DNA from: Chitinophagaceae bacterium
GTDB lineage: Bacteria > Bacteroidota > Bacteroidia > Chitinophagales > Chitinophagaceae
NCBI GenBank assembly: GCA_947446645.1
Contig: CANFHA010000002.1
Span: forward strand, 124,001-188,000
DNA: 64,000 nt
Direction: 5' to 3'
In this document: positions 1 to 64,000 of the stretch, in pieces
Position numbering within the stretch: the stretch's first letter is position 1
Layout of the letters: each line of letters starts with the position of its first letter
Notes under the pieces: model-generated
Told to the model about the DNA's origin: nothing
Seen by the model: only the letters and a program-made list of their open reading frames with translations
Database searches by the model: none
Program-made: the position numbers and the translations under genes

Positions 1-397
1 CTGTTTCTATGAACTGCGAACCTATGGTGAGCGCATATATGAAACCGCTGCAGGCTGCGTTTACGTCGTAACCCCATGCGTTGGTCATGCCTGCTTTGTC
101 GCAGATCACGTTCGCTGTAGCCGGAAATTGCATATCCGGGGTCGTGGTGGCGCAAACGACCATTTCTATTTCTTTGGGATCTATCCCTTTCTTTTCCAGC
201 AGATTTTTTACCGCCTCCACTGCAATATCGCTACTGCCTTTGCCTTCTCCCTTCAGAATCCTTCTTTCCTTAATACCGGTGCGGGATTGTATCCATTCAT
301 CGGTAGTGTCCATCATTTTTTCGAGCTCCGCATTAGTGAGCCGGTATTCGGGTACATAGCCGCCAACAGCTGTTATAGCAGCATGAATTTTCTGCAT
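1..397 (-). CDS. fabH: 3-oxoacyl-ACP synthase III (partial)
   Basis: This is the N-terminal 132 residues of a beta-ketoacyl-ACP synthase III; the gene runs off the left edge. FabH condenses acetyl-CoA with malonyl-ACP to start type II fatty acid synthesis in the cytoplasm. The visible protein starts MQKIHAAITAVGGYVPEY and shows the family signature segments DEWIQSRTGIKERR and ATTTPDMQFPATA. The active-site cysteine sits in NAACSGF near the cut end. The ATG at 395-397 gives the usual N-terminus. It lies about 100 bases downstream of fabG on the same strand, so the two probably share a transcript and a pathway. The His and Asn catalytic residues would be outside the window. Confidence 0.93.
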   Translation of the reverse strand, partial: MQKIHAAITAVGGYVPEYRLTNAELEKMMDTTDEWIQSRTGIKERRILKGEGKGSSDIAVEAVKNLLEKKGIDPKEIEMVVCATTTPDMQFPATANVICDKAGMTNAWGYDVNAACSGFIYALTIGSQFIET

Positions 398-499
398 TTA
401 TTTTTATTTAGTGCGTAAAGTTAGTTAAATATTAAATTTCAAATTTGAGGAAGGGTGTGGTAAGTGCTTTTGTTGTGTACGACGACGCATAAAAGCTTG

Positions 500-1246
500 C
501 TAAGTGCTCATGCCGCCACATATACTCAGTACCTGGCCGGTCATGTACTTACTCATATCGCAGGCGAGGAAGAGAGCCGTGTCAGCCACTTCTTCCGGCT
601 TGCCGAAACGACCGAGCGGTATTTTCTCAAACCATTTTTCTGCACCGCCATCTTTCAGGTAGTGCGTCATGTCTGTTTCTATAAATCCGGGGGCTATTAC
701 ATTGCAGCGGATATTACGGCTGCCTATTTCCTGGGCTATACTCTTTGTAAAACCTATGATGCCCGCCTTACTGGCTGCATAAGCACTCTGGCCGGCATTG
801 CCTTTTACACCCACAATGGAACTAAGGTTGATGATACTGCCGGAACGGGCTTTCATCATGGGGCGCATTACCTGCTTGGTGAGATTAAATACACTCTTAA
901 GGTTGGCCTGCATTACGTCATCCCACTGCTCGGGTGTGAGACGCAGCAACAGATTGTCTTTGCTGATGCCTGCATTGTTTACGCAAATGTCTATTGTCCC
1001 GAACTCCTTTACTACGTCAGCAGCCAGCTGCTCTGCGGCTTTAAAATCGCCGGCATCGCTTTTATATCCTTTTGCTTTTACGCCCATACCTGCAAGGCGC
1101 TCTTCCAGTGCCTTCGCACGCTCTTCAGAAGAGAGGTAAGTGAATGCTAAATTAGCGCCATGCTCGGCAAATTTTACTGCAATGGCTTCACCTATTCCCC
1201 TGCTGGCACCAGTAACAAGCGCCACCTTATTTTCGAGCAGTTTCAT
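500..1246 (-). CDS. fabG: 3-oxoacyl-ACP reductase
   Basis: This 248-residue classical short-chain dehydrogenase reduces 3-oxoacyl-ACP to 3-hydroxyacyl-ACP with NADPH, the first reduction of each fatty acid elongation round. The nucleotide-binding motif TGASRGIG is at residues 12-19 and NNAG at 90-93. The catalytic Ser143, Tyr156 and Lys160 (SAYAASK) are present. The segment NVIAPGFIETDMT and the ending LSICGGMST are typical of FabG rather than of other SDR enzymes. The length matches the family. It is followed on the same strand by fabH, which supports a fatty-acid role over a general SDR role. A TACTTTAG promoter-like box lies 18 bases upstream of the ATG. Confidence 0.93.
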   Translation of the reverse strand: MKLLENKVALVTGASRGIGEAIAVKFAEHGANLAFTYLSSEERAKALEERLAGMGVKAKGYKSDAGDFKAAEQLAADVVKEFGTIDICVNNAGISKDNLLLRLTPEQWDDVMQANLKSVFNLTKQVMRPMMKARSGSIINLSSIVGVKGNAGQSAYAASKAGIIGFTKSIAQEIGSRNIRCNVIAPGFIETDMTHYLKDGGAEKWFEKIPLGRFGKPEEVADTALFLACDMSKYMTGQVLSICGGMST

Positions 1247-1264
1247 GTTGTTGATTTTGGACTG

Positions 1265-1272
1265 CTAAAGTA
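1265..1272 (-). promoter_or_regulatory. -7 promoter element before fabG
   Basis: On the minus strand this reads TACTTTAG, one mismatch from the Bacteroidota -7 consensus TAnnTTTG. It lies 18 bases upstream of the fabG ATG. No clear -33 box was matched. Confidence 0.4.
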
Positions 1273-1427
1273 ATCATTGCTAAGCAGTGTCGTTTAAGAT
1301 TATTTAAAAAAATATTTTATTGTGGGAGTTGCAGCGAAATTGGAATTCCATCGCAAGTCTGAAGCTTGCATTAATGGATCTAACATTTTTGAAAGAAAGT
1401 ATTGTGGCGCTGACGTGCGCCAACAAA

Positions 1428-1454
1428 AATCCACCAGCTACCTGCAGGTGGATT
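1428..1454 (-). terminator. rho-independent terminator after rocD
   Basis: A perfect 8-bp stem (AATCCACC with GGTGGATT, loop of 11) is followed on the minus strand by a TTTTTG tract. It stands 33 bases downstream of the rocD stop codon. A second small hairpin (TGGCGC/GCGCCA, 1405-1422) follows directly. Confidence 0.7.
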
Positions 1455-1486
1455 CTCGTAATCAGAGGCCAGTTATGTTCTGAAAC

Positions 1487-2719
1487 TTACAGACTTTCCA
1501 TGCTTTTCTTAATGATGCCAATGCATTCATCGATCTGCTCGCGGGTAATGAGCAATGGCGGTGCAAAACGGATCCTATCGCCATGAGTAGGCTTTGCTAA
1601 CAGGCCATTCTGCTTCATTGCCACACATATGTCCCATGCTGTGTCCTTATCCGGATGGTTAATGACAATGGCGTTGAACAGGCCTTTGCCCCGTACAATA
1701 GAAATATGCGGATTATTGAGCGCTAACAACTCTTTGCGGAAATGCGCGCCAAGTACTGCAGAGTTGTGCGCCATTTTCTCGTCTACCAATACCTGCAATG
1801 ACGTCATGGCCACTTTGCAGGCAATAGGATTGCCGCCATAGGTAGAGCCATGATCGCCGGGCTTAATTGTAAGCATTATTTCATCATCCGCTAAAACCGC
1901 TGATACCGGCATAGTGCCACCTGAAAGCGCCTTGCCAAGCAATACAATATCGGGGCGAACGTCTTCGTGATCGCAGGCCAGCATTTTGCCTGTGCGCGCG
2001 AGACCTGTTTGTATCTCATCTGCAATCAAAAGCACATTGGCTTCCTTGCACATGGCTGCGGCTTTTGCAAGATACCCTTCATCCGGCACCACAACACCGG
2101 CCTCACCCTGTATGGGCTCAACCATGAAGCCAATGACATTTTTGTCCTGCAATGCGGCCTGCAGTGCAGGAATGTCGTTGTAAGGAATAGCCTCGAAACC
2201 CGGGGTAAAAGGACCGAAATCTTTTTTAGAGCTTTCATCGCTGCTGAATGAAATAACGCTAATGGTGCGGCCATGGAAGTTGTTTTCGCAAACAATGATC
2301 TTGCCTTTATTGTGCGGTACGCCTTTTACTTCGTAGCCCCAGCGCCGGGCAAGTTTCAGTCCCGTTTCCACTGCTTCCACGCCTGTATTCATTGGCAGCA
2401 CTTTATCGTAGCCAAAGAATTTAGTGATGAATTCTTCGTACTCGCCAAGGACATCGTTGTGAAAAGCACGCGATGTAAGTGTGAGGCGCTGAGCCTGCTC
2501 GATAAAGGTCTCTATAATGCGTGGATGGCAATGGCCCTGGTTTATGGCCGAATAGCCTGATAAAAAGTCGTAGTAGCGCTTGTCGTCCACATCCCATACA
2601 AAAACACCTGCTCCTTTGGAAAGCACTACCGGCAAGGGATGGTAATTGTGAGCGCCGTATAGTTCTTCTTTCTCAAGAAAATATTGTGTCTTGGAGGTTA
2701 AATGTGTTGTGGCTTGCAT
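1487..2719 (-). CDS. rocD: ornithine--oxo-acid aminotransferase
   Basis: This 410-residue PLP-dependent class III aminotransferase transfers the delta-amino group of ornithine to 2-oxoglutarate, giving glutamate semialdehyde in arginine/proline metabolism. Family markers are [36 protein letters not shown] and the cofactor aspartate in [14 protein letters not shown] (D234). The Schiff-base lysine is K263 in LGKALSGG. The protein has the full family length, and the ornithine-specific opening [16 protein letters not shown] argues for RocD over 4-aminobutyrate or acetylornithine aminotransferases. It is probably transcribed alone: it lies 74 bases after the K+ channel gene, has its own promoter box four bases before the ATG, and is followed by a terminator. 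Confidence 0.92.
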
Positions 2720-2723
2720 AGGG

Positions 2724-2754
2724 CAAAATTACATCTTTAAAGGCAAATTATAAA
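2724..2754 (-). promoter_or_regulatory. rocD promoter, leaderless spacing
   Basis: On the minus strand TTTA (2751-2754), a 19-base spacer and TAATTTTG (2724-2731) match the Bacteroidota TTTG-N19-TAnnTTTG promoter with one mismatch in the -33 box. The -7 box ends four bases before the rocD ATG, so the transcript would start at or next to the start codon. Confidence 0.6.
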
Positions 2755-2793
2755 TTAGAGAGTGATACCAGACGGAGCGAGCTAACTGACGCG

Positions 2794-3762
2794 TTATACT
2801 TCTTCCGGCATAGGTACCAGAATATGTTCGTTGATCTTGTCCAGCGCAAGTATGGTATAGGCCCCGCTTTCTGCTCGTTCGAACATAGGCAGGAATTTAG
2901 CACCATAAATCACCTGCGTCCAGCTATAGGAAGTTCTTTGCTGCACAATGTTGGAAAAATGGTCGTCAAATGCTTTTATATTTACGATTACTTCCATTTT
3001 AGTTTCGGCAACCAAGGCTCGGGTATAATGGAATAGCGGGCTATCTTCATCGATCTTGTGCACAATCGTCCAGCTAAGTGCAAGAGAGTTGATCTTACTG
3101 ATATCGAGCGGCAAGGGATAAAATTTGGTTACTACTTTGTCGTTTTCCTTAACGTGGAGGGCCAGTGTCATCTGTGCCTCTACATCGGTAAGGTGGTTGT
3201 TTTTATAGGTGGCCACGCGGAGCATTAGTGCTTTTCCATCCCGGAAGGGTGAAACAAGTATATTAGGACTGAAAACAAGATAGGCCCGGGGACGCGAAAA
3301 GCGACCATAGATGAGACCAGTAGCAAGGGCGAAAGAGAGAATTCCCAGTAAAGATTCGGAGGATGCTATAATGTTGGCGAGGAGGCCCGTTGGAGCCACA
3401 CGACCATAACCCACAGTGGTGAGTGTCTGGCAGCTAAAAAAGAACGCTTCCATAAAATTATTGAACCAACCCCGTCCACTATCTACGCCGGTCAGGTTCT
3501 CCATGCCCGCTAATAAGTACATAGTGGCATAGAAAAAATTAGCAGTGGTATAAAAAAGAAAAATGGCCAGAAAGAACATTGGCCTGCTCATGCGCAGCAA
3601 GGTGTGGTATATGCTTGTGCGCTCCCATATAGGAATGCCTCTTTTACGCAGGTTATTGGAGCCATCGGGGTTTACAAGCCTGCCCCCCTCAATACTGCTA
3701 TTGGGGCCAAAGCCGGTGTTGTCAATATCCCTTAAACGCTGTTTGTAATTAGCTCCAGCCAT
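2794..3762 (-). CDS. inward rectifier K+ channel (KirBac-like)
   Basis: This 322-residue protein is a bacterial Kir channel, conducting K+ across the inner membrane as a tetramer. A first membrane helix (about 61-84) is followed by the pore helix and the selectivity filter TVGYG at residues 116-120, then a second helix (about 125-152). The C-terminal half, with SRPRAYLVFSPNILVSPF and LRVATYKNNHL, is the cytoplasmic immunoglobulin-like gating domain. The length is right for the family. Its start overlaps the end of the upstream flippase gene by 14 bases, so it is co-transcribed with an envelope polysaccharide operon, an unexpected place for a K+ channel. Confidence 0.93.
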   Translation of the reverse strand: MAGANYKQRLRDIDNTGFGPNSSIEGGRLVNPDGSNNLRKRGIPIWERTSIYHTLLRMSRPMFFLAIFLFYTTANFFYATMYLLAGMENLTGVDSGRGWFNNFMEAFFFSCQTLTTVGYGRVAPTGLLANIIASSESLLGILSFALATGLIYGRFSRPRAYLVFSPNILVSPFRDGKALMLRVATYKNNHLTDVEAQMTLALHVKENDKVVTKFYPLPLDISKINSLALSWTIVHKIDEDSPLFHYTRALVAETKMEVIVNIKAFDDHFSNIVQQRTSYSWTQVIYGAKFLPMFERAESGAYTILALDKINEHILVPMPEEV

Positions 3763-5185
3763 GTTTTCCTTGTTTTTTGTATTCGGTGTATAGTGAGCCT
3801 CCGATCATTATGACCATGGCGACACTGCCCAAAAGTAATGGAATCCTACCTGTAAAGTACACATTGGACACATAACGAATGCCTATGAACAGAATGGAAA
3901 AAACAATGAGTTTGGCGATCCAGTTAGCATAAGGAATAAGCGTAAGCGGGCTTGTGTGCAACAGCCGGGCAGAATGCAGCAGGTAGAATAATGCCTGCAG
4001 CCAGGTAGAGATAACAAAGCTTAGCGCCACGCCGGGGAGGCCCAGTAATAAATACAGCGGGTACATGAGGAGGCAGCCCAGTATAAATTCACTTACGGCG
4101 CCAATGTTTATGATATGCCCCTTATGCATACGCTGGAGTACAGTGGTGAAATGATAAGCCCGCACTGGCAATATCAGGATAGCAGCAGCAAATACCGGAA
4201 TAGCCGGCGCGTACCTAATGCCAAATATGGTAATAAGGAGCGGCTCCCTGAAGAAGAGTAAGAAAAGAAAAATAGGAAAAACAATACAGGAAAGGGCACG
4301 CCCCATCTGGTTCATGAGCTCAATGATATCTGTAGAACCGTTTTCGTTTTTTCCCCGCGCCAACTGTATAAGCGCGGCACTGCCTGCGGCGCCCAGCAGC
4401 AGTGGGAGGAAAGGGATATTCTGCGACCCGTTGAAATAGATTGCGGAAAGTTGCGCTGACAGCACCAGCGATATTGCAAACTTGTCCACAAAATTGGATA
4501 GCACCTGCGTTATATCATACAACCCAAGATGGAGCCAAAGGGAGCGGACTTTAGATATTTCATATTCATCCTCCTGGTTTTTATTATTGTAGTGCTGCCA
4601 GTTGCTGATGGCTAAGCCTGCGTAGACACATAGTCGCAAGATGGTAAGTGTCAGCAAGTAAGAGAAAATAGTTTGCAAAGAGAAACGGCTATTCAGCACA
4701 AACCAGTGTATACCGAAAAATGCCAGGGAATAGATAACATTTATAGTGACGAGCACATTATAATTGCTAAAAACGATAAGCAGGGATTCTAATATAGCAG
4801 CAAGCGTATAGCATATAATAAACAGAAAAGGGATGAGAAGCGAAATATTCAGCACCTGGAACTGCAGGAACGCAAATATGCCCGCTATTACAAAGAGCCA
4901 TAGTACATACAGGGTATAATGCTTCCGCTTAATGTTGCGGAGCAGCGATATTACGAAGGCGGGAGGGTAGGTGATGATGAGCACATGAATGCCAAGGCAG
5001 GCAAGGGGGCAAAGGACATTCAGTTGTATCCAGAAATGCTGATAATTGCCATAAAGTGCCTGGGACAGCTGTCTTGAATACCAGATTACCACCGCCAGGT
5101 TTGCCAAAGCGGGGAAGAACCTGGTAATGAATATGAGTAAAGAATTACTGAATAAAGCTTTATTCCCTGGTTTTGGCAAAGGCAT
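3749..5185 (-). CDS. Wzx-like polysaccharide flippase
   Basis: This 478-residue membrane protein has about twelve to fourteen hydrophobic helices spread along its length and the overall look of the MATE/MOP-superfamily polysaccharide exporters. Such proteins flip lipid-linked saccharide units across the inner membrane. Features include the early segment FITRFFPALANLAVVIWYSRQLSQALYG cut into the first two helices and the central YDITQVLSNFVDKFAISLVLS helix pair. Family members are poorly conserved, so the exact substrate cannot be read. It overlaps the upstream acyltransferase gene by 26 bases and the downstream K+ channel gene by 14 bases, showing one translationally coupled operon. Confidence 0.75.
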   Translation of the reverse strand: MPLPKPGNKALFSNSLLIFITRFFPALANLAVVIWYSRQLSQALYGNYQHFWIQLNVLCPLACLGIHVLIITYPPAFVISLLRNIKRKHYTLYVLWLFVIAGIFAFLQFQVLNISLLIPFLFIICYTLAAILESLLIVFSNYNVLVTINVIYSLAFFGIHWFVLNSRFSLQTIFSYLLTLTILRLCVYAGLAISNWQHYNNKNQEDEYEISKVRSLWLHLGLYDITQVLSNFVDKFAISLVLSAQLSAIYFNGSQNIPFLPLLLGAAGSAALIQLARGKNENGSTDIIELMNQMGRALSCIVFPIFLFLLFFREPLLITIFGIRYAPAIPVFAAAILILPVRAYHFTTVLQRMHKGHIINIGAVSEFILGCLLMYPLYLLLGLPGVALSFVISTWLQALFYLLHSARLLHTSPLTLIPYANWIAKLIVFSILFIGIRYVSNVYFTGRIPLLLGSVAMVIMIGGSLYTEYKKQGKHGWS

Positions 5186-5696
5186 TACATTCGTCCTTGT
5201 TTAAGTATTTTATGATCTTAGCAGGATTGCCGGCTATGACGCAATATCCATCCGGAAAACTTTTAGTGACTATAGCACCGGCGCCTACAATAGTGAACTC
5301 ACCAAGGGTGACCGCTGGTAAAACAACGGCGCCCATACCTAACCAGCAAAATCTCCCGATAATTATAGGAGCGGCGGCAGTGTGATTATCATTGTTTATG
5401 AAGTCGTGGTTAGAAGATACAATACCGACATTTGGGCCGATATTGGCGTAATCTCCGATATTTACCCCGTTAACCGCATTTATGTATACACCAGGTGAGT
5501 CTCCGGGATAAACACCTTTGCCCTTCACGATATTGCCTGCACAGTGAATGGTGGACGTGTGATGAACAGGCCAGCGAACTCCCGAATTCTGCCGGAGTAT
5601 TTTCCTGAAAAGAAAATCTGTAAGATAGAACCCCACACTCAACTCTTTTTTCATTCCAAAAAGATTTTTTATATGATATGCGGGGCCTTTACTCAT
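5160..5696 (-). CDS. hexapeptide-repeat acyltransferase
   Basis: This 178-residue protein is a left-handed beta-helix O-acyltransferase of the LbetaH/maltose-acetyltransferase type. Hexapeptide repeats run from about residue 70 to 160, including NIGDYANIGPNVGIVSSNH and the catalytic-type histidine in SSNHDF. The late segment LGEFTIVGAGAIVTKSFPDGYCVIAGNPAKII is the standard C-terminal signature of acetyl-CoA-dependent sugar acetyltransferases. Given the flippase and YfhO-type neighbours, it probably acetylates a sugar of an exported glycan or glycolipid; that substrate is inference. It starts two bases after the YfhO-type gene ends and overlaps the flippase. Confidence 0.85.
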   Translation of the reverse strand: MSKGPAYHIKNLFGMKKELSVGFYLTDFLFRKILRQNSGVRWPVHHTSTIHCAGNIVKGKGVYPGDSPGVYINAVNGVNIGDYANIGPNVGIVSSNHDFINNDNHTAAAPIIIGRFCWLGMGAVVLPAVTLGEFTIVGAGAIVTKSFPDGYCVIAGNPAKIIKYLNKDECNAFAKTRE

Positions 5697-5698
5697 GC

Positions 5699-8137
5699 TT
5701 ATGCAGATGCTGGTAGTGAATCTTTTTTAAACAACGGATAAAAAGCGGCGATGCAAAGCAATATCAGCAAAATGCTGCTGACGAGTGCAATGGTCTTGCC
5801 TTTGTAAAAGCTGTCTGGCCTGAAGTGGAACTCAATATTATGTGCCCTTGCGGGTATCTTTATCGCCCTTAGTACATAGTTCGCACGCACTATTGGTGTC
5901 TCTTTACCATCTACAAAAGCTCTCCAGCCCTTTGCATAGTAAATGTCTGAGAACACCGCGAGACCTTCTTTTGAATTATTGGATGTGAACGCCAGGTCAT
6001 CAAGGCCATAACGAGCCAGCTTCACATAAGCGCTGCTGTCTTTACCAAATGAAGCACTGCCAACATCATTTTTAAATGTTTCCCGGATGACCGCTGTTTT
6101 CCTTGGGTCAAATGCATTTGGCACTACCGTGGTATCACCGATCGCCGGGGCATTCAGCCCATCCATTTCCTGGTCGGCGTTTGCAGCCCACTTTACTTCA
6201 TCCACAAACCATGCATTGCCGCAGGCAGTTGGGTTAGGTATTACGTGCGGTTCCCTTTTCTGGCCGCCAACGATAATGTACTTTGTATTGAGCATGTTCA
6301 GTACCTGGGCGTTAAATCCCCGGCTCATCTGGCGCTCTATAAGGTCCTGGTATATTTCCATCTTCGCCGGGTGGTATCCGCCCACACATTTATGGAAGTA
6401 AGCCTGCACAGCGTCATTGTAGGTGTCCCTGGAAATATCCAGCACACGATAATATGGGTCCGGGTCGCGAAGGATCTGCTTGTCTACATCTCTCGGTGTG
6501 AATTCAGACTCATATTCTGACGCATCGAGGTAGTTTTTTTCGTTTAGGTAGCTGTAAGAAACGGGGAGGAGGTCAATAACAAACAGCGCTCCAAGGCCGC
6601 CAATAAGCACACCCACCTTCACTTTATCTTTAATAAATGCCCACAGCAGGCCGGTTGCAATAAGAATGAATATTGCGCTCTTCAAACCGCTCAACATAGC
6701 CAGGGAAGCGCGATCCTCTTTCAATAATTTTACTATTTCACCGGGAAGTCTTGCATCTTCTGCGCCACTGAAATTGAAGAAAATACTGCCTCCCACACCC
6801 AGGAGCACGCACAGCCCGGCGGTGATGCCTGCGGCTATCTTTACGTCGTTCCACATCTTTCCCGAATCAGATTTCCGGTCAATGATCTCCTGCACGGCCC
6901 AGATGCCAAGTAGCGGGAAGAGGAACTCAGGTATGACCAGCGCCATTGATGGGGTACGGAACTTGTTCAGGTAAGGAAGATGGTCAAACAGGAAGTAGTT
7001 GAGGGCTTCAAAATTTTTACCCCAAGAGAGCGCGATACATATAAACGAAGCAGCGGCGATCCACCACTTATGTGGAGAGCGCACCACCATGAGGCCGAGT
7101 ATAAACAGGAAGCAGATGACAGCGCCAAAATAAACCGGGCCGCCCAAAAATGGCTGAGGGCCCCAGTAAAGTGGAAGCTGATCAGCATTACTACCCACGG
7201 CCTCTGCGGTTTTAGGTGCTTTGTCCACCGGCTCTCCCGATGATCCGCCATAGAGGTAGGGAATCATCAGGCAAAAAGTTTCCCCGATACCGTTGCTCCA
7301 CCTGAATGCATAATCTTTATCAAGTCCCCCATTTGTTTTGCCTTTATCATGGCCGGAAAGCTCGCTGCCGCCACCCCTCATGGTTTCTTTGGCATATTCC
7401 TGGGTGGTCATTATGGATGTCATGCTGGGGCCTACACCAATAGCAGTAGCTGCCGCGGCAACAGCACAGGCAATTAAAAACTGTTTTATCCGGCCTTCTT
7501 TTATAGCTATGTAAAGCATGCCTACCCCAAAGCAGAAGAACATGATAAACGCGTAATAGATAACCTGGAAGTGGTTGTTGTCAAAAATCAGTGACATGGA
7601 AACACCTAGTAATGCGGCCCCGGTAAGCCATCTTTCCTTGAAAACAAGGTATAGCCCCGCTAATGCTGCCGGCAGGTAGGCCAGTGTCATCATTTTAGTA
7701 TCATGGCCAACGCCTATAATTATAGCGTTGTAAGACGAGAATGCATAAGCTATTGCACCCGCGATGCCCAGCCACCGGTTTACCTTAAGTACCCTGAGCA
7801 GCACATAAAAGCACAACATGGCTATAAAGAAGAAGTAAGCCGGTTTTCCTATTGTTTGCAGTACATTTTGCACATATGCTACATAGTTGGTGCTGGTAGC
7901 GCCCACGTATGTAGTGTAAGTAGGCATACCACCAAACATGCTGTTAGACCATAATACGTCTTTCCCGGTGGAATCGTGAAACGCCATTGCTTCGCGCGCC
8001 ATGCCCTGCCAGCTGATATTATCATGCTGCCTCAGCTTTTTGCCTTGTAACTGGGGGTAGCAGTAAGCCAGGGACAAAGCAGCGAAACAAACTATAGCGA
8101 GGATGTCAATCCTCATCTTCTTAAAATCTAATTGCAT
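5699..8137 (-). CDS. YfhO-family membrane protein
   Basis: This 812-residue integral membrane protein belongs to the YfhO family, large proteins with a GT-C-like helical region and a C-terminal soluble domain, linked in some bacteria to glycosylation of lipids or lipoteichoic acid. An N-terminal helix (about 8-30) is followed by a periplasmic loop with the motif RQHDNISWQG, about ten more helices, and a C-terminal domain containing VLDISRDTYNDA, YHKCVGGYHPAKM and YYAKGWRAFVDGKETPIVRANYVLRAI, typical of the family. A final helix lies near 785-805. It is the first gene of the operon with the acyltransferase, flippase and K+ channel. No enzyme activity can be assigned from the sequence. Confidence 0.85.
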   Translation of the reverse strand: MQLDFKKMRIDILAIVCFAALSLAYCYPQLQGKKLRQHDNISWQGMAREAMAFHDSTGKDVLWSNSMFGGMPTYTTYVGATSTNYVAYVQNVLQTIGKPAYFFFIAMLCFYVLLRVLKVNRWLGIAGAIAYAFSSYNAIIIGVGHDTKMMTLAYLPAALAGLYLVFKERWLTGAALLGVSMSLIFDNNHFQVIYYAFIMFFCFGVGMLYIAIKEGRIKQFLIACAVAAAATAIGVGPSMTSIMTTQEYAKETMRGGGSELSGHDKGKTNGGLDKDYAFRWSNGIGETFCLMIPYLYGGSSGEPVDKAPKTAEAVGSNADQLPLYWGPQPFLGGPVYFGAVICFLFILGLMVVRSPHKWWIAAASFICIALSWGKNFEALNYFLFDHLPYLNKFRTPSMALVIPEFLFPLLGIWAVQEIIDRKSDSGKMWNDVKIAAGITAGLCVLLGVGGSIFFNFSGAEDARLPGEIVKLLKEDRASLAMLSGLKSAIFILIATGLLWAFIKDKVKVGVLIGGLGALFVIDLLPVSYSYLNEKNYLDASEYESEFTPRDVDKQILRDPDPYYRVLDISRDTYNDAVQAYFHKCVGGYHPAKMEIYQDLIERQMSRGFNAQVLNMLNTKYIIVGGQKREPHVIPNPTACGNAWFVDEVKWAANADQEMDGLNAPAIGDTTVVPNAFDPRKTAVIRETFKNDVGSASFGKDSSAYVKLARYGLDDLAFTSNNSKEGLAVFSDIYYAKGWRAFVDGKETPIVRANYVLRAIKIPARAHNIEFHFRPDSFYKGKTIALVSSILLILLCIAAFYPLFKKDSLPASA

Positions 8138-8302
8138 ACCGGTTATTTAGTAGAAAGCCAAAAGTAGAAAGTAGCACGCTATTTTCCTATAACAACGGTA
8201 AAAGTAATGACGTATTATAATGCTGGGGTATTTCGGTGGTTAATAATGGTTAAAGGATGAAAACTCGATTTTTCTGTATCTTTAGAATTAAATATCTGAC
8301 TA

Positions 8303-8560
8303 ATGAAAGAGAGTATGAAGTCGGTAGTGATGAAAGAAAAACTGCATCGTTTTATCGAAACTGTTGAAGAAAAGCGGATGAAAGCGATTTATACGCTGTT
8401 TGAGAAAGAAATAGAAGAGGAAGAATGGGAATATACCGATGAATTTAAGGAAGAATTGGACCGGAGGTATGAGCATTTTATCAGTGGAGGCATAACCGTG
8501 AGCGCTGAAGATGCCAACAAACGAATAAATGAACTGGCGACGAAAATAAGGTATAAATGA
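8303..8560 (+). CDS. putative type II antitoxin
   Basis: This 85-residue acidic, helical protein has the layout of the small antitoxins paired with RelE/ParE toxins in Bacteroidota: a helical start (EKLHRFIETVEEKRMKAIYTL), a run of glutamates, then DEFKEELDRRYEHFISGG near the end. Its stop overlaps the next gene's start as ATGA, indicating coupled translation. Several in-frame ATG codons (8303, 8315, 8330) are possible starts. The assignment rests mostly on the toxin partner. Confidence 0.75.
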   Translation: MKESMKSVVMKEKLHRFIETVEEKRMKAIYTLFEKEIEEEEWEYTDEFKEELDRRYEHFISGGITVSAEDANKRINELATKIRYK

Positions 8561-8856
8561 CCTTTACCTTCGTTTTTGACACTTCTGCAATTGAAGAGTA
8601 TGAGGAAGCTATTATTTGGTATGGAGCGCACAGCGTTTCTGCAATGAATAATTTCATCAAGTCTGTAAATAGTAAGATTGACGATATTTGCATCGCACCA
8701 ACACTTTACAGAAATAGATACAGGAAATATAGGGAAGCTACATTAAGCAGATTCCCATATTCAATAGTTTATCTGATTGATGAGAAAGCGAAAATAGTAT
8801 CAATCACTTCCATCTATCATCATAAAAGAAATCCGAAAAGGAAGTATAAAAAATAG
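8557..8856 (+). CDS. RelE/ParE-family toxin
   Basis: This 99-residue basic protein fits the RelE/ParE fold: an N-terminal strand (FTFVFDTSAIEEYEEAIIWY), two helices, and the typical late region RNRYRKYREATLSRFPYSIVYLIDE followed by ITSIYHHKRNPKRK. Relatives act as ribosome-dependent mRNA endonucleases or as gyrase inhibitors; which applies here cannot be told. It overlaps the upstream antitoxin gene by four bases. The pair sits alone between the YfhO operon and the E1 dehydrogenase gene. Confidence 0.82.
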   Translation: MTFTFVFDTSAIEEYEEAIIWYGAHSVSAMNNFIKSVNSKIDDICIAPTLYRNRYRKYREATLSRFPYSIVYLIDEKAKIVSITSIYHHKRNPKRKYKK

Positions 8857-8912
8857 TGAAGGATGAAAGGGGCATAAACTATTTGAATGATTGTCTCCAA
8901 CGATAACGAGCA

Positions 8913-8943
8913 TTTAAGGGTTTGAGGTTTTTAACTACTTTTG
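8913..8943 (+). promoter_or_regulatory. promoter of the E1 gene, leaderless spacing
   Basis: TTTA (8913-8916), a 19-base spacer and TACTTTTG (8936-8943) match the Bacteroidota promoter form. The -7 box ends six bases before the ATG at 8950, so transcription would start at or very near that ATG. Confidence 0.6.
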
Positions 8944-8949
8944 CGCTCC

Positions 8950-11001
8950 ATGCTATCCAAAGAACTCTTACTTAAGGCATATCGCCTCATGATGACCGCA
9001 AAAGCAATGGCGGAAACCTATGATGCGAACAGGCAGGTGTGCAAGTATGTACACAGCACATCGCGCGGCCACGAGGCCATACAGCTGGCAACCTCTTTCC
9101 TCTTAAAGCCATGTGATTTTGTGAGCCCATATTACAGGGATGAGAGTATGATGCTGGGCATGGGGTACAGGCCATATGAGATGATGCTGCAGTTGCTGGC
9201 AAAGGCAGATGACCCATTTACCGGCGGACGTGAATATTATAATCACCCTAATATACGGAGGGAAGGTTTTCCTACTATTATACACCAGAGCAGTGCCACT
9301 GGTATGCAGGCAATACCTACCACTGGCGTAGCGCAGGGCATACAATACAGGGAAAAGCAAAAACTGTCTGATTATCCTGTTCCGCCAGTTACTATTTGCT
9401 CTCTTGGCGATGGTAGCGTGACGGAAGGTGAGGTGGGGGAAGCATTCCAGTTTGCGGTTTTGCACCAGTTACCCATAATTTATCTTGTTCAGGACAATGA
9501 CTGGGGCATATCGGTGAGCAGTGATGAAGCGCGGACAATGGATGCGTACGAGTTTGCGGCAGGGTTTAAAGGTATGGACCGTGTGCGGGTGAACGGCAGT
9601 GATTTTACGGAATCCTACCTGGCTATGGAGCAGGTAATAGATAAGGTGCGTAAAGAAAGGCGGCCTGTATTGGTGCATGCAAAGGTGCCGCTGCTTGGTC
9701 ATCACACTTCAGGTGTGAGAAAAGAATGGTACCGTACGCCTGAGGACCTGATAAAACATGGAGCAAATGATCCGGGGCCAAAGCTCAGGGTAGTATTGCT
9801 GCAAAAAGGAGTTAAGGCCTCTGAACTGGATAAAATAGAAGACGATCAACGAATATTTGTGCAGGCAGAGTTTGACGCAGCGGTTTTCGCGCCAGAACCT
9901 GACCCTGCAACTGTGGCAGATCATGTATATACACCATCGCCGGTGACCCATGAAAAGGGTAACCGCTGCCCTGAAGGCCGGGAGAAAGTGGTAATGGTAG
10001 ATGCAGCGCTCCACGCAGTTGAGGAGATTCTCCAGGATAATCCGGAGGCGCTTTTTTATGGGCAGGATGTGGGCAAACGCCTGGGAGGCGTGTTTCGCGA
10101 GGCGGCGACACTTGCTGATAAGTTTGGCGATAACCGGGTATTCAACATGGCGATACAGGAGGCCTATATTGTAGGGTCTACCGTGGGTATGAACGCTGTG
10201 GGGTTAAAGCCCATTGTGGAGGTGCAGTTTGCGGACTACATCTATCCGGGGTTGAACCAGTTGGTTACAGAAATAAGCAAATCGTGCTATCTCAGTTGCG
10301 GTAAATTCCCGGTATCCATGATACTACGGGTGCCGATAGGAGCATATGGCGGTGGCGGACCCTATCATAGCGGTAGCGTGGAAAGCACACTGGCGACCAT
10401 TAAAGGGATAAAAATAGCTTACCCGAGCAATGCTGCGGACATAAAAGGCCTGATAAAAGCGGCCTACCTGGACGGTAACCCTGTGGTGATGCTGGAGCAT
10501 AAGGGACTTTACTGGAGCAAGGTGCCGGGCACGGAGGAGGCAAAAACAGTGGAGCCAGACCGCGACTATGTGCTGCCGTTTGGCAAAGGGGCAGTGGCAC
10601 TGGAAGCGTCACAAGAGGCTATTGATGGTGGCGAGTCCATCTGTATCATTACCTATGGCATGGGTGTGTATTGGGCAAAGAATGCTGCAAAACAGTATCC
10701 AGGAAATGTGGAGGTGATCGACATTCGTACCATTTACCCGCTTGATGAAGCGCTCATATACAAAACAGTAAAAAAGCATGGCAAATGTATAGTGCTTACT
10801 GAGGAGCAGCTCCGCAATTCCTTCTGCGAGGCGCTGGCGGGCCGTATCGCGCAAAACTGTTTCCAGCAGCTGGATGCGCCGGTGCAGACTATTGGTGCAC
10901 TTGATCTGCCCGCGGTGCCTATGAACATGGCATTGGAGGCGGCAATGCTGCCAAGTGCGGAGAAGGTTGCAGTACGGATCGGGGCTTTACTGAACTGGTA
11001 G
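8950..11001 (+). CDS. fused alpha/beta E1 of 2-oxoacid dehydrogenase
   Basis: This 683-residue protein joins the alpha and beta subunits of a thiamine-diphosphate-dependent E1, as in branched-chain 2-oxoacid or related dehydrogenase complexes. The alpha half carries the cofactor motif from GDGSVTEGEVGEAFQF to VQDNDWGIS. The beta half begins near residue 345 and shows FYGQDVGKRLGGVFREAA, FNMAIQEAYIVGSTVGMNA and EVQFADYIYPGLNQL. E1 decarboxylates the 2-oxoacid and passes the acyl group to the lipoyl domain of E2. No E2 or E3 gene is nearby, so the partner is encoded elsewhere. I chose the ATG at 8950 over an in-frame TTG at 8941, because the TTG falls inside the promoter box. Confidence 0.9.
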   Translation: MLSKELLLKAYRLMMTAKAMAETYDANRQVCKYVHSTSRGHEAIQLATSFLLKPCDFVSPYYRDESMMLGMGYRPYEMMLQLLAKADDPFTGGREYYNHPNIRREGFPTIIHQSSATGMQAIPTTGVAQGIQYREKQKLSDYPVPPVTICSLGDGSVTEGEVGEAFQFAVLHQLPIIYLVQDNDWGISVSSDEARTMDAYEFAAGFKGMDRVRVNGSDFTESYLAMEQVIDKVRKERRPVLVHAKVPLLGHHTSGVRKEWYRTPEDLIKHGANDPGPKLRVVLLQKGVKASELDKIEDDQRIFVQAEFDAAVFAPEPDPATVADHVYTPSPVTHEKGNRCPEGREKVVMVDAALHAVEEILQDNPEALFYGQDVGKRLGGVFREAATLADKFGDNRVFNMAIQEAYIVGSTVGMNAVGLKPIVEVQFADYIYPGLNQLVTEISKSCYLSCGKFPVSMILRVPIGAYGGGGPYHSGSVESTLATIKGIKIAYPSNAADIKGLIKAAYLDGNPVVMLEHKGLYWSKVPGTEEAKTVEPDRDYVLPFGKGAVALEASQEAIDGGESICIITYGMGVYWAKNAAKQYPGNVEVIDIRTIYPLDEALIYKTVKKHGKCIVLTEEQLRNSFCEALAGRIAQNCFQQLDAPVQTIGALDLPAVPMNMALEAAMLPSAEKVAVRIGALLNW

Positions 11002-11143
11002 CGTAAATAGTGCTACGGTGGTGTAAAAAGAAACGACCAATTAAAAATATACGGTTCCTAATTCAATAGTTTTTTATTAATTTGGCTGCTTATCATGCAG
11101 GTGCATCCCTTGTGCTGCTAACAAACTCGTGAATATGTATTTA

Positions 11144-12097
11144 ATGAAAAATATAAATACCCTCAAAATAACTACTTTTTTGTTGTGTGCTTTTAGCGGC
11201 AACGTGAACGCCCAGTTGCAACACAATCAGTATCCATGTGCTGAGTGTGCTGTACGTGACAACAATGGCAATGACCTGAAGGGTTTTATCATTAGCAATA
11301 AGAGAGACCTGAATACAAAAGGGAGCAAAGTAATTGAAGCGTCTGACAACATGTGGGGTTATCTGCAGCTGCGCGCTGCCAATGTGCCTTCGGTGAACAA
11401 AACAGGAACGAAAAAGGGAGAGCTGAACTGGGGAGAGCCAATAACTGCAAGCTATATTCTGAATAAGACAAAATCTGGCGCACAGGCTACATGGTGGGCA
11501 AGGGAAACCAATAATCCTAAGGGACCGATTACCTCCAAAATGGTGAAAATGGATGGTGAGGGCCCGGAAATTCCTATTGTGCGCTACGAATCTATTACCA
11601 ATGACCTGGCATCAAAGTCATTTACTATGGTAGAGTACTACAATAATCTTTACAACGAGAGGGATTATGATGTGATGCTCAAAAACTATTTCCTGGTTGA
11701 GAATGGCACGGTAAGGGATCCCGAGGATTACAAGGCTATCGTTAGTTTTTATAACGATTTCCTTAAGAAGTTTACCTACGTAGATGATCCGGTAGTGGCT
11801 AAGCGGTCATTTATTACCACGCTGAAGGCGCCAAGCGGCAATAAGTATATTGGTTACTTCAATATTATTGATGGTAAACTGGCTGGTAAAGTTGATCCGG
11901 TGGATTTCCAATATCAGAAAGACAAGGATACGCTGGTACACAAAATGTTTACCAAGCTCACCGGTAATGTAGTGTATGTATATGGCGATGAGAATTTCGA
12001 CCTTGAGAAGCCAATTGTTATGTATGCACGTGAGCACGCTATAAAGCTCAGGCGCAGGCATACAAACACAACCAAGAAGTTCAACGAGGATAAGTAA
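11144..12097 (+). CDS. secreted protein of unknown function
   Basis: I do not recognise this protein of about 317 residues. From the ATG at 11144 it starts MKNINTLKITTFLLCAFSGNVNAQ, a clear signal peptide, so it is exported. Upstream in-frame starts exist at 11135 (ATG) and 11129 (GTG). Near the mature N-terminus is a pair of cysteines in YPCAECAV. Later come YYNNLYNERDYDVMLKNYF and a basic C-terminus (AIKLRRRHTNTTKK). There is no T9SS sorting domain, lipobox or membrane helix. It lies between the E1 gene and the convergent rlmN gene and is probably transcribed alone. Confidence 0.75.
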   Translation: MKNINTLKITTFLLCAFSGNVNAQLQHNQYPCAECAVRDNNGNDLKGFIISNKRDLNTKGSKVIEASDNMWGYLQLRAANVPSVNKTGTKKGELNWGEPITASYILNKTKSGAQATWWARETNNPKGPITSKMVKMDGEGPEIPIVRYESITNDLASKSFTMVEYYNNLYNERDYDVMLKNYFLVENGTVRDPEDYKAIVSFYNDFLKKFTYVDDPVVAKRSFITTLKAPSGNKYIGYFNIIDGKLAGKVDPVDFQYQKDKDTLVHKMFTKLTGNVVYVYGDENFDLEKPIVMYAREHAIKLRRRHTNTTKKFNEDK

Positions 12098-12116
12098 TTC
12101 GCAGCAGGGTTTGTAC

Positions 12117-13160
12117 CTAGATATTGGCGTGGTCTACATTGGCTAGTTGTCCGCAGGCAGCATCTATATCCTTGCCCCTGCTCCTTCTTAGCCTTGCATT
12201 CACTTTATTTACCTTCAGATACTCCATGAATTCGTCTACCCGCTCTTCTTCGGGTTTTTCGAATTTGGCATTTTCTATGGGGTTATACTCTATTATGTTT
12301 ATAAGGTCAGCCGGTACCTGCCTGTATATCTTTATCAGGTCGTCCGCATCTTTCTGGCTGTCGTTGAAGTCTTTAAAGAGGATGTACTCAAAGGTGATCT
12401 CGCTGCCGGTAGCCTTGTAGAAATAGTTAAGCGCATCGATGAGGACTGCGAGATTATTGGTCTCGTTGATGGGCATGATCTCGTTTCTTTTCCTGTCTGT
12501 AGCCGCATGCAGTGATAAGGCAAGTTTAAAGCGAACTTTATCATCGGCCATCTGCTTTATCATTTTGGCTACCCCTGCTGTGGACACAGTTATGCGTCTT
12601 GGGCTCATGCCCAATCCTTCGGGGGAGGTAATGCGCTCTATGGCCTTCATCATATTCTTATAGTTGAGCAAAGGCTCACCCATACCCATGAATACGATGT
12701 TCGAAAGGTGTTTGTTATAGTGTTTCTGTGCCAGTTCGTTTAGTAAGGTTACCTCATCAACAATTTCATCAAAATCCAGATTTCTCTTACGGGCCATATA
12801 GCCGGTAGCGCAAAACTTGCAAGAGAGCGAGCAGCCTACCTGCGATGATACGCAGGCGGTCATGCGTTTTTCTGTGGGGATAAGTACACTTTCCACGTAG
12901 AAACCATCATGTAGCTGCAAGCGGTTCTTAATAGTACCATCACTGCTGTACTGGCTGTGATGCATTTTTACTTTAGGTATAGAAAATTCCAGCGAGAGCT
13001 TTTCACGGAGCGCCTTGGGCAGGTTGGTCATATCATTGATGTCTGCGGCAAATTTTTGCCACACCCATTCGTGTACCTGTTTAGCCCTGAATTTAGGTTC
13101 TCCCATGCCTGCCATCATCACTTCCAGTTCCGGCAGGGTTATCTCACGCAAATTTTTCAT
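12117..13160 (-). CDS. rlmN: 23S rRNA (A2503-C2)-methyltransferase RlmN
   Basis: This 347-residue radical SAM enzyme methylates C2 of adenosine 2503 in 23S rRNA and adenosine 37 in some tRNAs. The radical SAM cluster motif CxxxCxxC is in CSLSCKFCATG, followed by NIVFMGMGEPLLNY, a strong RlmN/Cfr marker. The segment SPRRITVSTAGV and the C-terminal DIDAACGQLA carry the family's conserved residues, including the second catalytic cysteine. Family length is normal. The start codon is fixed by MKNLREITLPELE. It is convergent with the upstream secreted-protein gene. A -7 element ends five bases before the ATG. Confidence 0.95.
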   Translation of the reverse strand: MKNLREITLPELEVMMAGMGEPKFRAKQVHEWVWQKFAADINDMTNLPKALREKLSLEFSIPKVKMHHSQYSSDGTIKNRLQLHDGFYVESVLIPTEKRMTACVSSQVGCSLSCKFCATGYMARKRNLDFDEIVDEVTLLNELAQKHYNKHLSNIVFMGMGEPLLNYKNMMKAIERITSPEGLGMSPRRITVSTAGVAKMIKQMADDKVRFKLALSLHAATDRKRNEIMPINETNNLAVLIDALNYFYKATGSEITFEYILFKDFNDSQKDADDLIKIYRQVPADLINIIEYNPIENAKFEKPEEERVDEFMEYLKVNKVNARLRRSRGKDIDAACGQLANVDHANI

Positions 13161-13165
13161 GGCTG

Positions 13166-13173
13166 CAAAGGTA
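13166..13173 (-). promoter_or_regulatory. -7 element before rlmN
   Basis: The minus strand reads TACCTTTG, an exact TAnnTTTG match, five bases before the rlmN ATG. The -33 box is weak. The spacing suggests a leaderless or nearly leaderless transcript. Confidence 0.5.
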
Positions 13174-13298
13174 AGTGAATAGGTTAAAAAGTTGATATGT
13201 TGATATGTTAAAACGCGACAATGAATATACTGCCAAGCCTGGACAAGGAAAAGGGCGTATTGAATTATTGCTAAGAGGTACTCTCGAATCCAAGTAAC

Positions 13299-14384
13299 TT
13301 ACCTTATCTGCCGCCTATACAGGTAAATGGCTACGCCTGTAAATATGAGATTAGGGATCCACACTGCGAGCATGGGGCTCAGGTTTGCCTTGGTAGAAAA
13401 TGTGGTGGACAGCTGCATGAACATAATATAGACAGCACTGATAATAATGCCGATGGCGAGGTGCAGGCCACTGCCTCCGCGTATCTTGCGGCTGGCTATG
13501 CTGGCGCCTATTATTGTGAGTATGAAGCCAGCAAAGGGTTGAGCAGAGCGACGGTCTTTTTCAATATAGTATATGTTCAGATTCTCACGCCCGCGTAGCT
13601 GCTCGCGGTCTATGTAGCGGTCGAGCTGCGGGGTTGTCAGCGCCTCTTTGATGGCATCTGTGCGGTTCAGGTCTATTGGAGCAAAGGGATACTTAATATC
13701 CATTTCGGGTATTCTTCGCAGCTTTTCAGACAGGCTATCATTTGTGCGAATCAGTACATTGTGTAGGTGCCAGATCTTTTTTACGGAGTCATAAGAGATG
13801 TTATCTGCCATCAGCTTCTCCTTCAGCACTGTGCCGCTCATTTTTTCGCAGGTGAACCGGTTTCCGGTAAGGTTGCTGTAGTTGAAATTCTGCAGGTATA
13901 TGTAGGTGTCTTTTGATATGCCGAGGTGCAGATTATCCGCGAAATACTTGAAGTTGTCCTCGTTTATATATTTATCCTCAAAACCTATGCGCTGCTTATT
14001 GGCAATAGGTATTATCCAGTGATTAGCCAGCAGTGATACCAGGCACAAAAAACCGCCCCCGATCATATAGGGCCTGATAAAACGGTGGAATGAAACACCG
14101 GAAGACAGGATTGCAATGATCTCTGACTTGTAAGCCAGCTTAGAAGTGAAGAAAATAGTCGCAATAAAGATGAACAGCGGGAAAAGTAGAGCTGTAATAT
14201 GGGGGATGAAATTCTTGTAATAGTTTGCTACCTCTATAAATGGTACCTTCTTGGATACTATATTATCTACCTTTTCAGAATAGTCAATAACACACGAAAT
14301 CAGCGCCAGCACCATGATGGCGAAGAAAAATGTGCTCAATAACTTCTTAATAATGTACCAATCCAGTTTTTTGATCAAACTCAT
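13299..14384 (-). CDS. LptF/LptG-family LPS export permease
   Basis: This 361-residue protein is a YjgP/YjgQ permease, the inner-membrane part of the LptBFG transporter that extracts lipopolysaccharide toward the outer membrane. Two or three helices lie in the first 120 residues (LSTFFFAIMVLALISCVIDY, then a segment near 60-80), a large periplasmic beta-jellyroll region follows, and helices return near the end. The signature AQPFAGFILTIIGASIASRKIRGGSG precedes the last two helices. Whether it is LptF or LptG cannot be decided from one gene. It is followed upstream on the same strand by tgt with a 91-base gap, a pairing common in Bacteroidota. Confidence 0.88.
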   Translation of the reverse strand: MSLIKKLDWYIIKKLLSTFFFAIMVLALISCVIDYSEKVDNIVSKKVPFIEVANYYKNFIPHITALLFPLFIFIATIFFTSKLAYKSEIIAILSSGVSFHRFIRPYMIGGGFLCLVSLLANHWIIPIANKQRIGFEDKYINEDNFKYFADNLHLGISKDTYIYLQNFNYSNLTGNRFTCEKMSGTVLKEKLMADNISYDSVKKIWHLHNVLIRTNDSLSEKLRRIPEMDIKYPFAPIDLNRTDAIKEALTTPQLDRYIDREQLRGRENLNIYYIEKDRRSAQPFAGFILTIIGASIASRKIRGGSGLHLAIGIIISAVYIMFMQLSTTFSTKANLSPMLAVWIPNLIFTGVAIYLYRRQIR

Positions 14385-14391
14385 TTCAAGT

Positions 14392-14399
14392 CAAAAGTA
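14392..14399 (-). promoter_or_regulatory. -7 element before the Lpt permease gene
   Basis: The minus strand reads TACTTTTG, an exact TAnnTTTG match, seven bases before the ATG at 14384. The surrounding sequence repeats AGTCAAAAG-like units (about 14387-14417). No good -33 box was seen. Confidence 0.45.
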
Positions 14400-14475
14400 T
14401 AAAGTCAAAAGCTAAAAGTGTGTTATACCCCCCAAATGCCAGTTGCCAAACGAGGTAGTACAATATTCCGTGAAT

Positions 14476-15606
14476 TTAAAGCCTCTGTTTCAAAATAGGT
14501 ATCATTTCGTTTTTCCACGCGTTGTAGTCGCCTGCTATAATGTGCTGCCGTGCCTGCTTTACGAGGTGTAGGTAAAATGCCAGGTTGTGTATGCTGGCAA
14601 GCTCCAGGGCAAGTATCTCAGATGCTACGAACAGATGCCGCAGATAGGCGCGTGTATAGTATTGGCTTGTCTCGCAGTCAAGGCCATCGTCTATCGGGCT
14701 GAAATCATTTTCCCATTTTTTGTTCTTTATGTTTACTACTCCATTTGTGGTGAACAGCATGCCGTTCCTTCCGTTGCGGGTAGGCATAACACAGTCGAAC
14801 ATGTCAATGCCGAGAGAGATATTCTCGAGTATGTTCCATGGTGTGCCTACGCCCATCAGGTAGCGGGGCTTGTTTGCCGGCAGGTATTCGCAGCACAGTG
14901 CTGAAAATTCGTACATCATTTCTTCCGGCTCTCCTACCGACAGTCCGCCTATGGCGTTACCATCACAATCCATGCTGGCGGCAAATTCTGAAGATACCTG
15001 CCTGAGATCTTTGTAGGTGCTTCCCTGTACTATGGGAAACAGCGATTGTTCGTAGCCATACTTCGGTGCTGTATTATTCATTTGTGCCACACACCTTGCC
15101 AACCACCGGTGCGTCAGCTCCATCGATTTTTGAGCATATGCATAGTCGGAGGGGTAGGGTGGACATTCGTCAAAAGCCATTATTATATCAGCGCCTATGC
15201 TGCGCTGGGTATCTATCACATTCTCCGGGGTAAACAGATGCCTTGATCCGTCTATGTGCGACTGGAATACAACGCCTTCTTCCTTTATCTTCCTGTTTGC
15301 AGCCAGCGAAAATACCTGGTAGCCGCCGCTATCGGTAAGTATGGGCCGGTCCCATCCGTTGAACTTGTGAAGCCCGCCCGCCTGCTCCAGTATGCCAGTG
15401 CCGGGCCTTAAATAAAGATGGTAGGTATTGCCCAAAATTATCTGAGCCTTTACATCCTCCTTAAGCTGGCGCTGAGACACCGCTTTTACGCTGCCTACAG
15501 TGCCAACCGGCATGAAAATAGGTGTTTCTATAACCCCATGCCCGGTGGTTAAAGCACCGGCACGGGCTTTGGAGTTAGGATCGGTATGTTGTAAGTCGAA
15601 TGTCAA
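14476..15606 (-). CDS. tgt: tRNA-guanine transglycosylase
   Basis: This 376-residue TIM-barrel enzyme exchanges guanine 34 for preQ1 in tRNAs with GUN anticodons, a step to queuosine. The nucleophile-containing stretch TDSGGYQVFSLAANRKI and the base-binding motifs DIIMAFDECPPYP and GGLSVGEPEEMMYEF are all present, as is YLMGVGTPWNILENI. The zinc-binding C-terminal region normally carries cysteines and a histidine; CETSQYYTRAYLRHLF covers part of it. The start codon is TTG at 15606 (TTG ACA TTC GAC), since no ATG fits the conserved N-terminus. It lies just upstream of the Lpt permease gene and diverges from a GT2 gene. Confidence 0.94.
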   Translation of the reverse strand: MTFDLQHTDPNSKARAGALTTGHGVIETPIFMPVGTVGSVKAVSQRQLKEDVKAQIILGNTYHLYLRPGTGILEQAGGLHKFNGWDRPILTDSGGYQVFSLAANRKIKEEGVVFQSHIDGSRHLFTPENVIDTQRSIGADIIMAFDECPPYPSDYAYAQKSMELTHRWLARCVAQMNNTAPKYGYEQSLFPIVQGSTYKDLRQVSSEFAASMDCDGNAIGGLSVGEPEEMMYEFSALCCEYLPANKPRYLMGVGTPWNILENISLGIDMFDCVMPTRNGRNGMLFTTNGVVNIKNKKWENDFSPIDDGLDCETSQYYTRAYLRHLFVASEILALELASIHNLAFYLHLVKQARQHIIAGDYNAWKNEMIPILKQRL

Positions 15607-15660
15607 GCTTTAGTATTTAATGTTATAAAGTAAAAGGTATCAATGTAGTATTTTTGATCG

Positions 15661-16782
15661 TTGGGTATTGTACTTCTATATTTTTTTGTTGCTGTGCAGT
15701 TGGCGTATGCGTTGTTTTTTTTTATACGCATATTCTCGCTGCCTGGTAGTAACCCTAATACAACGTTTCTTCAACAGCCCGTAAGCATCGTCATTTGTGC
15801 AAAAAACGAAGCTGCGAATCTAAAGAAGAATCTACCCTCAATCCTGGCGCAAAGATATAGCAATCCCGATAGCGGCTTGCCGCAATATGAAGTAATAGTG
15901 GTAAATGACGCATCAGAAGATGATACCGTACAGGTGCTGATGGACCTGGAGCTGCGGTACGATAACCTCTGGGATATCAGTATCTCTAAGAATGCTGAAC
16001 GGAATTTGCCGGGAAAGAAATTTGCACTGAGCAAGGCACTGGAGGTGGCTCAACACAACTGGCTATTGCTTACAGACGCTGACTGCGCCCCGGCAGGTGA
16101 CGAATGGCTGGGAAAAATGGTTGCGCCGCTTGCTAAAGGAAACGAGATAGTTGCCGGATATGGTGGATATACTAAAGGAAACGGGCTTCTTAACGCCTTT
16201 ATACGGTGGGAGACATTGCATACCTTTATGCAGTACGGTACCTATGCACTTGCCGGTAAACCCTATATGGCCGTGGGGCGCAACCTGGCCTGCACAAAAG
16301 ATGCGCTATTGAAGGCTCAAAACTCACCGTTATGGGGTGCATTACCATCAGGCGATGACGACCTGCTCGTTAGTCTATCCGGAAATTCGAATAATACAGC
16401 CGTAGTGTGCGATGCGGCGGCCTTTACCTTTACCAGTACAAAAGCCAGCTGGAAGGAGTGGGTAGCGCAGAAGCAGCGCCACCTTTCTACTGGTAAGTAT
16501 TACAAAAAGGAAACAAAATTACTCCTAGGGTTTTATGCTGCCACCCATGCAGCGATGTGGCTTAGCTTTTTTGTTTTATTGTTTTCGCCTTACTGCATAA
16601 TGGCTATGAAAGTAATGGCCTTGCGTTGTATGCTGTATTGGTGCATATGGGTGGCTACGGCAGTAAGGCTACGTGAAAAGAAGCTGATTTATTTCTTCCC
16701 ACTCTTCGATATAGCGTGGATGGTTTATAACTTTGTATTCTTTCCATACATAACCTGGAAAGACAAACAAAATTGGAAATAG
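15661..16782 (+). CDS. membrane-anchored GT2 glycosyltransferase
   Basis: This protein of about 373 residues is a processive-type family 2 glycosyltransferase. An N-terminal membrane helix precedes the GT-A domain that starts at VSIVICAKNEAANL. The metal-binding acidic motif is LTDADCAP, the catalytic-base region is SGDDDLLVSL, and the acceptor motif is QKQRHLS. Two or three helices close the protein. It transfers a sugar to a membrane acceptor at the cytoplasmic face; the substrate is unknown. The first usable codon is TTG at 15661; no ATG fits upstream, so the start is uncertain. Its end overlaps the start of rsmG by ten bases. Confidence 0.85.
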   Translation: MGIVLLYFFVAVQLAYALFFFIRIFSLPGSNPNTTFLQQPVSIVICAKNEAANLKKNLPSILAQRYSNPDSGLPQYEVIVVNDASEDDTVQVLMDLELRYDNLWDISISKNAERNLPGKKFALSKALEVAQHNWLLLTDADCAPAGDEWLGKMVAPLAKGNEIVAGYGGYTKGNGLLNAFIRWETLHTFMQYGTYALAGKPYMAVGRNLACTKDALLKAQNSPLWGALPSGDDDLLVSLSGNSNNTAVVCDAAAFTFTSTKASWKEWVAQKQRHLSTGKYYKKETKLLLGFYAATHAAMWLSFFVLLFSPYCIMAMKVMALRCMLYWCIWVATAVRLREKKLIYFFPLFDIAWMVYNFVFFPYITWKDKQNWK

Positions 16783-17411
16783 TTTTAAAATACTTCGCCG
16801 ACTTTACCGAACCACAATTGGCCCAGTTTCGCCAGCTTGAGGGATTGTATACGGAGTGGAATGAAAAGATCAACGTCATTTCGCGTAAAGACATTGATTC
16901 TTTGTATGAAAAGCATGTGCTGCATTCCCTGGCCATAGCGGCGCTCTGCACATTTGACGATGGTGCCCATGTGGTAGATATTGGCACGGGTGGTGGTTTT
17001 CCCGGTATTCCGCTGGCTATTTTCTTCCCGAAGGTGAAGTTTGTGCTGGTGGATAGCATAGGCAAAAAGATAAAGGTGGTGCAGGAAGTGGCGGAAGCTA
17101 TAGGTCTGAAAAATGTGACGGCGATACACGGCAGGGTAGAGGAGATAAAGGGGCAAACATTTGATTTTGCTGTATCCCGCGCTGTGGCGCCGCTTGGTGA
17201 GCTGTGGAAGTGGATAAGCCCGCTGATACGTATGGGGCAGCGGAGCGATGAATTCCCCAATGGATTGATATGCCTTAAGGGTGGTGACCTGACGAAGGAA
17301 ATAGCAGAATCGAACCTTAAAAAGATAGTGCAGGCATGGCGTATACCGGATATTTTTCCGGAGCCGGCTTTCGATGAAAAGTTCGTGATCTATGTACCGA
17401 AGCTGATCTAG
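16773..17411 (+). CDS. rsmG: 16S rRNA (G527-N7)-methyltransferase
   Basis: This 212-residue SAM-dependent enzyme (GidB) methylates N7 of guanine 527 in 16S rRNA. The opening YTEWNEKINVISRKDIDSLYEKHVLHSL is diagnostic of RsmG, followed by the SAM-binding loop VVDIGTGGGFPGIPLAI and by FDFAVSRAVAPL. Family length is normal. The start is a TTG at 16773 overlapping the end of the glycosyltransferase gene by ten bases, which points to translational coupling. No parA/parB or mnmG genes, its frequent partners, are adjacent. Confidence 0.93.
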   Translation: MEIVLKYFADFTEPQLAQFRQLEGLYTEWNEKINVISRKDIDSLYEKHVLHSLAIAALCTFDDGAHVVDIGTGGGFPGIPLAIFFPKVKFVLVDSIGKKIKVVQEVAEAIGLKNVTAIHGRVEEIKGQTFDFAVSRAVAPLGELWKWISPLIRMGQRSDEFPNGLICLKGGDLTKEIAESNLKKIVQAWRIPDIFPEPAFDEKFVIYVPKLI

Positions 17412-17713
17412 AAATACTCGTAAAAATATTTTGCATAGTTTAGGGTAATGGCGTTTTTCCTATAATAAAGACGATCGAAACTGTAGCAAAGCCTAATGTG
17501 TCGCAGGGAACGTTTAATTTCCCTTGGCGTTTAATATTATCCGCAGGTTTTAATTCTGCCGATGATTTTTCATTTGAATACCGGTTTTCTTACTGCCGTT
17601 TTGGGGTTATTTTGTTATTGATACTACAGAAACAATTCTTTACTTTTGCCAGCCCGTACGGAAAAGGTGCGGTATGGCAAACTGCCAGAAAATAAATACA
17701 ACCAACTGATCAT
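17412..17713 (+). promoter_or_regulatory. intergenic region with yebC promoter
   Basis: This 302-base gap holds a good Bacteroidota promoter: ATTG at 17617-17620, a 20-base spacer and TACTTTTG at 17641-17648. The transcript would begin near 17653-17655 and give a leader of about 60 bases before the yebC ATG. I saw no small gene in the rest of the gap. Confidence 0.6.
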
Positions 17714-18424
17714 ATGGGTAGGATATTTGAAGTACGTAAATCCTCGATGTTTGCTCGCTATGACCGCATGGCGAAACAATTCAGCCGTGTAGGTAAGGAA
17801 ATAGCTATAGCTGTAAAGAAGGGTGGTCCGGAGCCGGACACCAACCCTATGTTGCGCCGGGTAATGCAGAATGCCAAGTCGTTCAATATGCCTAAGGACC
17901 GCATAGAAGCCGCCATAAAGAACGCTATGGGCAAGGATACCAGCAACTATGATGAGGTAATATATGAAGGCTATGCACCCCATGGTGTAGCCATGCTGGT
18001 GGTAACGGCTACCGATAATACAACACGTACGGTAGCGAATGTACGCTCCCATTTTAATAAAGGTGGCGGTACACTGGGTAATAGCGGATCAGTAGTATTC
18101 CTGTTTAAACACCTGGGTGTTTTCAAGCTGAAAGCAGACGGGCTAAATATGGATGACCTGGAACTGGAGCTTATAGATTTTGGACTGGAAGAAGTTGGCG
18201 AAGACAGCGAAGGAAATATTATAGTACGTTGCGGCTTTACTGACTTTGGAAGCATGCAGAAAGCATTGGAAGAAAAGGGTATAACACCAATATCATCAGA
18301 ACTGGAGTGGATACCACAAACGACTGTGGCCGTAACAGATGAGCAGTCGGAAGATGTGTTTAAGCTAATAGAGCGCCTCGAGCAGGATGATGATGTGCAG
18401 CACGTGTTTCATAACATGGGGTAA
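17714..18424 (+). CDS. yebC: YebC/PmpR-family protein
   Basis: This 236-residue protein belongs to the YebC/PmpR family, DNA-binding regulators in some bacteria and, by more recent work on the family, factors that ease translation of proline-rich stretches. The N-terminal domain carries KGGPEPDTNPMLRRVMQNAKSFNMPKDRIEAAI in pieces, and the middle has YEGYAPHGVAMLVVTATDNTTRT and HFNKGGGTLGNSGSVVFLF, the strongest family signatures. The usual first words (GHSKW) are replaced by MGRIFEVRKSSMFARYDRM, a common Bacteroidota variant. A terminator follows about 80 bases after the stop. Confidence 0.93.
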   Translation: MGRIFEVRKSSMFARYDRMAKQFSRVGKEIAIAVKKGGPEPDTNPMLRRVMQNAKSFNMPKDRIEAAIKNAMGKDTSNYDEVIYEGYAPHGVAMLVVTATDNTTRTVANVRSHFNKGGGTLGNSGSVVFLFKHLGVFKLKADGLNMDDLELELIDFGLEEVGEDSEGNIIVRCGFTDFGSMQKALEEKGITPISSELEWIPQTTVAVTDEQSEDVFKLIERLEQDDDVQHVFHNMG

Positions 18425-18501
18425 AATTTGCGGTAAACTATAAGTCGTAAGTCTGAGCGTTTGACGAATAAGCATTAAGTAATTATTGATAAGTTGTTTT
18501 T

Positions 18502-18532
18502 GCCCCGGTTCTTTTGGAGCCGGGGCTTTTTT
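18502..18532 (+). terminator. rho-independent terminator after yebC
   Basis: A GC-rich stem GCCCCGG/CCGGGGC (18502-18508 with 18520-18526) with a loop of about 11 bases is followed by TTTTTTG. It lies about 80 bases downstream of the yebC stop. Confidence 0.85.
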
Positions 18533-18869
18533 GTGTTTTTCTTCGGTTCCACTTCGCCCTCATTTCGACTTGATTTAGATCGAACTGGCACAGAATCATT
18601 AACGGCTAATAGTTCGCTTGCGTTGCTGGTTTTCTCGGGTTGATTTCTTATTATTGCGATGGTTTTTTCTGGGTGCAGAAAGGTATATTGATTTGATAGT
18701 CAGACTAATGTGTAAGGTGCCGATCGGTAGTCGGAAAATCAGTCCGACGAGGACTATTCTTTTTAATCCACCCGGGCACAATAGAAAGAATTGATAATTT
18801 ATTCACAATCAGCGATAAGAAATTAAACTAAATTCGGCACTATAATACGTAGGCCAAGCAAAATTAGCG
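18533..18869. other. intergenic region before the PAS kinase gene
   Basis: About 340 bases without a convincing gene on either strand. I found no clear TAnnTTTG box close to the kinase start and no repeat. Confidence 0.5.
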
Positions 18870-21275
18870 ATGCTGAAAGAACTAGTGCGCCATCCGGAAA
18901 TAACATTTCAACTGATCGGTAAGTCTGTGCCGAATGCAGTCATTCTACTCGATAGATCGGGTAATATTATTTTTATAAATGACAAGGCCGAAGAATTGTT
19001 TGGATACAGTATTGAGGAGTTGACCGACCGAAAAATAGAAGTGATACTATCTCCGGGCTACCGCGAAAGAAATCCACAATACAAAAATGTCTTTCTTCCA
19101 ACGCCGCAGCTGATTGATTCTGTTAAAGCGAGGGAGGTTACTGCCCAGCGAAAAAGTGGTGCGGAATTTCCTGCTGAAATAACGTTAAATCAAATAGAAG
19201 TGACCAACGGCATAATAGTGCTTGCCGCAATTACCGATATTACTGAGCGAAAGGTGCAGGAGGAAAAAATGATGAAATCCAACCGGATTTTTGCCTTCGT
19301 AAGTGCCATTAATCAGACAATAATGCACGTTAGGGATGCGCAGACGCTTTACAATGAGGCTTGCCGGATAGGTGTGCATATCGGTAAGTACTCACTGGCG
19401 TATATAGGGATAGCAAACAGCGAAAGCAAAAAAATAGGCATTGTGGCGCAGTGCGCAGCTGGTTCGGAAGATTCTGAAGTAATAGGTTCTTTTGCGCATA
19501 ATGAAATGGCAGCGGTGCAGAACGTAATGGAAAGCGGCTGCCAATATATTACCAATGACCTTGATAGTGAGCCTGATGGTGTGGAAAAGCAATATGCCCT
19601 CGCGCAGGGATTTAATTCTGCTATTATATTGCCCATAAAAAAATCAGGTGACACTATTGGCATCTATTGCCTTTTTTCCAGACAGAAGAATTTATTTGAC
19701 CAGCAGGAGATAGACGTATTGGATGAAATAGCTGGGGACCTATGTTTTGCTCTTGAGAATTTTGAAAAAGAAGCATTGCGGGAGGAGGTAGAGAAAAAAA
19801 TACGACATGGCAAATTGAGAGTAGGGCGGGCGCAGTCGATAGCTCATATAGGTAGTTGGGAGCAGGACCTTGAAACAGGTATGCTGGCTTGGTCTGAAGA
19901 GACCTGCCGGATATTCGGTTTGTTGCCTGGAGGCGAAGCCCAGTCACAGGAGTCGTGGTTGTCTTATATTCATCCGGATGATATCCTGACGGTGACAGAA
20001 GCGTTACGGAATGGCATGAAGCGTTTAAGCAGCTATTCGTACCAGTACAGGATAATCAGACCGGACAAAGCAGTGCGATATCTTTTTTCTGAAGCTTATT
20101 TTGATCTAAGTAAAGATGGCACCCCGGAAAGCCTCTACGGCGTAATTCATGATATTACAGAATCTAAAAAAGCCGAGGAAGCTCTGGCACAATCTGAGGC
20201 AAACCTGCGCCTGATAATGGACCTGATGCCGCAGTCCATTTTTGTCAAGGACTATAATGGTAAATATATATTTGTTAATAATTATTTTGCCGAGTTTTAC
20301 GGAGTTACCCAGAATGAGATCGTCAATAAATCGGAACGGGAGATACAGGAAGTAAAAAGCGATTCAGATTTCTACCTGAAACAGGACCAGGAAGTGATTT
20401 CATCGGGCAAAACGAAAACGATACCTGAACATTCTTATACAGACCGCCATGGCAATGCGCGGTTGTTTCATACCGTAAAAGTTCCATTTACAATAGCTGG
20501 TACAAACGAAAAGGCGGTACTTGGAATTACTACCGACGTAACTGCACAAAAGCAGGCAGAAGAAGAACGAACAAAAATGATTGCTGACCTCGTGCAGCGG
20601 AACAAAGACCTGGAACAATTCTCCTACATAGTATCACACAATCTAAGAGCTCCGGTGGCCAACATACTTGGCCTGGTAAATATAATGCAGACTATAGGCC
20701 TGGACAAAAATGAAGAGAACTTAGCAGCCGACTACCTTACCACTGCAGCCAAAAACCTGGATAGCGTAATCACTGATATAAATCATATACTGGAGCTAAA
20801 ACATAAAGTAAGCAAGAATCGGGAGTTGGTTCGGTTCCCAGACTTGCTGGAAGAAATAAAGGTGAGCATAGAAAACATGATCAAGGACCAGGCAGTAGAG
20901 ATCATTAGTGATTTTTCCTGCGTGGAAGAGATGCTGACCATCAAAAGCTATCTTTACAGTATATTCTTCAACCTGATCTCAAATAGTATAAAGTACCGCA
21001 GACCTGGAGTGCAGCCCGTGATTGACATTACCAGCAGCAGTGATCAAAATAAGTTGCTATTAGTGTTTAAAGATAATGGGCTGGGGATAGATCTTAAAAA
21101 AGAAAGCAGTGTGGTGTTTGGTTTATATAAACGATTTCACAATCATGTGGAAGGCAAAGGGATTGGCCTCTATATGGTAAAGACACAGGTGGAAACCCTG
21201 GGCGGAAAAATAACAATAGCCAGCGAAGTGAACACGGGCACTGAATTTAGAATAGAATTTCTTATACAGAACTAA
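18870..21275 (+). CDS. multi-PAS/GAF sensor histidine kinase
   Basis: This 801-residue cytoplasmic sensor kinase has no membrane helix. A PAS domain (about 10-125, ending AAITDITERK) is followed by a GAF-like domain (about 140-300), a PAS_3-type domain (about 325-430, ending GVIHDITESKKAEE) and a third PAS domain (about 435-560, ending GITTDVTAQKQAEEE). The phosphoacceptor histidine is in FSYIVSHNLRAPVANILG. The ATPase domain shows the N box NLISNSIKYRR, DNGLGIDL and the G2 motif GKGIGLYMVKTQVETLGG. No response regulator is adjacent. Its kinase core closely resembles the kinase at 61249-62520, so both could share partners. Confidence 0.92.
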   Translation: MLKELVRHPEITFQLIGKSVPNAVILLDRSGNIIFINDKAEELFGYSIEELTDRKIEVILSPGYRERNPQYKNVFLPTPQLIDSVKAREVTAQRKSGAEFPAEITLNQIEVTNGIIVLAAITDITERKVQEEKMMKSNRIFAFVSAINQTIMHVRDAQTLYNEACRIGVHIGKYSLAYIGIANSESKKIGIVAQCAAGSEDSEVIGSFAHNEMAAVQNVMESGCQYITNDLDSEPDGVEKQYALAQGFNSAIILPIKKSGDTIGIYCLFSRQKNLFDQQEIDVLDEIAGDLCFALENFEKEALREEVEKKIRHGKLRVGRAQSIAHIGSWEQDLETGMLAWSEETCRIFGLLPGGEAQSQESWLSYIHPDDILTVTEALRNGMKRLSSYSYQYRIIRPDKAVRYLFSEAYFDLSKDGTPESLYGVIHDITESKKAEEALAQSEANLRLIMDLMPQSIFVKDYNGKYIFVNNYFAEFYGVTQNEIVNKSEREIQEVKSDSDFYLKQDQEVISSGKTKTIPEHSYTDRHGNARLFHTVKVPFTIAGTNEKAVLGITTDVTAQKQAEEERTKMIADLVQRNKDLEQFSYIVSHNLRAPVANILGLVNIMQTIGLDKNEENLAADYLTTAAKNLDSVITDINHILELKHKVSKNRELVRFPDLLEEIKVSIENMIKDQAVEIISDFSCVEEMLTIKSYLYSIFFNLISNSIKYRRPGVQPVIDITSSSDQNKLLLVFKDNGLGIDLKKESSVVFGLYKRFHNHVEGKGIGLYMVKTQVETLGGKITIASEVNTGTEFRIEFLIQN

Positions 21276-21308
21276 AGAAAAAACTGACTCCGATATAAAT
21301 ACCGGGGA

Positions 21309-22112
21309 TCAGGGTTTATAATAATTCAGGGCACCAGGCATCAGATCTTTGATATGCTGAATGCGTTGCTCGTCGCTAGGGTGTGTGCTGAGGAATACGG
21401 GTGGTTTGTCACCGCCCTGAGCCTGCATACGCTGCCAGAAAGTTATAGCTGTGTTAGGGTTGTAACCGGCTGTGGCCATAAAATAAAGCCCCATTTCATC
21501 AGCCTCGCTTTCCTGCTTACGTGAGAACGCCAATGTGCCAAGTGTACTGCTGATGCCATAAGCGGCATTAAACAGTTGCTGGGTTTCAGCCGGTTTTGAG
21601 GATAATAATACCGATAGCGCTTCTCCTCCATACTGAAGTAATAGTTGCTCACTCATACGCTCATTACCGTGTTTCAGAACAGCATGAGCTATCTCATGCC
21701 CCATTACTACTGCAAGGTCTGAATCAGTGACAGCAAGCGGCACTATGCCGCTATACACCACTATTTTACCGCCGGGCAGGCACCATGCGTTTACTTCACT
21801 GTTATTCACCAGGTTAAACTCCCACAGGTAATTATTGACGAGGTTTGACTGTCCTTTGTCTGCCAGGTATTGCTGTACCGCTGCGGTGAGTCTTGTACCT
21901 ACTCTTTTTACCATGTCAGCGGCCGGTGTGCCGGTGATAGGTGGGTTGGTGGTGATAAACTCATTGTATTGCTGACTGGATAGCGAAAGCACTGTTGCAT
22001 CATCTACGAGATTTAGCGTATTGCGGCCGTTGGCGTTTTTATGACATGAGTACAATGTGATAACAACGGCCAGCAGGCCCAGGATGCTTAAAATTCGATA
22101 TGACGTTTTCAT
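21309..22112 (-). CDS. M48-family metalloprotease lipoprotein
   Basis: This 267-residue protein is a membrane-anchored zinc protease of the M48/Oma1-like type, with relatives in quality control of envelope proteins. The zinc motif HEIAH is at residues 139-143 in VVMGHEIAHAVLKHGNERM, and the third ligand glutamate is in KQESEADEMGLYFM. A signal sequence ends with the lipobox LYSC. The ending FLSTHPSDEQRIQHIKDLMP is typical of the family. I chose the ATG at 22112 (MKTSYRILS), which begins a proper signal peptide, over an earlier in-frame ATG. It faces the PAS kinase gene tail to tail. Confidence 0.9.
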   Translation of the reverse strand: MKTSYRILSILGLLAVVITLYSCHKNANGRNTLNLVDDATVLSLSSQQYNEFITTNPPITGTPAADMVKRVGTRLTAAVQQYLADKGQSNLVNNYLWEFNLVNNSEVNAWCLPGGKIVVYSGIVPLAVTDSDLAVVMGHEIAHAVLKHGNERMSEQLLLQYGGEALSVLLSSKPAETQQLFNAAYGISSTLGTLAFSRKQESEADEMGLYFMATAGYNPNTAITFWQRMQAQGGDKPPVFLSTHPSDEQRIQHIKDLMPGALNYYKP

Positions 22113-22216
22113 AATTTCATTATTAATTATGAGGATGTATAGCAAAATCATACCGATGATTGTTGGGGAGCGGCTGGGGTATTATCTCTACGCCACGATT
22201 CCAGGTGCCACTTTCC

Positions 22217-22645
22217 TTACTGCTGGCATTTAAAAACGTACGCCGCTTTCCTCAGTGAGCTGTCGCGCCCATTTATATTTACGTGAATGGCATCGATAAA
22301 TATTGTTGTTTTGCGGGCCCGCTCAAGTTTGTTTATCATATTTTTAGCGGTCACATCCAGCCCGGATCCGGTAATAGTGTGCGGCCCTAGAAATTCGCCT
22401 CCTTCAGGTAATATTGCAAACGCAAACGTAGTAACCTTGCAATGAGGTAGGGTGCACAGTAATTCTGGTTTTGCCATCAATTTAGATCGACTGATATGCA
22501 TAGATGAGTCCACATCACCAAAACGCACTATTGACGTTTTTTTTGCGTTCTTACTTTGTGCAAAAGCGGTTGAGGAAGGGCATGTGATGCAAGAGATGAT
22601 AGTTAGATAGACGAGCGTTTTAATTGCCAAATGATGCAGATTCAT
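22217..22645 (-). CDS. exported protein with GldM C-terminal-like domain
   Basis: This 142-residue protein begins with a signal peptide ending near STAFAQ. The mature part, about 110 residues, looks like a single C-terminal-type domain of GldM, the periplasmic ring protein of the T9SS/gliding motor: the strands in CKVTTFAFAILPEGGEF, then MINKLERARKTTIFIDAIHVNINGRDSSLRK in pieces. GldM itself is over 500 residues and has a membrane helix, so this is not GldM. It could be a stand-alone paralogue of the domain; function unknown. The resemblance is from pattern memory and moderate. It sits between the M48 protease and another small envelope protein. Confidence 0.6.
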   Translation of the reverse strand: MNLHHLAIKTLVYLTIISCITCPSSTAFAQSKNAKKTSIVRFGDVDSSMHISRSKLMAKPELLCTLPHCKVTTFAFAILPEGGEFLGPHTITGSGLDVTAKNMINKLERARKTTIFIDAIHVNINGRDSSLRKAAYVFKCQQ

Positions 22646-22717
22646 AGTGCTATATTTTTTATGGATAGGAATATATAATGCTGAGTCTGGTATTGAAAAT
22701 ATTCAAATCATTCCTTC

Positions 22718-23086
22718 TCACTGCTTTGCCAGGTGCATCTGGTAGCCATCACTTTTAGCCATTGTGAGGATGCCGCCATTATTCTGATGCACAAAAAGCA
22801 CGGTGCCGCCGGTTATTTTAGTGGTGTGTATGCTGCGCACGCCAATGGCGCCAATGGAGTCTGCTATAGCTTGTTTTACCGCGTCTGGCGCGTCGTTGAA
22901 GCGGGAATTGATAACCTGTATCTGCAGAATTTCACTGTTGGCTATCTTGATGCCTGTATTCTTAAACTGGAACTGGCTGTCAAGTATGTGGTTTAGCGCC
23001 CGCATTTCCTTCATTTCGGCCACCATGTGTTTACAGGAGCAGAAAGACAGGCTTAACGGCAATAAAATAAACAGGGCTCTTTTCAT
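22718..23086 (-). CDS. small lipoprotein of unknown function
   Basis: This protein of about 122 residues starts MKRALFILLPLSLSFCSC, a lipoprotein signal with a cysteine-containing lipobox. I chose the ATG at 23086 over an in-frame ATG 39 bases upstream because it begins the signal peptide directly. The mature part includes EMKEMRALNHILDSQF and a strand-rich end (GGTVLFVHQNNGGILTMAKSDGYQM). I do not recognise a family. It is on the same strand as the GldM-like and M48 genes and may share their envelope setting. Confidence 0.65.
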   Translation of the reverse strand: MKRALFILLPLSLSFCSCKHMVAEMKEMRALNHILDSQFQFKNTGIKIANSEILQIQVINSRFNDAPDAVKQAIADSIGAIGVRSIHTTKITGGTVLFVHQNNGGILTMAKSDGYQMHLAKQ

Positions 23087-23231
23087 GGCTACCGGATTGT
23101 GCACGAAAGGTAAAACTATTTTCACGTAGTGTGTAATGATTCAGGGTTGAATTTAAGTAGCGGTAAGGTCTTGCAGACATGATAGCAGATGCGGGAGTAA
23201 TCCTCTCGCTTTTTTATCGTAGGTTTAGCCC

Positions 23232-23987
23232 ATGAAATCTGCAAGACCGTCATTGCCATTGCTTGTGGGCCGTAAACCCGTGCTGGAAGCGCTGGAGCAA
23301 GGCGTGACTATTGAAAAAATATTTTTACTGCGCACAGCCACCGGCGAGGATATAAACCGCATAAAGCAGCGTGCGCGGGAATATAATATTCCAATGAGCC
23401 AAGTGCCGGTAGAGAAGCTGGACTTTATGACCAAGGTGCAGCACCAGGGGGTAGTAGCGTGGACATCACTGCTACAATATACAGATCTGCAGGCAGCTAT
23501 ATCCTACGTAGTGGAAAAAGGAGATACGCCTTTATTCTTAATGCTGGATGGGGTGACCGATGTGCGCAATGTAGGCGCTATAGCCCGCAGTGCGCTCTGC
23601 TGTGGTGCACAGGGGGTTATTTTGCCAACTTCGCACGCTGCATCACTCACAGAAGACGCGGTGAAAACTTCGGCAGGGGCACTGAGAAAAATATTGTTAT
23701 GCCGCACGCCATCTGTGCAACAGGCAATGGATGTGCTGAGGCTGAACGGGATTCAGGTTTTGGGCACACAAATGAAGGGTAGTGTGCCGGTGTATGAGAG
23801 TGACCTGACTATACCATCTGCCATAGTAATGGGAGGTGAGGATACAGGGATAAGTAAGGATGTGCTGAAGCGCGCAGACCAACTTATAAGAATACCCATG
23901 GTTACCAGCTTTGATTCTCTGAACGTATCTGTGGCCGCAGGTATGATACTGTACGAAGCGTGCCGCCAACGATTGCTGGCTAAATAA
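23232..23987 (+). CDS. rlmB: 23S rRNA (G2251-2'-O)-methyltransferase RlmB
   Basis: This 251-residue SPOUT (TrmH) enzyme 2'-O-methylates guanosine 2251 of 23S rRNA. An N-terminal substrate-binding domain starts LVGRKPVLEALEQG. The knotted SAM domain has LDGVTDVRNVGAIARSALCCG, LTEDAVKTSAGAL, IVMGGEDTGISKDVLKRADQLIRIPM and SLNVSVAAGMILYEA, the conserved motifs of the family. Length is normal. RlmB is preferred over TrmH by these features and by the bacterial housekeeping setting, but other TrmH-family RNA methyltransferases cannot be fully excluded. Confidence 0.88.
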   Translation: MKSARPSLPLLVGRKPVLEALEQGVTIEKIFLLRTATGEDINRIKQRAREYNIPMSQVPVEKLDFMTKVQHQGVVAWTSLLQYTDLQAAISYVVEKGDTPLFLMLDGVTDVRNVGAIARSALCCGAQGVILPTSHAASLTEDAVKTSAGALRKILLCRTPSVQQAMDVLRLNGIQVLGTQMKGSVPVYESDLTIPSAIVMGGEDTGISKDVLKRADQLIRIPMVTSFDSLNVSVAAGMILYEACRQRLLAK

Positions 23988-24085
23988 TGTCGTCTAAAGT
24001 TAACGTGTTAGTGGCAGTAAAGTATTGTTAAATGGGCTTGCATGGTGCGATAATTATGCATTTCGAGAGGATTTTATACGGTAGC

Positions 24086-24093
24086 TAAATTTG
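24086..24093 (+). promoter_or_regulatory. -7 element before the M15 peptidase gene
   Basis: TAAATTTG is an exact TAnnTTTG match, seven bases before the ATG at 24101. No good -33 box was found at the expected spacing. Confidence 0.45.
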
Positions 24094-24100
24094 TGGATGT

Positions 24101-24574
24101 ATGTATGATGGGGCGAGTAATTTGAAACTACCACCGGCATTTTCGGGTCCGGGACAACTGGTGTTATTTACACGGTATGGCGATCCTCGAGCTACCGGGT
24201 GGGAACAAAAGTGGCTAACACTTTGGCATGTAGAGCAGTTGCATCCATGGTTTCCTCAAAAACAGGTAAGAATTCACAAGCATTTCTGGCCTTTATTGCA
24301 ATCAGCATTTCTGGAATTGGAAAAGTTACGCCTGCACCAGGAAATTATTAGCTTTGACGGTTGTCATGATCAGAGTACGCTGCATGAAAGCCCTGTACTT
24401 TCGGTTCATAGCTGGGGGGCGGCTATAGACCTGAATGCCCGTGATAACCCGAGCGGCACTACCGGGGGCTGGAGTACAGAGTTTATAACGGTGATGGAGC
24501 GAAACGGCATCTGTTGCGGCCAGTGCTGGACGGGCAATAAACAGCCCATGCACTTTGCCATGGTAAATGGGTAG
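24101..24574 (+). CDS. M15-family peptidase domain protein
   Basis: This 157-residue protein matches the D-alanyl-D-alanine carboxypeptidase M15 fold (VanY/endolysin type). The zinc site appears as the first histidine and aspartate in SVHSWGAAIDLNARDNP and the last histidine in QPMHFAMV near the end. An earlier basic motif HPWFPQKQVRIHKHFWPLLQ precedes the domain. Such enzymes cut peptidoglycan stem peptides. No signal peptide is visible, so it may act in the cytoplasm, be released by lysis like a phage endolysin, or be secreted by another route. Neighbours give no phage context. Confidence 0.78.
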   Translation: MYDGASNLKLPPAFSGPGQLVLFTRYGDPRATGWEQKWLTLWHVEQLHPWFPQKQVRIHKHFWPLLQSAFLELEKLRLHQEIISFDGCHDQSTLHESPVLSVHSWGAAIDLNARDNPSGTTGGWSTEFITVMERNGICCGQCWTGNKQPMHFAMVNG

Positions 24575-24699
24575 TTGCGGTTTACTGTTCTCAGTTGGTG
24601 TTTTTCGGTTTATAGCTTTCAGTTTAATGGTTCTAATAAGATTCCAATTTCTAATTCCAACGTAACGGAGTATCTTCGGTAGCACAAATCAACACAGCT

Positions 24700-25527
24700 A
24701 TGCTATTCAGGGGAAAAACAGCGTTTATTACCGGTGCTAGCCGGGGAATAGGCGAGGCTATTGCAATACGCCTTGCAAAAGAAGGTGCAAACATTGTGGT
24801 AGTAGCAAAATCTACAAAAGAAGATCCCCGACTGGGCGGAACTATACACTCAACTGTTGAAAAAGTGAATGCGGCCGGTGGCAAAGGACTTGCCGTGCAA
24901 TGCGATATACGCGATGAAGAACAGGTGCTGGCTGCGGTACAGCAGGCCGTAACCATCTTTGGCGGTATTGATATGCTGGTGAACAATGCATCGGCCATAT
25001 CGCTAAGCACTACTGAGGAAACAGAAATGAAGCGTTTTGACCTGATGCATGATATTAATGTACGGGGCACTTATGTGGTAACCAAGCATTGCGTTCCTTT
25101 TTTGAAAAAATCAACCAACGGACATATACTTACTATGTCTCCCCCTATAGACCTGGACCCTCGCTGGATGGAACCTTATGTGGCTTACACCATAAGCAAG
25201 TATAACATGAGTATGATGACGCTCGGCTGGGCGCTGGAGTTTAAAAAATATGGCATTGCCGCAAATTCGCTATGGCCGGTGACTACTATAGCTACGGCGG
25301 CTGTAAAGAACCTGCTGGGCGGTGATTACCTGATGGACAGGAGTCGTAAGCCGGAGATACTTGCAGATTGCGCTGCGTATATTCTGCAACAATCATCTAA
25401 AGAATGTACCGGCCATTTATTTCTTGATGAGGATGTACTGAAGGCCGAGGGGATAACTGATCTTGACCAGTATGCCATGAAGCCGGGCGGGCCACTGCAA
25501 CGCGATCTTTATGTAGCACAGGGGTAA
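24700..25527 (+). CDS. SDR-family oxidoreductase (HSDL2-like)
   Basis: This 275-residue short-chain dehydrogenase has the cofactor motif TGASRGIGEAIA near residue 10 and NNASAISLS in the middle. The catalytic pair is in YVAYTISKYNMSMM (Tyr-x-x-x-Lys). The segments RLAKEGANIVVVAKST, LGGTIHSTVEKV and SLWPVTTIATAAV resemble hydroxysteroid dehydrogenase-like protein 2 and its bacterial relatives, often involved in fatty-acyl or steroid metabolism. The true substrate is unknown. It stands upstream of an ABC transporter pair with a gap of about 70 bases on the same strand. Confidence 0.85.
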   Translation: MLFRGKTAFITGASRGIGEAIAIRLAKEGANIVVVAKSTKEDPRLGGTIHSTVEKVNAAGGKGLAVQCDIRDEEQVLAAVQQAVTIFGGIDMLVNNASAISLSTTEETEMKRFDLMHDINVRGTYVVTKHCVPFLKKSTNGHILTMSPPIDLDPRWMEPYVAYTISKYNMSMMTLGWALEFKKYGIAANSLWPVTTIATAAVKNLLGGDYLMDRSRKPEILADCAAYILQQSSKECTGHLFLDEDVLKAEGITDLDQYAMKPGGPLQRDLYVAQG

Positions 25528-25594
25528 TTAGTCAGAGTTGCGATCGTCCTGAAAATCTATTTGCAAACCATTACATTTACTTAAACTTATCTTC

Positions 25595-26497
25595 TTGACT
25601 TCCGTTCTTTCCATTCAAAATATTTCAAAATCATACGGCCCTATAGCAGCGCTTAAGGGCGTATCGTTTGATGTGCCTGAAGGCAGTGTGTTTGGCGTGC
25701 TGGGCCCCAATGGCAGTGGCAAGACTACGCTGCTGGGCATAATACTCGATGTGCTGCTTGCCAAAGGTGGCACTTTCAGCTGGTTTGGCGGTATGCCTCA
25801 CGACCAGGCGCGGAAGGAAATCGGCTCTCTGCTGGAGACGCCGAATTTTTATCATTATCTATCTGCTTATAACAACCTGGAGATCACTGCCGCACTGAGA
25901 GGGAAGGGAGAAGACGACCGGATACGGGTGCTAAAGCAAGTGGGACTTTTTGAACGAAAAGATTCTAAGTTTCAGACATTCTCTCTGGGTATGAAGCAGC
26001 GGCTGGCCATTGGTGCTGCCCTGCTGGGCCGGCCAAAAGTGCTGGTGCTCGATGAGCCAACGAACGGACTTGACCCAGCCGGGATAGCAGAAATAAGGGA
26101 GCTGATACGCAGCCTGAACAGAGAGGGCATAACGATAATTATAGCCAGCCACCTGCTGGATGAAATAGAAAAGGTATGCACGCACGTGGCCATACTGAAA
26201 AGAGGAGACCTGTTGCTGAGCGGCCATGTAGATGAGGTGCTGGTGAGCGAAGACCAGGTGGAGGTAAGGGCAGCAGATATGAACTTGCTACAGGAGGTGT
26301 TAAAAGGTTTGGCCGGAGTGAAAAAAGTAAGATTGGCAGAGCAGACGCTACAGCTATCCTGCGATGAGTATACCGGCACCTCGCAAGTGAACGAATATTG
26401 CATAAGCAAGGGGATCATATTATCTCACTTGCTCCTCAGAAAAAAGAGCCTTGAAACTAAGTTTATGGAGCTTACAAACGAACAGAAACCAGCATGA
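25595..26497 (+). CDS. ABC transporter ATP-binding protein
   Basis: This 300-residue ATPase powers an ABC transporter with the permease encoded next. The Walker A motif is GPNGSGKTTLL, the signature is FSLGMKQRLAIGAALLG, and Walker B with the catalytic glutamate is VLVLDEPTNGLDPAG. The switch histidine is in IIIASHLLDEIEK. The C-terminal extension after about residue 215 is typical of exporters of the gliding/natA/bcrA kind. The start codon is TTG at 25595, giving MTSVLSIQNISKSYG. It overlaps the permease gene by four bases. Confidence 0.92.
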   Translation: MTSVLSIQNISKSYGPIAALKGVSFDVPEGSVFGVLGPNGSGKTTLLGIILDVLLAKGGTFSWFGGMPHDQARKEIGSLLETPNFYHYLSAYNNLEITAALRGKGEDDRIRVLKQVGLFERKDSKFQTFSLGMKQRLAIGAALLGRPKVLVLDEPTNGLDPAGIAEIRELIRSLNREGITIIIASHLLDEIEKVCTHVAILKRGDLLLSGHVDEVLVSEDQVEVRAADMNLLQEVLKGLAGVKKVRLAEQTLQLSCDEYTGTSQVNEYCISKGIILSHLLLRKKSLETKFMELTNEQKPA

Positions 26498-27297
26498 TAG
26501 ATCTACTGGCCATAGAATGGCTTAAAATAAAGCGTTACCGTACATTCTGGATACTTGCTGCCCTGTTTATGTTGTTGTTGCCGCTCTGGATATATGGAGT
26601 GTCTACTGGCTTTATTAGCCCGGGCGGAGGCAAAAAGGGAGGTAACATAAATCCGTTTGCCACAGGCTATAAATTTCCCGAGGTGTGGGCCAGTGTATGC
26701 TATTGGGCCAGTGTAATGATCATGTTCATTTCCATACTTGTGATCATTCTTACCACTAACGAATACGGATACCGGACGAACAGGCAGAATGTGCTGGATG
26801 GATGGAACAGGATGCAGTTCTATCATGCCAAAGTGTTGCTGGTATTGGTTCTGAGCATAATAACGACCGCCTATATTTTCGTGGTAGGGGCTGTTTTCGG
26901 GCGAATAAATTCCGGCTCGTTCACAGACTTGTTTCATCACCTGCGAGATGTGGCTTACTTTTTTGTTCTTTCGCTGGATTATTTAGGCTTTGCGCTATTT
27001 ATAGCTATATGGATACGCAGGAGCGGGTTGGCTATTGGTCTGTTTTTGCTTTATTCCATGTTCATAGAGACGATAGGTAAGGCTCTAATCAATCATTATG
27101 CAAACAAACCCTACGGAAATTTTCTCATGCTCCAGTCAAGCGATGAATTGCTTCCTTTTCCGCTACAGCAGATGGCAAAGACGATGATGGGCATAAACCA
27201 GGATTTTTCGCTGAACATATACCTGGCTGTAACCATTGGCTGGTGCGCACTTTACTACGTTTTAGGCCGTTTATTACTGCTACGGAAAGACTGGTAA
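26494..27297 (+). CDS. ABC transporter permease
   Basis: This 267-residue membrane protein has six or so helices, the first in YRTFWILAALFMLLLPLWIYG and the last near the C-terminus, with a short basic tail. The layout fits ABC-2-type permeases. It starts at an ATGA overlapping the ATPase stop, so the two proteins are translated together and form one transporter. The segment NEYGYRTNRQNVLDGW matches ABC-2 permeases of Bacteroidota. Transported substance unknown. Confidence 0.85.
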   Translation: MIDLLAIEWLKIKRYRTFWILAALFMLLLPLWIYGVSTGFISPGGGKKGGNINPFATGYKFPEVWASVCYWASVMIMFISILVIILTTNEYGYRTNRQNVLDGWNRMQFYHAKVLLVLVLSIITTAYIFVVGAVFGRINSGSFTDLFHHLRDVAYFFVLSLDYLGFALFIAIWIRRSGLAIGLFLLYSMFIETIGKALINHYANKPYGNFLMLQSSDELLPFPLQQMAKTMMGINQDFSLNIYLAVTIGWCALYYVLGRLLLLRKDW

Positions 27298-27388
27298 ACG
27301 GCTTTAAAAAACAGAAACTATAATGTTTCTTTTTCTATGCTACGTACCTGTAATCCACGTTTTAACACATATCCTTTAGTGATTACTA

Positions 27389-27417
27389 TTGTTTTTTCTG
27401 AATGTTCCTTAAATTTG
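27389..27417 (+). promoter_or_regulatory. desaturase promoter, leaderless spacing
   Basis: TTG (27389-27391), an 18-base spacer and TAAATTTG (27410-27417) form a near-consensus Bacteroidota promoter. The -7 box ends three bases before the desaturase ATG, so +1 would fall on or very near the start codon. Confidence 0.6.
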
Positions 27418-27420
27418 TAA

Positions 27421-28464
27421 ATGCTTACAGGGAAAGAACTGATCTTAGCTACAAAACCGTTTGCTAAGGAGATACGGTGGAAGAGTTGGTATCATACTAT
27501 TACTTCATTTATTTTACTTATTGGTGCCATCTACTTTACTATGCCCGTTTGGGTTGATTATTGCAAGGCCAATTTCGCTATGCCGGGATGGGTGGGTGTA
27601 GTGGTAAGGGTTGCCAGCAGCGTGTTTGCCGCCATGATGCTTTCGCGGGTGTTCATCATTTTTCATGACTATCAGCACCATACCATACTTCGCAAGGCCC
27701 CGATCGCCGATGTGCTTTTTACGATCTTCGGTGCGTACATGATAACGCCGCCAAACATCTGGAAGCGTTCGCACGATCACCATCACAACCATAACGCAAA
27801 GTTGTTTAGCGCCAGCATTGGTTCATTCCCGATCATGACCCGCCAGAAATTTATGGAGGCTTCGAAAAATGAACGGATGGTGTACCTGGCTATAAGGCAC
27901 CCTATTAATATGTTCTTTGCATACTTTACCACGTTTATGTTCGGCATGTGCATACAGTCGTTCCTGAGCAGTTTCCGCAGGCACTGGGATTCACTGGTGG
28001 TGTTGATAGTGCATGTGGGTATAGCCGTATTCTTATTTATACATTATGGCTGGCTTACCTGGTTCCTCACGTTTTTCCTGCCGTTTTTTCTTTCACAAAT
28101 GCTGGGATCTTACCTGTTTTATGCGCAGCATAATTTCCCTGGCGTTGTGTTCCGCAAGAATGCGGAGTGGAGCTACACCAATGCTGCGTTGGAGTCGAGC
28201 AGTTACATGAAGCTGGATCCGTTTACTCAGTGGGTAACAGCAAATATCGGTTTCCACCACGTGCACCATCTGAATTCAAAGATACCGTTCTACCGCCTGC
28301 CTGAGGCTATGGCAGCGATTCCAGAACTGCAGGAGGCTAAGGTAACTACGCTGAGGCCTAAGGACATTGTTGCCTGCCTGCGCCTGAAAGTATGGGATGC
28401 AGACCAGAACAAGATGATCGGGTTTGACGAACTCAATGAACCGGCCGGGTTAGTTAGAGGGTAG
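27421..28464 (+). CDS. fatty acid desaturase
   Basis: This 347-residue membrane protein is a di-iron fatty acid desaturase that introduces a double bond into acyl chains, adjusting membrane fluidity. The three histidine boxes are HDYQHH, HDHHHNH and FHHVHHL. Helices lie near 25-45, 55-80, 160-185 and 195-235. The length and the motif FYAQHNFPGVVF fit the acyl-lipid desaturases of Bacteroidota. The exact position of the new double bond cannot be inferred. It is probably transcribed alone from its own promoter. Confidence 0.92.
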   Translation: MLTGKELILATKPFAKEIRWKSWYHTITSFILLIGAIYFTMPVWVDYCKANFAMPGWVGVVVRVASSVFAAMMLSRVFIIFHDYQHHTILRKAPIADVLFTIFGAYMITPPNIWKRSHDHHHNHNAKLFSASIGSFPIMTRQKFMEASKNERMVYLAIRHPINMFFAYFTTFMFGMCIQSFLSSFRRHWDSLVVLIVHVGIAVFLFIHYGWLTWFLTFFLPFFLSQMLGSYLFYAQHNFPGVVFRKNAEWSYTNAALESSSYMKLDPFTQWVTANIGFHHVHHLNSKIPFYRLPEAMAAIPELQEAKVTTLRPKDIVACLRLKVWDADQNKMIGFDELNEPAGLVRG

Positions 28465-28514
28465 TTTGTTGATTTGTTGATGCTTCTTGTTTAGAGTGGC
28501 GCTATTTGCTGTAG

Positions 28515-28537
28515 CAAGGCTATTTTTCTGCCTTTTT
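28515..28537 (+). terminator. weak terminator after the desaturase gene
   Basis: CAAGGC and GCCTTTTT flank a loop of nine bases, giving a short 5-6 bp stem followed by T residues, about 50 bases after the desaturase stop. Confidence 0.4.
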
Positions 28538-28688
28538 AAGGTCAGATCTTAGTGATCCTTTCGGTCTGGAGAACCTTTCACAAAGTAGATTACGTTGCCT
28601 GTACTCAACGGATGAAAGCATATTCAGCGCAATAAGATTGGCCGAACATAGTAATCTGGTAGTGGAAAATCAATTTAAAAACTGCCAT

Positions 28689-29162
28689 TTATTTGCCTGT
28701 AATTTTCAGTTGTTCTATCTCTTTCTGGAGATGAAGTAATGTGGCCTGGATGGATAGCAGTATTTCGGCCTCTTTCTTGTCGTTGGATTGTTCTTCGTTG
28801 GTGTCTTCCTGTATTTCTACTACGTCTTCCTGTATTTCGTCTACGTCCTTTTGCATCTCCTCAATGTCTTCCCCTATCTCTTCAATGTCTTCTCCTATCT
28901 CCTCCAGGTCTTCGCCTATTTCTTCAATGTCTTCCTGCAGTATCTCTATATTCTGGTTATTAAGATTGAGGGACATCTGTATGAATATTGACAAATAAAT
29001 GGCCTCCAGCGACACTATGGTGGTAAGCACCAGTAGCATACGCTCAAAGCTTACTATTTCCAGGTAGGGCAGTGCAAACGAAATTATAAACAACAGTGTA
29101 TGGAGCAACACGGATGTGGTAGAGCCCACCCATTTTGTAATGTTGGTTGCCCATTTCTCCAT
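28689..29162 (-). CDS. DUF1003-like membrane protein with heptad repeats
   Basis: This 157-residue protein has two membrane helices (about 15-35 and 42-64) and then a long charged tail. The helix pair, with LLVLTTIVSLEAIYLSIFIQMS, resembles DUF1003 proteins of unknown function. The tail holds six 7-residue repeats such as EDIEEIG (residues 77-118), a near-perfect coiled coil facing the cytoplasm, then a second helical stretch (TLLHLQKEIEQLK). I chose the ATG at 29162 (MEKWATNITKW); a longer frame upstream has a non-conserved look. The coiled coil suggests oligomerisation or a spacer role, but the function is unknown. Confidence 0.7.
   Translation of the reverse strand: MEKWATNITKWVGSTTSVLLHTLLFIISFALPYLEIVSFERMLLVLTTIVSLEAIYLSIFIQMSLNLNNQNIEILQEDIEEIGEDLEEIGEDIEEIGEDIEEMQKDVDEIQEDVVEIQEDTNEEQSNDKKEAEILLSIQATLLHLQKEIEQLKITGK
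28809..28934 (-). repeat. 21-bp tandem repeat coding heptads
   Basis: Six imperfect 21-bp units encode EDIEEIG-like heptads in the DUF1003-like protein. The first three to four units are nearly identical at the DNA level; the last two drift to KDVDEIQ and EDVVEIQ. Confidence 0.85.
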
Positions 29163-29341
29163 TATTTTCCGCTGCCTGGCTTTAATATCCAAAGTGATGT
29201 AGTATTTACGCGCAAAGGTAGAGCCAAACCCCGTTAAAAAGGCGTTATTTCTATTTGGAAAAAATCTTTGCGGCCATATTTTTATCGGGGCTGCACATCT
29301 CACTTGGAAATACGAAACTTACTGTTTGCAAAATTTAATGG

Positions 29342-29611
29342 CTAGTAAACTTCGTCGTGCGTGCCCAGATCTACAAACACGGCTCTTGGCGGCTTATCTT
29401 TGGTGAAGTAGAATACTACTCTTACGTCATACTCGATAGAAAAGCTCCAGAGGTCTTTGAGCTTGCCCGACAATTTATGCGTTTTTAATTGCTGGTGGTA
29501 TGGATCTTCAATAAACAGTTCAACCTTTTTCCAAAAAACACCATCCGTATTTGTTCCTTTAATTTTCTTATTGAAAGCTTTTTTAAAAGAATTGCTGAAT
29601 GAAATTTCCAT
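29342..29611 (-). CDS. YafQ/RelE-like mRNA interferase toxin
   Basis: This 89-residue protein matches the YafQ/HigB-type RelE toxins. The stretch LKTHKLSGKLKDLWSFSIEY is a strong family signature, and the end FVDLGTHDEVY carries the histidine and C-terminal acid-tyrosine typical of the active site. Such toxins cut mRNA at the ribosome. Its ATG overlaps the stop of the antitoxin gene (TAATG), indicating coupled translation. Confidence 0.88.
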   Translation of the reverse strand: MEISFSNSFKKAFNKKIKGTNTDGVFWKKVELFIEDPYHQQLKTHKLSGKLKDLWSFSIEYDVRVVFYFTKDKPPRAVFVDLGTHDEVY

Positions 29612-29820
29612 TAAAGCTGTTTTTTTAAATCTTCAATTGAGCTTGAAAATTTTAATTTCCCCGCTTTTTGTTCTTTTTGTGCAGCTTTATAGTTACCAGA
29701 GAGCTCACTTCGGCGTGTATCTGCAATATTATGCTCCAGTAGGCTTTTGAGTTCTTCTTTAAATTCAAGAGGCAGATTGTAGACACTTTCTACTATTGTA
29801 TTAAAATCAGTTACTGCCAT
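29611..29820 (-). CDS. antitoxin partner of YafQ/RelE-like toxin
   Basis: This 69-residue protein starts MAVTDFNTIVESVYNLPLEFKEELKSLLEHNI and ends with a basic, flexible region (AAQKEQKAGKLKFSSSIEDLKKQL). Size, helical opening and position directly before the toxin with a one-base overlap fit a type II antitoxin that binds the toxin through its C-terminus and represses the operon. No operator repeat was clear upstream. Confidence 0.82.
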   Translation of the reverse strand: MAVTDFNTIVESVYNLPLEFKEELKSLLEHNIADTRRSELSGNYKAAQKEQKAGKLKFSSSIEDLKKQL

Positions 29821-29908
29821 ATTTATAACTTTTTACAAAGATAGGAATATTCAAATTCTAAAATGAAACCGGCCAGGTTCCCAACACTATGGTCGGGGTG
29901 GTCTGTTC

Positions 29909-31528
29909 CTATTTAGTAAACATCTTTGCAGCCATATTTTTATCGTGGCCGTATATGTCATCTACAAAGTGGAGTGCACCGTTTTCGTCAACCCAGGCTG
30001 TATAGTAGGTTATGACCACAGGTACGGTGGGCTTGAGGCGCGCCGTTTGTTCTACTCCGCTGTCCATAGCGCTGTCTATCTTTTCCGGTGGCCACGTTTT
30101 TGAGCCAGCCAGCAGGTAGTGGGCCATTTTTACCGGGTCACTAAGGCGTATGCAGCCATGACTTAGGTTGCGCTCACTGCGGCTAAACAGTGCTTTTTCA
30201 GGACTATCATGCAGGTAAATATTGAAGCTGTTAGGAAACAGGAATTTTACTCTGCCGAGTGCGTTTTTCTCTCCGGGTCGTTGGCGTATCACGGGCAACC
30301 CACCTTCGTTACCGGTTATTTCCATGTCTTTCTTATCCAGGTAGTGTTTATCTTTTGATATTGCCGGTAATATTTCTTTCTTTACAATGCTTGGAGGTAT
30401 ATCCCAATACGGGCTGAAGACGATCTGGTTCATTTTGCCTGAGAACATAGTGGTATTATGCCCTTCAGCGCCTACCACTACCGCCATATGAAACAAATGT
30501 GTTTTCGCGCTGTCTACGTACAACTCAAACTCAGGAATATTTACAATAATGAGTTTTCCTTCCGGTTGGCTTGGCATCCACCGCATGCGCTGCATATTTA
30601 TCAGTATCAGCTGCATCCTGGCTGCGGCTGATACATTCATATTGGCAATCCATGCCGCATTTACTACACCGGTTGCCGCTTCACCATGGTTTACCTGGTA
30701 GGTCTTCACGGCATTTTCAAGTTCAGGTGTAAATACGGCACTGGTATCGGCACCCGGTAGTTCTCCGGTTGCCTGTAATCTTTTCTTTATGAGCACAATT
30801 GCAGGTGCGGTCATCCCCACGGTATATTTCTTCGCATCGCCGGTTATGGGCTGCCAGCCACCTCGCTTTGTAATGTCGTAATATTTCTTCAACTGTACCT
30901 TCAGCAGGCGATATGCACTGCTTAGTGATTCATATCGTTTATTATCATCGTTTACAGCCAGCATAGAGTCTGCAAGATCGTTTGCCGGGTACTTCTTTGC
31001 AGGTATATAAGTGGCCAGGTTAGCCGGTGAGACGTCGGCACAAAGGTTGTTTTCGATAGCGTACTCTATGAATTTCCGGGTGATCTGGAGCTCCGTTTTT
31101 ATAATGCCTTTTTCTTTCGAATTGATCGTGGTGTCGCGCTCCAACCGTATTCTGTCAAGTTGTTTTTCCAGCGATTTGTCGAATGCATTATTGTTATTGT
31201 CTGTGCGGTATAAGCTATGGAAGCTATAGGCCTGCTCAATGAGGCCGGTGCTGGCAAACCATGCGAATTCATAATTGCGGGCATCGTAGAACTCGCGTAC
31301 TGCTTCTGACAGAGTATCGTTCAATTTTTCGGAAACAATAAATGCTTCAACGTCGTTACTATCCAGGAAAATATCATTGTAGGCATTTGCCTTGTTTATT
31401 GATCTGTCTCTGAACGGCTCGGTCTGGCCGGGCTTCCACAAGCCTGTTACATTCCGGCGTTTGCGGTTTTTGCAGGCAACCGCAAGAGCGCATACAATTA
31501 GTATAATTATCGCTAATTTCTTTGTCAT
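29909..31528 (-). CDS. L,D-transpeptidase (YcbB-type) lipoprotein
   Basis: This 539-residue envelope enzyme cross-links or modifies peptidoglycan by 3-3 bonds. A lipoprotein signal ends at AVAC near residue 19. A helical N-terminal region is followed by a peptidoglycan-binding-like domain (AIVLIKKRLQATGELPG to TYQVNHGEAATGVVNAAW). The YkuD catalytic domain begins near residue 320 at GKLIIVNIPEFELYV and holds the active-site motif NLSHGCIRLSDP with its histidine and cysteine. The layout equals that of YcbB/LdtD, with the usual length. It has its own transcription unit between a toxin-antitoxin pair and an unknown gene. Confidence 0.9.
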   Translation of the reverse strand: MTKKLAIIILIVCALAVACKNRKRRNVTGLWKPGQTEPFRDRSINKANAYNDIFLDSNDVEAFIVSEKLNDTLSEAVREFYDARNYEFAWFASTGLIEQAYSFHSLYRTDNNNNAFDKSLEKQLDRIRLERDTTINSKEKGIIKTELQITRKFIEYAIENNLCADVSPANLATYIPAKKYPANDLADSMLAVNDDNKRYESLSSAYRLLKVQLKKYYDITKRGGWQPITGDAKKYTVGMTAPAIVLIKKRLQATGELPGADTSAVFTPELENAVKTYQVNHGEAATGVVNAAWIANMNVSAAARMQLILINMQRMRWMPSQPEGKLIIVNIPEFELYVDSAKTHLFHMAVVVGAEGHNTTMFSGKMNQIVFSPYWDIPPSIVKKEILPAISKDKHYLDKKDMEITGNEGGLPVIRQRPGEKNALGRVKFLFPNSFNIYLHDSPEKALFSRSERNLSHGCIRLSDPVKMAHYLLAGSKTWPPEKIDSAMDSGVEQTARLKPTVPVVITYYTAWVDENGALHFVDDIYGHDKNMAAKMFTK

Positions 31529-31550
31529 TAACTTATCCTCAGCTTTTGCG

Positions 31551-31997
31551 TTATTCCGATTTGATTCCGGTAAATACCTGTGGTCCTGCTGTTACATGCG
31601 TGTAGTGATCTGCCACAAAGCGTATGGCTGCATTTTTGTCGAGCACGTCAGTAACCAGCAGTGCTTCCGTTACGTGTTTTAACTGTTTGTGTTCCCTGAT
31701 TTCTTTTTGCAATTCGAATTTTGACATCGATGGGCCAAATATCAGTATCCGGTGGGCGTGTTCGAGTTTGGCGATTATTGCTTTGCAATATTTTTTAAGG
31801 TTTTCGTTTCTGCTATTCTGAATATGGGACTGCTGATTTACATCTTTGCTGCCACCGGTGCTGCCGGAGCCAGCCGGGTTTTCCTCTACTTCGGTATCCA
31901 TTAGTTCTTCATGGATAACATGGTTCAGCGATATTATAAACGCTTGTTTGCCATCAATGTAAATTCCGTAATCGATAAAATTTGCTTCAACCTTCAT
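31551..31997 (-). CDS. eRF1-domain-like protein of unknown function
   Basis: This 148-residue cytoplasmic protein has a first part with VEANFIDYGIYIDGKQAFIISL, a low-complexity Ser/Gly/Glu linker (about 37-55), and a second part with HRILIFGPSMSKFELQKEI and VLDKNAAIRFVADHY. The second part resembles the domain-3 fold of peptide release factor eRF1 and related translation-linked proteins found in many Bacteroidota, but no function is established here. It lies 22 bases upstream of the L,D-transpeptidase gene, so they may be co-transcribed. Confidence 0.6.
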   Translation of the reverse strand: MKVEANFIDYGIYIDGKQAFIISLNHVIHEELMDTEVEENPAGSGSTGGSKDVNQQSHIQNSRNENLKKYCKAIIAKLEHAHRILIFGPSMSKFELQKEIREHKQLKHVTEALLVTDVLDKNAAIRFVADHYTHVTAGPQVFTGIKSE

Positions 31998-32189
31998 ATT
32001 GGGTGTTTTGTTTATTGGTAGGAAAAAGCCCTCCGCGATAAACTAAAGTAATACCGTGCCATTGCGACCAATGGCTTATAGTATTTATATGATCCGGTGA
32101 AATAGCACACTCTATGTAGGTTATGGCATTGGGTCTATACAAACGCATTACATCCCAATCACTCGCGCGTAAACAGAGGGTTTCGGTTG

Positions 32190-33797
32190 CTATTGCAACA
32201 CGATTTTTTTAACGGTGTGGAAACCATTGCCCGATATTTCAATGAAATACAGCCCCCGGCTATACATGCTTACGTCCAGCTGATGCAGAAGATTGTTACC
32301 GTCAGCGGTCTTTTCTGCTACCTTGCGGCCGGCAATATCTGTTAGCTGAATGTGTACTGTGTCGTGGGTCTCCGGTGGCAATTTTACAGTCAGGAGATTT
32401 GTGGCAGGCACTGGCATTACCTGCACGCCATTGCTCTCCTCCACATCTGCAACGCTGCTGGTGACAGGTGCTGTATGCAGCTTTGCCATAAATGGTGTAT
32501 AGGTGACTGGTGCTACTGGTATAGTTATAGATCCAATCGTATATTCTGAGCTGTCATAAACATTTCCGGTAACCCAGATGTCTGTCCCATTGCCGGCAAT
32601 GTTTGCGGCATTTGTCTGCAAGGCACTCACCGGCTTTATCCAGTTTACCTCGCCTGATGCCGCGTAGTTGACAATAGCTACATTGTCATTAATACCCTCA
32701 TTGGTGGTAAGACCGTTGCCCCAGTCTAAATAGCCGCGCAATGTAGCGAATACGCTCAGGGAGCCGTCTGACATAGCAACAGCATGGTTTATATTCTCAA
32801 CATTAGCATCGCCGGCCAGTGTGTCTTTTTGTTGTTTCACCCACAATACATTACCTGAGCTATCGAGGCGGGAAACGAGGTAGTCGTAAACCCAGGCAGG
32901 GTGGTGTAGTGTAAAGCCGCCAAAGGTGAATGTGTCGAAGATCCTGCCTGAGTAGTATATTGAGTTGTTATTTGCCACGGTTAGCTGGCGACCTGTGCAG
33001 GTGACATCGGCCAGCAAGTGATGCCAACTATAAGTGCCATCTGGTTTATACTTTACAATATACACCGGATACGCAATGGAAGTTGTAACCACATGGCCGT
33101 TAAAATTCAAACCCGAGAATGCGCATGAGCCCGCAATGTAAATATTGCCGGTACTATCTACCGCCAGTGAGGATGTAGAGCTTCTGAATTGCTGTGAAAA
33201 AAGGTCTGTTCTGTTACCTGTGGCCAGGTCATATTTGCAGATAGTCGTCCACTCTGAATCTACAGCCACATACACTCCGCTGCCACACACGCTAAAGGCT
33301 GTTACAGAAGCTTCCTGGGTTATCTGCCTGGCCCAAGCAAGGCTTAGGGTGCCACGGTTTAATTTAAAAAGAAACGATGGCGTGGTTGATGAAGACATCG
33401 TATTTATAAAAGTAGGCCCGCCCCGAAAATTGACGGTGTCGAAGTACTGCCCGAGCACGTACCAATTGCCAGCGGCATCAGCCTGCGCTGCACTCAGATA
33501 GAGCTTGCCGGTTATGGTAGCGGAGCTGCCGGCATTACCAAAGTTGTCGTACTCAGTAAGTTTATAATTCCCGAAGTAGAAGGAAGAGAAGTTGAGGCCC
33601 AGGTTCTGCAACATGCCCCATAATACTTTATTACCTGAGGCCGCGGCTACATGCTGACTTACGGCAAGATTGCCTGCGGTAACATCCGCTGCATCAGCCT
33701 TGCCCCAGCTCCATGTGGCAGAAGATTGCGCGTGGCATACATGTGCAAATAAAATGACAGCGATTATAGAGAAGAATAGTTTTTTCATAAGGTTCAT
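32190..33797 (-). CDS. T9SS-sorted secreted protein (beta-propeller-like)
   Basis: This protein of about 535 residues is exported and then processed by the type IX secretion system. A signal peptide starts MNLMKKLFFSIIAVILFAHV and ends near VCHAQ. The body repeats blades such as DSTGNIYIAGSCAFSG, YYSGRIFDTFTFGG and DIWVTGNVYDSS, suggesting a propeller-type fold. The C-terminal 75 residues form a type A sorting domain (VMPVPATNLLTVKLP, LTDIAGRKVAE, SRGLYFIEI). I chose the ATG at 33797 because an upstream in-frame region of about 50 residues lacks sense as signal. The ligand or activity is unknown. Confidence 0.8.
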   Translation of the reverse strand: MNLMKKLFFSIIAVILFAHVCHAQSSATWSWGKADAADVTAGNLAVSQHVAAASGNKVLWGMLQNLGLNFSSFYFGNYKLTEYDNFGNAGSSATITGKLYLSAAQADAAGNWYVLGQYFDTVNFRGGPTFINTMSSSTTPSFLFKLNRGTLSLAWARQITQEASVTAFSVCGSGVYVAVDSEWTTICKYDLATGNRTDLFSQQFRSSTSSLAVDSTGNIYIAGSCAFSGLNFNGHVVTTSIAYPVYIVKYKPDGTYSWHHLLADVTCTGRQLTVANNNSIYYSGRIFDTFTFGGFTLHHPAWVYDYLVSRLDSSGNVLWVKQQKDTLAGDANVENINHAVAMSDGSLSVFATLRGYLDWGNGLTTNEGINDNVAIVNYAASGEVNWIKPVSALQTNAANIAGNGTDIWVTGNVYDSSEYTIGSITIPVAPVTYTPFMAKLHTAPVTSSVADVEESNGVQVMPVPATNLLTVKLPPETHDTVHIQLTDIAGRKVAEKTADGNNLLHQLDVSMYSRGLYFIEISGNGFHTVKKIVLQ

Positions 33798-33946
33798 TTT
33801 TTCGCAAGTAATAAGGTCTTGTATTAATAGACGGTTATTTGTGGGCAAAGGGTTGGAATATATAGTGTGATCTAACTGCCCTGAAACAAATAGGGTTTGT
33901 GCGAACACAAACCCTATTAGAAATATTCGCTGAATAAACCAGCACA

Positions 33947-35908
33947 TTATTTTTTACCAACCATGCTCTTGAATACGGTCTCATTTACCTTAACAGGGTA
34001 CTCACGACGCATTTTTTCATTCCATTGCTTTTCCAAGTAGTCCTGGTATTCAGCCACTACGTAGCCGCGGGCTTCATCAAGCGATTTCTTTGAAGGCGTG
34101 CTGTAGATCTGGCGTGCTACAATTACGGTGTACACTCCGCTGGCTGAGGTGATTATTTTCATATTGTCCTTCTGCAGTTCTGCCTGTGTAGCGTCCTTAA
34201 AGCGCGAAAATTCATAACGGCCGCGCTGAATATTTACCGCATCAGGTACCGCCTGTGTATTGATGGCTTTAACCATTTGCTCGTCGGTAACCTTGCCGCC
34301 CCTCAGCATCATGATGCCGGTGTCGAAAGCTGCTTTGTTCTTGAATTTATACACTGCGCCTTCAAAGCCCGGTTCCCAGTTGTACTTGCTGTTGTGTGAT
34401 TCGTAAAATGCTTTTAAACCTGTCGAATCTTTAGCTGCCTTGCTCCATACATTGCGATCCATCAGCTCAAACAGCATGATGCCATCACGATATTCTTCCA
34501 TCAGGTTCTTGAATTCAGGGTTTTCATCAACAAGTTTGTGCTCTTCAAAATCGTTGACCACTGTATTCACATACATATTGTAGGCATCACGTACTGCAGC
34601 GTTCTTTGGACCATTTACCTTGCCATGCATCAGCGTTTCGGCATATTGCACAAAATCGTTTTGCAGGTAGTTCTTACCGGCCAGCGTAAACACCGGCTTA
34701 GTCATGTTTTTGAAATCGGAAGCTTTGAATGTTTTTGCATTCTTGCCGGTGTCGGGTACTGCCATTAGTTTAGCACTAACTTCCATTACAGCTTCAGGGT
34801 ATTCCTTAAAGCCGTTCTTCTCCTTGATCTTTGCGAAGAAATGATCTCTTGCCGTTTGCGCGCGTGAGTCATTTTCCACTTTATGTTTCAGAGTAGGGTA
34901 CAGGGTGTCGTAAGGAGGCAATGGCATTTTAGCTATCAGCTTTATGACGTGCCAGCCGTAGTCTGTCTTAATTGGCTCAGAGATATCTCCCGGTTTTTTA
35001 AGTGCGAATGCAGCATTTTCGAAAGCCATTACCATGTGGCCGGTTCCAAAAGGTTTCATAACGCCGCCATCATTAACGGTGAATTTATCGTCAGAGTACT
35101 TCTTTACCAGTGTGTCAAACGAAACACCTTTCTTTAGCATAGCTACCACGCTGTCTGCGCGCTTGCGGCCTGCAGTAACTCCCTCTTCGCCTTTCGATTT
35201 AGACACGCCGATCATGATCTGCGCTACTTTCACCTGGCCGCGGTCAGGATGTTTGTCCAGCACTTTAAGAATATGGTAGCCGAACTGTGTTTTGAACGGT
35301 GCAGATACTTTGCCTACTGGTGTTGAGTAAGCAGCGTTTTCAACAGGATATACCGTTTGCAAAGCAGTAAAGTAGCCAAGGTCTCCGCCATTTTCTTTTG
35401 AGCCCTTGTCGTCAGAAAACTGTTTTGCCAGCGTTTCAAAATCAGCCTTCTTGCTTATAACCAGGTGATACAGGCTGTCTATTTTCCGGTATGCGGCTGT
35501 GGTGTCGGCGCCCGGTGTGCAGCTCACAAGTATATGCTCTACATGCACGTCTTCCTTCATGCGGTCATATGCCTCACGTATCATCTTGTTCGCCACCTGG
35601 TCGTCTGTAAGATAGTTCTTAGCCAGTTGCTTGCGGTAGGTGTCCAGCTCATGGTCAATGTTTGGCACGGTATCCAGCTTTTGTTTGTCAGCTTCAGCCA
35701 CCTTCATGCGGAAAAGCGCATAGAGGTCCAGGTAGCTCTTCAGCGCAGTATCGCTCATGTCGGGCTTTTTATTGATACTGTTCTTTTTGTACACCCTCAG
35801 GAATTCTTCTTTAGATACAGAGTTAGGGCCGTAAGTAAATAACGCCTGTGCATGCCCGGTTATCATAAAGGCTCCCGAAGCAATACATGTTAAAACCAAC
35901 TTTCGCAT
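33947..35908 (-). CDS. SurA/PpiD-like peptidyl-prolyl isomerase
   Basis: This 653-residue periplasmic protein is a parvulin-type isomerase and probably a chaperone for outer membrane or T9SS proteins. A signal peptide ends at GHAQA. Two PpiC domains follow one another: about 122-215 (VHVEHILVSCTPG to FGYHILKVLDKHP) and about 225-325 (VAQIMIGVS to YGWHVIKLIAK). The long C-terminal helical region is typical of Bacteroidota members with this architecture. It stands between a T9SS cargo gene and a TlpA-like protein, with an 18-base gap to the latter, so joint transcription with the TlpA gene is likely. Confidence 0.9.
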   Translation of the reverse strand: MRKLVLTCIASGAFMITGHAQALFTYGPNSVSKEEFLRVYKKNSINKKPDMSDTALKSYLDLYALFRMKVAEADKQKLDTVPNIDHELDTYRKQLAKNYLTDDQVANKMIREAYDRMKEDVHVEHILVSCTPGADTTAAYRKIDSLYHLVISKKADFETLAKQFSDDKGSKENGGDLGYFTALQTVYPVENAAYSTPVGKVSAPFKTQFGYHILKVLDKHPDRGQVKVAQIMIGVSKSKGEEGVTAGRKRADSVVAMLKKGVSFDTLVKKYSDDKFTVNDGGVMKPFGTGHMVMAFENAAFALKKPGDISEPIKTDYGWHVIKLIAKMPLPPYDTLYPTLKHKVENDSRAQTARDHFFAKIKEKNGFKEYPEAVMEVSAKLMAVPDTGKNAKTFKASDFKNMTKPVFTLAGKNYLQNDFVQYAETLMHGKVNGPKNAAVRDAYNMYVNTVVNDFEEHKLVDENPEFKNLMEEYRDGIMLFELMDRNVWSKAAKDSTGLKAFYESHNSKYNWEPGFEGAVYKFKNKAAFDTGIMMLRGGKVTDEQMVKAINTQAVPDAVNIQRGRYEFSRFKDATQAELQKDNMKIITSASGVYTVIVARQIYSTPSKKSLDEARGYVVAEYQDYLEKQWNEKMRREYPVKVNETVFKSMVGKK

Positions 35909-35925
35909 TGTGTGTGTTTTTATTA

Positions 35926-37380
35926 TTATGATTTTTGTTTTTCTGTTTTACTGCTGGCAATTCTGTCCAGCATATCTACCAGGCCTGCCACCGTGGTATG
36001 GTCTAGTCTTTTCCCTTTTATTATTTTCTTTTCGTTGAGCAAATATATGGTAGGAGTGCTATAAACATCATATTTTCCTCTCCAGTCTCCCGAATGGTCA
36101 GGATCCCATGTATTTGTCCATTCCTCAAGTTTGTTCTTGCTAATGAAGTCCTTTATTGATTGCTCTGAACCCTCGGTGGCTACAGTAAATACTTTTACAC
36201 CCTTATTCTTAAGCTCAGCTCTATATACCGAGTCCAGAGCCGGCAGCTCATGCTGGCAGTGGCCGCAGGTGGGGGAGTAGAAAACAAGCATCGTGTACCT
36301 GGCCTTTTGGTTCAGCAGGTGCTCTTCATTTTTAGTCGCCAGGTTAGGCACCTTTATTTCCGGAGCAATATTGCCGATTACATTGGGCGCTATCTTCATA
36401 GCCCGATCAATGTACTTGTTGAGGTCATCGTTGGTTAACCAAAATCCGTCTCCCTTCATGTAATGATTCTCCACCAGGTACACGAACACTTCATCCATGC
36501 CCATTATCTTGCTGTTCTCTACGTACCGGGTGAACCACCAAAGCGTGTATTTAAAAAGCTCTTTTGTGCCGCGCGCTTTCTGTAATAAGAAATCTGCTTC
36601 TTTCTCCAGGCTATCAGGATACGGATAAACCCATTTGCTCACATATTCCTGCAGTTTTGCATCGAAAATGGGTGTATGAATAAGCCTGTCGTCCTGGAAA
36701 TTGAAATCGTCCCAGAAATGTGTTTTATAATAGGAATATACAAAATTGGAGTCTGTCGTAACAACATCTGCCGGGTAATGCACGCCCTCAGGAATTTGTG
36801 GAGACTGCAATGCATTAAAAATGTTTGCCAGCAGGGTATTGGGGTATTTGTCAGAGTAGCTGCGGCGGTAGATGCTCAGGTCTTTAGCAGATGCAGCAGC
36901 ACGGGCGCGTATATTTGATGTATCTGCTGCGGTTTTTGCTTCGCCAAGCTCTCTCTTGAATTTTTCCTGTGTGGCGCCAAAAGTCTTGAGAAAAGAAACA
37001 TACTCCTGGAAGCGCTCGTTTTCAGGCGAATTGGCAAATTTTACGCCTTCGGGCAGTTTTTTCATATCTGCCGTTATAGACAGATCATCGCCTTTACTTA
37101 TCAGGAATTCGAAGTAGGAGCTGCGGTCAGAAAGCAAAAGCATGTAGATGCCACCTATGAATTCAGGATCGTTGCTGTTGAACTCGGCTACTCCTTTCTT
37201 ATCTATACGGGCAGAATCCCGCTTGTAGATGGCTGGTAACGCTTTTCCGTAATAGTGAACCAGGTATACCATTGAATCTTTCACATCCGGCATTTTCAGT
37301 CGGATGTGATACCCCTCGCGGGCAACAGATGGGTTTGCCATGCCCAGTAGCAGCACGGCAGTAATTATGATCCGGTTCAT
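35926..37380 (-). CDS. TlpA-family thioredoxin with long N-terminal region
   Basis: This 484-residue exported protein joins an N-terminal DUF4369-like region (GYHIRLKMPDVKDSMVYLVHYYG), a central helical region of the DUF5106 type and a C-terminal TlpA/AhpC-type thioredoxin domain from about residue 345. The redox motif is the CxxC of SPTCGHCQHELP, and the cis-proline lies in YSTPTIYLL. Such proteins reduce or isomerise disulfides in the periplasm. It lies just upstream of the isomerase gene on the same strand. A close paralogue is at 39564-41030. Confidence 0.88.
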   Translation of the reverse strand: MNRIIITAVLLLGMANPSVAREGYHIRLKMPDVKDSMVYLVHYYGKALPAIYKRDSARIDKKGVAEFNSNDPEFIGGIYMLLLSDRSSYFEFLISKGDDLSITADMKKLPEGVKFANSPENERFQEYVSFLKTFGATQEKFKRELGEAKTAADTSNIRARAAASAKDLSIYRRSYSDKYPNTLLANIFNALQSPQIPEGVHYPADVVTTDSNFVYSYYKTHFWDDFNFQDDRLIHTPIFDAKLQEYVSKWVYPYPDSLEKEADFLLQKARGTKELFKYTLWWFTRYVENSKIMGMDEVFVYLVENHYMKGDGFWLTNDDLNKYIDRAMKIAPNVIGNIAPEIKVPNLATKNEEHLLNQKARYTMLVFYSPTCGHCQHELPALDSVYRAELKNKGVKVFTVATEGSEQSIKDFISKNKLEEWTNTWDPDHSGDWRGKYDVYSTPTIYLLNEKKIIKGKRLDHTTVAGLVDMLDRIASSKTEKQKS

Positions 37381-37608
37381 TTAATTGAGATAAGCTTCCC
37401 TAAAAGGGAAATAGCCGCGCTGGTAGCTGCCAACAGGGCTATGGTCAAAAATAAAGTATATAATTGGTGTATCCCAATGCGGCAATGGTTTATTTGTATT
37501 ATAACGTTTTTTTTTACAGGTACATTTCACTTTCGTTTAAGGATACCTCGTTAGTATTTTAATAATTTTATATATTTTCATATTGTTTTAATATTTAAAA
37601 CCCCTTTT

Positions 37609-38912
37609 ATGAAATACGCATTTTTACTCTTAGCATTAGTATGTCAGTTCGCCGTTTTCGCACAGCATAGCCCTAATGGGGAGTCAAGGACTACTTCGGT
37701 TACCCGTGAGCGGCTGATAGGATACAGTTTTCATATTCCGCCGTCCAATCCGGTTGCTACGGATACGGTAATTTATTACTATTCCGGTGAAAATGGTTCG
37801 GATACTGTAGGCCCTAACTTCTACCTGACTCCCCAGGTCATCGCGCCTAACCATCAAACAATTAAGTGTGATTCGTATATTTTGAAAATAGGTGGTTTTG
37901 TACGGGGTATTTATACGTATAATACCTCAGGCGATGCGGTTACCTATAAATATGACGATACAACCGGCAGTGGTACTGGCACCCTGATGCCGCACAGGTA
38001 TAGCGGCTATACCTGTGCATCTGGCTTCATATCAGCGGACAGCCAGTGGGCAACTACATACAGTTTTAACAGGTACTATTTTTATGATTTTTCCGGTTTT
38101 CTTGTGCGTGACAGTATAACAAATCCAGCAACTCTTCTGCCTACCGGCAAAACCGAATATGTCAATAACGCAGCCGGGGCGGTACTCAGCTCCACAGGAT
38201 ATGTATGGAGCGCCGGCACATGGGTTGCTGCTTCAAGAACGCTAAACACCTACGATGGCTCAAACCGCCTCACCAACAGTCTGAGACAGAGTTATTCATC
38301 ATCAACATGGAACAATTATCGGAAAGATTCTTTTTATTATGCCGTTCCCGGGAATAAGTATTCTTACACTGCATACGCTTTATGGACATCTGGGGTATGG
38401 GTGCCAAATGTGGCCTATGCTTACCATTTCAATGGTGCCAATCAGTGGGATACCGTATATACTTATTCCTGGAACACTTCTGGTTTAAGCTTTGACACAG
38501 GAGCCAAGCAGTACATCATCTATGATGGTTTTGGTAACATAACGTCATCTGGTGATATTGTGTTTCGCCCGTCCAGCCACGTGTACGCCGATACTGCATA
38601 TGAGCTGAATCGGTACTTCTATGAAACATATTCATCTACCGTACGGGTAAATACTACAGTACCCGTTACCGGAACATAAATATCTTTCCCAACCCTATGT
38701 ACGGTACGTTACATGTAAAGATAGAGGGGCTTGCCACCAGCAAAAAAGCAAACCTCACTATAACCAGTATGCTGGGACAAACAATCATGAGCAGCAAGAT
38801 AATGGACGGCGAGAATATGATGGATGTATCTGCGTTGGGTGCGGGTGTTTACATCGTCTCCGTATTGGGCGATGGCGTGAATTATACAGAGCGGTTTGTG
38901 AAGATCGAGTAG
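37609..38912 (+). pseudogene. T9SS-sorted protein gene with frameshift
   Basis: The first frame (37609-38679) encodes a signal peptide (MKYAFLLLALVCQFAVFA) and about 340 residues of a repetitive secreted protein rich in Tyr/Ser/Thr, with units like YTCASGFISADSQWATTYSF and WNNYRKDSFYY. It stops at TAA (38677-38679). The next frame over, read through the same stretch, continues NINIFPNPMYGTLHVKIEG and ends as a full type A T9SS sorting domain at 38912. Adding one A in the run at 38673-38674 (GGAACAT) joins both parts. So this is one gene with a one-base loss, real or from sequencing. Function of the body is unknown. Confidence 0.85.
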
Positions 38913-38948
38913 CTGGTGGAAGCAAAGCCGATTGTAGTTAAAAATCAA

Positions 38949-38956
38949 TAATTTTG
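38949..38956 (+). promoter_or_regulatory. -7 element before a toxin-antitoxin operon
   Basis: TAATTTTG exactly matches TAnnTTTG, 14 bases before the antitoxin ATG at 38971, giving a short leader. It lies directly after the frameshifted T9SS gene. Confidence 0.5.
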
Positions 38957-38970
38957 TAAAAAGAGTAACT

Positions 38971-39210
38971 ATGGCTCATGCATTAGATAAGCAGATACAG
39001 GACTATTTGCCATTATTGGGTTCAGAGGAAAAGAAATCGTTGATTAGCGTTATCAGGTCCTTTTTAAGTTTAAAGAAAGAACATGAGAATATCGATATTG
39101 AAGAATACAACAAGGAACTTGATGAGGCGGAGGCGGAATACAAAAATGGAGACTATGTAACTCATGAGGACATGAAAAAGCAGATAAAACAGTGGCAAAA
39201 GGGGCATTGA
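38971..39210 (+). CDS. antitoxin of third toxin-antitoxin pair
   Basis: This 79-residue acidic protein has the helical, Glu/Lys-rich layout of small antitoxins (SEEKKSLISVIRSFLSL, EEYNKELDEAEAEYKNGDYVTHEDM). The ending DMKKQIKQW is the usual toxin-binding tail. It overlaps the toxin gene by four bases if the toxin starts at TTG 39207. Confidence 0.82.
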   Translation: MAHALDKQIQDYLPLLGSEEKKSLISVIRSFLSLKKEHENIDIEEYNKELDEAEAEYKNGDYVTHEDMKKQIKQWQKGH

Positions 39211-39497
39211 GCGTGATTTGGACAAAGCGTTCTCAAAAGCAAATGCGTCAAATCTTTGACTATATCAGCATTGACTCACCTAAAAACGCCGCGAAAGTAA
39301 CAGATAGAATAACCGAAGCGCTGGACAAGGCGATTCTTGATCATGAAATCTATCCGCGAGATAAATACAGGGCAGATAATGATAGCACATACCGGGCGTT
39401 TGAAATAGATCACTACCGCGTATCCTACAGGGCTGAAGAAAATGTCATTCGTGTGTTAAGAGTCCGCCATACGAGCAGAAAACCTCAATTATATTAA
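39207..39497 (+). CDS. RelE/ParE-family toxin, third pair
   Basis: This protein of about 96 residues is a ParE/RelE toxin: VIWTKRSQKQMRQIFDYIS at the start, AAKVTDRITEALDKAI in the helix region, then DHYRVSYRAEENVIRVLRVRHTSRKP at the end, the family's standard closing strands. The start is a TTG at 39207 that overlaps the antitoxin stop, preceded by AAAAGGGG as a ribosome site. A GTG at 39192 would add five residues without similarity. A bidirectional terminator follows. Confidence 0.86.
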   Translation: MSVIWTKRSQKQMRQIFDYISIDSPKNAAKVTDRITEALDKAILDHEIYPRDKYRADNDSTYRAFEIDHYRVSYRAEENVIRVLRVRHTSRKPQLY

Positions 39498-39513
39498 GAT
39501 ATTTCCCGTTAAC

Positions 39514-39545
39514 AAAAAAGCCCCAACAAGGGGCTTTTGTCTTTT
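39514..39545. terminator. bidirectional rho-independent terminator
   Basis: AAAAGCCCC and GGGGCTTTT (39516-39524 and 39530-39538) form a 9-bp stem with a five-base loop, with A-rich sequence on the left and T-rich on the right. It can end the toxin-antitoxin transcript on the plus strand and the TlpA-family transcript on the minus strand. Confidence 0.85.
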
Positions 39546-39563
39546 TGTATTTTCAGTAATTAT

Positions 39564-41030
39564 CTATTTCGCTCCTGTACCTTTCCCTTTCTCCTTATCT
39601 GCTTTTTCCTTCTTCTCTATCATATCTATCAGGCCGCCTATGTTGCTGTGGTCAAGCCTTTTGCCCTTTATGATCTTCTTTTCGTCCATCAGGTATACAG
39701 TAGGAGTGCTGTATACATCGAATTTGTTGTGGTAGTCGCTGGTATGCTGAGGATCCCAGGTATTGGTCCACTCGTCCATGTGGTTCTTCTTTATGAAATC
39801 GTTGATCACGGTGTCAGTAGTTTCTGTAGCTACGGTAAATATCTTTACACCCTTAGCTTTCAGAGAGGCTTTGTAAGCAGAGTCCAGTTTTGGGATCTCA
39901 TGCTGGCAGTGGCCACAGTTAGGTGAGTAGAATACCAGCAGCGTATACTTGGCCTTCATACCATGCATGCTTTCTTCTTTCTTCGTAGTTACATTAGGTA
40001 GTTTTACTTCAGGTGCCAGGTTGCCGATCACGTTTGGCGCTATCTTCTGAGCGCGGTCTATAAACTTGGATAGCTCATCATTGCTCAGCCAGAACGCATC
40101 ACCCTTCATGTAGTAGTTCTCCACCAGGTATACAAACACCTCGTCAAGGCCCATCACCTTGCTATCCTCTACATACTTGGTTATCCACCACAGTGTATAG
40201 TGGAACACATCCTTCGTGCCCTTAGCTTTCTTCAGCAGCACATCTGCTTCTTTTTCCAGGCTATCCGTCCATGGCAATACCAGCTTACTAAAGTATTCTT
40301 CCAGCTTGGCATCATAGAGTGGGGTATAGATGAGCCTGTCGTCCTGGAAATCGAAACCATCCCAGAAGTGCTTCTTATAGAACTTGTAATTGAAGGTAGA
40401 ATCCTTTGTTTTGCCATCTTCCAGGAAATGATCGCCTTCTGGTATTTCAGGTGTTTTTATGGCTTTAAATATCTTGGACAATAGTGTACCTGGATATTTT
40501 GCCTCATAATCCATACGGAATTTGTCCAGCTCTTTAGACGAAGCAACAGCCCTCTTGCGGATAGCCGCCGTGTCTTCCTTAGTCCTGGCAGCTGCCAATT
40601 CCTTCTTGAATCCTTCTTCCTTAGCACCGTAACCTTTCAGGTATTTCACATAATCTTCAAAGCGGGTATTCTCAGGTGAGTTAGTGAACTTAAGGCCGTC
40701 AGGAAGATCGCTGATAGGAGCAGTGATGGTCATATCATCGCCTTTATTCATAAGTACCTCAAAGTTTGTCTTGTAATCAGACAGGAAAAGGATATAGATA
40801 CCACCAACGAAATCCGGGTCATTGCTTTTCAGATCGGCTTCGCCATTCTTAAACCTTGCAGAGTCTGTCTTGAATATTTTAGGTCTGTTAACACCATAAT
40901 AATGCGCCAGGAACACCATAGTGTCCTTTACTCCGGGCATTTTTAGGTGAATGTGGTAGCCGTCCTTTCCGAATGATGGACCGGCTATAAGCATAAGGAG
41001 TAATAGTGCAATTAGTTTCAGTTGCTTCAT
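39564..41030 (-). CDS. TlpA-family thioredoxin, paralogue
   Basis: This 488-residue exported protein has the same layout as the one at 35926-37380: signal peptide ending ...GPSFG, a DUF4369-like start (GYHIHLKMPGVKDTMVFLAHYYG), a DUF5106-like middle, and a TlpA thioredoxin domain with the CxxC of SPNCGHCQHEIP and the cis-proline of YSTPTVYLM. The two align from end to end by eye, for example KGDDMTITA with KGDDLSITA and FQDDRLIYTPLYDAKL with FQDDRLIHTPIFDAKL. A Lys/Gly-rich C-terminal tail (EKGKGTGAK) is special to this copy. It probably keeps periplasmic cysteines reduced. Confidence 0.88.
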   Translation of the reverse strand: MKQLKLIALLLLMLIAGPSFGKDGYHIHLKMPGVKDTMVFLAHYYGVNRPKIFKTDSARFKNGEADLKSNDPDFVGGIYILFLSDYKTNFEVLMNKGDDMTITAPISDLPDGLKFTNSPENTRFEDYVKYLKGYGAKEEGFKKELAAARTKEDTAAIRKRAVASSKELDKFRMDYEAKYPGTLLSKIFKAIKTPEIPEGDHFLEDGKTKDSTFNYKFYKKHFWDGFDFQDDRLIYTPLYDAKLEEYFSKLVLPWTDSLEKEADVLLKKAKGTKDVFHYTLWWITKYVEDSKVMGLDEVFVYLVENYYMKGDAFWLSNDELSKFIDRAQKIAPNVIGNLAPEVKLPNVTTKKEESMHGMKAKYTLLVFYSPNCGHCQHEIPKLDSAYKASLKAKGVKIFTVATETTDTVINDFIKKNHMDEWTNTWDPQHTSDYHNKFDVYSTPTVYLMDEKKIIKGKRLDHSNIGGLIDMIEKKEKADKEKGKGTGAK

Positions 41031-41406
41031 ACCTAAGTAATTAATTTTTAGTTCTTTCTCCCATAAAGACAGGGAGATAAAAATATCTGTTGGTTGAGAA
41101 TCTCAAAAGTAAAATATTAAATGCGTATTAGGTGGAAATGGTTGCATGAAGGCGTCAAAATTCACATTTTTTTTACTTTTTTTGAAAAGATAGGATAGCG
41201 GCCGCCATCCTATCTAAAGATAATATCGACTTAGCGTGTGCTAGGTCGGCCACGCAAGGCAACTAAACGTTGTATGTAATACATATCTCACTAGTATGGC
41301 GAGTAACCAATAGCCATCCAGATCACGCAATTTGCAGGAGAATATTTTGCCCCCTGTTTTTGAATATCTTACACCTAAATTTGCACTATTATCTAAAACA
41401 CCCCAC
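41031..41406. other. intergenic region with two hairpins
   Basis: This gap has two inverted repeats. AGATAGGAT (41188-41196) pairs with ATCCTATCT (41107-type arm at 41207-41215 is on the right side), enclosing the palindrome GCGGCCGC. Next comes GCGTG...CACGC around 41235-41256. Neither has a T tract on a sensible side, so they are not plain terminators. A -7 promoter box for rlmD is at 41376-41383. No gene was seen. Confidence 0.5.
41376..41383 (+). promoter_or_regulatory. -7 element before rlmD
   Basis: TAAATTTG exactly matches TAnnTTTG. The transcript would begin near 41388-41390, which fits a TTG start at 41407 and argues against the longer frame opening at 41332. Confidence 0.5.
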
Positions 41407-42828
41407 TTGGCACGAAAGAAGAAGAAACAGGGCCCGCTCCAGAATGTATTGATCGAATCGTATGCTGCAGAAGGCAAGAGCATAGCCCGCCTGGAAGGTG
41501 GCAAAGTGTTGTTTGTAGACAATGCCATACCGGGCGATATTGTAGATGTGGGTATCACTAAAGATAAAACAAGCTGGATGGCGGGTAGGGTGCTACGCGT
41601 TGTGCAGCCTTCGCCGCAGCGGGTAGAGCCTTTTTGCCAGCACTTTGGCGTATGTGGCGGGTGCAAATGGCAGATGCTGCCTTACTCGCAACAGCTAATA
41701 TACAAGCAACAACAGGTGGCCGACCAACTGCAGCGTATAGGGCAGGTAGCGCTTCCGGAGCTACAACCCATAATAGGCAGCCCGTACGAGCGCTATTATC
41801 GAAACAAGCTGGAGTTTACTTTTTCAACCAGCCGCTATCTTTCGTTTGAAGAAATTGAGAACCGCACGGAGAAAATTACCCAGCAGCCGGCACTTGGTTT
41901 CCATGCTCCTGGTCTGTTTGACAAAGTGGTAGAAATACATACCTGCTACCTGCAAAATGAGCCTACAAACTTACTCCTTACCATATTACGTGAATATACC
42001 CAAAAGCATAACCTTGCCTATTACGATTTTAAAGCGCAATACGGCTGGCTGCGCAATGTGATAATACGCGTAGCCTCTACCGGGGAAACATTGATAAACC
42101 TGGTAGTTCATCATGAAGATGAGGAGAACAGGATAGGCATGCTGGAACACATAAAGGCGCACCTACCTGATGTAACATCGCTCAACTACACGATAAATGG
42201 CAAGATGAATGATACCATCTATGACCAGGATGTGATCTGCTACCAAGGTAAGAACTATATAGAGGAGAAGCTGGAAAACTTCCGTTTCAAAATATCGCCT
42301 AAATCATTCTTCCAGACCAACACCTGGCAGGCTGAAGCCCTGTACAGGGTGACGCGTGAATTTGCGGGGCTTACTGGAGAGGAAACCCTCTACGATCTTT
42401 ATTGTGGCACAGGTAGCATAGGCATCTTTTGCTCTGCGGGTGCAAAAAAAGTGATAGGCATAGAAGTAGTGGAAGACGCGATAAAGGATGCTGCTGAAAA
42501 CGCCGCGATCAACGGGCTGGACCATTGTAAATTCTTTGCAGGCGATGTAGAAAAGATATGCACAGATGCTTTCTTTGCCGAGCATGGCCGCCCCGATGTG
42601 ATCATCACTGATCCGCCACGGGCAGGTATGACACCAAAACTGATAGCTCAGTTATTGAAAATGCGCGCCCCAAAAGTGGTATATGTAAGCTGCAACCCCG
42701 CCACCCAGGCCCGCGACCTGCAACTGCTTGACGAGGCCTATGTGATCACAAAACTACAACCAGTAGATATGTTCCCACATACACACCATATAGAGAACGT
42801 GGCGTTGCTGGAGCTTAGGATGGAGTAA
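41407..42828 (+). CDS. rlmD: 23S rRNA (U1939-C5)-methyltransferase RlmD
   Basis: This protein of about 473 residues is an RlmD/TrmA-type enzyme with an N-terminal TRAM domain (NVLIESYAAEGKSIARLEGGKVLFVDNAI in pieces), four cysteines for an iron-sulfur cluster (CQHFGVCGGCKW and a later CYL), and a SAM domain with LYDLYCGTGSIGIF, VIGIEVVEDAIKDA and the catalytic cysteine in VYVSCNPATQARDL. The start is TTG at 41407 giving MARKKKKQGPLQNVLIE, a typical Bacteroidota N-terminus. The frame is open 25 codons upstream, but the promoter box lies inside that stretch. RlmC or TrmA substrates cannot be fully excluded. Confidence 0.9.
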   Translation: MARKKKKQGPLQNVLIESYAAEGKSIARLEGGKVLFVDNAIPGDIVDVGITKDKTSWMAGRVLRVVQPSPQRVEPFCQHFGVCGGCKWQMLPYSQQLIYKQQQVADQLQRIGQVALPELQPIIGSPYERYYRNKLEFTFSTSRYLSFEEIENRTEKITQQPALGFHAPGLFDKVVEIHTCYLQNEPTNLLLTILREYTQKHNLAYYDFKAQYGWLRNVIIRVASTGETLINLVVHHEDEENRIGMLEHIKAHLPDVTSLNYTINGKMNDTIYDQDVICYQGKNYIEEKLENFRFKISPKSFFQTNTWQAEALYRVTREFAGLTGEETLYDLYCGTGSIGIFCSAGAKKVIGIEVVEDAIKDAAENAAINGLDHCKFFAGDVEKICTDAFFAEHGRPDVIITDPPRAGMTPKLIAQLLKMRAPKVVYVSCNPATQARDLQLLDEAYVITKLQPVDMFPHTHHIENVALLELRME

Positions 42829-42871
42829 CCTGTTTGCGTTTTTTATTTAATTTTATACAAACTAGTATTGT

Positions 42872-43075
42872 ATGACGCATACCCAATATATTGTAGACGG
42901 AAATGGCAAACGGGTGTCGGTTGTGTTGCCTGTAAAAGAGTATGAAAGTATGTTAGATAAGCTCGAAGAGCTTGAAGATATCCGGGTATATGACGAAGTA
43001 AAGGCGAAAAACGAAAAGAGTATTTTACTCGAAGATTATATCATGAGTCGCAAAAAATATGTGAATAGTAACTGA
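42872..43075 (+). CDS. orphan Phd/YefM-like antitoxin
   Basis: This 67-residue protein starts MTHTQYIVDGNGKRVSVVLPVKEYESMLDKLEELEDI, the common opening of Phd/YefM-like antitoxins of Bacteroidota. Its second half is a flexible helix (YDEVKAKNEKSILLEDYI). No toxin gene follows: the next gene is an unrelated membrane protein 54 bases on. It is either an orphan, a remnant, or a regulator on its own. Confidence 0.7.
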   Translation: MTHTQYIVDGNGKRVSVVLPVKEYESMLDKLEELEDIRVYDEVKAKNEKSILLEDYIMSRKKYVNSN

Positions 43076-43128
43076 CGGTCGTTATTCAGTTATACACAAT
43101 GTGAATTATTGCGAATATTTGTAGGTTT

Positions 43129-43467
43129 ATGAAAAATCAGTCTATGAAAAGCCTATTACTTTACAGCGATGGTTCCGAATTGCTATCATTTATTATTGGA
43201 TGGGGCATATTCTTTATTATCGGCGTATTTATCACACGTTGGGTATTTGGTATAGGAAGGATCATCAGTAATCTTGAAAAACAAAATTCATATAGTTTAG
43301 TTCAAGTTAGGCTACTGAAAAAAATGTTGATAAATCAGGGTGTTGCTCCAGGTGAAATAGATGAAATAATTCAAAAAGGCAATAAAGAGAATTTTGCAAC
43401 TACCGAGGAAATTCTAAATGAACTAAATAAAAATACCGAAAAGAGCAAGGACATCCCATATACTTAA
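43129..43467 (+). CDS. small membrane protein of unknown function
   Basis: This 112-residue protein has one strong membrane helix (about 20-40, SFIIGWGIFFIIGVFITRWVF) followed by a charged cytoplasmic helix. I do not recognise a family. A near-consensus box AATATTTG lies seven bases before its ATG. It may be co-transcribed with the orphan antitoxin. The base composition is somewhat A-rich. Confidence 0.6.
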   Translation: MKNQSMKSLLLYSDGSELLSFIIGWGIFFIIGVFITRWVFGIGRIISNLEKQNSYSLVQVRLLKKMLINQGVAPGEIDEIIQKGNKENFATTEEILNELNKNTEKSKDIPYT

Positions 43468-43502
43468 GCTGCAACTAACCTTTTGGTTCTAACTTTTGCC
43501 TT

Positions 43503-44612
43503 TTAACTTAACTTCATCATCGACTCCACTATCCTCGCCGCCGCCTGTCCATCGCCATAGGGGTTTAGCTTCATGGCCATGGCATCGTAGGCTTCCTGGT
43601 TGGTGAGCAGGTTCATCGCTTCTTTGTAGATAAGATCAGGGTCGCTGGCTACCATTATCACTGTCCCCGCTTCCATTGCCTCGGGGCGCTCTGTAGTGTC
43701 ACGCAGCAATAGCACGGGCTTGCCAAGTGATGGTGCTTCTTCCTGCACACCGCCGCTGTCTGTCATTATTAGGCGGGCGTTATCCAGCAGCCATAAAAAT
43801 TCAGGGTAAGCGAAGGGTGGGGTAAGGTGTATGAGCGGATGACCGCCCAGTATCTCGTGCACATCATCCTTTACATTCGGGTTCAGATGCACAGGCAGTA
43901 TTACAGGTACATTAGCATCTTCAGCCACTTTTTTCAGTGCGTTGCAAATGTTCTTTATCCCCACGCCGTGGTTTTCCCTGCGGTGAATAGTGACGAGTAT
44001 AAAATCCTTCACTTTATCCAGCCCCAGTGCGGTGATGCCGGCCGGCGTATTGTTTTCTATTTTCTTAAGGCCCAGGAACAGCGCATCTATCACGGTATTC
44101 CCGGTCACCAGTATTTTATCAGCAGGTATGCCATCTTCCAGCAAGTTCCTTTTCGATTGCTCCGTAGGCGGGTAATGAAAGTCGGCCAGACGTGTGGTCA
44201 TCACCCGGTTTATTTCTTCCGGAAATGGGGAGAATTTATTGAAAGTCCTGAGTCCGGCCTCTACATGGAGCACCTTTACTTTATTGTAAAATGCCGCCAG
44301 TGATGCAGCGAAAGTAGTGGTTGTATCACCCTGTACAATGATGAAATCAGGTTTTTCTGCTACCAGCAGATCATTTATGCGGGTAAGTAGTTTTGCAGTG
44401 AGGCCCGCCAGCTGCTGGTTGGGCTCCATCACATCCAGTGTAAAGTGAACGGGTATTTTAAAAAAGTCTACCACCTGCTGCAGCATCTCTTTATGCTGAC
44501 CGGTGCTGCACACCATTGTATTAAAATTGCTGTTGCCTTTCAGCGCCTCTACCACAGGTGCCAGCTTTATAGCTTCCGGCCGTGTACCCAAAAAAATAAT
44601 TACTTTTTTCAT
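43503..44612 (-). CDS. wecB: UDP-GlcNAc 2-epimerase (non-hydrolysing)
   Basis: This 369-residue cytoplasmic enzyme interconverts UDP-GlcNAc and UDP-ManNAc for polysaccharide synthesis. Family motifs are IIFLGTRPEAIKLAPVVEAL at the start, STGQHKEMLQQV, VQGDTTTTFAASLAAFY, HVEAGLRTF, PFPEEINRV, TVIDAL, VTIHRRENHG and DSGGVQEEAPSLGKPVLLLRDTTERPE in pieces. All catalytic acids and histidines of these stretches are present. The ATG at 44612 is the right start; a TTG directly upstream is in frame. It heads the glycosyltransferase block on the same strand. Confidence 0.95.
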   Translation of the reverse strand: MKKVIIFLGTRPEAIKLAPVVEALKGNSNFNTMVCSTGQHKEMLQQVVDFFKIPVHFTLDVMEPNQQLAGLTAKLLTRINDLLVAEKPDFIIVQGDTTTTFAASLAAFYNKVKVLHVEAGLRTFNKFSPFPEEINRVMTTRLADFHYPPTEQSKRNLLEDGIPADKILVTGNTVIDALFLGLKKIENNTPAGITALGLDKVKDFILVTIHRRENHGVGIKNICNALKKVAEDANVPVILPVHLNPNVKDDVHEILGGHPLIHLTPPFAYPEFLWLLDNARLIMTDSGGVQEEAPSLGKPVLLLRDTTERPEAMEAGTVIMVASDPDLIYKEAMNLLTNQEAYDAMAMKLNPYGDGQAAARIVESMMKLS

Positions 44613-44705
44613 CAACGCTCTTTTTCATTGCAAAGCATTTCAACTCGTGCTTAGCGACCTTTAAAATAAAATAGGGGAACTTCGCCTCAGCGCCTTTGCG
44701 GGAAA

Positions 44706-46145
44706 CTATTTCTTCCGTTCCAATGGCACCTTTTCCACAGCTCCGTTTTTATAGAGTGCAAAATAAGGAGATGCGGCGTTAAGTACATAATCTATTTTAT
44801 ATCCTGTGGGCAGCAATGCATGCAGCAGCAGTGCATCATCCCAGTCGGGTATCTCTATTTTAGATATGTTCTCATGCACTATTTGTACGGCTATATGGGT
44901 GTGGCTATATTCCACCGCGAAGTTTTTAGACCTCGCAGCAATGAAGAATAAAGCCACAGAGGGAACCAGGAACACAACAATAGCACAGGCTTTCACAAGT
45001 TTGTTAGTATAGCCTGATTTTGCAATAAGGTAAAGAGCATAAGCAACGGCCAGGCTGGCAAAGGGCACGCAAAATGAGTGGTACCGGTTGTACATAGCCG
45101 TGTAGTGCCCCGACTTGAAACACAACAATGCAAGGAAGGCGGTACCGCTTATCCCCAGCAGGAAAAGCAGGTTAAGCCGCTTTTTCTCATCCTTTTGTGC
45201 TGCACTGCGCCAGGCCATCAGGTACAGCCCCACCACCAGTAGAAACGAGAAAATTACCGCTATCATCTTTTCACCAAATGCCGTGAACACAGCTTTAAAA
45301 TCCATAGCGCCCATAGCCATGCTGCGGTACAGCACATGCATGGTGCTAAAGGGCAGAGCGGCAGCCTTATCATGAAATTTATGGTTCTGCTCGCTCATGT
45401 ATTTGAGACCCATGTATGCTCCATAGAAATATACTGCGGCCAGTAGCACCGGCACTGCCATTGCTGCAAGGTTTTTTGGTTTTAGCAGTCCTGCCTTTTT
45501 GCCTGCAACCAGGTAACCAAGGAAGACAAGTATAACATACACACTCAGAAAGTGAGACAGTACAGCACCTACAGAGAACATACCAAGCAGAAATAAATAG
45601 GCTGGCTTTTCCTGCTCATACATGAATTTGTAAAAGAAGACAGCGGCAAGCGTTACAAAACAAGCGCCCAGCTCATAAGCCCGTATCTCGTGGCTCATAC
45701 CCAGGAATGTAAGGTCAGTAGCGAGGAGTGCTATGGCAACTGCCGTAAAAATACTATCCTTAAGCACAAGCCTGCACAGCCAGGAGAAAGCCAGCAATGC
45801 CACTATAGCGCATAGCTTTGAGAAAAGCATATACACGCCAATAGTGTTGCCAAACAGTAGCGTGAAATAATGCAGCTTCACATTATACACAAAGCTGTTG
45901 CCGTTGTCCAGTATCGTCGCCTTGTATACATTGCTGAGGTTGTTCAGTTGCTCCAGCCGTGTTGAGCTCACCAATGTATCATTTGCAAACAAGGTGTGCG
46001 TATCATGGCTTATTCCCTTGCTGCATAGTATAGATACCGTCTCATCATACCATACTTCCTTATTGCGGGGCAATATCAATACCACCGCCATTGCCAGCAG
46101 CAGACAGATGATATTTATTTTCTTAGACAGCCCGGAACTGATCAT
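44706..46145 (-). CDS. GT39-like glycosyltransferase, membrane
   Basis: This 479-residue membrane protein has about ten helices and the acidic motif of the GT-C/PMT superfamily just after the first helix (PRNKEVWYDETVSILCSKG). It probably transfers a sugar or lipid-linked donor at the periplasmic face. The rest is helices with short loops and a small soluble C-terminus. Its paralogue follows upstream at 46250-47710 with the same layout. The donor and acceptor are unknown. Confidence 0.75.
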   Translation of the reverse strand: MISSGLSKKINIICLLLAMAVVLILPRNKEVWYDETVSILCSKGISHDTHTLFANDTLVSSTRLEQLNNLSNVYKATILDNGNSFVYNVKLHYFTLLFGNTIGVYMLFSKLCAIVALLAFSWLCRLVLKDSIFTAVAIALLATDLTFLGMSHEIRAYELGACFVTLAAVFFYKFMYEQEKPAYLFLLGMFSVGAVLSHFLSVYVILVFLGYLVAGKKAGLLKPKNLAAMAVPVLLAAVYFYGAYMGLKYMSEQNHKFHDKAAALPFSTMHVLYRSMAMGAMDFKAVFTAFGEKMIAVIFSFLLVVGLYLMAWRSAAQKDEKKRLNLLFLLGISGTAFLALLCFKSGHYTAMYNRYHSFCVPFASLAVAYALYLIAKSGYTNKLVKACAIVVFLVPSVALFFIAARSKNFAVEYSHTHIAVQIVHENISKIEIPDWDDALLLHALLPTGYKIDYVLNAASPYFALYKNGAVEKVPLERKK

Positions 46146-46249
46146 GTTTCAATTTGTATTAAAAGCTCAATTTAGGTCTTGGTGAGCGGAGCCGAACCAT
46201 GATGCTGAAATGTTGTTCTTCAGCAAAATAGTGTTTTGATAGCGTTTTT

Positions 46250-47710
46250 CTAAAACATCACCACAAGCCCGTTATCCTGGAACCGCAACTGCTCTACAGC
46301 GTGACCTTCATTGTCATATAGGGTAGCGCTGTCCGTTTTAGTTTGCAGGGTGTAGGTCATTTCATAGTTTAGCGGCAGCAGGCAGTTTATAAATACCGCA
46401 TCCTCCGGTCTTGGTGTCTCCATTTTATGAATGTTCTTCTTCACGATCTCGTGCACTGCCACCAGTTGGTTGTCTTCAAGTCCGTTGTCATAGTGCCTAC
46501 GGTGCGTAGCCACAAACTTGAATATACCCGGCGCAACAAACACCGCAATTACAGCAACCCTAAGCACTATATTTAATTTGCCCTGCAGGCATAGCTGCCT
46601 GAAAAATAATGTCATGAACAGAACGCAATAGGGTATGCTAAACAAAAAATATCGGTAGCTGAACAGCATGCTGTTCTTTGTTTTTATCACCATCACCGTC
46701 ATAAATATGCTGCTCAGGAAGCCCAGCGCAAACAGCAGGTGATACTTTCTCCGGTCTTCGCGCTCCGGCACCAGTTTCCATACACCAAACAAATAGGCGG
46801 CCACCACCAGCAGGAACGAGCCTATGCGCACAAGGGCTTTATCCTTAAACAGGGGATAGAGTACCTGGAAGTTTACCGCAACACTTTTCAGGAAAAGAGA
46901 GAACGCCTGCGATATACTTACGCTATGGTCTACCACCACCCGGTTCCGCTTTATATAATGCTGGTAGTATTCATTGCTTTGGAAGGGGTTCCAGTGAAAC
47001 TGGAAATACACCAGCAGGAACATCACCGGTATGGCCAGCGCCAGTATTTTCTTCTTCGTAAAGAAACCCGCTTTTTCCTTCATCAGTATAGCCACGGGGA
47101 AGACCATTATAATGTAAATGGCAAAGTAGTGCGACAGTATACCCAGTGCACACCAGGTGCCCAGCCACAGCAGGTTCTTAAAGCTTTGTTCCCTGAAGTA
47201 GTATTTGAAAAAGTAAATGCCGCACATATTGGTCACAAACAGGCTCATGATGTAGTGCCGTATAGAGTAAGCCTGGTTGAGGAAAAGAATATCGGTAAAG
47301 AACAACGCCAGCGCCACGGAGGTATAGATGTTGTCGCCGAAAATAAGCCGGCACAAGGCATAGAGCGAGATAAGCACAAGTATGGCCCAGAACAGCGAGA
47401 AGTAAACCGCCACATTCAGGTCGTTACCAAAGGCCAGGTTCAGGTAGTGCAGCATTACATAGTGTATGCTGTCTGCCCCAAACATAAATACATTGTGAAA
47501 GGTGTTCTCATTGTTCAGGTCGGCGGAAGTAAAAGTGCCCATGCCGGTGAACTTATCTACATTGCCCAGTGTTATGCCGTGGCTGCACATGATCTGGAAA
47601 GGCTCATCAAAGTACAGCTGCTTTTCCCTCGGGCACATCACCACCGTCAGCACCATACATGCCACCAGCACAAAAAGATTTATCTTCTTCGAAGTGCTTG
47701 TATCGATCAT
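46250..47710 (-). CDS. GT39-like glycosyltransferase, membrane paralogue
   Basis: This 486-residue membrane protein mirrors the neighbour at 44706-46145: SKKINLFVLVACMVLTVVM first helix, then CPREKQLYFDEPFQIMCSHGI with the acidic motif, then LHYLNLAFGNDLNV and about nine more helices. The shared positions (for example KKIN, YFDE/WYDE, CSHGI/CSKGI, LSHYFAIYIIMVF/LSHFLSVYVILVF) show an old tandem duplication. Gene order with a GT2 enzyme upstream and wecB downstream points to a surface glycan pathway. Confidence 0.75.
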   Translation of the reverse strand: MIDTSTSKKINLFVLVACMVLTVVMCPREKQLYFDEPFQIMCSHGITLGNVDKFTGMGTFTSADLNNENTFHNVFMFGADSIHYVMLHYLNLAFGNDLNVAVYFSLFWAILVLISLYALCRLIFGDNIYTSVALALFFTDILFLNQAYSIRHYIMSLFVTNMCGIYFFKYYFREQSFKNLLWLGTWCALGILSHYFAIYIIMVFPVAILMKEKAGFFTKKKILALAIPVMFLLVYFQFHWNPFQSNEYYQHYIKRNRVVVDHSVSISQAFSLFLKSVAVNFQVLYPLFKDKALVRIGSFLLVVAAYLFGVWKLVPEREDRRKYHLLFALGFLSSIFMTVMVIKTKNSMLFSYRYFLFSIPYCVLFMTLFFRQLCLQGKLNIVLRVAVIAVFVAPGIFKFVATHRRHYDNGLEDNQLVAVHEIVKKNIHKMETPRPEDAVFINCLLPLNYEMTYTLQTKTDSATLYDNEGHAVEQLRFQDNGLVVMF

Positions 47711-47789
47711 CTATTATACTTTATGTGGAATGTATTGCGACAACAAAAATAGAAAAATAGGGGAGAGAAAAGCAAAATAGGAAACAGGA

Positions 47790-47855
47790 AACAAAGCGCG
47801 TTAACTTATCAACTTATCATCTACCAACTTATCACTTGTCAACTTGTCACCTACC
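47790..47855. repeat. short degenerate tandem repeat
   Basis: The segment holds several imperfect copies of a CAACTTATCA-like unit just downstream of the GT2 gene. It is a low-complexity intergenic tract of the sort often seen in Bacteroidota; no function is evident. Confidence 0.6.
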
Positions 47856-48601
47856 TACGGATTCAGTTTCCCCATTTTAAAATCAAGCAGCAACTTCAGC
47901 GTTTGCTTCATGGTCTTCTGCACATTCATCTTGCTCTCGCCCTGCTTCAGGTCGTAGCGCAGTATCATGGGCACCTCGTTCATGGTGGCGCTCTGGCTGG
48001 CTACCTTCAGCAGCACCTCTACCATGCAGCCAAAACCCTTTTGAGTAATGAACTTATCACCGTAGTAGTTGATGGTTTTCCGCAGCATATCTACCCGGTA
48101 TGCCCTGAAACCGCAGGTGTAATCTTTAATACCCTCAAAGCCCACCAGCACCCGGAACAGGAAACCGGCAGCCCAGCTAAAGAACTTGCGCGATTTTTTC
48201 AATCCCTTTATCCTTGCGCCCGGCTGGTAGCGGCTGGCTATTACCAGGTCGCTGCCCTCGGCTATTTGCAGCGCCATACGCTGTATCAGGAAGGGCGTCT
48301 GGCTGTCATCCGCATCCATGGTCACTATTATATCCGTGTCTTTCAGTCCCTCCTGCGCTTTGCGCAGGCCCTTGTTTATAGCGCCCGCAAGGCCGCCATT
48401 GGGCTGAATGTCCAGCACATCTACCTTTATATCACCCTTAAAATTTCTTGCTATCTCCAGCGTGCGGTCTTTGCTGCCGTCGTTCACTACCAGCACACTT
48501 GCATCCCATTTAAACAGATTGTAAGCGTCATTTATCCTGTTGAGCAGGGGCGGTAAAGACTCCTCCTCATTATATGCCGGCAACACAATCCTTATATGCA
48601 T
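47855..48601 (-). CDS. GT2 glycosyltransferase, DPM1-like
   Basis: This 248-residue protein is a family 2 glycosyltransferase close to dolichyl/polyprenyl-phosphate mannosyl- or glucosyltransferases. The GT-A core starts RIVLPAYNEEESLPPLLNRI and has VVNDGSKDRTLEIA, the metal motif VTMDADDSQTPFLI and the later CGFRAYRVDML. It lacks extra C-terminal membrane helices. It may charge undecaprenyl phosphate with a sugar used by the two neighbouring GT39-like proteins, a known division of labour (inference here). Confidence 0.85.
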   Translation of the reverse strand: MHIRIVLPAYNEEESLPPLLNRINDAYNLFKWDASVLVVNDGSKDRTLEIARNFKGDIKVDVLDIQPNGGLAGAINKGLRKAQEGLKDTDIIVTMDADDSQTPFLIQRMALQIAEGSDLVIASRYQPGARIKGLKKSRKFFSWAAGFLFRVLVGFEGIKDYTCGFRAYRVDMLRKTINYYGDKFITQKGFGCMVEVLLKVASQSATMNEVPMILRYDLKQGESKMNVQKTMKQTLKLLLDFKMGKLNP

Positions 48602-48880
48602 GGTTCTCTATTAGCTGTATATATTGAATATCCTTATTTCAGGCCTTTTTCGATGCGCTAAAGTAATCTATTTATTTCTCTTCTTAAATAGAAATTGTGG
48701 GGTCGGTTATGATGTGATAATATCATTTTGTAGTCTCACACCAAATCACTAAATCAATAACAATTGATCCGCTATATGCTCATCATTAAGCGATTTTGTT
48801 ATCAGACTTAAGAGTCAGCTAATAAACTTCTTCTTTTGTATATTTACTTTGGATGAACCAATTTCATATAAAGTAGATTT
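48602..48880. other. intergenic region at the edge of the A/T-rich island
   Basis: About 280 bases between the divergent GT2 and ParB-like genes. Base composition turns visibly A/T-rich here. I found no gene, no strong promoter box and no terminator. Confidence 0.5.
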
Positions 48881-49218
48881 ATGTTTAAGGGAATGCTAAT
48901 AGGCACTGATGAAATAACCGACTATATTATTGAATTTTCTACTGGTTTTATTGATGTAGAGTTAGTTAGAGACTATTTTTACGATTGTAAAGCTGTCTTG
49001 AAAAAAGTAGATATTGACGCATTAATTTCTGAAAATGAAAATAATCACATTAGGGACGAAAAAAAGAAAAATTATATAAAAAATTACCGGTGGAAACTAT
49101 GCCTCCAATTGTAGTCGAAAATAGTAAAATTATTGATGGTAACCATAGATATAGAGTCGCAAAGGGAAATGGGCAAAAAGAAATATTTATTTACGAAATT
49201 CAAGAAATAGATACATGA
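48881..49218 (+). CDS. ParB-like protein, frameshifted at an A-run
   Basis: The first frame encodes MFKGMLIGTDEITDYIIEF to NYIKN and then runs to a stop after 77 codons. In the -1 frame from 49084 the reading continues LPVETMPPIVVENSKIIDG, then NHRYRVAKGNGQKEIFIYEI, a clear ParB/Srx-type nuclease-like domain with the IDGNHRY motif, up to TGA at 49216-49218. One extra A in the six-A run 49078-49083 would join both, giving about 112 residues. The stop of the joined frame overlaps the next gene's ATG as ATGA, strong evidence that the joined frame is the real one. Either a one-base sequence error, a decayed gene, or programmed -1 frameshifting on A_AAA_AAT. ParB-like domains bind or cut nucleotides; function here unknown. 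Confidence 0.75.
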
Positions 49219-49952
49219 AGCAACATGAAGCAGTAATTCAATCCATTGAACACTTGGGTGGAATTGCAACTTTGGGACAATTGAATAAAGAAGTTTTTAC
49301 AATAGAAGATTGTAATTGGAAAACAAGGACTCCATTTGCGAGTATACGCAGGATTGTGCAACTAAGACCGGAAATTTATAAAATCAAACCGGGTTTGTAT
49401 GGTCTTGTTAAAATGAAAAAGCAAAATGAAATCAATGGTATTATTGAGGAAACACGAAAAAATAGAAATTCTAAGATAGTGATTGATTTTAACCACAGTT
49501 ACTATCAAGGTATTTTGGTTCAATTTGGGAATTTAAAAAAATTAAACACATTTGTACCTAATCAGGATAAAAACAAACTTTTTCTTAATCAGCCTTTAGG
49601 CAATATCAGAACAATCAACCACCTGCCCCCTTTTTCTTACGAATCAATTATCCAACGAGCTTCTACTATTGATGTAATATGGCTTAATGAAAGAAATATG
49701 CCCCACTCATTTTTCGAGGTCGAACATTCAACTGATATTCAGAATTCTTTATTGAAATTCAATGATCTTCAAGATTTTTTTGTCCGTATGGTTATTGTTG
49801 CAGACAAAATAAGAAGAGCTGAGTATGAAACTAAGATAAAATACTCTTCTTTCAAACAGATACAACAAAGAATAAAATTTTTAGAATATGAGACGCTCAC
49901 AAAGCAATATGAGACATTGGTAGAGCAGCAATTTTTTGAAATTTTGGTATAG
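49215..49952 (+). CDS. HARE-HTH protein with PD-(D/E)XK-like domain
   Basis: This 245-residue protein has an N-terminal winged-helix region (about 1-65: AVIQSIEHLGGIATLGQL, TPFASIRRIVQL, PGLYGLV) resembling the HARE-HTH domain of restriction enzymes. The C-terminal part has IDVIWLN (Asp153) and SFFEVEHSTDIQNSLLKFND (Glu168, Glu170), resembling a nuclease-like family with an ExE instead of ExK. Then comes MVIVADKIRRAEYETKI, also family-like. I infer a DNA-binding, possibly DNA-cutting, protein. It is translationally coupled to the ParB-like gene through ATGA. A/T-rich codon use differs from neighbours, suggesting acquisition. The nuclease call is from pattern memory and moderate. Confidence 0.65.
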   Translation: MKQHEAVIQSIEHLGGIATLGQLNKEVFTIEDCNWKTRTPFASIRRIVQLRPEIYKIKPGLYGLVKMKKQNEINGIIEETRKNRNSKIVIDFNHSYYQGILVQFGNLKKLNTFVPNQDKNKLFLNQPLGNIRTINHLPPFSYESIIQRASTIDVIWLNERNMPHSFFEVEHSTDIQNSLLKFNDLQDFFVRMVIVADKIRRAEYETKIKYSSFKQIQQRIKFLEYETLTKQYETLVEQQFFEILV

Positions 49953-50112
49953 ATACAAGTTCGATAGTTAAAGGGAAAGAACTCACCGATTTTGGACAAT
50001 TTTTGCATTAAGCGCAGATTTTCTTTACCAGCGTGTGCTACCTAATTTACTTGACAAAGACAGGGTATCTGAGCTCTATGCAGGTCTTTATGAAAAGTAT
50101 AGTCTTAGCTGA
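49953..50112 (+). pseudogene. decayed 3' end of an unknown gene
   Basis: No intact frame exists, but one frame reads IVKGKELTDFGQFL and stops at TAA, and the next one continues ALSADFLYQRVLPNLLDKD, then RVSELYAGLYEKYSLS, to TGA at 50110-50112. Adding one T in the T run 50000-50004 joins them. The joined 55 or so residues look like a genuine protein end, not random sequence. The family is not recognised. It lacks a start and is interrupted, so I call it a remnant, or a second one-base sequence error. Confidence 0.45.
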
Positions 50113-50178
50113 CCTCAGCCACTGAACAAAAAAAAAGGAGAGAAAAAACGACCTGCCTATTTTACATGTATTATCAAT

Positions 50179-50514
50179 ATGATAATTGAGTGCCATGCAG
50201 AGGGACAAGTCTGGGAAATAAAAGAGTATTATTATACGACAACCTTTGGTAGTAGAGTTGCAGACGGTGTTTATGAAACGCTTTTGGATGGTTATGAACT
50301 TTCGGAAATTAGGAATCATTTAGATAGGCCAGTGAAGCATTATTTGATGGTTGACGACCATTTTACATGGTGGGTAAAGGGACGGTCGTATCTTTGCAGG
50401 CTATGTGATATTCTACATATGGGCTTTATCACAGAAGTTCTTTTTGGCAAAGAAGTAGTGGATAGACTTCCCATAATAGTGAATGGATGGATCGATAATT
50501 TGAACCCCGATTGA
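50179..50514 (+). CDS. small protein of unknown function
   Basis: This 111-residue protein has no recognisable family. It is soluble, with strands at the start (MIIECHAEGQVWEIKEYYYTTTFGSRVADG), a middle VKHYLMVDDHFTWWVKGRS and a hydrophobic-helical end (LCRLCDILHMGFITEVLF, then VDRLPIIVNGWIDNL). It contains a Cys pair in LCRLC. It lies in the A/T-rich island, downstream of the ParB-like/HTH pair, and could be part of the same cargo. Start at ATG 50179 is the first in frame. Confidence 0.55.
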   Translation: MIIECHAEGQVWEIKEYYYTTTFGSRVADGVYETLLDGYELSEIRNHLDRPVKHYLMVDDHFTWWVKGRSYLCRLCDILHMGFITEVLFGKEVVDRLPIIVNGWIDNLNPD

Positions 50515-50573
50515 TAAAACAGAATAATAAACCGGCTTATATTCCGTCTTTCATGATCCTATTTTCCACTAGT

Positions 50574-50606
50574 TGTTCCAGATGTTAGCTTTTGCGCATC
50601 TAAAAC
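50574..50606. repeat. palindromic repeat, copy 1
   Basis: GTTCCAGAT and ATCTAAAAC flank a core TTTTGCGC. The same arrangement recurs at 51080-51111. Copy 1 has an imperfect right arm. Confidence 0.6.
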
Positions 50607-50633
50607 TGCGAATAATACCGGTCTAAAGCCTGC

Positions 50634-50653
50634 CCTGAGCGTAGTCGAAGGGG
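50634..50653. repeat. 20-bp direct repeat, copy 1
   Basis: CCTGAGCGTAGTCGAAGGGG occurs identically at 51937-51956. Sequences of this kind (CCTGAG...GTCGAAGG) are widespread short repeats in bacterial intergenic DNA. Confidence 0.65.
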
Positions 50654-50854
50654 TATCCAATGAGCAGGCACCTAAATGATATCCAAAAGTCTAGCGGTCC
50701 CATACCAAAAAGCGCTCAAAAAATTGTGGATATCTTCTTCTCTGCCATGAACCTGTTTGGTACACAATTTGCGGTATTAGTCATGCCGGCTTGATCACGC
50801 AAAACCAACAGCAGCGCAGCGAAATGCAATTTTTTCCAGAAACCGGAAGTTAGC

Positions 50855-50900
50855 AGATGTCCCACACCTATCTTCCTCGTGCAGGTGGTGTGGGACATCT
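50855..50900. other. perfect 14-bp inverted repeat
   Basis: AGATGTCCCACACC (50855-50868) is the exact reverse complement of GGTGTGGGACATCT (50887-50900), with an 18-base loop. Flanking T/A-rich tracts occur on both sides (AATGCAATTTTTT and ATGCATTTTTTTT). No adjoining gene explains it as a terminator. Confidence 0.8.
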
Positions 50901-51079
50901 TGGCGAGTTGTAGAGACAAGATGCATTTTTTTTGAAATCGCGCCACTTCCGTTTCCCGCAAAAACCGGAAGAAATCCCGCAATTTCTCGCAACCTCATTT
51001 TTTATAACTATTTGATAATCATGCAAAAACATTAAAAGCACCACGAAAGGCCATTTTTCCGGAAAACCGGAAACCAGGT

Positions 51080-51111
51080 GTTCCAGAGTTTAGTTTTTGC
51101 GCATCTGGAAC
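51080..51111. repeat. palindromic repeat, copy 2
   Basis: GTTCCAGA and TCTGGAAC are perfect 8-bp arms around a core with TTTTTGCGCA. It is the better-preserved copy of the element at 50574-50606, about 500 bases away, in the same orientation. Confidence 0.65.
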
Positions 51112-51154
51112 AGCAAATAAAACCTCTATTTTTAGCAAACACAACCCCCCAAAC

Positions 51155-51778
51155 ATGAACGACAACTGGACAAACCGTTGGAACGACCGATACAGCACGG
51201 AAGAATTTGCCTATGGCAAGCAACCCAACAACTATCTGAAGGAACAATTAGAAAAACTACCCACCGGCAAGATCCTGTTTCCGGCAGAAGGGGAGGGTCG
51301 CAACGCAGTATATGCCGCCTGTCGTGGCTGGACGGCCTTTGCGTTTGATATCAGTGGTGCGGGCAGGAACAAAGCAATGCGGCTCGCACAAACCAATAAT
51401 GTCACCATCAACTACCAGGTCGGCGAACTGCAGGAGCTCAATTATCAACCCGGGCAATTTGATGCAATAGCCCTCATCTATGCACACTTTCCGGCAGCCA
51501 TCAAATCGTCGATCCACAAAGCCCTTGACAAATATCTGCGCAAGGATGGTATCATCATATTTGAAGCATTCAGCAAAAAGCATATTGACTACATAGCAAG
51601 GAATGAGAAAGTTGGCGGGCCCAAAGACGTCGATAGTTTGTTCTCAATTGAAGAACTGAAAACAGACTTTGCCAACTATGACTTCCTGGAAATTGCCGAA
51701 ATGGAAATAGAACTGAACGAAGGACAGTTTCACAACGGAACAGGTTCGGTAATAAGGTTTGTTGCGAGGAAAAGATAG
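51155..51778 (+). CDS. class I SAM-dependent methyltransferase
   Basis: This 207-residue protein is a Rossmann-fold methyltransferase of the thiopurine/tellurite-resistance (TehB-like) kind. It starts [24 protein letters not shown], a signature of that group, and the SAM loop is [20 protein letters not shown]. The acidic residue at the end of the second strand (FAFDISG) and the segment [12 protein letters not shown] follow. Such enzymes methylate small molecules; the substrate is unknown. It begins the return to core-like DNA after the island. Confidence 0.85.
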
Positions 51779-52102
51779 GATATGGCCTAAATAAAACGTT
51801 ATGGACAACGGACAGCACACCCCTAATCTTTATTCCCCAGCCCAATCTGGCCGCACGCTCTGCTGCGGGGCTAAATCGAGTTCCCCCACAATAACAGCGT
51901 AGAGCTATTCCTTGGCCGGCGGAGCCTTTGGCCAATCCTGAGCGTAGTCGAAGGGGCCTTTCTTTTTGTTACTTTCTGTTGCCTGTCCCGATGCATATCG
52001 GGAGCGAAGCAAAGAAAAAGTAAGGTAACGCAGTTCAGGTAACCCCTCCCTCTGCCTTGGAGAGTGTCGGGGAGAGGCCATTTTTATTCGTACTTTAGTT
52101 CC
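51779..52102. other. intergenic repeats before the MBL gene
   Basis: This 324-base gap holds the second copy of the 20-bp repeat (51937-51956), a hairpin TCCCGAT-GCAT-ATCGGGA (51986-52003) framed by pyrimidine-rich and purine-rich tracts (CTTTCTTTTTG and AAAGAAAAAGTAA), and a CCCTCTGCC...GGGGAGAGG inverted segment near 52043-52079. These are typical repeated intergenic palindromes. A box TACTTTAG (52091-52098) ends four bases before the MBL gene ATG and may be its -7 element. Confidence 0.6.
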
Positions 52103-53503
52103 ATGAAAATCACCTTCCACGGCGCAGCACGAACAGTTACCGGATCCAAACATTTGCTACACATTAACCCCAATAAAAACATACTGCTGGACTGCGGCAT
52201 GTTTCAGGGGATGGGAAAAGAAACGCTGCAGCTGAACAGGACCTGGGGCTTTGAGCCAAAGGAAGTGGATTGTGTAATAATATCACACGCGCATATAGAC
52301 CATATAGGCCTGCTGCCCAAGCTGGTGAAAGATGGCTATAATGGCAAAATATACTGCACACCGCAAACCGAAGAACTGGCAAAGGTGTTGCTGCTGGACT
52401 CAGCCCATATACAGGAAGAAGATGTGCGGCACATAAACAACCGCCACAGCCGGCAGGGAAAGGAGCCTATAGAGGCTCTTTATACCGAGGAAGATGCCAA
52501 CAATGTATTCCCGTTGATCGTAACCATTCCTTACGATCAGCCCACGCAGATAGACGACCAGGTAGAACTGCTCTATACCGATTGCGGCCATATACTGGGC
52601 AGCGCTGCGGTAAACCTGAAGATAAAAGAGAATGGCAAAACCGTACGCATCACCTTTAGCGGAGACGTAGGCCGGTACAATGATCTCATACTGCGGAAAC
52701 CGGCACCTTTCCCGCAGGCCGATCATATACTTATCGAATCCACCTATGGCGACAGGCTGCACGACCACCTGAGGCCCGCTACTGACAAGCTGCTTGAGTT
52801 TATCGTAGATACCTGCGAAAAGCGAAGGGGCAACCTGATAATACCGGCCTTCAGCGTGGGCCGCACACAGGAAATACTGTACCTGCTCAACAGGCTGGAT
52901 GTAGAGGGCAGGCTGCCAAAGCTGGACTACTTTGTAGATAGCCCCATGTCTATAGCGGCCACAGAGATAGTAAAGCACCACCCTGAATGCTTTAATAAAG
53001 AGGTAGAAGACCTGCTGCGTAAGGATGACGATGTATTTAATTTCCCTGGTCTTACGTATGTGCGCAGTGCGCAGGAATCAATAAAGCTGAACGAACGCAA
53101 AGAGCCTTGTGTTATCATCTCGGCATCGGGAATGGCGGAAGCGGGTAGGGTGAAGCACCATATTGCACACAACATAGACAAAGCAAGAAATACTATACTG
53201 ATGGTAGGGTATTGCGAGCCACACTCGCTGGGTGGCCTGCTGCGCCACGGGGCAAAGCAAGTGACCATATACGGTGAGCTCCACAATGTAGCGGCAGAAG
53301 TAGGAGCCATAGATGGCCTCAGCGCCCATGGCGACTACCAGGACCTCATGCACTGGCTATCCTGCCAGGATCCGAAGCAAGTACAGAAGCTCTTCCTCGT
53401 ACATGGTGAGTACGAAGTACAGCAGGCGTTCCGGGACAAGCTATTGAAAAAGGGGTTCACGGATATCGAGATACCGGCACGGCATCAAACTTTTGGGCTT
53501 TAA
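52103..53503 (+). CDS. MBL-fold/beta-CASP RNA-processing nuclease
   Basis: This 466-residue protein is a metallo-beta-lactamase/beta-CASP enzyme with an RMMBL domain, like CPSF73/Ysh1 and RNase J relatives; it is expected to cut RNA. Metal ligands are in SHAHIDHIGLLPKL, DCGHILGSAA and FSGDVGR. The beta-CASP part has ESTYGDRLHDHL and GNLIIPAFSVGRTQEILYLL, then CVIISASGMAEAGRVKHH. The C-terminal motif FLVHGEYEVQQAFRDKL carries the last histidine. I chose ATG 52103 (MKITFHGAARTVTGSKHLL) as start because it matches the family. A hairpin follows the stop. Confidence 0.9.
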   Translation: MKITFHGAARTVTGSKHLLHINPNKNILLDCGMFQGMGKETLQLNRTWGFEPKEVDCVIISHAHIDHIGLLPKLVKDGYNGKIYCTPQTEELAKVLLLDSAHIQEEDVRHINNRHSRQGKEPIEALYTEEDANNVFPLIVTIPYDQPTQIDDQVELLYTDCGHILGSAAVNLKIKENGKTVRITFSGDVGRYNDLILRKPAPFPQADHILIESTYGDRLHDHLRPATDKLLEFIVDTCEKRRGNLIIPAFSVGRTQEILYLLNRLDVEGRLPKLDYFVDSPMSIAATEIVKHHPECFNKEVEDLLRKDDDVFNFPGLTYVRSAQESIKLNERKEPCVIISASGMAEAGRVKHHIAHNIDKARNTILMVGYCEPHSLGGLLRHGAKQVTIYGELHNVAAEVGAIDGLSAHGDYQDLMHWLSCQDPKQVQKLFLVHGEYEVQQAFRDKLLKKGFTDIEIPARHQTFGL

Positions 53504-53517
53504 GCCCCAAAAAAGAA

Positions 53518-53539
53518 CCCCGGTGCGAAAGCACCGGGG
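53518..53539 (-). terminator. GC-rich hairpin between convergent genes
   Basis: A perfect 9-bp stem (CCCCGGTGC/GCACCGGGG) with a GAAA loop is followed on the minus strand by TTCTTTTTTGG, so it fits a terminator for the SUMF1-domain gene. On the plus strand the tail is A/T-rich but not T-rich. A second hairpin around the MBL stop (GGGCTT/AAGCCC) precedes it. Confidence 0.75.
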
Positions 53540-53577
53540 CATATATAAAAAGCCTTATCAACAAATCAACGTATCTC

Positions 53578-54435
53578 TTAATTACCTTCCTCCACCAGCC
53601 TGAAACCCAGTGAGCTTGACTTAGTTTCTGGCAGGTAAGCAGCGCGGCGGGTTACGCCTACTTCATCTGCATTGCTGGCAAATGAGCCGCCACGCACCAC
53701 GTGCGACCTGCCGCCGGTTGGTCCCTGCGGATTATCCTGCGGCATATTGCTGCCATAGTTGCCCGCATAGAAATCGCTGCACCACTCCTCTGCATTGCCA
53801 GACATATCGTAGATGCCCAGCGCATTTGGCTTTTTCCTGCCTATAGGGTGCACATGGTCTTCAGAATTACGGTCGAACCAGGCCACTGTGCCCGGGAGCA
53901 CTTTGCCGGCATACGGTTTTCCTGTTTTCTCCTTGGCAGGTATCTTACGGTTATCCTGGCTTACCAGCAGTTCATTTACACCACCACGAGCCACAATAGT
54001 GTTGTCTCGGTTCTTGTCAAATGATATCCTTTCGGTTTGTCCGCCACGTGCTGCATATTCCCACTCTGCTTCTGTGGGCAGGCGATAGTGCTTGCCGCTT
54101 TTGCCGTTCAGCTTGGTAATAAACTCCTGTATATCTGTCCAGCTTACATTGGTTACCGCACACTGGCCGCAGTCATACATCGATGGGTTTTTGCCCATCA
54201 CCTCTTCCCACTGGTCCTGTGTGATCTCGTAAGCGCCTATGTTGTAGCTCTTCAGCGACACGGTATGCGCAGGCTTGCGGTCTTCAGTATGTTCGTCGCT
54301 GCCCATGTCAAACTTTCCTCCCTCAACCTTCACAGTTATTATCTGCAGTGGATCTTTTGTTCTGTTGATCTTTCTCTGAGCCATTGCGGGTTGCATTACA
54401 ATCAGCATGAGCAGGGAGGCAAAGGTTTGTTTCAT
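53578..54435 (-). CDS. SUMF1/formylglycine-enzyme-like exported protein
   Basis: This 285-residue exported protein has a signal peptide ending MQPAMAQ and a single SUMF1-type (FGE-sulfatase) domain. Marker segments are VEGGKFDMGSDEHTEDRKPAHTV, YEITQDQWEEVMGKNPS, YRLPTEAEWEYAARGG, DMSGNAEEWCSDFY and SHVVRGGSFAS. In Bacteroidota the same domain builds gliding/T9SS proteins such as GldJ and GldK, besides formylglycine generation. This short protein without lipobox is neither of those. Whether it keeps enzyme activity is open; it lacks the cysteine pair context needed to decide. Confidence 0.85.
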   Translation of the reverse strand: MKQTFASLLMLIVMQPAMAQRKINRTKDPLQIITVKVEGGKFDMGSDEHTEDRKPAHTVSLKSYNIGAYEITQDQWEEVMGKNPSMYDCGQCAVTNVSWTDIQEFITKLNGKSGKHYRLPTEAEWEYAARGGQTERISFDKNRDNTIVARGGVNELLVSQDNRKIPAKEKTGKPYAGKVLPGTVAWFDRNSEDHVHPIGRKKPNALGIYDMSGNAEEWCSDFYAGNYGSNMPQDNPQGPTGGRSHVVRGGSFASNADEVGVTRRAAYLPETKSSSLGFRLVEEGN

Positions 54436-54517
54436 ATTTTCAGTATTTAGTCTAAAGTAAAAAGTTTACGATTGATTTTATGCCACTTTTTACTTTTAAT
54501 TTTTTACGTTTTAGTTT

Positions 54518-55612
54518 TTAACTCATTTGTACTACCCTGGTTGGTTCCAGGCTGGCATTGCGTATTGCAATATTCTGCGCCACTTTTTTTGCCAGCGTGG
54601 TGAACGCTTCCTTAGCCACTGGTTCGTCGTCTATTACTGCAGGTACCCCTTTGTCACCACCTTCACGAATGCCCTGCACCAGCGGTATTTCTCCAAGGAA
54701 TGGCAGGTCAAACTGCTCCGCCATCTTCCTAGCGCCTCCCTTCCCGAAAATATAATATTTATTATCAGGCAGTTCCCGCGGCGTAAAATAAGCCATATTT
54801 TCAACAATTCCGAGTATCGGCACGTTGATCTGTGGTTGTTTGAACATCATTATGGCTTTCCTTGCATCAGCCGCGGCTACAGCCTGCGGGGTAGATACTA
54901 CAACCACGCCGGTTACCGGCACCGTTTGCACCATGGTCAGGTGCACATCACCGGTGCCTGGCGGCAGGTCTATCACCAGGTAGTCAAGCTCCTGCCAATA
55001 AACTTCCGAGATAAATTGTTTTAACGCTGAGCTGGCCATGGGTCCGCGCCATATCACAGCCTGCTTTTCATCTACCAGCAGCCCTATTGACATTGCTTTA
55101 ATGCCATACCTTTCCATAGGCACAATCATGCCCTTGCCATTTACCTCGGTCATTTTGGGCCGCTCATCGCGTATACCCAGCATAATAGGGATGGATGGTC
55201 CGTAGATATCCGCATCCAGCAGGCCCACGCTTGCACCTTCTTGTGCCAGGCCTATTGCCAGGTTCACTGCTACCGTAGACTTACCTACGCCACCTTTACC
55301 AGAGGCAACCATTATTATGTTCTTCACCCCTGGCAGCACAGACTTATTGTCTTTCCTGTTATTGGTCACGTTCGATGTCATATGCACCGTTACTACCGCT
55401 TCTTTATCTACCAGCAGGCGTATAGCATTCACACAGGCCTTTTCTATCATCTCTTTTAGCGGGCATGCCGGTGTGGTAAGGATAACGGTAAAAGAAACGT
55501 TTTTTCCTTCTATCGCTATATCCTTTATCATGTTCAGCGTCACCAGGTCTTTGCCCAGGTCGGGCTCCTGCACCTGGCTCAGTGCTTCTATTACCGCTTC
55601 TTTTGTTATCAT
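54518..55612 (-). CDS. Mrp/ApbC-type iron-sulfur carrier ATPase
   Basis: This 364-residue protein joins an N-terminal MIP18/DUF59 domain (ITKEAVIEALSQVQEPDLGKDLVTL in pieces, to about residue 95) to a ParA/MinD-like ATPase that carries and transfers Fe-S clusters. The deviant Walker A is VASGKGGVGKSTVAVNLA, and LLDADIYGPSIPIMLG and LVIDLPPGTGDVHLTM follow. The paired cysteine motif CxxC seen in many homologues is not evident here. ATG 55612 (MITKEAV) is the start that fits the family. It is expressed from a promoter shared back-to-back with the next gene. Confidence 0.9.
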   Translation of the reverse strand: MITKEAVIEALSQVQEPDLGKDLVTLNMIKDIAIEGKNVSFTVILTTPACPLKEMIEKACVNAIRLLVDKEAVVTVHMTSNVTNNRKDNKSVLPGVKNIIMVASGKGGVGKSTVAVNLAIGLAQEGASVGLLDADIYGPSIPIMLGIRDERPKMTEVNGKGMIVPMERYGIKAMSIGLLVDEKQAVIWRGPMASSALKQFISEVYWQELDYLVIDLPPGTGDVHLTMVQTVPVTGVVVVSTPQAVAAADARKAIMMFKQPQINVPILGIVENMAYFTPRELPDNKYYIFGKGGARKMAEQFDLPFLGEIPLVQGIREGGDKGVPAVIDDEPVAKEAFTTLAKKVAQNIAIRNASLEPTRVVQMS

Positions 55613-55645
55613 ATAAACCTTTGTTAAAATGCTTTTACTGCGCAG

Positions 55646-55653
55646 CAAAAGTA
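55646..55653 (-). promoter_or_regulatory. -7 element before the Mrp gene
   Basis: The minus strand reads TACTTTTG, an exact TAnnTTTG match, 33 bases upstream of the ATG at 55612. It shares the short divergent region with the opposite gene's box at 55719-55726. Confidence 0.5.
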
Positions 55654-55718
55654 CATCAAACCCGCTTACTTTGTAACAACTTAGCCAGCAGATTAACGCC
55701 GGTTTTACCTAAAGAATG

Positions 55719-55726
55719 TAGCTTTG
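55719..55726 (+). promoter_or_regulatory. -7 element before the CarboxypepD-like gene
   Basis: TAGCTTTG exactly matches TAnnTTTG and ends six bases before the ATG at 55733, giving a near-leaderless layout. Confidence 0.45.
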
Positions 55727-55732
55727 TATAGC

Positions 55733-56401
55733 ATGCGGCCGAAGTTTTTATCATATTGCCTGGTTTCATTTTCCTGCCTTTTTTTCGGGCTGCGCGCAAA
55801 TGCTCAATGGAGCGCTGATAATGTGATAGAAATAGATGGGGTGACCATGACAGCCGACAGCCTGCGGGCAGTACCCGATGTGACGATACAGGTAAAAAAT
55901 AAAAACCGCGGCGTAGAGTCAGAGTATACAGGGGTTTTCTCACTGGTTTGTTACAAAGGGGATACACTGTTATTTAGCTGCATAGGTTTTCGCCCCAAGG
56001 AATTCGTGGTGGCAAAAGATCTGAAAGGCGATCACTATTCTATGATACAACTGATGGTGCAGGATACCTTTTATCTGCCTGAAACCATCATCCGCCCGTT
56101 GCCTACCCGTGAGCAGTTCGATTATGCGTTTCAGCACTGGCGCATTCCCAATGATTATTATGAGCTTGCCCGCAGGAATACCAATGCATATGTAATGCGT
56201 ACACTTGCCTATACTATTCCCCGCGATGGCCGCGAATCGCAGGCCAGGCTGCAGCAGCAACAGGCGCGTGAGGCAGTATACTATGGCCAGCAGCAGCCTA
56301 TGAATATCCTCAATCCGCTTGCCTGGGGAGAGTTTTTCGAGGCCTGGAAACGCGGTGATTTCCGCAGGGAGAATAATCCCTACAATAGCAGCAATTATTA
56401 G
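55733..56401 (+). CDS. exported protein with CarboxypepD_reg-like domain
   Basis: This protein of about 222 residues has a signal peptide (MRPKFLSYCLVSFSCLFFG to RANAQ) and a carboxypeptidase-regulatory-like beta domain (about 40-95, with DVTIQVKNKNRGVESEYTG then DTLLFSCIGFRPKEFVV). That domain is common in TonB-dependent receptors and other Bacteroidota surface proteins. The C-terminal half is helical and Gln/Arg-rich (SQARLQQQQAREAVYYGQQ) and unknown. The ATG at 55733 is preferred over a TTG at 55724, which lies in the promoter box. Confidence 0.75.
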   Translation: MRPKFLSYCLVSFSCLFFGLRANAQWSADNVIEIDGVTMTADSLRAVPDVTIQVKNKNRGVESEYTGVFSLVCYKGDTLLFSCIGFRPKEFVVAKDLKGDHYSMIQLMVQDTFYLPETIIRPLPTREQFDYAFQHWRIPNDYYELARRNTNAYVMRTLAYTIPRDGRESQARLQQQQAREAVYYGQQQPMNILNPLAWGEFFEAWKRGDFRRENNPYNSSNY

Positions 56402-56517
56402 AGCGCCTGTTCAGTCAATCAATTCTATCCAGCTACTTACAACTACCTATGTTAATATGTGAATAACAAAGTGTGGTTCAGCCAGCGGTATGGGCGTACA
56501 TTTCCAAAAAATATAAA

Positions 56518-57570
56518 ATGAATTTTTTGAAACAGAGGATCGCTGTCGTATTTCATATCTCCTTATTCCTTTTGCTCACCGCATGCAACAACACCGGCAG
56601 TGCTAAAAAGACGCAGAAATCCAGTGAAGACACAACAGCTAAAACCACACAGGTAAAAATAGATACCCCCAAACCGGTAATACTGGACACCAATAGGTAC
56701 AAGGCCGCAGTAATGCGTCTATGCCACGATTCTGCGAGTGCCAAATGGCCCGTCAAAAAAGATGTGTTTCCGCTGGGCGGTGCCCTCTTGCCGTTCAACA
56801 GGATAGTGGCTTATTACGGCAACTTCTATTCTAAGCGCATGGGTATTCTTGGCGAATTGCCGCCCGATGAAATGCTTAAGAAGCTAATGGGCGAAGTAAA
56901 GAAATGGAAGGAGGCAGACAGTACAACCCCTGTAATACCTGCCATACATTACATCTGTGTTACCGCGCAGGGTCAGCCAGGCAAGGCTGGGAAATATATA
57001 CTGAGAATGCCTTTTAAGGAGATTGATAAAGCAATAGAACTGGCGAAGCAGATAAATGCGGTCGTTTTCCTGGATGTGCAGACGGGTCAGAGCACGCTGA
57101 AAGAGGAGATACCGCTGCTGGAGCAATATTTAAAGATGCCCAATGTACACATGGCTATAGACCCTGAGTTCTCCATGAAGACTGGCAAAAAACCTGGCAG
57201 TATCATCGGCACTTTCGATGCTGAAGACATAAACTATGTATCGGAGTACCTGGCCAAGTTGGTGAGAGACTATAAGCTGCCCCCAAAAATACTGTGCGTT
57301 CATCGTTTCACTTTTGGCATGGTTACCAACTATGAGAAGATAAAACTGCGCCCTGAAGTACAGACGGTAATGGATATGGACGGATGGGGATTCCCCGCAA
57401 AAAAAGTAACTACCTACAGGCAAACAGTGTTTGGCGATCCCGTACAGTTTACCGGCTTCAAACTATTCTACAAAAACGACATCCTGACGGCTCCATGGAA
57501 CAAAGCGCCCATGACACCGCAGGAAGTGTTGAAGCTATATCCTAAGCCTATTTATATTCAGTATCAATAA
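56518..57570 (+). CDS. conserved lipoprotein, TIM-barrel-like, unknown function
   Basis: This 350-residue protein has a lipoprotein signal (FHISLFLLLTACNN) and a long conserved domain that I recall as a family of unknown function shared with Actinobacteria: IVAYYGNFYSKRMGILGELP, PAIHYICVTAQGQPG, AVVFLDVQTGQSTLKEEIP, HMAIDPEFSMKTGKKPG, CVHRFTFGMVTNYEKI, VMDMDGWGFPAKKV and a final YPKPIYIQYQ. Several buried acids and an alternating strand/helix pattern suggest a TIM-barrel, perhaps acting on sugars, but this is inference. ATG 56518 is preferred over an upstream in-frame start that gives no signal peptide. The 3' end overlaps the opposite-strand gene at 57564 by seven bases. Confidence 0.75.
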   Translation: MNFLKQRIAVVFHISLFLLLTACNNTGSAKKTQKSSEDTTAKTTQVKIDTPKPVILDTNRYKAAVMRLCHDSASAKWPVKKDVFPLGGALLPFNRIVAYYGNFYSKRMGILGELPPDEMLKKLMGEVKKWKEADSTTPVIPAIHYICVTAQGQPGKAGKYILRMPFKEIDKAIELAKQINAVVFLDVQTGQSTLKEEIPLLEQYLKMPNVHMAIDPEFSMKTGKKPGSIIGTFDAEDINYVSEYLAKLVRDYKLPPKILCVHRFTFGMVTNYEKIKLRPEVQTVMDMDGWGFPAKKVTTYRQTVFGDPVQFTGFKLFYKNDILTAPWNKAPMTPQEVLKLYPKPIYIQYQ

Positions 57571-57818
57571 GGATTGCGGGGAGTTGCGGGCACTTCCACA
57601 GGTTTTATTTGCGGAGTAGGATCAATTTTTGGCGTTACTTCCGGTGGTGTGCCGGGACGTGGCTCTACTACAGGAACAGGTTTTATTTCCGGTGGTAGCT
57701 GGTTTGGTTGTACTTCCGGCTGTAGGTTCGGATGTTGCGGCTGAGTTGGTTGCTCCGGGGTGGTAGTGGGTTGTGCGGGTATAGTGGTTGGCTGTTGTGG
57801 TTGTGTTGGCTGTTCCAT
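57564..57818 (-). CDS. possible small proline-rich protein
   Basis: From the ATG at 57818 the frame encodes about 84 residues made almost only of Pro, Gln, Thr, Glu and Val (QPTTIPAQPTTTPEQPTQP and similar). It has no signal peptide. An alternative ATG at 57890 adds 24 residues. The composition may reflect a real extended protein or a chance open frame in a C/G/T-biased repeat. It converges on the lipoprotein gene with a seven-base overlap, and its 5' end abuts the promoter of the amidohydrolase gene. Confidence 0.4.
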   Translation of the reverse strand: MEQPTQPQQPTTIPAQPTTTPEQPTQPQHPNLQPEVQPNQLPPEIKPVPVVEPRPGTPPEVTPKIDPTPQIKPVEVPATPRNPY

Positions 57819-57906
57819 GGAGCTTGTTTTTTTACTACCACTAAAAATATGATGCCACAACGCTGCATTTGTTGTTCCGCTTTCAGGCATCCACTATATT
57901 TACGTT

Positions 57907-59586
57907 ATGCGCACGCTACCTGGTTATATATCATTCTTGCTTTTGTCGGTGATCTTTTTTTCTTCTTGCCACTCAAGGCACTCCGCCGATCTCATTATTC
58001 ACAATACTAAGATTTATACCGTAGATAGCGCTTTTACTATAGCGGAAGCTATGGCTGTAAAAGATGGCAAGATCGTAGCCGTAGGCAAAGAGGCTGAAAT
58101 AATGAATGAATGGAAAGCCGGAGACATCGTAGATGCTCATGGCAAGGCAGTATACCCGGGCTTTATAGATGCGCATGCGCACTTTGTAGGCTATGGCCGT
58201 TCGCTTTTCGAAGTTAACCTGTACGACTGCAACAACTGGAATGAAGTACTCTCACGCGTCAAAGCCTTTGCAGATCAGCATCCCGGTGAAACATGGATCC
58301 GGGGGCGGGGCTGGGATCAGAACAAATTTCCGGGGCATGAATACCCGGTCAATGATTCGTTGAATGTGCTGTTTCCCGGTAAGCCGGTATTGCTGGAGCG
58401 GATTGATGGCCATGCGGCAATAGCCAATGCCATGGCGCTGCAAATGGCAGGTGTAGAAACCGGGCAAAAGATAGAAGGCGGGGAAATGCTTTACAAAACG
58501 CCCACCTATAATACCGATGCGCATCCGGCTACTGTAAAGTATGTGCTCACCGGTATCCTCATTGATAACGCCGTTGATCTCGTCACCCGCATCATTCCTA
58601 AGCCATCGAAGCCGGATTATGAAAAATGGCTGCTTGCAGCGCAGAAAAATTGCTTTGAGCAGGGGCTCACTACCATTACCGACTGCGGACTGATGCACTA
58701 TGAAGTGGCAGCTATAGATAGCCTGCAAAAGGAAGGCAAACTGCAGATGCGTGTATACGCAATGCTTAGCGACGATACCGCGAACTTCAGCCGCTATCTT
58801 CCCAAAGGCCCTTATAAAACAGACAGGCTTTTTGTGAAAGGAATAAAGGCCTATGCCGACGGCGCACTGGGCAGCCGCGGCGCCTGCCTGCTTGCGCCCT
58901 ATAACGACAAGCCGGGCTGGACCGGCTTCCTGCTGAGCAAGCAAAGCCACTACGACTCACTGGCCGCAATGCTTGTGAATACTGAATTTCAGCTATGCAC
59001 GCATGCTATAGGCGATAGCGGCAACCGCATGGTGCTGAATGTGTACAATAAATACCTGAAAGGCAAAAACGACAAGCGCTGGCGCATAGAGCATTCGCAG
59101 GTAGTGAATGAACAGGACTTCGACCTGTTTGGTAAAACATCGGTGATACCCTCGGTGCAGCCTACACATGCCACCAGCGATATGTACTGGGCTGGCGATC
59201 GCGTCGGCGCTGAGCGGCTAAAGGGCGCGTATGCCTATAAGCAACTGCTGCAGCAAAACGGTTGGCTGCCACTGGGCACCGATTTTCCGGTTGAAAACAT
59301 ATCGCCGTTCAAGACTTTTTATGCTGCTGTGGTGCGCAAAGACGCTAAAGGTTCCCCTGCGGCTGGCTTCCAAATGGAGAATGCGCTGACCCGCGAGCAG
59401 GCGATAAGAGGCATGACCATATGGGCTGCTAAAGCTGACTTTATGGAAAAGGAAGTGGGGAGTATAGAGTCAGGGAAGAAAGCTGATTTTATTATTCTTG
59501 ATAAAGACCTGATGATGGCGCCGGAAGCAGAATTGCTTGGGGTAAAGGTTGTGGGGACTTATAGTGGGGGGAGGAAAGTTTATTAA
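57907..59586 (+). CDS. YtcJ-like amidohydrolase lipoprotein
   Basis: This 559-residue enzyme belongs to the amidohydrolase superfamily in the YtcJ/LAF3-type branch. A lipoprotein signal ends at FSSC. The N-terminal metal motif is FIDAHAHFVGYG, followed by the family segments SLNVLFPGKPVLLERIDGHAA and RVYAMLSDDTANF, then KAYADGALGSRGACLLAPY. A later HAIGD and the ligand aspartate in PLGTDFPVENISPF complete the site. Such enzymes hydrolyse amides or cyclic imides; the substrate is unknown. A box TATATTTA lies four bases before the ATG. Confidence 0.85.
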   Translation: MRTLPGYISFLLLSVIFFSSCHSRHSADLIIHNTKIYTVDSAFTIAEAMAVKDGKIVAVGKEAEIMNEWKAGDIVDAHGKAVYPGFIDAHAHFVGYGRSLFEVNLYDCNNWNEVLSRVKAFADQHPGETWIRGRGWDQNKFPGHEYPVNDSLNVLFPGKPVLLERIDGHAAIANAMALQMAGVETGQKIEGGEMLYKTPTYNTDAHPATVKYVLTGILIDNAVDLVTRIIPKPSKPDYEKWLLAAQKNCFEQGLTTITDCGLMHYEVAAIDSLQKEGKLQMRVYAMLSDDTANFSRYLPKGPYKTDRLFVKGIKAYADGALGSRGACLLAPYNDKPGWTGFLLSKQSHYDSLAAMLVNTEFQLCTHAIGDSGNRMVLNVYNKYLKGKNDKRWRIEHSQVVNEQDFDLFGKTSVIPSVQPTHATSDMYWAGDRVGAERLKGAYAYKQLLQQNGWLPLGTDFPVENISPFKTFYAAVVRKDAKGSPAAGFQMENALTREQAIRGMTIWAAKADFMEKEVGSIESGKKADFIILDKDLMMAPEAELLGVKVVGTYSGGRKVY

Positions 59587-59601
59587 AAAGCTATCATCGT
59601 G

Positions 59602-59657
59602 TTTGTCATACCGACGAAGGAGGTATCTATACGCGAGTAAGTACTTACTTGGCGCGT
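59602..59657. repeat. REP-like palindromic repeat
   Basis: After the amidohydrolase stop the sequence holds GTCATACCGACGAAGGAGG, a motif often repeated in Bacteroidota intergenic DNA, followed by the perfect 14-bp palindrome AGTAAGTACTTACT (59636-59649) framed by ACGCG and CGCGT. The rest of this 279-base gap shows no gene. Confidence 0.6.
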
Positions 59658-59865
59658 TGTTTCTGATGTTTCTAATGTCATAAGACAGTCAGAACAATCA
59701 CCCGTTTTCTGAACGGAATTTATAGAACTGAAGTTAAGTTATTGGGAACGCATTACAATCAGCCGTTCATCATATTGCGCCCGTGGCACTAACCGGAATG
59801 AATCCTGCCAAGGTAGATCTACACATGGTATAGTTTTTATTCCTTCCCTTGTTCAAACTAATAAC

Positions 59866-60696
59866 ATGAACTACATCAATGCTTCCGACAAAAACGGGGA
59901 AGAAGTAAATCTTTATTATGAAGACCTGGGCGCAGGTAAGCCCGTGGTGCTTATTCACGGCTGGCCGCTGAGCCATGTAATGTGGGAATACCAGGTAAGC
60001 GAGCTGGTTAACGCCGGCTTCCGCTGCATTAGCTACGACCGCCGGGGATTTGGCAAGTCATCACGGCCGCTCAATGGTTATGACTATGATACGCTGGCCG
60101 ATGACCTGAAAGCCATTATAGATGGCCTGGGCCTCACTGATATTACCCTCGTGGGCTTCTCTATGGGCGGCGGCGAGGTGGTGCGCTACTTTACCAGTCA
60201 CCAGGGCACAGGGGTTACCAAGGCTGTGCTTATATCTTCAGTAACACCGTTTATGCTGAAAACTGATGACAACCCCAATGGCGTGGATGGTAGTGTATTT
60301 GACGATATGATGAAGAAGATGAAAGAAGACCGTATCGCGTTCCTTGATGGTTTTGGCAAGGACTTTTATGGCGTAGGCATGCTCAGCAGCCCTGTAATCG
60401 ACCCATACCTGCAAAACGACAGAAATGTTGCTGCCGAGGCATCCCCAATAGCCACCATGAAATGTGCGGTATCTTTTTCCCATACCGATTTCAGAAATGA
60501 GATGGCCTCGGTTACTGTGCCCGTACTCCTCATTCATGGTGATGCAGATAAAACAGTGCCCAAAGACGCCAGCGCCGAAGAGGCCTGCAAGTTGCTTCCG
60601 GACTGCATCTATAAAATATATACCGGCCACCCGCACGGCCTCTACTATACCGATAAAGAACAGCTGAACGGCGATCTTATTTCGTTCATTAGCTAA
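59866..60696 (+). CDS. alpha/beta hydrolase (haloperoxidase-like)
   Basis: This 276-residue enzyme has the alpha/beta hydrolase fold close to cofactor-free haloperoxidases and aryl esterases. The oxyanion region is PVVLIHGWPLSHVMWE, the nucleophile serine is in VGFSMGGGEVVRYF, and the late acid and histidine are in LIHGDADKTVPKD and YTGHPHGLYYTDKEQ. Length is normal for the family. It is a soluble cytoplasmic protein without signal. The substrate is unknown; promiscuous esterase activity is common. A palindrome-based terminator follows. Confidence 0.9.
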   Translation: MNYINASDKNGEEVNLYYEDLGAGKPVVLIHGWPLSHVMWEYQVSELVNAGFRCISYDRRGFGKSSRPLNGYDYDTLADDLKAIIDGLGLTDITLVGFSMGGGEVVRYFTSHQGTGVTKAVLISSVTPFMLKTDDNPNGVDGSVFDDMMKKMKEDRIAFLDGFGKDFYGVGMLSSPVIDPYLQNDRNVAAEASPIATMKCAVSFSHTDFRNEMASVTVPVLLIHGDADKTVPKDASAEEACKLLPDCIYKIYTGHPHGLYYTDKEQLNGDLISFIS

Positions 60697-60722
60697 GCCT
60701 GTAAACAGTTAGTGTCCTGTAT

Positions 60723-60758
60723 TATAAAGCCTCGTTGCTCGAGCAGTGAGGCTTTATA
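60723..60758. terminator. bidirectional hairpin terminator
   Basis: TATAAAGCCTC (60723-60733) pairs perfectly with GAGGCTTTATA (60748-60758) around a loop that itself contains the palindrome GCTCGAGC. T-rich and A-rich ends suit termination from both sides, though the minus-strand gene ends about 65 bases away. Confidence 0.75.
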
Positions 60759-60823
60759 TATAGAGACAGGTTCTTTCCAGATATCCCTACATACCATAAA
60801 GGCGGCCTCCTTATTCAGAAAAA

Positions 60824-61237
60824 TTAGTTCCTCACGTAGTCCGAAAACGTAGAATGTAATTTCGCTTGTGAGAGTGATTTTGTAATGTACCCAGCCACCA
60901 GGGTATTGCTACTTGCCCGCTCAATATCGTGGGGGTCTACAGACGATGAAAGCATGAATATTTTCACCTTATCCTGCACCTCGCTGGCGAAACCGCTGAA
61001 TTTATCCAGCACTTCCCAGCCCGTCATAGAGGGCATATTTATGTCCAGGAACAGAATTGTTTTTTTTGCTTTGCCGGCAGCATATTTTACCTGTATGTGC
61101 GCCAGCCCTTCACCAGGATCGGTGAACGTTTGAACAGACGACACCGCCAGAGATAGCTGTATCATTCTGTTACAGATCATATTGTTAATGGGGTCGTCAT
61201 CAATGACCAGAAAATCGGGAAGTAATTCTTGTTCCAT
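60824..61237 (-). CDS. CheY-like response regulator
   Basis: This 137-residue protein is a stand-alone receiver domain. The acidic pocket is Asp13-Asp14 in VIDDDPINNMI, the phospho-acceptor is Asp65 in LFLDINMPSMTGWE, the switch serine is in FMLSSSVD and the conserved lysine is Lys120 in YITKSLS. There is no output domain, so it acts by protein contact, as CheY or Spo0F do. It lies 11 bases downstream of the repeat-containing histidine kinase and is almost surely its partner. Confidence 0.92.
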   Translation of the reverse strand: MEQELLPDFLVIDDDPINNMICNRMIQLSLAVSSVQTFTDPGEGLAHIQVKYAAGKAKKTILFLDINMPSMTGWEVLDKFSGFASEVQDKVKIFMLSSSVDPHDIERASSNTLVAGYITKSLSQAKLHSTFSDYVRN

Positions 61238-61248
61238 TCTATACGTGT

Positions 61249-62520
61249 TTAGTTAAGCTCAAATTCTATTTTGAATTCTGTTCCCTTATTCACCTCACTC
61301 ATTATGCTTATTTTTCCGCCCATCGATTCCACCTGCGTTTTCACCATAAACAATCCCATTCCTTTGCCTTCTACATGGTTGTGAAATCGCTTATAGAGCC
61401 CAAACACCTGGTCGCCGCGCGTACCAAGGTCTATACCCAGTCCATTATCCTTAAAGTTTAGCTGAATCTTGTCTCTTAGCATCTGGCTTGTTATTTCTAT
61501 CACAGGTGTCGCGTCTTGCCGACGGTATTTTACACTGTTTGTTATCAGGTTCAAAAATATGCTGTAGAGGTAGGTTTTAAGGGTTGGTATCTCATCAATA
61601 ATTGAAAAGTCGCTGATGATTTCCACGTCGTTGCTGGTGATCAGGTCACTCAGACTTAGTGTTATGTCATTCAGCAGTTCAGAAAATTTCACCTGTTCTC
61701 TCTTTTTGTCCTCACTGTTTTTTAACTGTAATATATAGTTGAGATCCATGATGACATCATCGAGCTTCTTTACCGATAAGCTCAGGTCCTGCATAAAGTT
61801 CTTTTCATCATATCTGTCTATGCCGGGCATCTGCAGCAATTGTGTTACCCCACTTATATTAGCCACCGGTGCGCGCAGGTTATGCGATATGATGTAGGAA
61901 AACTGTTCAAGGTCTTTATTGCGCTGCACAATATCTGCAACCATCTTGGTGCGCTCAGCCTCAGCCAAAACAAGTGCTGCCGCCATTTTTTCTTTCTCTT
62001 GGTTTTGAAACAATAGTTCTTTGTTTGCTATTACTAATTCCGCAGCCCTTTTTTCACGCTCTTCATTCTGGTACACGAGTTTCTGATAAGCAACAATTAA
62101 TTCCACTGCCCTTTTTTCTTTCTCTTCATTCTGGAAAAGCAATTCCTTGTTTGCTATGATCAGTTCTGCCGCGAGTTTTTCTTTTTCTTCGTTTTGAAAT
62201 ATAAGTTCCCTGTTGGCTATAATCAGTTCTGCAGCGCGTTTCTCTTTTTCTTCATTTTGAAAGATCAGCTCTCTATTCGCAATAACCAGCTCTAAGGCTC
62301 GTTTTTCTTTCTCCGCATTTTGAAAAGCCAGTTCCTTGTTTGCTATGATTAATTCGGCGGCGCGTTTTTCTTTTTCTTCATTCTGATAAGCCAGCTCTTC
62401 ATTGGCAATATCGAGTTCAGCAGCCCGTTTTCTGCGATCTTCATTTTGGAAGGCAAGTTCTATATTGGCCATTCTTAGGGGATCTGGCGTTACTGTATTG
62501 CTTTTGGAGAAGTTTGGCAT
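61249..62520 (-). CDS. histidine kinase with 21-residue coiled-coil repeats
   Basis: This 423-residue cytoplasmic kinase begins with eight 21-residue repeats (about residues 18-185) such as ANKELAFQNAEKEKRALEL, predicting one long coiled coil in place of a sensor domain. The kinase core follows: the phospho-acceptor His223 in FSYIISHNLRAPVANISG, the N box NLITNSVKYRRQ, DNGLGIDLG and GKGMGLFMVKTQVESMGG. It has no membrane helix. The response regulator gene is directly downstream. The core closely resembles the PAS kinase at 18870-21275. Signal and targets are unknown. Confidence 0.9.
   Translation of the reverse strand: MPNFSKSNTVTPDPLRMANIELAFQNEDRRKRAAELDIANEELAYQNEEKEKRAAELIIANKELAFQNAEKEKRALELVIANRELIFQNEEKEKRAAELIIANRELIFQNEEKEKLAAELIIANKELLFQNEEKEKRAVELIVAYQKLVYQNEEREKRAAELVIANKELLFQNQEKEKMAAALVLAEAERTKMVADIVQRNKDLEQFSYIISHNLRAPVANISGVTQLLQMPGIDRYDEKNFMQDLSLSVKKLDDVIMDLNYILQLKNSEDKKREQVKFSELLNDITLSLSDLITSNDVEIISDFSIIDEIPTLKTYLYSIFLNLITNSVKYRRQDATPVIEITSQMLRDKIQLNFKDNGLGIDLGTRGDQVFGLYKRFHNHVEGKGMGLFMVKTQVESMGGKISIMSEVNKGTEFKIEFELN
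61966..62469 (-). repeat. 63-bp tandem repeat, eight units
   Basis: Eight in-frame 63-bp units encode the 21-residue coiled-coil repeats of the kinase. Units differ at scattered positions, so they are old or drift fast. Unit sequence at protein level is ANxELxFQNEEKEKRAAELxI. Confidence 0.9.
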
Positions 62521-63022
62521 GATGAATTATTTTGCATTCATTTTTCAATTAAATAATTTAATGGATACACTATTCTGCCAATTAAATTCTCTTTTCCATC
62601 CCGTACTAAATTGAATGTTAAAGGATAAGTTAAAATCGTGCCCTTGCTTTGTCACACGACGGTATTGTGGGTAGATGCGCAATATGTTGTTGCGAACCTC
62701 TTTATACGGGATTTTGCCACGGCTTGTATTCAACACGTAAAATAAACGATCCCACTAGTGGGCATGCACTCACGTACTACTCGCGATTCTGGTTTTAGGA
62801 TACAAATAAGAGCAGCTAAGGTTTCGCATATTGCAAGAAAGATTTCCTCTTACTGCAAGAAAGCGGGCAAAAAAAAGCCCCGGACAAGCCGGGGCAGTGA
62901 GTCAATCAGGGGATTTAATATCATTCAGAAAGATTGTTTCTAATCTGTATTCAAAAATAAGATTTCTGATTAAGTGTTTCAATATTTTATAATACGTTAA
63001 CAAGTCAATAGGAAATTAGTTC
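62521..63022. other. intergenic region
   Basis: About 500 bases hold no sure gene. A 12-bp palindrome CCCACTAGTGGG lies at 62751-62762. A terminator for the NHL-repeat gene is at 62877-62895. A short minus-strand frame at 62545-62736 is doubtful. Confidence 0.5.
62877..62895 (-). terminator. rho-independent terminator after the NHL gene
   Basis: GCCCCGG/CCGGGGC with a five-base loop is followed on the minus strand by seven T residues. It lies about 130 bases downstream of the NHL-repeat gene stop. Confidence 0.8.
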
Positions 63023-64000
63023 CTATTCAGTAACAGTTACTTTAGCGGCAGGGTACTTAGTGTACTCACGGCCCAGCGATATCATTATTACTGATGGCTT
63101 TACAATGTTGTCGGGCAGTGTCACGTTCAGCACATTCGCTCCGGTTATTGCCTGCACACTTTGTTTGTACACCACGCGACCTGTAACATCAGTAGCTACT
63201 AGGTTTAGTTGCTCGTTCTTCTCGCTGGTGAATTCGCACTGGAATGTGCCATTGCTTGGGTTAGGGAACCACACAGCACTGGCCTGCTGCAGTTTGGTAG
63301 CAACAACCGCCGTTGGTGCGGGGATGATGAACACATTAATTGTAGTAGATGAAGTATTAATGCCGTCGCTTGTCACTACTGTGAATTCGTCCCTGCCGGT
63401 AAATCCGGGTATCGGGCTGTAGGTCAATCCTGTAGGAGCCACTGTTGTGCCGCTGCCTGGTGCGGATGCGCCAAAACCGGTAACAACGGCGTTCTCGGGC
63501 ATGCGGCTTACAGTCCAGGTTTGCGTTCTGCCGATAACACTGTTCGGTACCGTAAGCTGAGCATTGATAGAAACCGTTTCATCGGCATATATTGTCATAT
63601 CCTGTATAGTACCATTGGCAAAGCGATGAGGGTCTGGAGCAGTCACGCCTATTTCGCGGATCACAAAGTTTCCGTAATCAGCGATGTATATGTTGCCGGT
63701 GCCATCTATTGCAAGGCTGCTGGGCAGGTACAGTTCAGAAGAGTCTGCTGAGCCGCCATCGCCATCGTAGCCATGCCAGTCTATGTACTTGGTGCCTGCA
63801 AATGTGGAGATAGTACCTGAAACCACTTTACGCACTACATTGTTCTGCCAGTCGCAAATGTATAGGTTGCCGCAGGCATCCAGTGTTATGCTCATCGGTA
63901 TCCACAGCGATGCCGCCGTTGCGGCTCCGCCGTCGCCACCATAGGTAGAATCGCCATTACCAGCTATTGTCGTGATGGTTCCTGTTCCATCTATCATACG
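63023..64000 (-). CDS. NHL-repeat T9SS-sorted protein (partial)
   Basis: The gene runs off the right edge; about 325 C-terminal residues are visible. NHL propeller repeats appear as TITTIAGNGDSTYGGDGGAA, LDACGNLYICDWQNNVVRKV, AIDGTGNIYIADYGNFVIREI. Next is a beta-sandwich repeat (LTYSPIPGFTGRDEFTVV). The last 75 or so residues form a type A T9SS sorting domain (AVWFPNPSNGTFQCEF to the end), so the protein is secreted to the surface by the type IX system. The ligand is unknown. A terminator follows at 62877-62895. Confidence 0.88.
   Translation of the reverse strand, partial: RMIDGTGTITTIAGNGDSTYGGDGGAATAASLWIPMSITLDACGNLYICDWQNNVVRKVVSGTISTFAGTKYIDWHGYDGDGGSADSSELYLPSSLAIDGTGNIYIADYGNFVIREIGVTAPDPHRFANGTIQDMTIYADETVSINAQLTVPNSVIGRTQTWTVSRMPENAVVTGFGASAPGSGTTVAPTGLTYSPIPGFTGRDEFTVVTSDGINTSSTTINVFIIPAPTAVVATKLQQASAVWFPNPSNGTFQCEFTSEKNEQLNLVATDVTGRVVYKQSVQAITGANVLNVTLPDNIVKPSVIMISLGREYTKYPAAKVTVTE

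Follow-up and report, generated by a model that had tools for sequence, protein, structure and literature searches.

An A/T-rich island at a variable chromosomal site

The window analyzed here is a stretch of 64,000 nucleotides from a Chitinophagaceae genome, in which an intact restriction-endonuclease-like gene lies within an A/T-rich island, preceded by a ParB-like gene with an altered reading frame and followed by the remnant of another restriction enzyme gene (Table 1). The ParB-like and nuclease genes together have a G+C content of 30.7%, compared with 47.4% in the 2 kb to the left, 46.7% in the 2 kb to the right and 45.3% in the whole window, in agreement with the preliminary description of a region A/T-richer than both flanks. 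No other part of the window is as A/T-rich; among 630 sliding windows of 1072 bases, an equally low G+C content was reached by four, all starting between 48501 and 49001. The decayed genes and palindromes reported nearby were also found, in the form of the DUF7687 restriction enzyme remnant and one perfect 14-nt inverted repeat. Two 52-nt direct repeats are 81% alike and have similar copies in a congener locus, L155 (L-numbers are labels for homologous or congener loci, and G-numbers for genomes); judged by these copies, they are probably a dispersed repeat of the genus.

Table 1. Positions of features in and around the island, counted from the first nucleotide of the window
Feature	Position	Strand	Basis or remark
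Glycosyltransferase gene, left flank	47855-48601	-	
A/T-rich island	48650-50520		32.8% G+C; between the glycosyltransferase gene and the SAM-methyltransferase-like ORF
ParB-like gene, first part	48881-49066	+	frame of ORF 48881-49114; 44% identity over 59 aa to L044 homologue
A7G run	49059-49066	+	A AAA AAG in the zero frame; frame changes by -1 there or near
ParB-like gene, second part (LPVETMPPIVVENSKIIDGNHRYRVAK)	49066-49218	+	-1 frame, TGA end; 63% identity over 46 aa to L044 homologue
ATGA overlap	49215-49218	+	ParB-like stop and nuclease start
Restriction-endonuclease-like gene, intact, 245 aa	49215-49952	+	PADLOC REase_II (E 2.8e-6), homologues, alignment, model
N-terminal HARE/winged-helix-like domain, residues 1-64	49215-49406	+	model (pLDDT 93), Foldseek
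PD-(D/E)XK-like domain, residues 87-225	49473-49889	+	invariant residues, weak Foldseek matches
Candidate catalytic residues	D153 49671-49673; E168 49716-49718; E170 49722-49724; K181 49755-49757	+	
DUF7690-DUF7687 type II restriction enzyme remnant	49946-50514	+	three pieces: 49946-50011, 50017-50112, 50113-50514
52-nt direct repeat, copy 1	50568-50619		hairpin-like look
Perfect 14-nt inverted repeat, 18-nt loop	50855-50900 (arms 50855-50868 and 50887-50900)		
52-nt direct repeat, copy 2	51073-51124		
SAM-methyltransferase-like ORF, right flank	51155-51778	+	label is our own reading

A search of 40 genomes, counting that of the window itself, located the glycosyltransferase gene of the left flank in 18 at E ≤ 1e-60. 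In the intervals fetched from the other 17, all congeners (~2 to 7.4 kb), tblastn found none of the nuclease, the ParB-like gene and DUF7687. The matches to both flanking genes are only ~257 bases apart in L157, and L153-L156 have other cargo in the interval before the right flank, which was not seen in the other 12 intervals. Given that none of the island's genes were found in the 17 fetched congener intervals and that the gap in L157 is so short, the island appears to be an insertion specific to this lineage, in a variable part of the chromosome. In comparison with L153-L157, this site, to the right of the glycosyltransferase gene, spans 48602-52064 of the window. The other cargo includes what we take to be a DUF433-like ORF in L153 and L155, a GIY-YIG-like ORF in L153 and an RHS-like fragment in L155.

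The ParB-like gene changes frame and rarely accompanies the nuclease

The first gene had been described as a ParB/Srx-like ORF with an IDGNHRY motif, but the ORF that begins at 48881 encodes 77 amino acids, ends at 49114 and does not contain this motif, which is encoded in the -1 frame. The homologue in L044 is a 110-amino acid protein encoded in a single frame. Since the two halves of the window gene match the first and second parts of this homologue, the window gene is frameshifted, and the simplest reading of the change is a frameshift mutation or a homopolymer sequencing error. The ParB/Srx-like assignment itself stood as far as it was tested: the L044 homologue matches PHROG 620, "ParB-like partition protein" (E 2.8e-5), and the best PDB sequence matches of a five-row ParB-like profile are SbnI chains (E 0.028-0.077). 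Pfam ParB_N (PF02195) scored 12.7 bits on the second part of the window gene, below its cut-off of 26.3, and no Pfam family matched the L044 homologue; a structure model of the ParB-like homologue was too poor to be of use (pLDDT 53.5). As described, the stop codon of the ParB-like gene and the start codon of the nuclease gene share the sequence ATGA.

The two genes had been taken for a coupled pair, with the suggestion that their co-occurrence be counted across genomes. By tblastn, a ParB-like partner lies beside the nuclease in one of the 77 loci for which 400 or more upstream bases were available, namely L044 (L042, L056 and L065 were too short upstream for this count), and other ParB-like matches near the nuclease were at E 0.16 or worse. 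No partner was present in the stretches fetched around seven further full-length nuclease homologues (six from genomes of the phylum, one from a Halobacterium plasmid). The only one of 395 genomes of the phylum in which the ParB-like protein was found is the window's own, and on three Pseudomonas megaplasmids with ParB-like homologues neither the nuclease nor DUF7687 has a relative in the 4 kb fetched on either side. In these loci, homologues of the two genes almost never occur together, and the proposed paired system was not borne out. The accessible portions of the literature joining ParB, restriction endonucleases and HARE-HTH domains do not describe the pair. As part of the best explanation as a whole, the ParB-like gene is probably an occasional accessory rather than a required partner.

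A nuclease family that Pfam and NCBIfam do not name

The second ORF is intact, at the length previously given, and the predicted catalytic residues D153, E168 and E170 were correctly placed; together with K181 they are invariant in all 76 aligned members of the family, as are H94, W35 and others. The gene hence offers what a type II assignment asks for on the nuclease side, a restriction endonuclease gene with intact predicted catalytic residues. Searches with profiles and structures, which the preliminary description had proposed, left the nuclease reading standing, in that the PADLOC profile "type II restriction enzyme" (REase_II) matches the C-terminal half of the protein (E 2.8e-6), but the window protein itself had no Pfam match at E ≤ 1, and NCBIfam yielded nothing meaningful. 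The family is without a Pfam or NCBIfam name, and several distant plasmid homologues are annotated "type II restriction endonuclease".

An AlphaFold2 model of the nuclease (pLDDT 93, pTM 0.88) has a winged-helix make-up at the N-terminus and an alpha/beta domain at the C-terminus. No solved structure was significantly matched by the nuclease sequence, and the model had no Foldseek match at E ≤ 0.001 in PDB or BFVD; the matches listed, all above that threshold, include BsaWI, Ecl18kI, EcoT38I, Card1/Can2 and Shedu as well as winged helices and unrelated folds. The highest Foldseek probability among them, 0.92 with a TMt of 0.60 but an E of 0.36, was for RNA polymerase subunit delta (8x6g chain E), which we take to be a HARE-HTH protein; hhalign of the nuclease against an approximate delta sequence gave no support, with a probability of 0.3%. 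The HARE-HTH family PF05066 was detected below its cut-off in two of the 76 members (best E 0.0028) and not in the window protein; against the Halobacterium copy it gave E 0.0026 over nearly the whole profile, with 18.5 bits compared with a cut-off of 25.9. From the model and these comparisons, the second protein is a likely, rather than proven, PD-(D/E)XK-like enzyme with a HARE/winged-helix-like domain first. The previous description as a HARE/winged-helix and PD-(D/E)XK nuclease in a defence-type island appears right as far as it was tested.

Matches to the nuclease at E ≤ 0.001 occur in 30 of 395 genomes of the phylum, the window's own included, and six of the others are full-length with 44-53% identity. 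A search of GTDB contigs gave 375 relatives, the best 80 of which are 55-70% identical and, as labelled, mostly from Bacteroidota but also from Treponema, Fusobacteria, Methylococcales, Acidobacteria and others; most of the relatives are labelled as MAGs. A full-length, haloarchaeal homologue with 44% identity is encoded at 6001-6729 of L031, on plasmid pSTJ001 of Halobacterium hubeiense, and is a candidate for cross-domain transfer. Viral contigs yielded one nuclease relative (L120; none in the single-protein scan) and no ParB-like relative. A phage origin was considered and rejected, neither the nuclease nor the L044 ParB-like protein having a match in phage records.

Methylase genes near the nuclease are frequently incomplete or missing

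Hosts of type II restriction enzymes are usually protected by the accompanying methylase, and without it the enzyme should be toxic to them. Recurrent neighbors of the nuclease in the best 80 of the 375 loci are a D12 Dam-like methylase (M1, PF02086), an N6/N4 methylase (M2, N6_N4_Mtase, PF01555), an ORF similar to DpnD-PcfM (PF14207) and a small ORF that we call TDEG; D12 family membership is supported at E 1.5e-64 in L040 and, for the D12 type of L127, L042 and L044 (M1b), at E 7.8e-28 in L127. In three of the six full-length homologues from the phylum, the nuclease is followed by an ORF that we labelled phage-Dam-like methylase, which is split over two ORFs in L035. The TDEG ORF (motif YTDEGYTIAPN; L103:6754-7002 and others) follows the nuclease in many loci, even those without both methylases, and had no Pfam match below E 0.02 and none in PADLOC (E 0.01) or PHROG (E 0.1). 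In L117, a single ORF (6870-7891) joins a DpnD-PcfM domain to an N6/N4 methylase.

We assessed the methylases in the 59 loci whose flanks extend 1.5 kb or more upstream and 2 kb or more downstream of the nuclease (21 of the 80, L042, L044 and L049 among them, were dropped). Counting as full, generously, a query coverage of at least 0.85 for M1 and 0.67 for M2, both methylases are full in four loci, only M1 in two, only M2 in 16 and neither in 37; among the 20 loci with full M2, it is split over ORFs or frames in L060, L088 and L103 and is without its first part in L064, L070 and L074. Since these loci are the best-scoring 80 of 375, the search favors intact nucleases, and the counts do not measure how often nucleases are lost before methylases. 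Many of the loci with only M2 or with neither methylase have M1 or M2 stubs beside an intact nuclease, the short M1 stubs resting on tblastn at E ≤ 0.01, and a DpnD-like or TDEG ORF is kept in 15 of the 37 loci without a complete methylase. Full M1 adjoins the nuclease in six counted loci (L040, L052, L063, L064, L097 and L110) and in L049. D12 N-terminal stubs of varying length end just before the intact nuclease in L070, L074, L084, L087, L091, L103, L109 and others, while L071 and L072 keep both ends of M1 around a large internal deletion, the edges of which differ.

Counts were also obtained for whole genomes, of which 50 of the 80 were searched, mostly MAGs and all bearing the nuclease. 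Full-length M1 was found in nine, and in the L094, L102 and L109 genomes it is, by contig number, on another contig than the nuclease. Neither M1 nor M2 was found in 31 of the 50, including nine of the 10 with NZ_ strain records; here M2 was taken to be present from about 60% identity upward across 85% of the query, with L054's own type added, G407 and G417 were counted as M2-positive though the match holds an in-frame stop, and the L044 genome was counted among those with neither though a truncated M1b-type methylase follows its nuclease. Full M1 and M2 and, elsewhere in the same genome, an M1 stub were found for L110, L102 and L109, which suggests two copies of the cassette in each.

On a quickly built nuclease tree, the seven rows with full M1 require at least six changes, four of them forced by well supported branches; a count as low arose in 80 of 500 label shuffles, which leaves no clustering of full M1 beyond that of shuffled labels, and gain is indistinguishable from loss. 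L047, in whose genome no full M1 or M2 was found, is 92-93% identical to the M1-keeping L049 and L052. Among 22 chosen pairs, several with saturated dS, dN/dS was 0.046 for L104/L106 (dS 1.08), 0.039 for L100/L107 and 0.044 for L071/L072, all of them methylase-less. L104 and L106 share most of a 12.7 kb flank with no M1 or M2, which suggests that they share the loss of the methylases. Because this pair combines a low dN/dS with shared methylase-free flanks, the nuclease is strongly constrained by purifying selection in the methylase-less state, at least for L104/L106. By these comparisons, many of the nuclease relatives appear, like the window copy, to have outlived their methylases.

Probable remains of an L044-like cassette and the methylases of the window genome

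The ORF remnant after the window nuclease has changed frame, acquired a stop and lost an internal segment but can be assigned (PF24736, E 5e-48; PADLOC REase_II PDLC03423, E 6.8e-39). It belongs with the DUF7690-DUF7687 enzymes, which are intact in L127 and L128 as proteins of 283 and 282 amino acids and have a divergent D12 methylase and a small HTH ORF as neighbors there. No literature was found under the name DUF7687. The order in L044 is a DUF7687 remnant (- strand) followed by the ParB-like gene, the nuclease and a D12 methylase (all + strand). L042, the nearest row to the window in the nuclease tree, has a D12 methylase of the same kind after the nuclease. The L042 and L044 methylases are 77% and 70% identical, respectively, to the L127 methylase but lack their first 24 and 44 residues, which were not found elsewhere in the loci, and the L044 methylase also runs off the contig end; given these truncations, no intact cassette of exactly the L044 make-up was seen.

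For the window genome (98.4% complete, 32 contigs), a search with M1b, D12 and N6/N4 methylases found no close cognate methylase. The best M1b match had an E of 0.017, and the genome has one weak D12 match (25% identity to M1b) and one N6/N4 match of another kind; at this completeness and number of contigs, a methylase could be missed.

An orphan nuclease and its alternatives

The ORF and invariant residues of the window nuclease are intact, its relatives adjoin methylases or what is left of them, the search of its genome gave no close cognate methylase and both neighboring genes are broken. On these grounds, we read the nuclease as an orphan restriction endonuclease of restriction-modification origin in a decayed restriction-modification island, and not as part of a ParB-nuclease system, with a probability of roughly three in four. 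A cassette like that of L044, with a ParB-like gene, nuclease and D12 methylase, would have entered the variable chromosomal site and subsequently lost the methylase. In the remaining enzyme, reading of the DNA target would fall to the N-terminal HARE/winged-helix-like domain and cutting to the C-terminal PD-(D/E)XK-like domain. The nuclease may have stayed because the host tolerates it, whether through a need for modified targets, through low or no expression or through an unrecognised protecting methylase.

Elements of this arrangement resemble several known systems. The relatives adjoin D12 Dam-like and DpnA-like N6/N4 methylases and DpnD-PcfM-like ORFs, as in what is accessible on the DpnII/DpnI cassettes of Streptococcus pneumoniae (PMC3573125), where "DpnA-like" is our reading of gene order and family. 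In contrast to DpnII and DpnI, the nuclease has no DpnII/DpnI Pfam match and has its DNA-reading domain first, and the window copy is without an adjoining methylase or DpnD-like ORF and has a ParB-like gene and the DUF7687 remnant instead. Full-length enzymes with truncated, frameshifted or missing methylases were also found among solitary restriction endonucleases by Ershova et al., 2012 (PMC3488263), who, in the sections available, report 74 solitary enzymes with a damaged methylase nearby and offer silence, hidden methylases and absent sites as explanations; the family described here is not named in those sections. Fusions of HARE-HTH domains to restriction endonucleases, for which discrimination of modified DNA has been proposed, are tied to Dnd or BREX in the consulted parts of two reports (PMC10853773, PMC12839542), whereas relatives of the window nuclease are tied to Dam/DpnA-like methylases. 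The m6A-dependent type IV enzymes of Helbrecht et al., 2024 (PMC11037411) similarly combine a winged helix with a nuclease and frequently stand alone, but the tested PD-(D/E)XK enzymes among them, according to the available text, have the order PD-(D/E)XK-wH and are about 58% identical to DpnI, and the window family has the reverse order. The same text reports that stand-alone winged-helix nucleases prefer m6A, that in 87% of their neighborhoods the three genes closest to them on each side include no methylase and that some neighboring methylases were inactivated by frameshift.

The comparison with these type IV enzymes raises the alternative, which we consider tentative and rather doubtful, that the nuclease is modification-dependent like DpnI, its N-terminal domain sensing a methylated base and the host being safe because it lacks the mark. 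The 37 of 59 loci without complete M1 or M2, 15 of which keep a DpnD-like or TDEG ORF, would fit such an enzyme, as would the 31 of 50 genomes with neither methylase (nine of 10 with NZ_ strain records) and the dN/dS of 0.046 in the methylase-less, syntenic L104/L106, and Helbrecht et al. (PMC11037411), in the part available, inferred the m6A dependence of winged-helix nuclease fusions from their stand-alone occurrence and then showed it. However, full M1 adjoins the nuclease in the six counted loci and L049 and lies on another contig in the L102 and L109 genomes, the domain order is reversed relative to DpnI, and L047 differs from L049 and L052 in methylase status at 92-93% identity, such that specificity would need to switch over short distances. 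Somewhat more plausible, though still short of convincing, is that the window gene survives as a relic, silent or hardly expressed, which is yet to decay, in line with the broken neighbors on both sides and with the unexpressed or inactive solitary enzymes, and the PaeR7I case, discussed in the available part of Ershova et al. (PMC3488263); yet, at 30% divergence from the nearest relative, neither the ORF nor any invariant residue is damaged, and nonsynonymous change is low compared with synonymous change (window/L042 dN 0.21, dS saturated), a comparison that cannot date the constraint to after the methylase loss.

Protection of the host by an unlinked or unrecognised methylase seems unlikely. 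The 57 separated restriction-modification systems predicted in the accessible text of Ershova et al. (PMC3488263), the full-length M1 away from the nuclease locus in the L094, L102 and L109 genomes and the D12 and N6/N4 methylases of the window genome point in this direction, but the latter two are no more than distant relatives of M1, M1b and M2. Highly improbable is a genuine two-gene system in which programmed -1 frameshifting at A AAA AAG yields the ParB-like protein. In its favor, this heptamer is correctly framed, the stop of the second part overlaps the start of the nuclease and L044 has the same gene order; nevertheless, the L044 gene is in one frame and has no such heptamer, and the RNA after the A7G run folds no better than shuffled sequences (z 0.62), leaving the heptamer present, without an accompanying structure and without conservation in L044. 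The programmed frameshift was thus not supported, and the two-gene system was rejected on the pairing in one of 77 loci together with the frameshifted ParB-like gene.

For the window, the orphan restriction endonuclease is mainly a correction, replacing a proposed new two-gene system. Solitary restriction enzymes are already known, and the part worth pursuing is the loss of methylases at the level of a family under continued selection on the nuclease. With methylases often truncated or absent and nuclease dN/dS near 0.05, the question is whether these enzymes are modification-dependent, silent or protected by something unrecognised, and L047 compared with L049 and L052 provides a ready set of close relatives without and with methylases. 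A bolder possibility, in which we have little confidence, is that the family, which is widespread, repeatedly shed the methylases of a Dam/DpnA-like restriction-modification cassette and that selection retained it for a modification-dependent (DpnI-like) defence in which the enzyme stands alone, in many cases with a small DpnD-like or TDEG protein; the window nuclease would then be one survivor with a ParB-like accessory.
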